A DNA stretch of 32,377 nucleotides, taken from Planctomycetota bacterium. GTDB taxonomy: Bacteria; Planctomycetota; Phycisphaerae; Phycisphaerales; SM1A02. Both the position numbers and the translations under genes were made by a program. Under the pieces are notes generated by a model, which saw only the letters and a program-made list of their open reading frames with translations, was not told the DNA's origin and searched no databases. The stretch is from assembly GCA_014381305.1 (NCBI GenBank), contig JACNLW010000033.1, positions 1 to 32,377 on the forward strand, given 5' to 3'. This document shows positions 1 through 32,377 of this stretch, piece after piece; positions within the stretch are counted from its first letter, which is position 1, and each line of letters starts with the position of its first letter.

Positions 1-2
1 CA

Positions 3-752
3 CGGACGCTTGATGAAGCAATCGCTTTAGCGAACACGGCAACAACTTCGACAGGCGTTTTTGCTATGACATATACATACACTGGGTATTCAATGGTTCG
101 CCAAATGCGCGAGCGTATTCTCGCCGGCGATATTGGGAAAGTTCGAACAGTAAGCGTCGATTACAGACAAGGGTGGCTTGCAGAACCAATTGAAAAAGAT
201 GGGCAGAAACAAGCAACATGGCGAACTGACCCACAGAAAAGTGGAGCTGGTGCACTTGGCGATATTGGTTCGCATGCAGAACAACTCGCGCGCTTTACTA
301 CTGGACTTGCTATTGAAGAGGTTCGCGGAGATGTGCATTCAATTGTTGCGGGAAGGCAAGTTGATGATCACGCGTGCGTACAACTTCGAATGGAAACAGG
401 CGTAGTTGGCGATCTTGTCTGTTCGCAAGTGTGCACTGGTGAACGAAACCATGTGTCAATTTGGGTGTGGGGCGATAAGGGGTCACTCTCGTGGGATCAT
501 AATGAATGCGACGCTTTGAAGTTCACCGCCCCTGATGGTACAGAAACCATTTCGTTTTGTACAGTAAACCGTGCACCATCTGGTCACCCCGCAGGGTTTG
601 TTGAAGCGTTTGCAAACATATATCGATCTTGCGCAGACAAAATACAAGGGGAAGATGTAGAAATCATTGGTGTCAACGATGGGCTTGCAAGCATGCAATT
701 CGTTGACGCAGTGTTGCGATCAAAAGAGAGTGGGTTATGGGAAAATATGTAA
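3..752 (+). CDS. Gfo/Idh/MocA family oxidoreductase, 5' end missing (partial)
   Basis: The frame is open to the left edge, so 249 residues of the C-terminal part are visible and the NAD(P)-binding Rossmann half lies outside the window. The first ATG (66) is internal: the residues before it (TLDEAIALANTA, then TGVFAMTYTYTGYSMVRQ) read as normal family sequence. The substrate domain contains the GDIGSHAEQLARF segment typical of the family's active-site region. Such enzymes oxidise or reduce sugars, cyclitols or their derivatives; the substrate cannot be told from this part. The 3' end overlaps the next gene by 16 bp, so the two are probably co-transcribed. A second, unrelated-looking member of the family sits at 4663-5940. 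Confidence 0.9.
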   Translation, partial: RTLDEAIALANTATTSTGVFAMTYTYTGYSMVRQMRERILAGDIGKVRTVSVDYRQGWLAEPIEKDGQKQATWRTDPQKSGAGALGDIGSHAEQLARFTTGLAIEEVRGDVHSIVAGRQVDDHACVQLRMETGVVGDLVCSQVCTGERNHVSIWVWGDKGSLSWDHNECDALKFTAPDGTETISFCTVNRAPSGHPAGFVEAFANIYRSCADKIQGEDVEIIGVNDGLASMQFVDAVLRSKESGLWENM

Positions 753-1405
753 TTCTTTTTGTGTTGCTTGCGGGCTGCACAACGCAAAAAAACCTTGTTG
801 TTTTTTCGAAGACCAGCGGCTACCGGCACGATTCAATTCCAAATGGTATCGTTGCATTGCAAAAAATTGGAAGCGAACTTGGCTACACAGTGATTCCAAC
901 AGAAACATCTTCGGACATTATCGATCTCGAATATGATGTGATGGTTTTTTTAAGTCCAACTCGTGATGTGCTCAATGAAGAAGAACAAGAACACCTCCGC
1001 AACTTTGTTGAAGCGGGTGGTGGGTTCGTTGGCATTCATTCAGCGACGAATTGTGAATATGAATTTGATTGGTACATTGACACGCTTGTTGGTGCTAAGT
1101 TTGATTTTCACCGCGCGATCAAGCCACTCGATGTTCAAATTGTGACAACAGATCATCTTTCTACATCGCATTTGTGTAATCCTTGGACGCGTATAGATGA
1201 GTGGTACAGTTTTGACCGAACCCCAGAACATGTCACAGTATTGCTTGCAATTGAAGATGATGACGGTTGGCGGCCAAGTTCGTGGTGTAAAGACGTTGAA
1301 AAGGGAAGATCCTTTTATACAGGCGGTGGACATACGAAAGAGAGTTATTCGGACCCTGATTTTGTCCAACACATTAAAGGTGGAATTGATTGGGTATCAA
1401 GGTGA
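737..1405 (+). CDS. ThuA-like domain lipoprotein
   Basis: This 222-residue protein has a lipoprotein signal (short hydrophobic start, LLAGC with Cys14), so it is probably membrane-anchored outside the cytoplasm. The rest fits the ThuA (trehalose-utilisation-like) glutamine-amidotransferase-type fold: FSKTSGYRHDSI near residue 23, GGGFVGIHSA at 94-103 and TGGGHTKESYSDPDF near 195-209. ThuA proteins are often linked to sugar catabolism, but their chemistry is poorly defined. The start lies inside the preceding oxidoreductase gene with a GAGAG-type ribosome site just upstream, so translation is probably coupled. This pairing of ThuA and Gfo/Idh/MocA proteins is common in planctomycetes and suggests sugar or cyclitol processing. 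Confidence 0.85.
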   Translation: MGKYVILFVLLAGCTTQKNLVVFSKTSGYRHDSIPNGIVALQKIGSELGYTVIPTETSSDIIDLEYDVMVFLSPTRDVLNEEEQEHLRNFVEAGGGFVGIHSATNCEYEFDWYIDTLVGAKFDFHRAIKPLDVQIVTTDHLSTSHLCNPWTRIDEWYSFDRTPEHVTVLLAIEDDDGWRPSSWCKDVEKGRSFYTGGGHTKESYSDPDFVQHIKGGIDWVSR

Positions 1406-1447
1406 GAATTCTGATAGAATGCGATGTTCGCCTAATTGGAGCACACG

Positions 1448-3241
1448 ATGACATCACAAAACCCACAAACAAGTACAGGAGAGACGTTTGAGTCTCTTGG
1501 CTTAGCCAAACAGGTTCTTCAAGTCATCCAAGATGTTGGGTATGAAACGCCATCGGCAATTCAGTCCGCTGCGATTCCTCCGCTCCTTGAAGGCAGGGAT
1601 ATTCTTGGCCAAGCACAAACTGGCTCGGGAAAAACAGCTGCGTTTGCACTTCCGCTCTTGAGCAACATCGATGTAAAGAACCGCTCAGTGCAAATTCTTG
1701 TCTTGGCTCCGACGAGGGAGTTGGCAATTCAAGTTGCAGAAGCATTCCAAACGTATGCAACGCATCTCAAAAATTTTCACATCGTTCCAATTTACGGTGG
1801 TCAAGATTACCGCGTGCAATTTCGTGCGCTTGACCGTGGCGTACATGTAGTTGTTGGTACGCCTGGCAGAGTGATGGACCACATGCGAAAGGGCTCGTTA
1901 AAACTTGATGATTTGCAATGTCTTGTGTTAGATGAAGCAGACGAAATGTTACGAATGGGATTCATCGATGATGTTGAATGGGTTCTTGAGCAGATTCCAA
2001 CAGATCATCAAACTGCGCTGTTTTCTGCGACGATGCCGAAACAGATTGAGAAAATTGCTAAGAAATATCTTGAAGAACCTGCGCTTATTCAAATTGAAGA
2101 TAAAACAAGTACTGTTGAAACTGTTCGGCAACGGTATTGGATGGTGAGTGGTTTACACAAGCTCGATGCATTGACGCGCATTCTTGAAGTTGAAGATACT
2201 GATGGCATTATCATTTTTGTTCGAACAAAAATCATGACAACCGCGCTTGCTGAAAAGTTAGAAGCACGGGGATTTGCTGCAGAAGCGCTCAATGGCGACA
2301 TGCCACAGAAGTTGCGTGAATTGACGGTGAACAAACTGAAGAATGGAAAATTGGACGTTTTGATTGCAACAGATGTTGCGGCTCGCGGGCTTGATGTTCC
2401 TCGCATTAGTCATGTAATTAATTACGATGTGCCCTACGATAGTGAATCGTATGTGCACCGTATTGGCAGAACTGCGCGAGCGGGACGAGAAGGTGATGCA
2501 ATATTGTTTATCTCTCCAAGAGAAAAACGATTGCTTCATTCAATTGAAAAAGCAACGCGGCAAAAAATTGAGAGAATGGATTTGCCAAGCCACAATTCTG
2601 TGAATGATGCACGAGTAGATAAATTTAAACAACGTATTACTGACACACTTGCAAATGGTGAGGACATGACTTTGTTTACAGAAATTGTCGAGTCGTACGC
2701 GATGGAACACGATGTTCCGCCAGTTGAAATTGCAATTGCGTTAGCGAGTATGGCGCAAGGTGATTCCCCACTTGTTCTTGACAAGCACGAGAAGGTTCGG
2801 TTTGAGCAATTTGATCGAGATGAGAGGGGTGGCCGCGGGGATCGAAGGGAACGCCGAGATCGTGGAGAACGGGGCGACCGCAGAGATCGTAAAGATAGAC
2901 CGGATCGCAAAGAACGTAAAAAGAAGAGCGATCCAATCACGCAAGGCATGGAGCGATTTCATCTTTCAGTTGGAAAATCGCATGGTGTGAAGCCCGCAAG
3001 CATCGTTGCTGCAATTGGTAGTGTTGCTGGTTTGTCAGATAAAGACATTGGCCGCATAGAGTTACACGATAAGTTTAGTTTTATTGAGTTGCCCTATGGT
3101 ATGCCACAAAGCGTGTTCAAAGAACTCAAGGGTGTGAAAGTAAGCGGTCAAAAACTTCAAATTTCCCAAGTGAAAACGACTGCTTCCAAGCCAAAGTTCT
3201 CCAAAGGCAAGCGCAAAAAACAAAAGCGCACTCGAAAATAA
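1448..3241 (+). CDS. deaD: DEAD-box ATP-dependent RNA helicase (DeaD/CsdA type) with DbpA RNA-binding domain
   Basis: This 597-residue helicase unwinds RNA duplexes in ribosome assembly, RNA decay or cold adaptation. Visible motifs: Q motif TPSAIQ (34-39), motif I AQTGSGKT (56-63), PTRELA, TPGR, DEAD (162-165), SAT (193-195), ATDVAARGLDV (near 307-317) and HRIGRTARAGR (337-347). A charged Arg/Asp-rich linker (about 457-493) leads to a DbpA-type RNA-binding domain (about 502-575) and a Lys/Arg-rich tail. The start is the ATG at 1448, because GGAG (1438-1441) lies 6 nt upstream; the in-frame TTG at 1436 precedes that site. A TAGAAT -10-like box at 1415-1420 would give a leader of about 20 nt, so this gene has a conventional leader, unlike several neighbours. 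Confidence 0.95.
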   Translation: MTSQNPQTSTGETFESLGLAKQVLQVIQDVGYETPSAIQSAAIPPLLEGRDILGQAQTGSGKTAAFALPLLSNIDVKNRSVQILVLAPTRELAIQVAEAFQTYATHLKNFHIVPIYGGQDYRVQFRALDRGVHVVVGTPGRVMDHMRKGSLKLDDLQCLVLDEADEMLRMGFIDDVEWVLEQIPTDHQTALFSATMPKQIEKIAKKYLEEPALIQIEDKTSTVETVRQRYWMVSGLHKLDALTRILEVEDTDGIIIFVRTKIMTTALAEKLEARGFAAEALNGDMPQKLRELTVNKLKNGKLDVLIATDVAARGLDVPRISHVINYDVPYDSESYVHRIGRTARAGREGDAILFISPREKRLLHSIEKATRQKIERMDLPSHNSVNDARVDKFKQRITDTLANGEDMTLFTEIVESYAMEHDVPPVEIAIALASMAQGDSPLVLDKHEKVRFEQFDRDERGGRGDRRERRDRGERGDRRDRKDRPDRKERKKKSDPITQGMERFHLSVGKSHGVKPASIVAAIGSVAGLSDKDIGRIELHDKFSFIELPYGMPQSVFKELKGVKVSGQKLQISQVKTTASKPKFSKGKRKKQKRTRK

Positions 3242-3265
3242 TAAACGAACTGTCGGTTAGTTTTC

Positions 3266-3271
3266 TACAAT
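3266..3271 (+). promoter_or_regulatory. -10-like TACAAT immediately upstream of the MFS gene
   Basis: TACAAT lies 6 nt upstream of the ATG at 3278. The usual distance from -10 box to transcription start would place +1 on the A of ATG, a leaderless arrangement. No convincing -35 hexamer is seen. Confidence 0.5.
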
Positions 3272-3277
3272 GCGAGC

Positions 3278-4585
3278 ATGACAGAACAAAAAACAACGCT
3301 TCTCTTGCCTCGGCTTTCGATCATGATGTTTTTGCAATTCGCAATTTGGGGTGCATGGTTACCAATTCTGTATCCGTTTCTATTGGGGTACAGGCAATTT
3401 TCGTTGACTGAGACAGGTTTATGCTTATCAGCTGGCGCAGTTGGTGCAATTTTCGGACCATTCATTGCGGGCCAACTCGCTGACAGGATAATCTCAACTG
3501 AAAAACTTTTGGCTATCAGCCACCTCATCGGTGCAGTGCTTGTGTACATGCTTGGCACTTCAGACACATTTATGGAGTTCGCAGTTCTCTCTGGCATTTA
3601 CGGATTTGTGTATGCACCAACAATTGCGCTTACAAACTCTCTTGCATTTCACCATCTTCCAAACCGTGATCGAGATTTTGGAAAGGTTCGCTTGTGGGGA
3701 ACCGTAGGTTGGATTGCCGCTGGCATTGCGGTAGGGCAATATCTTCGAATTTGGTCAACACCCACGGGTGTACCGCTCGAAGAAATTGCTGCTGCGCAAG
3801 ATGCTGGGCGTGCTGTTGCATTTTCAGTAAGCGCTGCACTTGGAGTGGTGATGGGAATCTACTGTTTAACACTGCCCCATACTCCACCATCGAAAAATCA
3901 AAAGAATCGGTTCGCATGGCTTGAGACGTTACGAGAAATTCGAATGCAACCTCTTGTAACCCTCTTTGTCATCGCAGTTCCAGTCAGCATTATTCATCAG
4001 TTCTATTTTGTATACACAAGTGATTTTGTGACGGGCATCCAAAATACTGCTGGAAGCGATGCAGCAAATACATTTGCGAATGGAATTAATACTGTTCTAG
4101 GTGTCGGCGGTGGTGGACTCATGACAATCGGGCAGATGAGTGAAATTGTAGTACTGGCATGTATGCCGATACTCGCAGTAAAATTCAGCAAGAAAACGCT
4201 TTTATGTACAGGGCTTGTTGCGTATGGTTTGCGGATGGCAATATTTGCATACTTCCCAACACTTGTTCCTGTTCTCATCGGAGTAGCATTGCACGGCCTT
4301 TGCTTTGGTTGCTTTATCTTCGTTGCCTTCATGGTTGTCGATGAGTTTTGCTCGAAAGATGTGCGTGCAACTGCGCAAAACTTTTTCAATCTTGTCATTG
4401 TTGGCGTCGGAATTATCGTTGGCAGTTTGTTTGCAACAGCACTCGTTGGTGAATGGGCTATGGTGGATGGTGCAATGGACTACTCCGCGCTGTTCTCTGT
4501 ACCAATGTGGTTGTCTGTGGCATGCTTCCTTATGCTTGTTGTGTTTTATCCCAGTAAAAAAGAATTACCGCCACTCGTCAGTTAA
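3278..4585 (+). CDS. MFS permease, nucleoside:H+ symporter-like
   Basis: This 435-residue, very hydrophobic protein has about 12 predicted membrane segments. The N-terminal block (FLQFAIWGAWLP, then LTETGLCLSAGAVGAIFGPFIAGQLADR) matches the nucleoside:H+ symporter branch of the major facilitator superfamily (NupG/XapB-like), which is common in planctomycetes. A role in nucleoside or nucleobase uptake is inferred from family and fits the adenine deaminase encoded nearby on the other strand, but sugar-nucleoside specificity cannot be read from sequence. It follows the helicase after 36 bp. TACAAT (3266-3271) ends 6 nt before the ATG and no Shine-Dalgarno is present, so the mRNA may start at the initiation codon. 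Confidence 0.85.
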   Translation: MTEQKTTLLLPRLSIMMFLQFAIWGAWLPILYPFLLGYRQFSLTETGLCLSAGAVGAIFGPFIAGQLADRIISTEKLLAISHLIGAVLVYMLGTSDTFMEFAVLSGIYGFVYAPTIALTNSLAFHHLPNRDRDFGKVRLWGTVGWIAAGIAVGQYLRIWSTPTGVPLEEIAAAQDAGRAVAFSVSAALGVVMGIYCLTLPHTPPSKNQKNRFAWLETLREIRMQPLVTLFVIAVPVSIIHQFYFVYTSDFVTGIQNTAGSDAANTFANGINTVLGVGGGGLMTIGQMSEIVVLACMPILAVKFSKKTLLCTGLVAYGLRMAIFAYFPTLVPVLIGVALHGLCFGCFIFVAFMVVDEFCSKDVRATAQNFFNLVIVGVGIIVGSLFATALVGEWAMVDGAMDYSALFSVPMWLSVACFLMLVVFYPSKKELPPLVS

Positions 4586-4586
4586 C

Positions 4587-4650
4587 AAATAAACTCACCC
4601 CCGAAATAAACTCACCCCCGAGATAAACTCACCCCCGGTGAGTTTGTTTA
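4587..4650. repeat. 17-bp tandem repeat array ending in a perfect palindrome
   Basis: Three 17-bp units (4587-4603, 4604-4620, 4621-4637) each carry ATAAACTCACCCCCG. The last unit continues into its own inverted copy, giving AAACTCACC (4625-4633), CCC, GGTGAGTTT (4637-4645). It lies between convergent genes (the MFS gene ends at 4585, the oxidoreductase gene at 4663). Relatives of the unit occur, inverted, at 22681-22722, and the palindrome recurs at 9942-9962, 10104-10124 and 22534-22554. Confidence 0.9.
4625..4650. terminator. Probable bidirectional rho-independent terminator formed by the palindrome
   Basis: A 9-bp perfect stem (AAACTCACC/GGTGAGTTT) with a 3-nt loop has T-rich flanks on both strands (GTTTGTTTA to the right; TTTAT on the complement of the left side). 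Two genes converge on it from both sides. Termination is inferred from shape and position; similar palindromes elsewhere in the window lie between divergent genes, where they cannot serve as terminators. Confidence 0.5.
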
Positions 4651-4662
4651 CAGCATGTCATT

Positions 4663-5940
4663 TCATCGGTCTAGTTTTGTCTCGCCAGGTGTTGGTACGG
4701 GGGGTACTGCAAGTTCGCCGAACTTGTACGCAGTTGGTCCTAGCAGCGTCGTACTGTTGAGCACATCGTTGTACGCAACTTTTTGTCCTGTGTACGCAGC
4801 CTCTCTTCCTAGGATTGCCATCATTGTTGATTGTGCCATGAAATGACCATCATTTATCGTTTTGCGATTCCCACGAATTGCATCATGTAGTTCGTTATGT
4901 TCAACTTGATACATGTTCGGCTGTTCGCCCGAATATTCCCAATCAGTTCCACCTGAAATGACCGGTGACCCAGTCCAACTATTCACAACACATGTTCCAT
5001 TTGATCCAGTGATGTAATCATTGTTATCGTTGTAACAAAATGGCATTTGTCTGCAATGCAAATGTGCACGTCGTCCATCCTCGTATTCATAGACAACACC
5101 AAAGTGATCGTACACATTGCCAGACTCAGGACCTTCACGCATTTCGCGCCCGCCGACTGCGGTCGCGCTCACAGGCGTTACGTTATTCATTCCCCAGTTG
5201 ATTTTGTCGACAGAGTGACATGCTTGTTCAACGATGTGATCACCGCCGAGCCAATCGAAATGCACCCAATTGCGCATTTGCCATTCCATATCACTCCAAC
5301 TTTCTTTGCGAGGCTTAGTCCAAAGAGGAGTGGTGTAATAGGTTGCAAAGATTGACCGGACATCACCAATTTTTCCACCTAAAATTTGATCGTATGTTGC
5401 ACGCATCGCAGGTGCGTATCGCCAGCAAAAACCTGACATTAAGTTTGTGTCATTTTCTTTTGCCAATGCTGCTGAAGCCATGACACTCCGAACGCCAGTG
5501 CCATCCACAGCCATTGGTTTTTCGCAGAAAACATGTTTTTTCGCCTTCACTGCAGCAGCAAGATGCGCAGGGCGAAAGTGGGGCGGTGTTGTCAAAATAA
5601 CCATGTCAACACCGGAGTCAATGACTTGTTGAAATGCATTGAACCCAACGAATCGCCGTTCCATTGGAACAACTGCGCGGTCACCTTTTTCATCCTTCAG
5701 CGTACTTGCACTAGAAGTAAGTCGATCTTGAAATGCATCGCCCAATGCCCAAATCACTGCATCTTCATTTGCATTGAGTGATTGGTTGGCTGCACCTGTA
5801 CCACGACCACCACAACCAATCAAGCCAATCTTCACCGGCTCACGCTTCTCTTGGATTGCCCAAGACGGGAGTGTCGTTGCAGCGACTGCTGCAACAGCGC
5901 TAGTTGTTTTTACAAAATCTCTTCGTGTTATGTCACTCAT
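4663..5940 (-). CDS. Tat-exported Gfo/Idh/MocA family oxidoreductase
   Basis: This 425-residue protein begins with a twin-arginine signal (TRRDFVK, Arg6-Arg7, then an Ala-rich stretch ending near PSWA), so it is probably exported folded with its cofactor. The NAD(P)-binding loop IGCGGRGTGAA starts near residue 41, the family EKP signature is at 140-142, and the substrate domain contains VEQACHSVDKINW. Exported members of this type are numerous in planctomycetes and act on sugars or related polyols; the substrate is unknown. It is the last gene of a five-gene operon. The ATG at 5940 overlaps the end of the upstream gene by 8 bp; an in-frame GTG at 5949 is a less likely start. Confidence 0.9.
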   Translation of the reverse strand: MSDITRRDFVKTTSAVAAVAATTLPSWAIQEKREPVKIGLIGCGGRGTGAANQSLNANEDAVIWALGDAFQDRLTSSASTLKDEKGDRAVVPMERRFVGFNAFQQVIDSGVDMVILTTPPHFRPAHLAAAVKAKKHVFCEKPMAVDGTGVRSVMASAALAKENDTNLMSGFCWRYAPAMRATYDQILGGKIGDVRSIFATYYTTPLWTKPRKESWSDMEWQMRNWVHFDWLGGDHIVEQACHSVDKINWGMNNVTPVSATAVGGREMREGPESGNVYDHFGVVYEYEDGRRAHLHCRQMPFCYNDNNDYITGSNGTCVVNSWTGSPVISGGTDWEYSGEQPNMYQVEHNELHDAIRGNRKTINDGHFMAQSTMMAILGREAAYTGQKVAYNDVLNSTTLLGPTAYKFGELAVPPVPTPGETKLDR

Positions 5941-6655
5941 GTTTTTCACTATCTGTAGTTACAAGTCGAAGACCTACGTAATCTGCATCTGCAAACCACC
6001 AAGGGCTTCTGGGTAATTGTGGGTCAGTTTGATTCCAACTTTTCTCCGCTTCCAATATGCTAGCAGAACCTAATTCTTCTGCAGGTGTACGAAAACTTCC
6101 GCCGATGACACGTGGTCCATCTTTTGTGCTGACCCACTCGCCAACGTTCCCTCGCATGTCATAAATACCAAGGGAATTGGGTTCTTTTGTTGCTACGGGG
6201 TGTGTTGTTTTTTCGCTATTCCATTGATGCCACGCACCACCCTGTGCAACATCTGCAAGTTGCCACTGTTCAATTGTTGGAATTGTATACGTGCGGTTCG
6301 TTTTTGATGAAAGCCAAACGCAAAATGCTTCAGCAGCTTGATGTGACATCGAAATTGCAGGATAGCCAGTTCTTCCAAAACCTCGATCAACGGAGGCGTA
6401 TGCAGGAGTAGGCCCTGTAATGGCGTCAACGCCGGCGTGTAAATTGTCTTGGCTGTTAATGAATTGCAAGAAAGAGTCATACAGGTCCCACGTAACTTCG
6501 GTTCGTGAAATCCAGAAATTTCCTTCTTCAGATTGCACGGGCATCATTTCTAGGACAACGGATGTGCCATCTACCGATTGAATAATTGGTTTTTGCTCCA
6601 CAGTTGGCGAGCAACCAGCGAATATGAACAGTGCGATGGTATAGAAAATCTTCAT
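5933..6655 (-). CDS. SUMF1/FGE-fold (formylglycine-generating-enzyme-like) lipoprotein
   Basis: This 240-residue protein has a lipoprotein signal (IFAGC, Cys15) followed by an FGE-sulfatase-type domain: FWISRTEVTWDLYDSFLQF, a region ending TIPTIEQWQLA, NSLGIYDMRGNVGEWV, VIGGSF and a closing YVGLRLV. True formylglycine-generating enzymes use a C-terminal cysteine pair to bind copper; no cysteine is present after VIGGSF here, so oxidase activity is unlikely and a structural or binding role is more plausible. It overlaps the upstream gene by ATGA (6652-6655) and the downstream oxidoreductase gene by 8 bp. Confidence 0.85.
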   Translation of the reverse strand: MKIFYTIALFIFAGCSPTVEQKPIIQSVDGTSVVLEMMPVQSEEGNFWISRTEVTWDLYDSFLQFINSQDNLHAGVDAITGPTPAYASVDRGFGRTGYPAISMSHQAAEAFCVWLSSKTNRTYTIPTIEQWQLADVAQGGAWHQWNSEKTTHPVATKEPNSLGIYDMRGNVGEWVSTKDGPRVIGGSFRTPAEELGSASILEAEKSWNQTDPQLPRSPWWFADADYVGLRLVTTDSEKHE

Positions 6656-7512
6656 GGAGATATTTTAGCTCGATGTACAATGGCATTTGCGAGTGCGACT
6701 GCAGAATCTTCGCAGTGCCGAAAGAATAAGGATGGTTCTACAAGTTCAAGTTCGTTGAGGAGTAACGTGCCTTTAGCATCGCGAAGATAGTCAAAGCGTG
6801 CATACAACAATTCTTTTTGATCGGGAACGTGGAGCAAAACTTCTTGCATTGTTTGGATTTCTGCTTCCGTAAACGTGTAGGATATATCGCTCGCGCCAAA
6901 ATCATCTTGCACTCGATAGTCGCCCTCGACAGGAATTTTCTGAACGCCATGCGTGTACTTCCCATCAATGAAAATTGCTGAGAGCTCGCCCTCAGTTTCT
7001 ACACTTTCAAGATATGGTTGCACCATCATGTCTTGATGTTTATTGGAATCAAGAAACTGTTGCGCTTGTGTAATCTCATCGATTGAAAAACGAAGCGTGT
7101 CAGAAGCACACGCCCCAACTTGTGGTTTGATAAATCCACGAGTTGCATTCAAGTTTTGCATGATGCGTGCTAATTCAGATTGCTCTCCCGTATCAATCCA
7201 AACAGTTGGCGCAATCGCAACCCCATTTGATTCAAGTTCTCTCAAATATGATTTGTGTGTATTCCAATCGACGATATTCGCGTTGTTACAAAGTCTTGGT
7301 ACTGATTGACACCAAGTCACAAATTCTTCCTTTCGAGAATGGTAATCCCACGTTGTACGAATCACAGTGATGTCAAATTGATTCCAATCAAATTCAGCAT
7401 CCCACGCGGGAAGTTGCACTTCTGCATCTAACTGTGTGAGTGCATTAATGAGTGGTTTGTCATCGACTTCCCAACCAGGCAGTTCCGTGCATGTTGCAAG
7501 TGCGATTTTCAT
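6652..7512 (-). CDS. ATP-grasp domain protein (RimK/glutathione-synthetase-like)
   Basis: This 286-residue soluble protein resembles ATP-grasp ligases of the RimK/GshB superfamily (COG0189-like). Visible elements are an N-terminal pre-ATP-grasp region (IRTTWDYHSRKEEFVTWC, then NTHKSYLRELESNGVAIAPT), a strand carrying the nucleotide-binding lysine in GFIKPQVGA, and a C-terminal block LLLNELELVEPSLFF that holds the metal-binding Glu and Asn-type residues. ATP-grasp enzymes join a carboxylate to an amine or thiol through an acyl-phosphate; the substrates here are unknown. Start and stop overlap the neighbours by 4 bp each (ATGA), so it belongs to the same operon as adenine deaminase. Confidence 0.8.
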   Translation of the reverse strand: MKIALATCTELPGWEVDDKPLINALTQLDAEVQLPAWDAEFDWNQFDITVIRTTWDYHSRKEEFVTWCQSVPRLCNNANIVDWNTHKSYLRELESNGVAIAPTVWIDTGEQSELARIMQNLNATRGFIKPQVGACASDTLRFSIDEITQAQQFLDSNKHQDMMVQPYLESVETEGELSAIFIDGKYTHGVQKIPVEGDYRVQDDFGASDISYTFTEAEIQTMQEVLLHVPDQKELLYARFDYLRDAKGTLLLNELELVEPSLFFRHCEDSAVALANAIVHRAKISP

Positions 7513-9155
7513 ACTTCGAGTGGTACTACATTAAACAGATCAACATCGACAAGACCAAGATCGCTGAGTTTTAGTTTTGGAATGACAGAGAGTGGTAGAA
7601 AACTAAGTGGCATAAACGGATCATCAAGCGGGCATCCGAGTTGATGAATTGCATCGAGCACCGCTTGTTGTTTTTGAATGACAACTGGCGCTGGTTCATC
7701 CGACATTAAGCCGGCAATTGATAGCGGCAAACTCGCGAGTACTTTGCCACCAGCGACGACGCACTGTCCGCCTTGCGGGCTTAAAGTCTGTGTTGCAAGC
7801 AACATGTCACTATCGTTGTCGCCGACAACTGCAATGTTGTGAGCATCATGCCCAACAGTAGAGGCAATCGCTCCACCTTGAAAGTTGAACCCTCTAACGA
7901 AACCAAGTCCAATGTTCCCTGTATTGTGATGCCGTTCGATCACTGCCATCTTTAAGACGTCTGCATCGGTTGAGTTGAGGTGGAGTTCTTCAGTAAAGAG
8001 TTGCCCTGGAATGAGACCAATAACACGAATAGGTTCAGAACGTACCTTGATGGAAAATGATTCTTGGGCAATCGTTGGAGGAAGGGACACACTATTTTTT
8101 GCAGGCGTCCAGTCTAGATTTGTTGCACAGGGTGAAATCATTTCTCCGTTTTGCGCGACTAAATTTCCGTGATGCCACGTTTGTTTTACTTTAAAGTTGC
8201 ATAGATCATCAAAGATGATCAAGTTGGCAAACCGCCCTGTTTCGATCGAACCTTCTCGGTGTAAACCATAATGAATCGCTGGATGGATTGTGGCAATGCA
8301 GATTGCAAGAATCGGATCGAGACCGAGTGCGATTGATTTTCGAATGATGTGATCAATGTGTCCTTCATTTTTTAAATCTGCAGGGTGCCGGTCATCTGTG
8401 CAAAAGCAAATTTGGTGTGCGTTCTCTGGCGTGATGATTGGAAGGAGTGCTTCTAAGTTTCTCGCAGCGCTTCCCTCTCGGATATAAATTTGCAAACCCG
8501 CATCGAGTTTTTCTTGCGCTTCGTCAGCAGATGTTGATTCGTGATCACTTGAAATTCCAGAAGCAACGTATTTGAGTAGATCTTTGCCTCGAAGTCCCGG
8601 ACAATGCCCATCTATTTTTTTGCCAAGTCGCAATCCCATTCGTATTTTTTTATGTACTTCAGGGTCATCGTGAATGACTCCCGGAAAATTCATCATTTCG
8701 GCAAGCGCGATGACTCTTTCATCCTCAAAAAGCGGTTCGAGATCGTCTGCAAGAAGGGTTGCGCCGCTTGTCTCAAGTGGTGAAGCGGGAACGCAAGAAC
8801 TTGCAGCGAAGAAGCAGTCGATAGGAAGATCTTTTGCATCATCCATGATGAGTTTGATGCCGGGTATGCCGAGGACGTTTGCGATTTCATGGGGATCTAG
8901 AACAACAGTAGTTGTCCCGTGCGGCACGGCGAGATTACAAAATCCAGATGGTGGTAACATCGTAGACTCAACATGCATGTGCGCGTCTATGAGTCCTGGG
9001 GCAACGAATGCACCATCTACGTCGATTTTTTCTTTTGCATTGGTCGAATCGAAAGTAATTCTTCCCTGTTTAATCCCAATATCTTTTTGAATGATGGTCC
9101 GAGTTGTGACGTCAACGAGTTGACAATTAGTTAGAAGAACGTCAGCAGTCGTCAT
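7509..9155 (-). CDS. ade: Adenine deaminase
   Basis: This 548-residue amidohydrolase converts adenine to hypoxanthine and ammonia. The metal-binding DAHMHVEST (His59, His61), the DPHEIANVLG block near residue 87, FFAASSCVPASPLETSGA, SSDHESTSADEA and CTDDRHPADL match bacterial Ade, and the C-terminal domain has the conserved VGHDAHNIAVVGDND and the GGQCVVAGG region. Length fits the family (about 550-600 residues). It lies between an ATP-grasp gene and a UPF0173 gene with ATGA overlaps on both sides. Together with the nucleoside-type permease encoded at 3278-4585 it suggests purine salvage. Confidence 0.93.
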   Translation of the reverse strand: MTTADVLLTNCQLVDVTTRTIIQKDIGIKQGRITFDSTNAKEKIDVDGAFVAPGLIDAHMHVESTMLPPSGFCNLAVPHGTTTVVLDPHEIANVLGIPGIKLIMDDAKDLPIDCFFAASSCVPASPLETSGATLLADDLEPLFEDERVIALAEMMNFPGVIHDDPEVHKKIRMGLRLGKKIDGHCPGLRGKDLLKYVASGISSDHESTSADEAQEKLDAGLQIYIREGSAARNLEALLPIITPENAHQICFCTDDRHPADLKNEGHIDHIIRKSIALGLDPILAICIATIHPAIHYGLHREGSIETGRFANLIIFDDLCNFKVKQTWHHGNLVAQNGEMISPCATNLDWTPAKNSVSLPPTIAQESFSIKVRSEPIRVIGLIPGQLFTEELHLNSTDADVLKMAVIERHHNTGNIGLGFVRGFNFQGGAIASTVGHDAHNIAVVGDNDSDMLLATQTLSPQGGQCVVAGGKVLASLPLSIAGLMSDEPAPVVIQKQQAVLDAIHQLGCPLDDPFMPLSFLPLSVIPKLKLSDLGLVDVDLFNVVPLEV

Positions 9156-9829
9156 TCTGATTCTAACTCAACTGCATCACTTGGTTCCATGACGAGAACT
9201 TCAACTTTTTCTGGAGCGAACCTTGTAACGTCTACTTCGATGGGTGGCCACGTGTTGTAGTGCATTGGAATTGCAGTAGGTGCGCCGATGAGTTCAGCAG
9301 CTGCCGCTGCCATTTCAGGCCCCATTGTGAATCGGTCGCCGATTGGAAGCATTGCGATATCTGGTTTGAAAATATCACCGATGAGTTCCATGTCAGAAAA
9401 GAGGGAGGTGTCGCCCGCGTGGTAAAAGACAGCGCCATCGAATTCAATGACAAGCCCACATGGCATGCCCATGTATCTGCCATTAAAACTAGAGGAATGA
9501 AATGCTTGCGTGAATGAAATTGCACCGAATTCTGTTTCAATTCGGCCGCCGGGATTTCCTGGTTCGCATTTTTCATGCCCTTGTTCTTGGAGGTACTCGC
9601 AAATTTCGTATGCTGCAAAAACCGTTGCATCATTCGCTTTGGCGATGGGCTCGCAGTCGGCAAAGTGATCAAAATGACCATGTGTGATGGCAATGTGGGT
9701 GCATTTGACCTCACTAGCTTCGATTTTCGCTACGGGGTTATCAGTAAAAAATGGATCGATGAGAAGGGCGTGCGTCCCATTTTCGATCGTGAAAGCTGAT
9801 TGACCATGAAAAGTTAGTTTGATTGGCAT
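9152..9829 (-). CDS. UPF0173 metal-dependent hydrolase (metallo-beta-lactamase fold)
   Basis: This 225-residue protein has the metal-binding THGHFDHF (His50, His52, Asp54, His55), HAGDTSLFSD (His137, Asp140) and a C-terminal PMHYNTWP histidine, which is the UPF0173/YtkL pattern of the metallo-beta-lactamase fold. Its substrate is not established. It is the first gene of the operon that continues into ade and overlaps it by ATGA (9152-9155). On the minus strand TACCAT (9841-9836) ends 6 nt before the ATG and no Shine-Dalgarno is seen, so the operon mRNA may be leaderless. Confidence 0.9.
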   Translation of the reverse strand: MPIKLTFHGQSAFTIENGTHALLIDPFFTDNPVAKIEASEVKCTHIAITHGHFDHFADCEPIAKANDATVFAAYEICEYLQEQGHEKCEPGNPGGRIETEFGAISFTQAFHSSSFNGRYMGMPCGLVIEFDGAVFYHAGDTSLFSDMELIGDIFKPDIAMLPIGDRFTMGPEMAAAAAELIGAPTAIPMHYNTWPPIEVDVTRFAPEKVEVLVMEPSDAVELESE

Positions 9830-9835
9830 TGTGGC

Positions 9836-9858
9836 ATGGTACCACTAAGACCGCGGTC
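9836..9858 (-). promoter_or_regulatory. -10-like TACCAT with an adjacent GACCGCGGTC palindrome, start of the UPF0173 operon
   Basis: On the minus strand the perfect palindrome GACCGCGGTC (9858-9849) is followed 7 nt later by TACCAT (9841-9836), and the ATG comes 6 nt after that. The palindrome is the core of the REP-like motif found elsewhere in the window and sits where a regulator could touch RNA polymerase. Function is inferred. Confidence 0.4.
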
Positions 9859-9865
9859 AACTGCT

Positions 9866-10140
9866 TTATTTCACTTGGGATCAGTACTTGGGAATAAACT
9901 CACCCCCGGTGAATTATGGGAAATGCACGCCGAATATCAAGAAACTCACCGGGGGTGAGTTTCTTAGACCGCGGGTGAATTAATCGCGTCATATTGCGTT
10001 ATCTAATCTGGGTGCTCTATTTGCGATTATTTCACCCGGGGTCAGTACTTGGAAATAAACTCACCCTCGGTGAGTTTATGGGAAATGCACGCCGAATATC
10101 AAGAAACTCACCGGGGGTGAGTTTACATGGCAGGGATCAG
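9866..10140. repeat. Intergenic palindromic repeat cluster (duplicated block around a REPIN-like element)
   Basis: Two near-identical blocks (9881-9962 and 10042-10124) run TCAGTACTTGG, AATAAACTCACC, an inverted copy, a unique stretch ATGGGAAATGCACGCC, then AAACTCACC-GGG-GGTGAGTTT. The last 47 bp of each (9916-9962 and 10078-10124) are identical; the rest differs at about five positions. Between them lies the REPIN-like element at 9967-10043. A further GGGATCAGACCC remnant follows near 10134. The cluster fills the divergent gap between the UPF0173 gene and the gene at 10238 and holds no open reading frame of note. Confidence 0.85.
9967..10043 (-). repeat. REPIN-like element, copy 1
   Basis: This 77-bp element has inverted ends, GACCSCGGGTGAAWTAAT followed by CGC on both sides, and a variable centre. 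Its reverse complement matches 22586-22660 at both ends (about 24 bp left, about 25 bp right, plus TAACGCAA inside), while the middle differs. Two inverted REP-type sequences around a short spacer are the definition of a REPIN, a non-autonomous element usually moved by a RAYT transposase. No transposase gene is present in the window. Confidence 0.75.
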
Positions 10141-10146
10141 ACCCAG

Positions 10147-10175
10147 TTGACAGACAAGATTGGTATGGGTACTAT
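10147..10175 (+). promoter_or_regulatory. Near-consensus sigma-70 promoter
   Basis: TTGACA (10147-10152), a 17-bp spacer and TACTAT (10170-10175) form the best promoter in the window. Transcription would start near 10182 and give a leader of about 55 nt carrying AAAGGA before the ATG at 10238. The -35 box begins about 23 bp after the end of the repeat block. Confidence 0.75.
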
Positions 10176-10237
10176 TCGGCGTAATTGAGAATGAGACTCA
10201 GTACCAAAAACAAACACTAGTTAAAAGGACCATTGCC

Positions 10238-10990
10238 ATGTTTAAATATTTCATACCAGTACTTTTATTGCTCATCGGGAGCATGCCTAAAGTTGCGATT
10301 GCCTCATCCCGCTCAACGCCTTGGCTTTACCAGCCAAGAACGATGACTAAGGGCGATGTCGAATACGAACAGTGGGTCACATGGAAGACAAACAAGAAAA
10401 GTGATTCCCGTTTTGAAGAATTTCGTTTTCGACATGAAATTGAATGGGGTGTAACCGATGAATTTCAACTTGCTTTTTACGTTGCAGATTGGCGGCACAA
10501 ACGAACCTCGACCGAGGAGCACACATATTTTCACGACGTTGCAGTTGAAGCAATCTATCAACTTCAAGCACCCAATCCAGATCAACTCGGCACTGCACTC
10601 TATGGCGAAGTGAAATATGGCTCGGACTTCTTTGAACTTGAAGGGAAACTCTTGCTTGAGAAGGAACTGGATCAGATCAGTCTTTTGTACAACTTCACAA
10701 TTGAAGCAGAATGGGAAGGGCAAGATTTTGATGAGGACAAGGGAAAAATTGAAAACGCCTTTGCGATTACGTATCAACCAACACCATCGCTTACACTTGG
10801 AGCACAAGCAATTTGGGAAATAGAATTTCCAGATTGGTCAGAACAAGGTGATGATGTTGTTTCAATTGGCCCATCGATCTCTTACCAATCCGATGGTTGG
10901 TGGATTAGTGTATCACCTATTTTTCAGTTAACGAACATTGATACTGAACCAGATCTTCAACTTCGCATGCTTTTTGGTCTAGACTTTTGA
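10238..10990 (+). CDS. Putative outer-membrane beta-barrel protein, function unknown
   Basis: This 250-residue protein has a Sec signal peptide (MFKYFIPVLLLLIGS, cleavage probably near IASS) and a mature part of alternating hydrophobic/polar strands rich in Trp, Tyr and Phe, ending in a terminal phenylalanine (MLFGLDF), as outer-membrane barrels do. I do not recognise a specific family. The start is the ATG at 10238 because AAAGGA lies about 8 nt upstream and the signal peptide begins there; upstream in-frame codons (from 10160) fall in the promoter and leader. The cytochrome gene follows with a TGATG overlap, so the two are translated together and may act together at the cell envelope. Confidence 0.75.
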   Translation: MFKYFIPVLLLLIGSMPKVAIASSRSTPWLYQPRTMTKGDVEYEQWVTWKTNKKSDSRFEEFRFRHEIEWGVTDEFQLAFYVADWRHKRTSTEEHTYFHDVAVEAIYQLQAPNPDQLGTALYGEVKYGSDFFELEGKLLLEKELDQISLLYNFTIEAEWEGQDFDEDKGKIENAFAITYQPTPSLTLGAQAIWEIEFPDWSEQGDDVVSIGPSISYQSDGWWISVSPIFQLTNIDTEPDLQLRMLFGLDF

Positions 10991-11304
10991 TGTATAAAAT
11001 ACTATTCATATTTGCACTTGCATTCTTATTTGTTGGCTGCATGGATGTGACCAAAGTAGCGCCAAAAATCAATACATTAGGTTTGCATCAAAACATTGCG
11101 ATGCTCGAACTCGGAAGAGATGTCTACATCAACCAGTGCACGAAATGTCACAATGCAGTGCGGATTACACGGTACTCACAACAACAATGGGACAATGAGA
11201 TTATGGAAGACATGATCCTTAAATCAAAATTGTCGAAATCTCAAGCAGCCGCAGTGACTGCTTATGTTCGAGCAGTATTAGAGAATAGTGTGACGCTGCA
11301 TTAA
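10990..11304 (+). CDS. Small c-type cytochrome lipoprotein
   Basis: This 104-residue protein has a lipoprotein signal ending in FVGC and one heme-attachment motif CTKCH in the context LGRDVYINQCTKCHNAVR, followed by a helical C-terminal part (LSKSQAAAVTAYVRAVLE) typical of small class I cytochromes. It probably carries electrons at the outer face of a membrane; the partner is unknown. The ATG shares its A with the TGA of the upstream barrel gene (10988-10992, TGATG). Its TAA overlaps the TAA of the convergent PEP-CTERM gene within a TTAA palindrome (11301-11304). Confidence 0.8.
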   Translation: MYKILFIFALAFLFVGCMDVTKVAPKINTLGLHQNIAMLELGRDVYINQCTKCHNAVRITRYSQQQWDNEIMEDMILKSKLSKSQAAAVTAYVRAVLENSVTLH

Positions 11305-12020
11305 GTGCGACGTCGTCGTCCCGCGCTAAGACCAGCGAGTGCAAGTAAAGCAATCGCGCCCGGTGCAGGAACGAACTGGTGTGAAAATGCATATTGCCCC
11401 AGCACAGAAAAGGCTGCTTGTTCTGCAACAGACCATCCATCATCCCCGTAGGTAATGAACTGGATTGGGTCAGGTGCGTACTCCGTAAAATCAACATCGT
11501 AGAGATTAGTCGTGCCATTTTGAGCAGCGGTGACATCACCCCAAGCAAAGCCAGCCGAGGTTTGATCATCGTCCCAAGCAAGAAGGGCAGTGACAAGTTG
11601 CGTATTGTTTCCCATGTCATACCAATCAACGTCGGATCCTGTATCGCCGCTTGCAAACCAGTTGGTGTCAGATCCAGTTGTTGCTGAAATACCAATAAAC
11701 TGATCAGGCACACTGCCTGAAGGAGTATTTATGGGAACCCCACCGAATAGGCCAATAAAAGACATTCCAGAATCAGTACTTGCAAGCAAAAAAGACAGCC
11801 GCCCCTCAGTCTCAATGCCATCGTTTTGTAGAACTTGGGCAAGAATATCGAGTTCGCTCATGGTAAATGAAGTGTCACTTCCGCCAAGAATGCCCCCAAT
11901 TTGACCCGCTTCAAGGTTAAATGAACCATCCACTGTGTCAATAGAGACATAATCACCAAGAGCCAATTGGGACAGGGCCAAGGACGTAACTAGGATTGTA
12001 AAACCAATAGTTTTGTGCAT
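11301..12020 (-). CDS. Secreted PEP-CTERM-like protein
   Basis: This 239-residue protein has an N-terminal signal peptide (about residues 1-22), an acidic, Gly/Ser/Thr/Asp-rich body with repeated GSD-type turns, and a C-terminal sorting signal: VPAPGA, hydrophobic ALLALAGL, then RRRR. This is the Phycisphaerae variant of PEP-CTERM, recognised by an exosortase and released or anchored at the surface. The body has no recognisable enzyme motif; a surface or extracellular-matrix role is inferred. It is a single-gene unit whose end overlaps the cytochrome gene by 4 bp. Confidence 0.8.
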   Translation of the reverse strand: MHKTIGFTILVTSLALSQLALGDYVSIDTVDGSFNLEAGQIGGILGGSDTSFTMSELDILAQVLQNDGIETEGRLSFLLASTDSGMSFIGLFGGVPINTPSGSVPDQFIGISATTGSDTNWFASGDTGSDVDWYDMGNNTQLVTALLAWDDDQTSAGFAWGDVTAAQNGTTNLYDVDFTEYAPDPIQFITYGDDGWSVAEQAAFSVLGQYAFSHQFVPAPGAIALLALAGLSAGRRRRT

Positions 12021-12128
12021 CTATATGCTCTCATCGACTTGATTTGATCTCAGTCTAAGGACTAATTACGTACGATTAATGAACAAAGTTGAAGTTATTT
12101 ACCAAATAAACGGTAAAAACTACCTATT

Positions 12129-12154
12129 TTTACAAAATAGGGGCAACAAGCCCC
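12129..12154 (-). terminator. Probable rho-independent terminator overlapping the 3' end of cls
   Basis: On the minus strand GGGGC-TTGTT-GCCCC (12154-12140) is followed by TATTTTGT. The hairpin is encoded by the last codons of the cardiolipin synthase gene (VGLVAPIL) and the T-rich stretch overlaps its stop codon. It would end the murC-to-cls transcript. Confidence 0.5.
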
Positions 12155-13590
12155 ACAGCATTTTGCCAAAGCTTCCTGCCAAGTGACCAATCTGAGACAG
12201 TTGTTGCGCTTAAAAGTGTTGAATTATCAATATAGGATTGCTGTAAAAACCGCAAATGGCTCGCGAAATCACTGTCAAATGCGAGCATACTAATTTCGAA
12301 ATTCAATTCTAAACTTCTTCGATCTAAGTTTGCAGACCCGATCAAAGCGAGGCTCTTGTCAATCGTCACCGTTTTCGCATGAAGTAAACCACCATGAAAT
12401 TCATGAATGTGCACACCCGCATCGAGCAAACGAGCGAACCTGCTTTTACTCGCTGCAGCGACCAGTCGAGAATCATTTCTCGCTGGAACGACAAGGTGTG
12501 TTTGCACTCCGCGACTTGCTGCAATTCGTAAAGCAGATTCTGTTGAAGTATCTGGAGAAAAATATGGAGTTGTAATAACAAGTTCATCTCTAGCACTATG
12601 AAATACTGTTTGTAATAAATCGGGAAGCGCTTGATTATTACTGTTGGGTCCAGTCGCCATAAATTGGACAGGGAATCCGCCTTCGACAGTCTGAACTGTT
12701 TCACGCAACATCGAAGATAAATTTTCATCACTGTCCATGAACCAGTCTTGAACAAAGACTGATTGGAGTTCTCTAACAGCAGGTCCAACAAGTCGAACTG
12801 AGGCATCAACCCAAGGAGCAAATTTTGGTTTCGGTGCAAACGAAGGCTCAGCAATATTCTGACTGCCAACGTAACCAATTGCGTTATCAATCACTGCGAT
12901 TTTCCGGTGATTGCGTAAATCAAGTCGAACAAGCATCGCTCGAAGAAGATTCGCAGGGAGTGCTGCAGTCACTTGCACACCAGAGTCACGCAATTGCTTA
13001 CAGTGCGTTGAACGCAGATAATCTTTTGAGCCGACCGCGTCAATGAGGAGCCTGCACGCTACGCCTCTCTTAGCGGCGTTTGACAATGCACGTGCAATTT
13101 TTGCGCCTGCCTGATCGTCAAGCATGATGTAGGAAAGAATGTGACAATGCGCAGTTGCTTCGTCAATGTCTTTTGCAAGGGAAGCAATCATTTCTTCTGA
13201 ATCACCAAACAATTTTGCATCGTTCCCCCCAATTACCGTAGAAGCACCTACAGCTTCGGCAATACTTGCTATTGGTTGGTAGTCACTAACAACACAGCCT
13301 TGCGTGTGGCCTTCCTCTGGGCAATGAGAAGCATACCCTGAGGGAATAAGTGTTAATATTTCTTTGTGCCGCTTCCTACGGAGTGCTCCAAGACGTGTAG
13401 TGCCAAATAGCAAGTAAATAGCAGAACCGACAAACGGTAAAGCAACAAGCAACAGGATCCAAGCAAGTTTTGCAGATGGAGTTTTTTTTCGTTGCAAAAG
13501 TACTACGAAAATCATACATATTTTGAAAATAAGTTCGCCAATAAATAATATGACTGTCCACGACGCTTCGTTCATAGTGGCAAGATACAC
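12130..13590 (-). CDS. cls: Cardiolipin synthase (phospholipase D superfamily)
   Basis: This 486-residue membrane protein has two N-terminal hydrophobic segments (about 12-33 and 41-62, PLDc_N type) and two HKD motifs: HRKIAVID (His228, Lys230, Asp235) and HAKTVTID (His404, Lys406, Asp411), each followed by GS.N. It should join two phosphatidylglycerols into cardiolipin. GTG at 13590 is preferred as start since GGGAG lies about 5 nt upstream; ATG at 13575 is the alternative. It is the last gene of the murC-murB-ddl-ftsQ-like operon, 18 nt after the FtsQ-like gene, an unusual place for cls. Confidence 0.92.
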   Translation of the reverse strand: MYLATMNEASWTVILFIGELIFKICMIFVVLLQRKKTPSAKLAWILLLVALPFVGSAIYLLFGTTRLGALRRKRHKEILTLIPSGYASHCPEEGHTQGCVVSDYQPIASIAEAVGASTVIGGNDAKLFGDSEEMIASLAKDIDEATAHCHILSYIMLDDQAGAKIARALSNAAKRGVACRLLIDAVGSKDYLRSTHCKQLRDSGVQVTAALPANLLRAMLVRLDLRNHRKIAVIDNAIGYVGSQNIAEPSFAPKPKFAPWVDASVRLVGPAVRELQSVFVQDWFMDSDENLSSMLRETVQTVEGGFPVQFMATGPNSNNQALPDLLQTVFHSARDELVITTPYFSPDTSTESALRIAASRGVQTHLVVPARNDSRLVAAASKSRFARLLDAGVHIHEFHGGLLHAKTVTIDKSLALIGSANLDRRSLELNFEISMLAFDSDFASHLRFLQQSYIDNSTLLSATTVSDWSLGRKLWQNAVGLVAPIL

Positions 13591-13608
13591 GAAAGCTCCC
13601 TAAGGGAA

Positions 13609-14517
13609 TCAAAAACCAATTTTTGCGATTCGATCTGGCTGGGTAATGTCAAGACCAACAGATCTTCCGCGGTCGATTGCACCATGATCCCGATAGATAT
13701 GATCAAGTCTTTCTATTTTTTCGCTCGCTAGCGCTTCCAAGCCATTTTCTTGGCCGGGAGCCGAGCCCCAAACTAAACGACACGGAGTTTCAGTAACGAG
13801 GGACAGTGAACCATCACTCGACCAATTTGATAAGTCAATCTCGCTGACCTGTAATGCCCATGGCTTATCATAAATTAAACGCAATACTTGAAGCGCAGCG
13901 ATGACGTCACCGCCGTCCCACCGTAAACCCGGTCGTTGTGGTGCGGCGTGCTTAGGAGCGTTGAGGGTGACAAAGTGATAGCCAGAAGAAACTATTCTGC
14001 CTTCACGATTTGGCAAGATCATTCCCATTGCGTCTATAAAACGCGCGCCATTTGTGGTTCGAACTCTCGCGTGTGGTATTAAAAAAGTTGCATTAACTTG
14101 TGCGTGCGAAGAGTCTTCCCAAGAGACTTGATCAACTGCAGCAAACCAGCCAGTACTTTCAAGTGCATGTGATGCATTGATCAGTCCTTGCCGTCCGACA
14201 GGAATCGCAGCGAGGTGTGATCTCACTAAGTCTTGTAGTTCGGTGAGCAACGATGCGTCGAGCCAAACAGGGGGGGCATCGAAAGTTACAACGAGATCTT
14301 TTGCTGCAATTCGAGTTGCTCTTAAACTTGGGACGCTCAGTGCAGTCACCGTGATCAGCCCACCAATTGTGAGAATCCACGCAATAGTGATTGGTGATCG
14401 GAAAATCAGAAAGAACGCTTGTGTGCAATGCAGCAACAGCGCTCCAAATGAAGCGAATGCATTTCGAATAAAGATAAATCGTTTTCGGTGTCGACGTGCC
14501 ATGGCGTACCACAACAT
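13609..14517 (-). CDS. FtsQ/DivIB-like cell-division membrane protein (divergent)
   Basis: This 302-residue protein has a basic N-terminus (ARRHRKR), hydrophobic stretches at about 20-39 and 42-63, and a large extracytoplasmic part. Features that recall FtsQ are ALESTGWFAAVDQVSWEDSSHAQVNATFLIPHARVRT (compare the FtsQ beta-domain pattern of a 'PWV..A.V.R.WP..L.V.V.E..P.A' strand), then FIDAMGMILP ('VD..G..F') and a closing LDITQPDRIAKI ('DLR..D.+A'). The strongest argument is position: directly after murC-murB-ddl, where ftsQ sits in the classical dcw cluster. Overall similarity is weak. Starts possible at TTG 14523, ATG 14517 or ATG 14502; none has a clear ribosome site. Confidence 0.6.
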   Translation of the reverse strand: MLWYAMARRHRKRFIFIRNAFASFGALLLHCTQAFFLIFRSPITIAWILTIGGLITVTALSVPSLRATRIAAKDLVVTFDAPPVWLDASLLTELQDLVRSHLAAIPVGRQGLINASHALESTGWFAAVDQVSWEDSSHAQVNATFLIPHARVRTTNGARFIDAMGMILPNREGRIVSSGYHFVTLNAPKHAAPQRPGLRWDGGDVIAALQVLRLIYDKPWALQVSEIDLSNWSSDGSLSLVTETPCRLVWGSAPGQENGLEALASEKIERLDHIYRDHGAIDRGRSVGLDITQPDRIAKIGF

Positions 14518-14529
14518 CGGCAAATATTA

Positions 14530-15414
14530 TCAATTGTCTTGAGTTGCGGATTCGATCAATTTTGTACAAAGCATTGTCATGTCCAAGCCAGTGTGTAATG
14601 CAGCCATGGGCAGCAAAGAATGATCTGTAAATCCTGGCATGGTGTTGACTTCTAAGAACCAAAGTCCATCATCATCAATAATAAAATCAACTCTTGCGAG
14701 ATCTCGAATGTTCATTTCTTTTACGATTTCTAATGCCCCAAAAACACACGTTTGATCTGGAAGTTGTGGGTCAAGAATGTATCTCGTATCGTCGCGTTCA
14801 TATTTGGCTGCGAAATCATAGTTGCCTGTAAATGGCACAATCTCAATTACAGGTAGAGGGTTTCCACAGACAACACTGACTGTAATCTCACGACCTTGTT
14901 TATAGGATTCAGCAAGTACTATGTTTCGATGTTGCAGGAGTTTTGGAAGGGCAACTTGAACCTCTTGTTCACTTTTACAAATAACGATGTCAACACTTGA
15001 GCCATCATCGGTTGGTTTTAAGACAAGTGGGGGTTGAAGATCACAGATTGGGGTCGTGATTTTTTCCCAGTTGGGAGTTTGAATACCAATATTTTGTGCA
15101 ATTTGTTTACTAGCGATTTTATCCATCGCCTTTGCCGAAGCAATACTGCCAGACCCGACAAATGGAATATTGGTTTGTTCAAGAATTTGTTGTAGTGGTC
15201 CCCCCTCACCATACGGACCGTGGAGTACTGGAAAAATAACATCTGCTTTTAAGGCGACTAGTTCTTCTACAGTCGGCATTTCGATTAACTCTAAGGTTGT
15301 ATGAAACGCTGGGTTTTTTTTAAGTGCTATTGAAACAGCAGTTCCAGATTCAATAGAGATTTCCCTTTCAGCATCAGGTCCTCCGATGAGGACTACGACA
15401 TGTGGCTTGCTCAT
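14530..15414 (-). CDS. ddl: D-alanine--D-alanine ligase
   Basis: This 294-residue ATP-grasp enzyme makes D-Ala-D-Ala for peptidoglycan. It shows the N-terminal VVLIGGPDAEREISIESG, the HGPYGEGGPLQQILEQ block, FVGSGSIASAKAMDK, LKPTDDGSSVDI in the ATP-binding region and FLEVNTMPGFTDHSLLP with the metal-binding Glu and Asn. Length is at the short end of the family. ATG at 15414 overlaps the murB stop (ATGA, 15411-15414), so it is translationally coupled with murB. Confidence 0.95.
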   Translation of the reverse strand: MSKPHVVVLIGGPDAEREISIESGTAVSIALKKNPAFHTTLELIEMPTVEELVALKADVIFPVLHGPYGEGGPLQQILEQTNIPFVGSGSIASAKAMDKIASKQIAQNIGIQTPNWEKITTPICDLQPPLVLKPTDDGSSVDIVICKSEQEVQVALPKLLQHRNIVLAESYKQGREITVSVVCGNPLPVIEIVPFTGNYDFAAKYERDDTRYILDPQLPDQTCVFGALEIVKEMNIRDLARVDFIIDDDGLWFLEVNTMPGFTDHSLLPMAALHTGLDMTMLCTKLIESATQDN

Positions 15415-16358
15415 CGAACAACCTCATGATCTCGCGACCAAATGACAACTTCATTTTGTAAATGCACTTGTGTTTTGTCTTCAACCCGTTCACGAACAGT
15501 TTGCATCAAATCAATCACATTCCGTGCAGTTGCATTTGCACTTGTAATGATAAAATTTGCATGTTGGTTGCTGATGGAAGCACCGCCAACGCTAAAACCT
15601 TTGAGACCTGCGTTGTCAATGAGTTTTCCTGCAGACATACGCGTGCCGTCTGGAAGCAATGGATTTTTAAATGCACAACCTGCAGATGAATCGGAGAGTG
15701 GTTGGCATGATTTTTTCCAAGAAAATATTTCTTTTACTTTATTTCTAATCGCGATAGGGTCACACTCTTTGAGTGCAAAAGTAGAAGATAGAATGATTGG
15801 TTCAGCAATTCGGCTCTCGCGATAATTAAACCGAATACTATTTTTTTCGTGTGTGATTAACTCACCAGTGGAAGATAGGCATGTGACTGTTTCAAGAGAA
15901 TCACTAATGCACCCAAACTTGCCGCCAGCATTCATGCGAATTGCACCACCGAATGATGCTGGAATACCAGCCATTGCTGTGAGACCTTCAAGACCGTGCC
16001 GAACAGTTTCCATGAGTGTTGTTGCCATGTCCGCGCCGGCCATGGCGTGGAGGGCATCACCGCGGTCTGTTTTGTGATATCGAGTTTGTTTAAAACACTC
16101 GTGGTCAAGTTTGATAACGATGCCATCCACTCCAATGTCATCAACGAGTAAGTTCGCTCCATTGCCGAGCACCCTACATGGAACTTTTGAATCATGGCAT
16201 CGCCGAAGTAATATCGAAAGTGCATCTGCTGAGCGTGGTCGGACAAGCGCGTCTGCCTGCCCGCCAACGACAAAATGTGTCATTGTGCCAATTGCGGCAT
16301 CAAATGTTACGTCAACGTCAAGGTCGCCAAAAAATGTAGATCTGAATCTTGCAGGCAT
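15411..16358 (-). CDS. murB: UDP-N-acetylenolpyruvoylglucosamine reductase
   Basis: This 315-residue FAD enzyme reduces UDP-GlcNAc-enolpyruvate to UDP-MurNAc. Visible elements are the FAD-binding VLGNGANLLVDD, GLEGLTAMAGIPASFGGAIRMNAG, NYRESRI, the catalytic-region SAGCAFKNP and KLIDNAGLKGFSVGGASIS, plus a C-terminal NEVVIW. The ATG at 16358 starts 7 nt after the murC stop and is preferred over an upstream in-frame TTG (16391), which would lie within murC. The 3' end overlaps ddl by 4 bp. Confidence 0.95.
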   Translation of the reverse strand: MPARFRSTFFGDLDVDVTFDAAIGTMTHFVVGGQADALVRPRSADALSILLRRCHDSKVPCRVLGNGANLLVDDIGVDGIVIKLDHECFKQTRYHKTDRGDALHAMAGADMATTLMETVRHGLEGLTAMAGIPASFGGAIRMNAGGKFGCISDSLETVTCLSSTGELITHEKNSIRFNYRESRIAEPIILSSTFALKECDPIAIRNKVKEIFSWKKSCQPLSDSSAGCAFKNPLLPDGTRMSAGKLIDNAGLKGFSVGGASISNQHANFIITSANATARNVIDLMQTVRERVEDKTQVHLQNEVVIWSRDHEVVR

Positions 16359-16365
16359 GCTCGGC

Positions 16366-17829
16366 TTAGCGTACTCGCAATGGGGATTCAACGAGTTTAT
16401 GACCGATGGTTGTCACCGGACCAGCACCCATAATGACGATTAAATCACCGTCTCGTGCGATTTTGAGCAAGTGATCTACGATTTCATCGAAGTTATTGAT
16501 ATGTTTTGCAGATGCGCCCTGAGCGGTTAACCTGTCAACGAGATCTTGGGCAGAAACACGTTGTTGCTCGGCGATTGAATCGCGAACAAAATAAATGTGT
16601 GGCACGATGATGACATCTGCGCTTGAAAAACTTTGCGCAAAGGCATCGAGCAAAAATCGTGTGCGACTGTGCTGATGTGGTTGAAAAACACAGATGAGTC
16701 GTTTTGGAAGTTCCGCTGCGCGAAGTGCGTTGAGCGTGAGTTCAATTTCAGTTGGGTGGTGGCCGTAATCGTCATACACGATCGCACTGCCGTCTTTGCA
16801 TGGGAGTTCGCCAAGCCGTTGCAGTCTCCGATCGACTCCGCCGAAATTTTCGAGCGGTGCAATGATGTCGGTCCAGTCAACACCTAGATTTGCAGCATGT
16901 ATTGCTGCAGCTGCAGCGTTTAGTGCATTATGTGATCCGGGCATAGGATTGGTCCACTGAATGGTCCACATCCCATCTCGAAGGATACCAACTCGTCGGA
17001 CTGCTGGATCAAAAATGATTTGATAGTCAGCTTCAGGGTGAAAACCAAAAGTTTCTACCTTGCACGCAAGACTTGGAGTGATGAGTTGTCGATGCGCGTT
17101 GTCATGTCCGATGAGTAAATACCCACCATCATTTTCTGCTGGAATACGCATCGCAAATTGTTTGAATGATTCGATGATTGCATCGAGTGAACCGTATACA
17201 TCAAGATGATCTTCTTCGATGTTATGAATGAGTGCAGTTGTTGGATGGTGATCATGGAACGAACGATTGAATTCACAAGATTCACAAACCAAGATACCCT
17301 GTTCGTTTACTCGCCGACCACTTTCAATTGTTGAAGATCCAACTCGGCTTGATCCGCCAATTTGTTCGCACGTTGCTCCAACGATAAAACTAGGATCCAT
17401 TTCTGCGTGTAGGAGAATTGCACTGAGCATGGAAACGGTCGTTGATTTTCCGTGCGTACCAGCAAAACAGACCGCAGTTCTGCTTTGTTGTACTAGTCCG
17501 AGCATTTTTGCGTATGAAAGAACAGGGATACCAAGTTCTTCAGCAACGAGAATTTCTGGGTGTTCTTCTGCAATAGCAGCTGAAGCAACGACTGCGGACG
17601 TTGTTGGGTCGATGGACTGTCCGTCTTGGTTGTACTCGACATGTATTCCATCGCTCATGAGGCATTCAGTAATTGATGTTTTGGTTGAATCAGTGCCAGA
17701 CACAGAAGCACCAAGTTGACTCAATAGCCTTGCGAGGCCGCTCATGCCACAGCCACCGATTCCTATAAAGTGGAAGGTTTTTCCAGAAAGTTCATCGGCA
17801 TTGAAGGGGAAAGTGGGTGTTGGGCTCAT
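16366..17829 (-). CDS. murC: UDP-N-acetylmuramate--L-alanine ligase
   Basis: This 487-residue Mur ligase adds L-alanine to UDP-MurNAc. It has the N-terminal UDP-binding FIGIGGCGMSGLARLL, the ATP-binding AGTHGKSTTVSML, a central IHNIEEDHLDVY, and the C-terminal YDDYGHHPTEI and FQPHQHSRTRFL. The chosen ATG (17829) gives MSPTPTF; an in-frame TTG at 17853 adds eight residues. It is the first gene of the murC-murB-ddl-ftsQ-like-cls operon. TACAAT on the minus strand (17843-17838) ends 8 nt before the ATG, suggesting a leader of only a few nucleotides. Confidence 0.95.
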   Translation of the reverse strand: MSPTPTFPFNADELSGKTFHFIGIGGCGMSGLARLLSQLGASVSGTDSTKTSITECLMSDGIHVEYNQDGQSIDPTTSAVVASAAIAEEHPEILVAEELGIPVLSYAKMLGLVQQSRTAVCFAGTHGKSTTVSMLSAILLHAEMDPSFIVGATCEQIGGSSRVGSSTIESGRRVNEQGILVCESCEFNRSFHDHHPTTALIHNIEEDHLDVYGSLDAIIESFKQFAMRIPAENDGGYLLIGHDNAHRQLITPSLACKVETFGFHPEADYQIIFDPAVRRVGILRDGMWTIQWTNPMPGSHNALNAAAAAIHAANLGVDWTDIIAPLENFGGVDRRLQRLGELPCKDGSAIVYDDYGHHPTEIELTLNALRAAELPKRLICVFQPHQHSRTRFLLDAFAQSFSSADVIIVPHIYFVRDSIAEQQRVSAQDLVDRLTAQGASAKHINNFDEIVDHLLKIARDGDLIVIMGAGPVTTIGHKLVESPLRVR

Positions 17830-17837
17830 CTCTATAG

Positions 17838-17907
17838 ATTGTATCGCCGCCAATGGTCTTTGTTCTTGAGAATCTGACCGCGGGTTAGATTTCAGATGAG
17901 GTACAAT
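17838..17907. promoter_or_regulatory. Divergent promoter region between murC and the NtrC-type regulator
   Basis: This short gap holds two outward-facing TACAAT boxes: minus strand 17843-17838 for murC (8 nt before its ATG) and plus strand 17902-17907 for the regulator (9 nt before its ATG). Between them lies GACCGCGGGT (17876-17885), a single copy of the REP-like motif, roughly at the -35 distance of the plus-strand promoter. No Shine-Dalgarno is present for either gene. Confidence 0.5.
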
Positions 17908-17916
17908 CCTCGAATC

Positions 17917-19281
17917 ATGTCACAACTCCACGCACAAATCTTAATTGTTGATGATGAACCGGATCACGCGGAAGTCATGGCAGAAGCACTCCGGCGGCTC
18001 GGTCATGTCTGTACGGTAGTTGATGGACTTGAATCAGCGAGATCAGAATTAACGCTTGGTAGTTTTGATCTTGTGATCACGGATATGGTGATGGAGGAGG
18101 AAGATTCGGGTTTGAAAGTTCTCGCCTTGGCAAAGGAACATCAAGACAGCAGTGCGACAATCGTAGTGACAGCCCATGGTGATATTGCAACGGCAAAGGC
18201 ATCTCTTAAGGGCGGTGCATACGATTTTATTGAAAAGCCACTTGATCTTGATGTATTTCGAAATTTATCAACTCGAGCGCTCGAATTTGTCATGCTTCGG
18301 CAACAAAATGAAAGTCTCCGAGGCCAAGTTGATTCTGCCTATGGTTTTGAAGGGATCATTGGTGAGTCAAAGGCAATTACAAAAGTAATTGAACTGATTA
18401 GGCAAGTTGCTCAAAGTAACTTGTCAATTCTGATTACTGGTGAGTCAGGTACAGGGAAGGAACTCGTTGCCAAGGCTGTGCACAATCATTCCAAACGTGC
18501 TTCGAAAAGATACGTGGCGTTTAACTGTGCAGGTCAAAGCGAATCGCTCATTGAAGACCAACTCTTTGGTCACGTCCGAGGCGCGTTTACAGGAGCGGAT
18601 AGAGATCGCGAAGGTATTTTTGAATACGCAAACAATGGCACAATTTTCTTGGATGAAATTGGAGATATGCCACCAACAATGCAAGCCAAATTACTTCGTG
18701 TTTTAGAAACGGGTGATGTTATTCGTCTTGGGCAAAATAATTCACGATCTACCGACGTTCGTTTTGTTTCTGCAACAAATCAGGATTTACCTGAACGATG
18801 CAAAACTGGTGAGTTTAGAGAAGATTTGCTTTTTAGAATTAAGGGAGCTGAGATAAAAATTCCTCCTTTGCGTGATCGTCGTGAAGACATTCCGCTCTTG
18901 GCAAATCACGCGCTTGGAAAATACGCCGCAGACATGGCTATTTCTATTCCGGAAATTTCAGAACCCGCGATGTTACGCTTGGTTGGGTATGATTGGCCCG
19001 GAAATGTACGCGAATTGATGAATGTTGTGCAAAGAATGGCAGTGATGTCGAGCGGGAAAAAAATTGAACTTGCACAAGTTCCAGATGAAGTTAGAAGTAG
19101 TCAATCTGACGATGCACCAGATTTGGGAAGCCTCGCTGGAGTGGGCTTAGATAAACTTGAAAAAGAAGCAATTCGTCAAACACTCGCGATGACAGGTGGG
19201 AATCGCGAACAAACTGCAAATTTGCTTGGGATTGGCGAGCGAACGCTGTATCGTAAACTCAAGGAGTACGGCGTAAAGTAA
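17917..19281 (+). CDS. Sigma-54-dependent response regulator (NtrC family)
   Basis: This 454-residue protein has a receiver domain (acidic VDDE near 11, phospho-acceptor Asp56 in DLVITDMVM, Lys107 in EKPLD), an AAA+ domain with Walker A GESGTGKE (175-182), GAFTGA (222-227, the sigma-54 contact loop) and GTIFLDEIGD (241-250), and a C-terminal Fis-type helix-turn-helix (REQTANLLGIGERTLYRKL). It should activate sigma-54 promoters on phosphorylation. No histidine kinase gene is adjacent, so the partner is elsewhere. ATG 17917 is preferred because the upstream ATG (17896) would place the TACAAT box inside the gene. It converges on the pseudopilin operon with 2 nt between stop codons. Confidence 0.93.
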   Translation: MSQLHAQILIVDDEPDHAEVMAEALRRLGHVCTVVDGLESARSELTLGSFDLVITDMVMEEEDSGLKVLALAKEHQDSSATIVVTAHGDIATAKASLKGGAYDFIEKPLDLDVFRNLSTRALEFVMLRQQNESLRGQVDSAYGFEGIIGESKAITKVIELIRQVAQSNLSILITGESGTGKELVAKAVHNHSKRASKRYVAFNCAGQSESLIEDQLFGHVRGAFTGADRDREGIFEYANNGTIFLDEIGDMPPTMQAKLLRVLETGDVIRLGQNNSRSTDVRFVSATNQDLPERCKTGEFREDLLFRIKGAEIKIPPLRDRREDIPLLANHALGKYAADMAISIPEISEPAMLRLVGYDWPGNVRELMNVVQRMAVMSSGKKIELAQVPDEVRSSQSDDAPDLGSLAGVGLDKLEKEAIRQTLAMTGGNREQTANLLGIGERTLYRKLKEYGVK

Positions 19282-19283
19282 AG

Positions 19284-19769
19284 TTATTCGTAGCTGATCG
19301 TACCAGTGCTCGCTGCAATTAAAAGGGCGCTATCACTTTCACCAATAATGAGTGAGATGGATGTTTCCAGAGTGAAATCAGCAAGGCCACCCGTAGAATC
19401 AAAAGCAATGATGTTGTCCGCTGCGTTCGTGCTCAGAGACACACCCTCTGCAGGTCTGCCTCTGCCTTCTCCAACTGTGAGTGTGAGGGGATCATCAGAA
19501 TTGGTTTCTAAAACGGGTATTTCTGGATCGCTGATCAGCGCAATGTGCCATCCCGTACCATTTTCGTGAATGACAAGACCATACGCATCTTCTGGATGTG
19601 TAATTGCAAGAATTTGTGTGTGCTCCAGATCACTTGTGAGTAACCGCTCCGCTGCATCAAGACGAAGGGCATCAGTATCCCCGATTAGGGGGACTGCAAG
19701 TGCTGCAAGAATTGCGAGAACAGCGAGCGACATCATTAATTCAACAAGCGTAAAACCTGATCGTCTCAT
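19284..19769 (-). CDS. Type II secretion/pilus minor pseudopilin, GspH-like
   Basis: This 161-residue protein starts with a type IV prepilin signal: basic MRRSG, cleavage after Gly, then FTLVELMMSLAVLAILAALAVPL with Glu at +5. The rest is a small globular domain with a C-terminal beta-rich part, as in GspH/FimT minor pseudopilins. It is the last of four overlapping pseudopilin-type genes and overlaps the preceding one by 4 bp (19766-19769). Confidence 0.8.
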   Translation of the reverse strand: MRRSGFTLVELMMSLAVLAILAALAVPLIGDTDALRLDAAERLLTSDLEHTQILAITHPEDAYGLVIHENGTGWHIALISDPEIPVLETNSDDPLTLTVGEGRGRPAEGVSLSTNAADNIIAFDSTGGLADFTLETSISLIIGESDSALLIAASTGTISYE

Positions 19770-21319
19770 TGTTTGATTCCTCCGGCGAGCATTGTTCCAT
19801 GTTCTCTGCGTGCTTGCCTGACAAGTTCTTCCCAGCGATGGGTGTCTGCTGCGAACATCAACATTATAAAGATGACGTCATTTGGCCTTGCTGTTGGTTC
19901 ATCTCGCCAATCTGCCCAGCGGTTCGTTGCAGAAGCGTACTCCTGATCACTTATTGAAGCGATGATTGAGTTGATGAGGTCGGCATTTAATTCAGTCATG
20001 TTTCCAATTTCAGAAAACAATTGACCATCGTCATCGTAAAGAGGGCTGTTGTGGTCTGCGTACCCACCGTGATCTAGGGTCGCGTCATACAACAAGCGAG
20101 ATGCGCCTTCCATCGATACTTCGTCAGCGGCAACTCTGCCGCATAATGTTGAAATTCCTTCAAATGAAACTTCACTCTCGGGTGCATAAATTTCTGCCTT
20201 GATAGTTGTAATGCCATCAATTTCCCAATCATTGTTGCCATGCCCAAAAAGTTGTACTCTTGATGGGTCCATCCAAGATTGGTGCGATTGATTTTCATTT
20301 CCGATGTAGCTTGATGAAATATGTACATCACCGGCAACATGCATAGTAAGTGTAGCATTGTCTGCGAGTATTATTTTTGTGCCGTTGAGTAAAAAATCTT
20401 GTTGCACATTTACTGTCACATCACCTTGAATTTCAATAGTGTTGCCAACATCGAGATGTAATGTTTCCATGTCATAGGTGCCCGATTGAATAACAGTGTT
20501 ATTGTTTGTAGATCTGTTGCTGTGCCGATTTCCAAATGCAAAATTCTGGATCCAACTTGAAAAACCTGAACGATCCGTTGTGTGTTCTGTTTCTGCGCTT
20601 GAAAGGGTGAGGATTGATCCACTTGTTGGTGCAGAAGGTGGGGCAGGCAGGATTGGTTCACCTGTAAAACCATGTCTCTCAACCGAGGCACTCGATAGCA
20701 TTGACGATGCATTGCTCGGTGCATGTAATTCAAGAGGACTGCGTTGTGTTGGTGAATCTATTTCAACGGAAAGGGGTCCTGTCGCGAGCGTGCCAATGCG
20801 AAGTGGATTTGCTTGCAACGAAAGGGGAGACGCTTGCCAAAGTTGAACCGATGCAACGTCGTCGATTTCGATTGATGATGTTGCGAAGATAGCGTATTCA
20901 CTGAAATCAAAATCATACTCTTCTTCATTTGGAATTATTGTCGCGTACGCTTGTGTTGTTTGCGTAACTTGGTTGACTGTAGAGGTGATCGTTATTTCTA
21001 CTTCGCTTGTTTCTTCATTAGGTGGCAACGATGTGTTCGCGTCTACTACGGAAATTGAAACAATACCATCGTCAATGTGGAATTCAGAAAGAAGAACACC
21101 GTCGATGTGTTCAGTTTGCCATTCTGTATCAGTTTCAAGAATTGCTATCGCAACTTCGAGCCCAGATTCAGCGACTGCACGCGCACGTGCCGCCGATTCA
21201 ATGTTAGTTCCAATTGCAATTGAGTTGTCTGTACTTCCGAAATATGCAACAGCCATCGTGCCAGTGACAAGAATGGCAACCATAACAAGCATCAGTGCGA
21301 TTCCTCGTCGTTCATGCAT
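19766..21319 (-). CDS. PilX/GspK-like pilus-assembly protein with a beta-helical domain
   Basis: This 517-residue protein begins with a prepilin-like signal (HERRG, then IALMLVMVAILVTGTMAVAYFG) lacking the usual Glu at +5, as in GspK/PilX proteins that sit at the fibre tip. The early part (ESAARARAVAESGLEVAIAILE) is typical of PilX/GspK. A large middle section (about 250-430) has repeated short strands (IEIQGDVTVNVQQDFLLNG, then AEIYAPESEVSFEG and GRVAADEVSMEG) suggesting a beta-solenoid like the domain often fused to PilX N-termini or related to bactofilins. The ATG overlaps the upstream stop by one base (TAATG at 21321-21317). Confidence 0.7.
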   Translation of the reverse strand: MHERRGIALMLVMVAILVTGTMAVAYFGSTDNSIAIGTNIESAARARAVAESGLEVAIAILETDTEWQTEHIDGVLLSEFHIDDGIVSISVVDANTSLPPNEETSEVEITITSTVNQVTQTTQAYATIIPNEEEYDFDFSEYAIFATSSIEIDDVASVQLWQASPLSLQANPLRIGTLATGPLSVEIDSPTQRSPLELHAPSNASSMLSSASVERHGFTGEPILPAPPSAPTSGSILTLSSAETEHTTDRSGFSSWIQNFAFGNRHSNRSTNNNTVIQSGTYDMETLHLDVGNTIEIQGDVTVNVQQDFLLNGTKIILADNATLTMHVAGDVHISSSYIGNENQSHQSWMDPSRVQLFGHGNNDWEIDGITTIKAEIYAPESEVSFEGISTLCGRVAADEVSMEGASRLLYDATLDHGGYADHNSPLYDDDGQLFSEIGNMTELNADLINSIIASISDQEYASATNRWADWRDEPTARPNDVIFIMLMFAADTHRWEELVRQARREHGTMLAGGIKQ

Positions 21320-21936
21320 TACTGTTGCTCCTGTGGTGGAAGATGTTGACGGATTGATTCGTCGACAAGGGCTTCACTTGATGGTCCAAAATTTGTGCTG
21401 AGTGAAAATCGTACGCAGATTCTGGTTGCAGAGATCGGATCTATCTCATTTATCCAAATTGAGCATGTTTCCATTGCATCTACAAGCGCGAATTCACTGA
21501 CTAAGTCAGATGATTCGAAGGTTGTGAGCATCTCGTTGTAATTTGTCGACTCGTCACACTCAGTATCCGCAGCATCAATCATGGATTGTGACCAGTTGTC
21601 AGGGAAATCAATAAATTTTACGATGAAGGCCTTGTTGGGCGCATCAAAAGTAAGCCAGCGAATTTCAGAAGCGTGAACAGTGCCACTTTCGCGAGCATCA
21701 TCAAGCCAGATGGTTAGTGTGGTGTCACCTTTATCCAAAAGGCAGCGGGCTGGCGCGATGTATGCAGAAAGTCGAACTTGCGTTGTTGCGAGTTGTACTG
21801 CTGTGCGACGACCATCATCTCTTGAAGTAAGACCATTTGAAACTGCCGCCATCATGGATGCGATAGCAGCGCCGATGATCGCGGTGATTCCGATCGCTAA
21901 TATCATTTCCAATAATGTAAGACCGCGTCGGTTCAT
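21319..21936 (-). CDS. Pseudopilin, GspJ/PilW-like
   Basis: This 205-residue protein has a prepilin signal (MNRRG, then LTLLEMILAIGITAIIGAAIASMM with Glu at +5) and a globular part of about 170 residues with several cysteines (for example APARCLL, TECDES, METCSI, TRICVRF), consistent with a GspJ/PilW-type minor pseudopilin. It lies between GspI-like and PilX-like genes, in the usual I-J-K/X order. Overlaps: ATGA with the upstream gene and TAATG with the downstream gene. Confidence 0.75.
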   Translation of the reverse strand: MNRRGLTLLEMILAIGITAIIGAAIASMMAAVSNGLTSRDDGRRTAVQLATTQVRLSAYIAPARCLLDKGDTTLTIWLDDARESGTVHASEIRWLTFDAPNKAFIVKFIDFPDNWSQSMIDAADTECDESTNYNEMLTTFESSDLVSEFALVDAMETCSIWINEIDPISATRICVRFSLSTNFGPSSEALVDESIRQHLPPQEQQ

Positions 21937-22376
21937 GAACTTGGCTCCGCAATAAATCTTTCAAGGTTTGCTAACTCTCGGTCGTTTTTTGTAAATGCAA
22001 TGACGTTGATCGTTTTACCAGTGATGTAAATTTGTAATGCATCGACGAAAATTTCTGTTGGTCTGATTGTCACTTTTCTTCCAACTTGTTTCCAATCGCC
22101 TTCGAGGGCAAGCCCCGTTGGATCAGTGAGCGAACCGACCTCTTCTTCAAAACCATGCCACGTATCTAGAATCTCCCAATCGGATTCACCAATTTGTGAG
22201 AGGAGAGATTCCGCAGCGATGCTCGCAACGATTCGTTCGCGAACTTCAAGATTTTGTTGTTGGGCAGCAACAATTGCTTGGGTGATCGAACTCACAGCAA
22301 GCGTGAGTAAGCCAACAGCAATCATGACTTCTAGGAGGGCGATGCCTTTTCTAGAACGATGGTGACGAGAATACAT
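21933..22376 (-). CDS. Pseudopilin, GspI/PilV-like
   Basis: This 147-residue protein has a basic leader (MYSRHHRSRKG) and prepilin helix IALLEVMIAVGLLTLAVSSITQAIVAA with Glu at +5, followed by a short globular domain (TWHGFEEEVGSL, then GRKVTIRPTEIF). Size and order match GspI/PilV. It is the first gene of the pseudopilin operon; the promoter must lie in the 22377-22849 gap, but I could not identify a convincing one. Confidence 0.75.
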   Translation of the reverse strand: MYSRHHRSRKGIALLEVMIAVGLLTLAVSSITQAIVAAQQQNLEVRERIVASIAAESLLSQIGESDWEILDTWHGFEEEVGSLTDPTGLALEGDWKQVGRKVTIRPTEIFVDALQIYITGKTINVIAFTKNDRELANLERFIAEPSS

Positions 22377-22530
22377 ACGCTATTCATCGAAACCATCGAG
22401 GAGACGCATCGGCGTGAGTTTCCTTGATTGTCACAATTTTGAACCTTCAATCGATGCGAGTGGCATTGATTGCCTACATTGCCATCTTTATAGTCCTATA
22501 ACTCATCATGTCCGGGGTAAGTTTCGAGCG

Positions 22531-22722
22531 AATAAACTCACCGGGGGTGAGTTTATTTCCGGGGGTGAGTTAATTCCAAAGAACTGACCCCGGGTGAAAT
22601 AATCGCAAACAGTGCTCCGAGAAAAATAACGCAAATAATGCGATTAATTCACCCGCGGTCTAATAAACTCACCGGGGGTGAATTAATTCCGGGGGTGAAT
22701 TTATTCCGGGGGTGAGTTTATT
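22531..22722. repeat. Intergenic palindromic repeat cluster 3 with 17-bp tandem units
   Basis: It begins with a perfect palindrome AAACTCACC-GGG-GGTGAGTTT (22534-22554) and a second half-unit (CGGGGGTGAGTTAATTC from 22560). The REPIN-like element at 22586-22660 follows, then ATAAACTCACCGGGGGTG (22663-22680) and two 17-bp tandem units (22681-22697, 22698-22714) ending in AGTTTATT. The tandem units are the reverse complement of those at 4587-4637. Confidence 0.85.
22586..22660 (+). repeat. REPIN-like element, copy 2
   Basis: This 75-bp element has inverted ends (GACCCCGGGTGAAATAAT with CGC; the other end is the inverse of GACCGCGGGTGAATTAAT with CGC) and a variable centre. It is the inverted homologue of 9967-10043 and is flanked on both sides by AAACTCACC-type palindromes, as is copy 1. 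Confidence 0.75.
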
Positions 22723-22812
22723 GCTCTGGCGTCAAATGCTCGGTTTTTGATTTATAAAAGCGTTCTGGAGCATTGGCAGCTTGAAGGAATAGATTGTTTG
22801 TTTACTAGCGGG

Positions 22813-22840
22813 TTGCGATCGGTGGGGCACACGTCATAAT
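22813..22840 (+). promoter_or_regulatory. Putative sigma-70 promoter of lptF-lptG
   Basis: TTGCGA (22813-22818), a 16-bp spacer and CATAAT (22835-22840) lie 9 nt before the ATG at 22850. The transcript would have a leader of only about 3 nt. Confidence 0.5.
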
Positions 22841-22849
22841 GCGCACACT

Positions 22850-24442
22850 ATGCCGTGGCGGCTCTATCGATACATGCTTTTAGATATGCTCCGGCAATTC
22901 GCGCTCACCGCAGCCGTCTTGGTGGTTGTCATTGCATTTGGAGCAGCGATCAAACCACTTTCGAATGACAGTTTGATTTCTCCGCTTGATGCTGCAATAT
23001 TTGTAGGTTACGCCATGATCCCGATGCTGCAGTTCGCGCTTCCATTCGCAGCTGCGTTTGCAGTCACGTTGACTTTTCACCGCCTTTCACAAGACAACGA
23101 AATAATCGCAATGGCAGTTGCTGGTCAATCCTACACTCGAATCTTGGCACCATTTGCAGCGCTTGGACTTTCGTTAACAATTCTGTTGGGCGTACTCACG
23201 CAGTGGGTGATCCCGAGTTTTATTGGAAAGATGGCGGAATCACTCGCAGCAGACATGCCACGAATGCTGACAAGATCTATTCAACAACACGCTCCCTTTG
23301 TCCAAGGTGATTTAGTGATCTGGGCAGAACGAGTTTTCCTTGGCGGAGAGTATGGCGATCGAATAGTGTTAGATCGAGCAGCAGTTGCAAAAGTAAATTC
23401 ACAAAATCGTCCAGAAATGTATCTCACTTCATCCGCAACTTCAATTGACATTGATAAAAAAAACAAAGAATCATCTTTGCATATTCGAAGTATGAATACT
23501 GTGCAATGGACGGATGATGGTGGCGGAGCAGGTTCGACCAGAGGTGCACTTGATAGCAAGTTAACACACGCTATTGGTATGCATTCAGAAACAAATCGCA
23601 GACCCGCAACGATGACTCGAAGCGAATTGTTACACGCAGAAGAAAATCCCGCACTCTATCCACCAGTAAGAAAAGCGGTTGAGTATCTTCGAGATCAAAT
23701 TATTTTGCAAGAATATTGGAATTCTTTGTCAGCATATTTCAACACAAAGAATGAAATGAGGTTTATATCTTCAATCAATAATCAACATTTTAATGTGAAA
23801 GCAAATCGTGTTACAAATGGCAAATTCAGAGGAAAAATTGAAGTGGATTTGACAAGAAGGAGTGGAGAGACAAGTCTACTCATTCCCCAAACAGCTCGTT
23901 TGAAACCAGATCAAGCTGAGGACGGAACAATTACTTCTTTGACACTTTTGTTAGGCGAAGTTCGCGTTGGTGTTGGCGAAATAGGCGAAAATCGCCGGAC
24001 TGAATTACAGATTCAGGCGCTGCATGTGGATGCTGACATTGCAATACCAACGATTGGCAACAATATTCCTGAGTTGCTCTCGAGAGCAAGCGACATTGAA
24101 AAAGGCTCAATTCCAAATGCAGTAAAACGGCTTCTTGTACATTTACAAAATCTACAAGAGCAAGTTATAAGTAGAATTAACCAACGGTGGGCAATGAGTG
24201 CAAGTGCAGTATTGATAGTTCTACTTGGTAGTATTACTGCAATTCGATTTCGTAACAAAACAGCACTAGGCACATTCACAAGAGTGTTCTTTCCGACGGT
24301 TGTTGCTGTGATCCTCGTCTTCGCAGGAGGTCAGATTGTTCGTGATGGACGAATGGCTTTTGGGTTTACCATCATGTGGTCAGGAAACATTGGAATGCTT
24401 ATTCTCATTCTGTTTTCGTGGAAGAAACTGAGGATCCACTAA
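22850..24442 (+). CDS. lptF: LptF/LptG-family permease (LPS export), long form
   Basis: This 530-residue membrane protein has three N-terminal membrane segments (about 15-35, 47-75, 98-120) with the conserved LPFAAAFAVTLTFHRLSQDNEIIAMAVAG coupling-helix region, a large extracytoplasmic part (about 121-445) and three C-terminal segments from about 450. YjgP/YjgQ proteins form, with LptB, the ABC exporter that extracts lipopolysaccharide from the inner membrane. The external part is roughly twice the usual size (E. coli LptF is about 366 residues in all). The second permease gene follows without a gap, and the pair points to a Gram-negative outer membrane. Confidence 0.88.
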   Translation: MPWRLYRYMLLDMLRQFALTAAVLVVVIAFGAAIKPLSNDSLISPLDAAIFVGYAMIPMLQFALPFAAAFAVTLTFHRLSQDNEIIAMAVAGQSYTRILAPFAALGLSLTILLGVLTQWVIPSFIGKMAESLAADMPRMLTRSIQQHAPFVQGDLVIWAERVFLGGEYGDRIVLDRAAVAKVNSQNRPEMYLTSSATSIDIDKKNKESSLHIRSMNTVQWTDDGGGAGSTRGALDSKLTHAIGMHSETNRRPATMTRSELLHAEENPALYPPVRKAVEYLRDQIILQEYWNSLSAYFNTKNEMRFISSINNQHFNVKANRVTNGKFRGKIEVDLTRRSGETSLLIPQTARLKPDQAEDGTITSLTLLLGEVRVGVGEIGENRRTELQIQALHVDADIAIPTIGNNIPELLSRASDIEKGSIPNAVKRLLVHLQNLQEQVISRINQRWAMSASAVLIVLLGSITAIRFRNKTALGTFTRVFFPTVVAVILVFAGGQIVRDGRMAFGFTIMWSGNIGMLILILFSWKKLRIH

Positions 24443-25567
24443 ATGAGTAAGTTGACAAAATCAATTGTGACACGCATGACGATGAATTTCATCATCTTGT
24501 TTGTTTTGATATTTGTTCTTGGTTCTATGATAGATCTTATTGTGAATCTCGAAGAATTTGATAAAGCCGCTGTGAGAATGGCTGAAGATGGTGGAATATT
24601 TGCAAGAATTTACGCCATTTTGTACGTTGCAGTTGGTTTTGAAGGACCTCGAGTTTTTCAAGTGTATGCTTATTTTCACGGACTTATCGCAATTGGTGCA
24701 ATGGGTTTCACCGCAGCACAAATGTGGAAATCTCGTGAGTTTGTTGCAATGATGGCTGCGGGCATCTCACTTCGCAGTGTTGCAACGCCATTTATAGCGG
24801 TTGCGTGTTTCATCAGTGGAGTTGCACTTTTAAATCAAGAATTTATGTTGCCAAATGTGGCACCACTATTACTTCGATCACATGGTGATGTTGGAAATGA
24901 TTCTGTACAAGCGTTTCCTGTGCCATTTACTCCCGACCGAAACAACACACTCTTGATCGCTTCATCTCTTGATCCTGCAACTGGAATTCTCTCGTACCCA
25001 ACTTTTTTAATTCGCAACAAAACCGGTCAAATGATCCAACGAGTGTACGCAACAAACGCAACTTGGGATGGCGAAAAACTTGGTTGGGCATTAGAAGATG
25101 GAAAATCATCACTGATCACAACAGGAGATGAGAAGAATCAAGTAACAGCCTACGCACCAGAAGATGTTGCGTTTTTCGAAACTGATCTTTCTCCCCATTT
25201 GCTTACATTACATCGATACGGACAATATCTCGGTCTACTTGGCATTTCTCAACTCAATCAAATGTTGGAAACGGTGGGCACTTTTGATATTGGATTACTA
25301 AAACGCCACTGGTATGCAAGGTTTTCAACAATTGCGATGAATATTTTTGCAATGTTGATAGTGATCCCGCTCTTTGTTACAAAAGAACAGATATCAATTG
25401 TCCGACAGTCCGTTCGGTGCGCAGGTATCTCAATCACGATTTTGTTTGGTGGTTCTTTTGTTATGTTAATGGCATTGCCCGGAATTCCAGCAATCGCTAG
25501 CGTGTTTTTGCCAGCCATTCTGTTGTTCCCATTTGCATTGGCGCGAATGGCTTCAATAAAAACGTAA
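24443..25567 (+). CDS. lptG: LptF/LptG-family permease (LPS export)
   Basis: This 374-residue protein has the family layout: N-terminal membrane helix (MNFIILFVLIFVLGSMIDLIVNLEEF), a second pair including REFVAMMAAGISLRSVATPF, an external domain (about 125-270) and three C-terminal segments (AMNIFAMLIVIPLFV and following). It would pair with the preceding permease in the LPS exporter. The ATG directly follows the upstream TAA, and GAGGA about 9 nt upstream lies inside the upstream gene. It converges on the PpiC gene with 4 nt between stop codons. Confidence 0.88.
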   Translation: MSKLTKSIVTRMTMNFIILFVLIFVLGSMIDLIVNLEEFDKAAVRMAEDGGIFARIYAILYVAVGFEGPRVFQVYAYFHGLIAIGAMGFTAAQMWKSREFVAMMAAGISLRSVATPFIAVACFISGVALLNQEFMLPNVAPLLLRSHGDVGNDSVQAFPVPFTPDRNNTLLIASSLDPATGILSYPTFLIRNKTGQMIQRVYATNATWDGEKLGWALEDGKSSLITTGDEKNQVTAYAPEDVAFFETDLSPHLLTLHRYGQYLGLLGISQLNQMLETVGTFDIGLLKRHWYARFSTIAMNIFAMLIVIPLFVTKEQISIVRQSVRCAGISITILFGGSFVMLMALPGIPAIASVFLPAILLFPFALARMASIKT

Positions 25568-25571
25568 CTTT

Positions 25572-26504
25572 TTATCGTTGCGATGCTCGTTTTAATGTTG
25601 GATCAATGATATTCGGATTTATATTTGCACGGAGTCGTTTGGATAACTGATCCATTTCTAGTTGCTCCATTGCTAGCCTGCTCAATTGTTCCATCTCTTC
25701 TCGGACGTCGGCAAGGTGAACGGTTTGCACTGTTGGGGGGTCGGTCACAGTGATGAGCAACCAGCGGTCTTCGATTAATATTGGGGGTGAACAATCACCA
25801 ACTTCTAATGTTTGGATCAGTTCTCGAACTGAAGTTGGCCAAAGCGGATCTGCTGGGCTAATTGGTGCAACGACGCCGCCCATTGGACTGCTTGGATCAA
25901 TGGAGATGCGTTGTGCAACAGTTGCGAAAGATTCTCCATCCTGAATATTTCTTCGCGCTTGTGAAGCTTGGTCCAGTGTCGATGTAACGAGTATTTGTAC
26001 AGGGAATTTTGGGCCATGCAGTAAGGCAAACATTCTCTGTACAGAGGCATCTGTGATATTAATATTTTGTTGCACAAGTTTTCTTAACCCAGCATTTCTT
26101 TTACAAAGTGCTTGAAGGCGAATTTTTCCGTAGCCACGTTTTGCTAATATGAGATTGAGATCAGAAGCGGAATTGTTTTGGAGCGTGCGGAGAAGAACAT
26201 TTCTCTCGAAATTAATTTCTTCATGGGTTAACTCGGGTAAGTGATGTTGGTCGAACGCATGTTGAATTGCGCGGCTAAGCAACAGATCTTGGAAGATTTC
26301 ATCACCACTTGATTCAACTAAATGATCCCACATATCTTGCCGAGTTATTGATTGCCCAGAAACGATTGCAACTACTCTAGAAGGAGTTTTTCGATCTATT
26401 TTGACTTTATTTTGAAATGGTTTCGATGTTTTTTCTCCGCAACCGAGAAAAAATGCAAGAATGATCAAGACAAATACAGGTAGGTTGAGTATTCTGTGGT
26501 TCAT
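25572..26504 (-). CDS. PpiC/parvulin-type peptidyl-prolyl isomerase lipoprotein
   Basis: This 310-residue protein begins with a lipoprotein signal (MNHRILNLPVFVLIILAFFLGC), then a SurA/PrsA-like N-terminal helical region (ESSGDEIFQDLLLSRAIQHAFDQH) and a parvulin domain in the C-terminal half (ILVTSTLDQASQARRNIQDG, FATVAQRISIDPSSPMGG and VGDCSPPILIEDRWLLITV). It probably assists folding of exported proteins. Upstream in-frame codons (to 26717) lie on the complement of the zinc-ribbon gene and read as a shadow, so the ATG at 26504 is chosen. That ATG overlaps the ATG of the divergent neighbour by 2 bp. TATCCT (26520-26515) lies 10 nt upstream. Confidence 0.82.
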   Translation of the reverse strand: MNHRILNLPVFVLIILAFFLGCGEKTSKPFQNKVKIDRKTPSRVVAIVSGQSITRQDMWDHLVESSGDEIFQDLLLSRAIQHAFDQHHLPELTHEEINFERNVLLRTLQNNSASDLNLILAKRGYGKIRLQALCKRNAGLRKLVQQNINITDASVQRMFALLHGPKFPVQILVTSTLDQASQARRNIQDGESFATVAQRISIDPSSPMGGVVAPISPADPLWPTSVRELIQTLEVGDCSPPILIEDRWLLITVTDPPTVQTVHLADVREEMEQLSRLAMEQLEMDQLSKRLRANINPNIIDPTLKRASQR

Positions 26505-27204
26505 GGCTAAGCAAAGGATACTCGCCTGCCCACTGTGTGGGGAGACCCAATATGAACAATCCGTATGCAAGCAATGCGGGGGTAAGTTAGACGCAGATGG
26601 TCTTCTTTTGGCTGAAGCATCATTTGGTCCTTGGTTTATACGCGACGAGGACAATCCATTCGCGCCAGGAATGACGTATGACCTTCTCGTTGAAAAAATA
26701 GGAGACAAGAAGCTCAATCGATTTTCTCTTGTCAGAGGTCCGACGACAAGGCAATTGTGGATTCTTGCAAAAAGAGTACCGGGAATTGCACATCTTCTTG
26801 GTCGTTGCCATCGCTGTGATGAACATGTTGATCCTACTTCACTCGCATGTCATATGTGCGATGTTGCTTTTGGCGGATATCGAGATCGAGATTCTCTTGG
26901 GCTCGAAGAAAACAAATCGAAGAAAGTGGAAGCAAACGGAGTTTCTTCTTTTTTAGGTGACACAGCGATTTTTGAAACGTGCTCGGAGCCGCTCTCAGTG
27001 CCAATTCGAGCACAACCCAATACGGAGCGGGCAGAGAACAATAGTGACAATGACAGTGATGGTGCTGTACGTGACGAACCGGGAAGTCCTGCCTTTAGAG
27101 CACTCCAGCGCCACGTCAATAGTGTGCAGCGGACCAATCGGATCTTGATGGTAGCGTTGGGTGCCGTTTGCCTAATTTTGGTTTTAGTCATCGTGATGCG
27201 GTAG
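26503..27204 (+). CDS. Zinc-ribbon membrane protein with a GYF-like middle domain, function unknown
   Basis: This 233-residue protein has two treble-clef-like cysteine pairs: CPLC/CKQC (Cys9, 12, 22, 25) and CHRC/CHMC (Cys102, 105, 116, 119). Between them, residues 41-100 (GPWFIRDEDNPFAPGMTYDL, then RQLWILAKRVPGIAHLLG) resemble a GYF_2-type domain. An acidic, Asn/Asp-rich linker (about 155-195) leads to one C-terminal membrane helix (MVALGAVCLILVLVIVM), so it is a tail-anchored cytoplasmic protein. I do not recognise a function. An upstream in-frame ATG (26461) would add 14 residues antisense to the PpiC signal peptide. TATTCT (26490-26495) is 7 nt before the chosen ATG. Confidence 0.75.
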   Translation: MAKQRILACPLCGETQYEQSVCKQCGGKLDADGLLLAEASFGPWFIRDEDNPFAPGMTYDLLVEKIGDKKLNRFSLVRGPTTRQLWILAKRVPGIAHLLGRCHRCDEHVDPTSLACHMCDVAFGGYRDRDSLGLEENKSKKVEANGVSSFLGDTAIFETCSEPLSVPIRAQPNTERAENNSDNDSDGAVRDEPGSPAFRALQRHVNSVQRTNRILMVALGAVCLILVLVIVMR

Positions 27205-27246
27205 GGCGCTAGAGGGGTTACCGGACTTGGACAAGAGAGATTATCG

Positions 27247-27292
27247 AAGGAGGGGGCATCATGCCGATGGCTTCTTGACTGCCATTTGGCAG
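27247..27292 (+). other. Possible five-codon leader peptide and hairpin upstream of fliW
   Basis: AAGGAGG (27247-27253), the strongest Shine-Dalgarno in the window, sits 7 nt before ATG CCG ATG GCT TCT TGA (27261-27278). A perfect palindrome CTGCCA-TT-TGGCAG (27279-27292) follows the stop codon at once. The arrangement resembles an upstream regulatory reading frame, but it could be chance or a decayed gene. Confidence 0.3.
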
Positions 27293-27398
27293 TGGGATCA
27301 GCGCGGCGGCTCTCGTTGTTTCCCCTCGGACAGGATGTTCGCTCGCTGAGTTTGCGAGGACCGAAGGATTGAGTCAGACCGCAAGGATTGCGATACAC

Positions 27399-27842
27399 AT
27401 GAAAGTGCAGACAACGAGATTTGGATCAGTCGAGGTCGATGCGACTAGAATCATAGAGTTTCCATCGGGCTTGCTTGGTTTTTCAAGTTATACAACATAC
27501 GCACTCTTACAACCCGACGATGACGGGCTTTTTTATTGGCTTCAATCAACTGAAGCGCCCGAATTGGCTTTTGTTGTCACTGATCCATCTACTTGGGTAC
27601 CAGAATATCAAGCGAATGTGCGCAGAGAGCAAATGGATGAACTAGAGCTCACAGATTTAGATGCTGCACAAACATTCGTAATTGTAAACAAATACGATCT
27701 TGCCTTGACAGTCAATTTGCAAGGTCCAATTGTCGTAAATTTAGGAAGTAGAAAAGCAATGCAGCTTGTACTGGTGGACAAGCGTTGGACAACTCGCCAC
27801 GAGATTGTTCGTATTGCTTCGGAGCAACGCATTTCTGCTTAA
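27399..27842 (+). CDS. fliW: Flagellar assembly factor FliW
   Basis: This 147-residue protein matches FliW: MKVQTTRFGSVEVD, the signature EFPSGLLGFSSYTTYALL, then LAFVVTDPSTWVPEY and AMQLVLVDKRW. FliW binds flagellin and sequesters CsrA, linking flagellin level to translation control. The ATG at 27399 is preferred; an in-frame TTG at 27369 lies in the leader. AAGGA is present about 10 nt upstream. csrA follows after 83 nt, the standard partnership. No other flagellar gene is in the window. Confidence 0.93.
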   Translation: MKVQTTRFGSVEVDATRIIEFPSGLLGFSSYTTYALLQPDDDGLFYWLQSTEAPELAFVVTDPSTWVPEYQANVRREQMDELELTDLDAAQTFVIVNKYDLALTVNLQGPIVVNLGSRKAMQLVLVDKRWTTRHEIVRIASEQRISA

Positions 27843-27859
27843 TTTGAATCTATATAACT

Positions 27860-27920
27860 GGGAAAGTCCAAGGAAGGACTCCCACGTGCTGTATTGCACA
27901 AAACCCTTGAGGAAGGACCC
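27860..27920 (+). promoter_or_regulatory. csrA leader with a GGA-loop hairpin and GGA-containing Shine-Dalgarno (probable CsrA autoregulation)
   Basis: The stem AGTCC (27865-27869)/GGACT (27876-27880), extended by GGG (27860-27862)/CCC (27881-27883), presents the loop AAGGAA, which fits the preferred CsrA site (GGA in a hairpin loop). A second pair of GGA motifs lies in the Shine-Dalgarno AGGAAGGA (27910-27917), 8 nt before the csrA ATG. A CsrA dimer bridging the two would block translation. Binding is inferred. Confidence 0.5.
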
Positions 27921-27925
27921 TAACT

Positions 27926-28159
27926 ATGCTAGTTCTATCACGCCATCGGGACGAAACAATTATGATCGGTGATGACATTGAGTTGACCATCGTGGATATC
28001 CGAGGAGACAAAGTTCGCATCGGTGTGAAAGCTCCATCGAATATACCAGTGCATCGAAAAGAAGTGTACGATGCGATTCGGCTTGAAAACGAGGGTGCCT
28101 CGGAGTTTAACCAGAGCGATCTGAAAGAAGTTAGACCGCCCCGTATCGCAGGAATGTGA
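27926..28159 (+). CDS. csrA: Carbon storage regulator CsrA
   Basis: This 77-residue RNA-binding protein is a clear CsrA: MLVLSRHRDETIMIGDDIELTIVDIRGDKVRIGV, then PVHRKEVYDAI with the RNA-contacting Arg. It binds GGA motifs near ribosome sites and represses or stabilises mRNAs. Its tail is slightly longer than in E. coli (61 residues). It follows fliW and is likely antagonised by FliW. The stop codon is 3 nt from the end of the convergent pgi gene, leaving no room for a separate terminator. Confidence 0.96.
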   Translation: MLVLSRHRDETIMIGDDIELTIVDIRGDKVRIGVKAPSNIPVHRKEVYDAIRLENEGASEFNQSDLKEVRPPRIAGM

Positions 28160-28162
28160 TCG

Positions 28163-29398
28163 TCACCGCAACTTATCAGCAGTCAATATTTTTCCAAGTT
28201 CGACACCGGGCTGATCGTATGGATTCACATTGAGTAGACAGCCTGCTAGGGCGGTTGTTATTTCCCAAAGTGCGAAGAACTGTCCAATGGCATGCGCATT
28301 CACTTCCGGAAGTGTTAATGTCCACGCGACTTGTTCTGCTTCAGAAACTGCTTGCGTAGTTGCTTCTTGCTCTGCAATCAAGACCTGCCGCATTGTTTTG
28401 TCGCAGAGCCATGATATATTTTTTGATATTGTTTGTTCACCTAAAGAAATGTCATCATCACAGGCAACACCAATGAAACCAATAACTTTATCTGCGGGAC
28501 CTTCACGCCAAAGTTGTAACATGGAGTGTTGATCAGTTGCGCCAATTGCAACGAGTGGAGTTGGTCCGATTCGAACACCATTTTCATTTATTTTCCCAAG
28601 TGATTCGGACCAAAGTTGTACCCACCAATGCGAGAGATTTGTTAAGCCGGTGCAGTATGGCATCATCACTTGTGTTGTTCTATTTTCAACAACATACCCC
28701 GCAAGAAAGGTTGCAAGTGAAAATGCAATGTTGTCTGTTGATTTGCAATGCGCTGCCATTTCTTTGGCACCATCGAGCAAAGCAACAATGTCAACTCCGC
28801 ACATTGCGGCTGGAAACAATCCAACTGGTGATAAGACACTGAACCGTCCACCGACCCCTTCAGGAACGAGGAGTGTTTCCCAACCCTTTTTACTCGCAAA
28901 ATCTCTGAGTGATCCAGTTTCTCCTGTGATTGCAACAAAGGTTGCTGAGGATAACTCCCGCATTGCAACCATGAGATTTGCTGCAATTTCTACGGTTTCA
29001 CCTGATTTTGAGATGACGCAAACAACAGTGTGTTCTAGTTGAGGGTCATCTGTTTTAATCGTGTCAAAAGTTGAAGCGACAACTGTTGGGTCGATGTTGT
29101 CAAGCACAAACAATCGAGGACCGTTCCGTTTCTCGTGTGAAAGAAGATTCCAGTTTGGATCTAACAAAGCGTTTTGAATCGCTTTTAATCCAAGTGACGA
29201 TCCCCCAATACCAATGACAAGTAAGTTTGTACAGTTTGGTCGCAAAGACGAAACAAGGGCGTTGACATTTCTTTCATTCTCTGACCGCAGTGGTCCATCC
29301 CAAAGATCTCGCCATTGCTCATTTTTACTTTGAACTGATTCAACAAGATCAAAATTTTGTTGTGGCGGAGTTCCAAGGATGAGATTGATCATTTTCAT
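28163..29398 (-). CDS. pgi: Glucose-6-phosphate isomerase
   Basis: This 411-residue enzyme interconverts glucose-6-phosphate and fructose-6-phosphate. Visible are VIGIGGSSLGLKA, VISKSGETVEIAANL, VPEGVGGRFSVLSPVGLFPAA, WVQLWSESLGK, GATDQHSMLQL (catalytic His region) and NPYDQPGVELGK. Length matches the shorter bacterial form. It is the last gene of the operon that starts with cystathionine beta-synthase and overlaps its upstream neighbour by ATGA (29395-29398). Confidence 0.94.
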   Translation of the reverse strand: MKMINLILGTPPQQNFDLVESVQSKNEQWRDLWDGPLRSENERNVNALVSSLRPNCTNLLVIGIGGSSLGLKAIQNALLDPNWNLLSHEKRNGPRLFVLDNIDPTVVASTFDTIKTDDPQLEHTVVCVISKSGETVEIAANLMVAMRELSSATFVAITGETGSLRDFASKKGWETLLVPEGVGGRFSVLSPVGLFPAAMCGVDIVALLDGAKEMAAHCKSTDNIAFSLATFLAGYVVENRTTQVMMPYCTGLTNLSHWWVQLWSESLGKINENGVRIGPTPLVAIGATDQHSMLQLWREGPADKVIGFIGVACDDDISLGEQTISKNISWLCDKTMRQVLIAEQEATTQAVSEAEQVAWTLTLPEVNAHAIGQFFALWEITTALAGCLLNVNPYDQPGVELGKILTADKLR

Positions 29399-30594
29399 TG
29401 TGACTGTAATGCTTGCTCTAAATCTTCTAGTAAGTCTTCGCAGTCTTCAATTCCGATGCTAAGACGAACAAGCCCATCGTCAATACCAAGAGTTTCTCGC
29501 ATTTCTGGAGGAACCGATGCGTGTGTCATAATTGCAGGGTGTTCTACGAGTGATTCAACACCACCAAGAGATTCGGCAAGTGCAAAAATACGAAGTTTTT
29601 CTAGGAAAGTTCTACTTGCATCAAGCCCACCATGGAGAATGCATGTGATCATGCCTCCGCCTGCAATCGTGCCATCCATTGTCATTTGTTTTTTCGCAAT
29701 CTCGTATTGAGGGTGACTTGGGAGTCCAGGATAGATGACGCGGTCAATGGCATCGTGTTGTTCTAACCATGATGCAATACGAAGTGCGCTTTCACAATGT
29801 CTTCGCATTCGAAGACCAAGAGTTTTGATGCCTCGGAGTGCAAGATAAGAGTCAAAGGGACCAAGTACAGAGCCGACGGAGTTTTGAAGGAACCGTATTC
29901 TTTCTGCTAATTCTTTTTGTCCTGTTACGAGAATACCGCACACCACATCGCTGTGTCCGCCAATATATTTCGTGCCCGAATGCATCACAATATCGAAACC
30001 GAGAGAGAGCGGAAGTTGAATCGCTGGTGTTGCGAACGTGTTGTCGCAAGCAAGCAAAATGCCTCGATCTTTTGCAATTGTTGCAATCGCTTCAAGGTCG
30101 ACTATTTTTAGCGTTGGATTTGTTGGTGTTTCGATCCAGATAAGTTTTGTGTTTTCTTGAATTGCATCTGCAAGTGCATCCGCATTGGTGAGATCAACGT
30201 GGGAAAACTCTAGCCCTGCGGATCTTTCTCTTACTTTAGAGAAGAGACGATGTGTTCCACCGTAGAGGTCGTCCATGGCAACGATATGATCTCCACAGTC
30301 GAACAATTCGAGAAGTGTTCCGATTGCAGCCATTCCACTGGCAAACGCAAATCCACCGTAGGAAGCATCATCTGCTTCAGTGAGATCAGACCCCTCAAGC
30401 CTTGCGATGCATCGTTCCATCGCGTACCGAGTTGGGTTGTGGCTTCTGGTGTATTCGAAACCTTTGTGCACACCGGGCGATTCTTGCACGTAGGTGGAAG
30501 AAAGGAAGACGGGCGGCATCACTGCACCGGTTACAGGTTCGGGAGACTGTCCTGCATGGACAACTTTTGAATCAAATCGTTTGGTATTGGTCAA
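29395..30594 (-). CDS. Cystathionine gamma-lyase (or gamma-synthase), PLP-dependent
   Basis: This 399-residue Cys/Met-metabolism enzyme has FDSKVVHAGQ, PPVFLSSTYVQ, YTRSHNPTRYAMERCIARLEG, FASGMAAI, DDLYGGTHRLF, DNTFATPAIQLPL and the PLP-lysine segment HSGTKYIGGHSDV. Sequence alone does not separate lyase from synthase, but the adjacent cystathionine beta-synthase favours the lyase: reverse transsulfuration from homocysteine to cysteine. The start appears to be TTG at 30594, overlapping the upstream stop as TTGA; no ATG occurs before well inside the domain, so translation probably depends on coupling. Confidence 0.9.
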   Translation of the reverse strand: MTNTKRFDSKVVHAGQSPEPVTGAVMPPVFLSSTYVQESPGVHKGFEYTRSHNPTRYAMERCIARLEGSDLTEADDASYGGFAFASGMAAIGTLLELFDCGDHIVAMDDLYGGTHRLFSKVRERSAGLEFSHVDLTNADALADAIQENTKLIWIETPTNPTLKIVDLEAIATIAKDRGILLACDNTFATPAIQLPLSLGFDIVMHSGTKYIGGHSDVVCGILVTGQKELAERIRFLQNSVGSVLGPFDSYLALRGIKTLGLRMRRHCESALRIASWLEQHDAIDRVIYPGLPSHPQYEIAKKQMTMDGTIAGGGMITCILHGGLDASRTFLEKLRIFALAESLGGVESLVEHPAIMTHASVPPEMRETLGIDDGLVRLSIGIEDCEDLLEDLEQALQSQ

Positions 30595-31988
30595 CGTGGT
30601 AACTGCCTACGTAAGTGGTTGATGAGATCTATTTTTGTAATGAGACCAAGAAAATTATTTTCGTCATCAAGGACGATTGCAACTTTGTCTTGGGTAAAGA
30701 GTGGTACAAGTTCGTCTATAGAAGCACTCGCATTGATGGTGTCGAGATTGGAAGTCATGAAATCAGAACAGGGGCAAGCAAAGTTTTCATTATTTTTAGT
30801 GACAGCAAGAAGAACATCTGATTCATCAATAATGCCTACAACAGATCCTTGACTATCGACAACTGCGAGTTGGCTGATGTCATACAACCGCATCGTCTTT
30901 ATTGCTTGGATCAGTGGGATAGTTGGTGAGAGTGTGTGATCTTCTTTGCGTTGGTGTCTGCGGCTGATGAGATCTCTAAGGTTTCCATACGATGTACGAT
31001 CTTGGAATCCTTGATCAAGCATCCAATAATCATTGAACATTTTTCCTAAATATTTTGACCCGTGGTCGCACACAAAAGTAACAACGCGCTTTGGTTCTGT
31101 TTGTTGTTTACACCATCGTAATGCCGTGGCAACAAGTGTTCCTGTTGATGAACCAGCAAGAATGCCTTCAGCTTTAAGTAACGCTCTTGCGGTCTCAAAT
31201 GATTCTTTGTCGCTAATTGCAATAGCACTTGTCACGACGTCAAGATCGGTGATGGGTGGAACGAAATCTTCTCCAATCCCTTCAACAAGCCAAGCGCCCG
31301 GAGAGACGTGTGCTCCATCATTGACAAGTGGAGCGACAATCGAGCCTTCGGGATCAGCAAGTATGATTTCAATATCTGGATTTTGTTCTTTGAAGTATCG
31401 ACCGAGGCCGGTGATTGTTCCTCCTGAACCGATACCAGCAATCACTGCATCTATTTTTCCATCCATCTGTTCCCAAAGTTCGGGTGCAGTTGTTGAGTAG
31501 TGCGCTTCAACATTGGCATCGTTTTCAAACTGGTTGATGTAGTACCAACCGTTCTCTTCAGAGAGTCGTTTGGCAACATCTTGATAGTATTCCGGGTTTC
31601 CCTTTTCGACATCGCTTCGAGCCATGATGACGGTTGCGCCCATTGCTCGAAGGTGATCTATCTTCGCTTCACTCATTTTGTCAGGAACTACGACTGTAAT
31701 ATCATATCCTTTTTGGGAAGCCACCAGTGCAAGGGCAATACCAGTATTGCCAGCAGTTGCTTCGATGAGACGAGCTCCCGGTTTCAAGTGTCCTTCACGT
31801 TCTGCTTTTTCGATCATTGTGATAGCGATGCGATCTTTGATCGATTGACCGGGGTTTTGGGATTCCATTTTGAGAAACAACTCACATGTGCCTGTGTCGA
31901 GTGTGTGCACTTTCAGAAGGGGAGTGTTTCCAACGAGATCGAGTATTGAATCGATAGTAGCGGGGAGGCGTTCTTGCGTTTCTGGCAT
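30591..31988 (-). CDS. cbs: Cystathionine beta-synthase with C-terminal CBS-domain pair
   Basis: This 465-residue PLP enzyme condenses homocysteine with serine to cystathionine. The PLP lysine is Lys51 in PGQSIKDRIA, the Asn of the substrate loop is in EATAGNTGIALA (TAGNTG 78-83), and the phosphate loop is GIGSGGTITGLG. The C-terminal 120 or so residues form two CBS motifs (MRLYDISQLAVVDSQGSVVG and ELVPLFTQDKVAIVLDD), a possible ligand-sensing module. The start is the ATG at 31988; TACAAT (32000-31995) ends 6 nt upstream and no Shine-Dalgarno exists, so the mRNA may be leaderless. It is the first gene of the operon with the gamma-lyase and pgi genes. Confidence 0.94.
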   Translation of the reverse strand: MPETQERLPATIDSILDLVGNTPLLKVHTLDTGTCELFLKMESQNPGQSIKDRIAITMIEKAEREGHLKPGARLIEATAGNTGIALALVASQKGYDITVVVPDKMSEAKIDHLRAMGATVIMARSDVEKGNPEYYQDVAKRLSEENGWYYINQFENDANVEAHYSTTAPELWEQMDGKIDAVIAGIGSGGTITGLGRYFKEQNPDIEIILADPEGSIVAPLVNDGAHVSPGAWLVEGIGEDFVPPITDLDVVTSAIAISDKESFETARALLKAEGILAGSSTGTLVATALRWCKQQTEPKRVVTFVCDHGSKYLGKMFNDYWMLDQGFQDRTSYGNLRDLISRRHQRKEDHTLSPTIPLIQAIKTMRLYDISQLAVVDSQGSVVGIIDESDVLLAVTKNNENFACPCSDFMTSNLDTINASASIDELVPLFTQDKVAIVLDDENNFLGLITKIDLINHLRRQLPR

Positions 31989-31994
31989 TTTTGC

Positions 31995-32025
31995 ATTGTA
32001 ACAAGACCGCAGGTGAATTAAACGC
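31995..32025 (-). promoter_or_regulatory. -10-like TACAAT with an upstream REP-like motif, cbs operon
   Basis: On the minus strand TACAAT (32000-31995) is preceded 4 nt earlier by a single REP-like copy (complement of GACCGCAGGTGAATTAAACG at 32005-32024), which differs at two positions from the end of the REPIN at 9967. The motif lies where the promoter spacer and -35 would be. Confidence 0.45.
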
Positions 32026-32035
32026 AGCTCCACAT

Positions 32036-32377
32036 GAAGTTGCAGCAAGCGTGGAGTGCTTCATGGGATCAGCGGAGCAAGCGCAGTTGGGTTTCATATG
32101 TAGTGCTTCAGGCGCTAGCGAAACAAGTGTGACTAGGAGGGCGAAGCAAGTGACCCTTTATGGGTCATCGATGGAGCCCGACGAAGTCACGCGAAGTTGC
32201 AGCAAGCGTGGAGTGCTTCATGGAATCAGCGGAGCAAGCGCAGTTGGGTTTCATATGTAGTGCTTCAGGCGCTAGCGAAACAAGTGTGACTAGGAGGGCG
32301 AAGCAAGTGACCCTTTATGGGTCATCGATGGAGCCCGACGAAGTCACGCGAAGTTGCAGCAAGCGTGGAGTGCTTCA
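32036..32377. repeat. 157-bp tandem repeat, at least two full copies, running off the right edge
   Basis: Copy 1 is 32036-32192, copy 2 is 32193-32349, and copy 3 begins at 32350 and is cut by the window end. Copies 1 and 2 differ at one base that I can see (CATGGGATC versus CATGGAATC). Each unit contains a hairpin TGACCC-TTTAT-GGGTCA (32151-32167 in copy 1), the palindrome CGCTAGCG (32113-32120) and degenerate submotifs AGCAAGYG and AGTGCTTCA. The period is not a multiple of three, so it does not encode a repeated peptide. Confidence 0.9.

Follow-up and report, generated by a model that had tools for sequence, protein, structure and literature searches.

The window, that is, the whole stretch of 32,377 nucleotides analysed here, is contig 22 of a planctomycete genome of 1.88 Mb in 114 contigs (G000). 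Two genes on its opposite strands begin within the same four bases. The coding sequences and their start codons are as follows:

25572 to 26504, minus strand: PpiC-like lipoprotein (peptidyl-prolyl isomerase type), 310 aa, with signal peptide MNHRILNLPVFVLIILAFFLGC; it matches PF00639 at 21.7 bits, exactly at the cut-off
26503 to 27204, plus strand: zinc-ribbon protein of 233 aa with a hydrophobic segment at the C-terminus and with CPLCG...CKQC followed by CHRC...CHMC; its match to DZR is below the cut-off
26502 to 26504, minus strand: start codon ATG of the lipoprotein, kept in all 13 genomes of the genus; in G005 and G004 the open frame has no upstream ATG, GTG or TTG
26503 to 26505, plus strand: start codon ATG of the zinc-ribbon protein, ATG in 12 of the 13 genus genomes and ATT in the G007 pseudogene; in G002 and G004 the open frame has no upstream ATG, GTG or TTG

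At 26500-26509 the window reads TTCATGGCTA (read directly; the wider sequence around 26503 is ...GAGTATTCTGTGGTTCATGGCTAAGCAAAGGATACTC...), and the CATG at 26502-26505 supplies one ATG per strand, with the A and the T common to both. A first-pass annotation had claimed that two start-codon bases are common to both genes, with the minus-strand ATG at 26504-26502 and the plus-strand ATG at 26503-26505, and this is what the letters give. A C before the ATG is not rare, being found at 108 of 355 ATG starts in the sampled genome.

Pfam support for the lipoprotein and the zinc-ribbon protein is weak. Besides PF00639, the lipoprotein matches PF13145 below the cut-off and the NCBIfam peptidylprolyl isomerase models far below theirs, and its signal peptide contains what we take to be a lipobox. 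The zinc-ribbon protein scores 23.4 bits against DZR, under the cut-off of 27.3, and an NCBIfam search with it gave no match. A FliW gene lies downstream of the zinc-ribbon gene, and the ORF at 27926-28159 presumably encodes CsrA. In the 61 genomes searched (own included), the lipoprotein has a match in 57 and the zinc-ribbon protein in 49, and both proteins are encoded in 46. Reading the two match tables, we found the genes divergent and adjacent on one contig in 44 of these 46, the exceptions being G027, which has both on the same strand, and G015, where they lie on different contigs. Since divergent adjacency is this widespread, the pair is, judging by gene order, old.

The first-pass annotation had proposed that the overlap be looked for in related genomes, and there it recurs: the opposite-strand coding sequences overlap by exactly 2 bases at their 5′ ends in 12 of the 13 genus genomes, with G007 as the exception, counts over these related genomes not being independent. 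The lipoproteins have diverged, with 29-38% identity to that of the window in ten of the 12 other genus genomes (74% in G005 and 66% in G002), and the retention of the exact overlap despite this makes a chance overlap unlikely. In a lipoprotein tree (midpoint root; 6 of 14 inner branches starred), the genus falls into three main clades, G008 with G011, G000 with G002 and G005, and the other eight, and the overlap occurs in all three. In one genome, G004, both open frames lack an upstream ATG, GTG or TTG. By protein-level conservation and these upstream limits in relatives, both frames of the divergent pair qualify as real genes with the starts given here. The locus is thus a conserved and very compact divergent pair with a 2-base start overlap, built from known parts and retained in a single small-genome genus of the Phycisphaerales.

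In G007 the zinc-ribbon gene is broken, with ATT for ATG, a frameshift and in-frame stops. The pseudogene occupies G007:C90:22405-22996; the lipoprotein frame there is open (316 aa), and the FliW start is at its usual place. The lipoprotein ATG and its TATCCT hexamer (see below) are kept, and within the CATG only the base exclusive to the start of the broken gene is altered. CAAAGGATACTC, of whose codons the broken gene has no further need, is intact, while the zinc-ribbon gene's own hexamer is TACAGT, and G at position 5 was seen in 1 of 77 sampled sites. This natural experiment, in which the signals of the broken gene appear to have changed and those of its partner not, is supportive only, because the pseudogene may be young, and its youth may be the sole cause of the retained bases.

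Start signals were counted in a G000 sample of 479,665 bases with 394 usable starts, with genes called by a simple codon-usage script whose start choices are noisy. As in leaderless genes, hexamers of the form TANNNT peaked 6 nt before starts, at 35 of 394 compared to 5.06 per control position, and any TANNNT 5-10 nt before the start was found at 90 of 394 starts, compared to 21-39 in shifted controls. Among the 77 sites at 6-9 nt there is a preference for GGTACAATG, and TACAAT is the commonest hexamer (14/77). SD-like sites precede 116 of the 394 starts (control, 22), and since they are common alongside the TANNNT peak, leaderless-type and SD initiation both seem to exist in this genome. Two other genera of the order, G021 and G046 (loci L104-L131; 66-67% GC), have a TANNNT peak 5-9 nt before starts; at 5-10 nt, the hexamer precedes 17 of 226 starts in G021 (controls, 2-6) and 26 of 208 in G046 (controls, 2-8). 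The peak is not special to the genus, and its presence in these genera suggests that leaderless genes may be widespread.

Several other divergent pairs were noted. Among the 58 in the G000 sample, 19 gaps are 59 bp or less and five are negative, the three longer negative ones (-59, -49 and -27) being caller output as is. Gaps of 39, 39, 39 and 40 bp recur (L067, L077, L078 and L083), as if back-to-back leaderless promoters could come no closer than 39-40 bp; at L083 5653 and L077 5789, TANNNT is seen by eye 6-9 nt before both starts. In the window, genes starting at 17829 (minus) and 17916 (plus) diverge with 87 bp between called starts, each preceded by TACAAT, at a distance of 8 nt on the minus and 9 nt on the plus strand, an apparent case of back-to-back leaderless promoters. 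The only other -2 overlap among the 58 pairs, between genes for an ABC ATPase and a UbiD-like protein at G000:C2:2928, was rejected as a probable start-calling artefact, since relatives indicate a downstream start for the UbiD-like gene; it illustrates that an overlap given by a gene caller can be false. In this locus and its orthologues (L132-L144), AGTGTACCAT is present in 9 of 13 stretches and by eye contains overlapping TACCAT (plus) and TACACT (minus) hexamers, TACCAT being 6-7 nt before the likely UbiD-like ATG; the pair looks like a leaderless promoter serving both directions whose -10 elements overlap.

At the lipoprotein/zinc-ribbon locus, one such hexamer per strand can be assigned as a candidate promoter element:

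26490 to 26495, plus strand: predicted -10 TATTCT of the zinc-ribbon gene, in lipoprotein codons 4-5; predicted start site at about 26502-26503
26515 to 26520, minus strand: predicted -10 TATCCT of the lipoprotein gene, in zinc-ribbon codons 5-6; predicted start site at about 26508

The first-pass annotation had pointed to TATTCT 7 nt and TATCCT 10 nt before the respective ATGs, and both its coordinates and its distances were right. TANNNT stands before each of the two starts in 13/13 genus genomes; in the genes sampled, by comparison, codon-phased antisense TANNNT was counted at 1365 of 140332 positions (0.97%). The zinc-ribbon hexamer is TATTCT at 7 nt in three genomes, TACAAT at 7 nt in two, TACAAT at 13 nt in seven and TACAGT at 13 nt in one, so that nine relatives carry the commonest hexamer of the sampled sites. 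The lipoprotein hexamer, always 10 nt before the ATG, is TATCCT in 11 genomes and TACACT and TAAACT in one each. Some genomes have further TANNNT nearby (for instance TAGAAT at 6 nt in G004, TAGTAT at 10 nt in G002, TAGGTT at 16 nt in the window). No SD-like tetramer was found before either start in any of the 13 genomes, on either strand, and a search for sigma-70-type -35/-10 pairs on both strands of 26300-26750 found none (mean of shuffles, 0.6).

The annotation had further considered that both genes might be leaderless. If a leaderless gene is taken to have no SD site and a TANNNT at a distance of 6-9 nt from its start, this holds for the zinc-ribbon gene in the window and in the genus wherever its hexamer is at 7 nt (5/13 genomes, this one included); in the other eight the distance is 13 nt, beyond the peak at 6-9 nt, and would leave a leader of about 6 nt. 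It does not hold for the lipoprotein, which has no SD-like site and has its hexamer at 10 nt in 13/13 genomes, at the edge of the peak (8 of 394 sampled starts at this distance), predicting a leader of about 4 nt. In this genome, then, only the zinc-ribbon mRNA is predicted to be leaderless. In the bidirectional promoter class, polymerases leave back to back; here, by contrast, each hexamer lies within the opposite gene, which predicts promoters in face-to-face orientation and transcripts whose 5′ ends overlap by a few nt. The gap between the hexamers is 19 bp in the window and 25 bp where the plus-strand hexamer is at 13 nt.

The codons that contain the hexamers were compared for synonymous change, with 12 rows for the zinc-ribbon protein (the G007 pseudogene was left out) and all 13 for the lipoprotein. 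Two blocks of the zinc-ribbon gene stood out:

26512 to 26523, plus strand: zinc-ribbon codons 4-7, CAA AGG ATA CTC, which contain the hexamer of the lipoprotein gene; no synonymous change in 12 genus genomes
26536 to 26541, plus strand: second constrained block, zinc-ribbon codons 12-13, TGT GGG; GGG in 66/66 and TGT in 55/66 pairs

Codon identity among same-residue pairs of the 12 intact zinc-ribbon genes was 66/66, 46/46, 45/45 and 66/66 at codons 4-7, even though, within the sample, no Arg codon is rarer than AGG (6.4%) and no Ile codon rarer than ATA (11.3%). Codons 2-9 form the top of 201 scorable eight-codon windows, with a score of 0.80, compared to 0.367 in later columns (46 to end), where 37% of comparable codon pairs match. 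Of 237 lipoprotein windows, columns 5-12 rank first (0.74, compared to 0.421 for columns 46 to end). G009 and G004 have Ser-Val or Ser-Leu in place of Arg5-Ile6, and with AGT and GTA/TTA as codons they still keep TANNNT; lipoprotein column 7 is GTA in all ten genomes having Val there, the same ten that carry TACAAT or TACAGT. Codons 12-13 are at -35 distance from the lipoprotein hexamer and could be a -35 region, although they are not TTGACA-like and form no sigma-70 pair. As a control, codons 2-17 of FliW scored 0.537 compared to 0.417 and 0.432 further in. Since the first codons of FliW are also more conserved, a general 5′ effect may explain part of the early-codon conservation, but it would not explain codons 4-7. 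The proposal of the first-pass annotation that each promoter lies inside the other's coding sequence thus draws support, as a prediction, from TANNNT in 13/13 genomes, the lack of SD-like sites and the synonymous constraint.

Taken together, comparison among the genomes brings out both starts, their conservation, and a TANNNT per strand at synonymously constrained early codons of the opposite gene, from which we infer that the hexamers are -10 elements of two face-to-face promoters. This reading was weighed against two others. One is that a start codon is misassigned and that a normal intergenic or nested promoter exists. The zinc-ribbon frame of the window does have an upstream ATG at 26461 and a TTG at 26485, six genomes have an in-frame upstream zinc-ribbon ATG within 15 nt (at -15 in five, at -9 in G008), at least three (G012, G006 and G010) have one in frame upstream of the lipoprotein, and the similar overlap at G000:C2:2928 proved doubtful. 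However, the -15 ATG is missing in G009, and a stop follows it in G004; a start further downstream would truncate the CPxCG ribbon or, on the other strand, the signal peptide of the lipoprotein. The first-pass annotation had named a gene starting elsewhere as the result that would speak against it, and this fails in relatives without an alternative upstream start (G004 for both genes, G005 for the lipoprotein, G002 for the zinc-ribbon gene). We consider a misassigned start very improbable.

The other reading places both promoters deeper inside the opposite gene, with antisense leaders of tens of nt, and ascribes the conserved codons to translation-initiation needs or to a regulator site. It would fit the lack of a canonical -35/-10 pair near either start, and the constrained block at zinc-ribbon codons 12-13 could belong to an operator. 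In G000 and G005 the hexamers also lie in an operator-like 9-base inverted repeat, GAGTATTCT ... AGGATACTC (G002 has TAGTATTCT), but the repeat is missing from the other ten genomes, and as an operator we rejected it, complete as it is in 2/13 genomes only. Deeper promoters with long leaders are also at odds with the absence of SD-like sites before both starts throughout the genus, and the bases that are conserved are those of TANNNT, the motif that this organism has next to its starts, while the middle positions vary. We regard this reading as unlikely, if less so than a misassigned start.

Outside the genus the two genes are separated. Of 17 loci tried for spacing, 12 were used and 11 were readable (L056 has no anchor); L046 (no anchor), L051 and L054 (genomes without a lipoprotein match), L059, and L060 (the G027 locus, with both genes on the same strand) were left out. 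Nine of the readable genomes belong to other genera of the same family, and their spacers up to the lipoprotein start measure 41, 47, 52, 52, 52, 53, 54, 54 and 90 bp. The G021 spacer is taken as 52 although an in-frame ATG at -2 exists, because 52 fits the others and a normal-length signal peptide; G022 has additional in-frame ATGs at 61 and 79. In two genomes of another family the spacer is about 95 (G056) and 105 (G048, where an ATG at 131 is also open); the count there runs to the eighth codon ahead of CPxCG, which in these two is not an ATG. TGTCAA, which is TTGACA on the lipoprotein strand, was seen in 9 of the 11 loci (110 bases upstream, by eye; not in G021 or G030), and this suggests a conventional -35 outside the genus that would have been lost within it. 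The genus genomes are small, 1.6-2.1 Mb compared to 2.0-5.2 Mb in the other family members searched. Most likely the overlap is what compaction has made of a divergent promoter region similar to the 41-90 bp spacers of the other genera. This is the simplest origin, and starts that need no leader would permit it; the intergenic region could shrink to nothing because no Shine-Dalgarno site or long leader would be needed. Once formed, the arrangement would be locked, since a change in the common A or T would damage both starts.

The explanation that we consider probable therefore combines a conserved CATG overlap, hexamers serving as -10 elements of two face-to-face promoters, genes competing for initiation, and an origin by compaction. 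If transcription starts about 7 nt past the hexamer, the 5′ end of the zinc-ribbon mRNA would be at or beside the AUG (in one clade, about 6 nt before it), the lipoprotein mRNA would have about 4 nt ahead of its AUG, and the two transcripts would overlap over some 6 nt. Face-to-face promoters that have been studied are usually tens to hundreds of bp apart, unlike the predicted start sites here, which are about 6 bp apart; the footprint of RNA polymerase is some 70 bp. Since the predicted start sites nearly touch and the promoters would face each other, RNA polymerase would be expected to occupy one promoter at a time, so that the genes would compete for initiation. The first-pass annotation, largely right otherwise, had suggested that the overlap may couple the expression of the two genes; the predicted geometry speaks for competition more than for co-expression.

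Whether such competition does anything for the cell is a separate matter. The overlap and nested promoters may be real and yet a by-product of compaction, with occlusion having no regulatory role and both genes expressed constitutively, an account compatible with the anatomy of the face-to-face reading. Small genus genomes, the many short or negative divergent gaps (19/58 at 59 bp or less, five negative) and the spacers of other genera, which keep the divergent pair and so indicate that pairing does not require overlap, all fit it. Nothing decisive stands against it, as exact retention is expected from lock-in alone just as from a regulatory role, and we lean towards it. The alternative is a minimal cis switch, in which two near-leaderless promoters, each set in the other gene's first codons, would face each other with touching start sites, force a choice on the polymerase and give exclusive expression without a regulator. 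We hold this to be doubtful, though with some chance of being right, and the same goes for any regulatory role of promoter competition.

The pair is like known short divergent overlaps, in which two opposite-strand genes overlap at their 5′ ends (PMC2174442). The text and tables of that survey give 331 divergent overlaps in 58 species, of which 274 are 5 nt or longer, leaving 57 shorter than 5 nt by subtraction of the two tables; they describe such overlaps as strongly under-represented and ascribe their rarity to the room needed by promoters and ribosome sites (PMC2174442). Unlike these, both starts here are fixed by genus-wide conservation, and candidate promoters can be placed in the partner's codons. 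Many bacteria, such as Deinococcus and Streptomyces, have leaderless genes in which TANNNT lies about 12 bp ahead of the start codon and no SD site is used (PMC3160421, PMC12340547), and for Planctomycetes a study with one genome points to leaderless and/or S1-type initiation (PMC5397173). The present genes resemble the Deinococcus and Streptomyces ones in having TANNNT near the start and no SD site, but they belong to a planctomycete, the spacing is 7, 10 or 13 nt, and the hexamers lie inside the coding sequence of the opposite gene. As in bidirectional bacterial promoters of pseudo-symmetrical sequence, where the binding of one polymerase prevents that of another, one DNA stretch would serve two genes (PMC12825309). 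As in convergent promoters with transcriptional interference, which face and can occlude each other (PMC6593788), the pair here is opposed, by predicted geometry. Among the matches listed in a literature search of partial coverage, none described divergent genes with overlapping starts whose promoters face each other from within the partner gene.

As comparative anatomy the arrangement is solid, and the mechanism is offered as a proposal from sequence. The pair indicates how the limit of room on divergent overlaps can be met: a start of the leaderless type requires no more than a -10, whose six bases fit inside the codons of the opposite gene. In G007, nature has supplied an experiment on the signals of a broken gene versus those of its partner. 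If the cis switch were true, it would pick either an exported folding lipoprotein or a zinc-ribbon membrane protein encoded upstream of fliW-csrA. For the order as a whole, the locus provides comparative evidence for leaderless-type initiation in Phycisphaerales.
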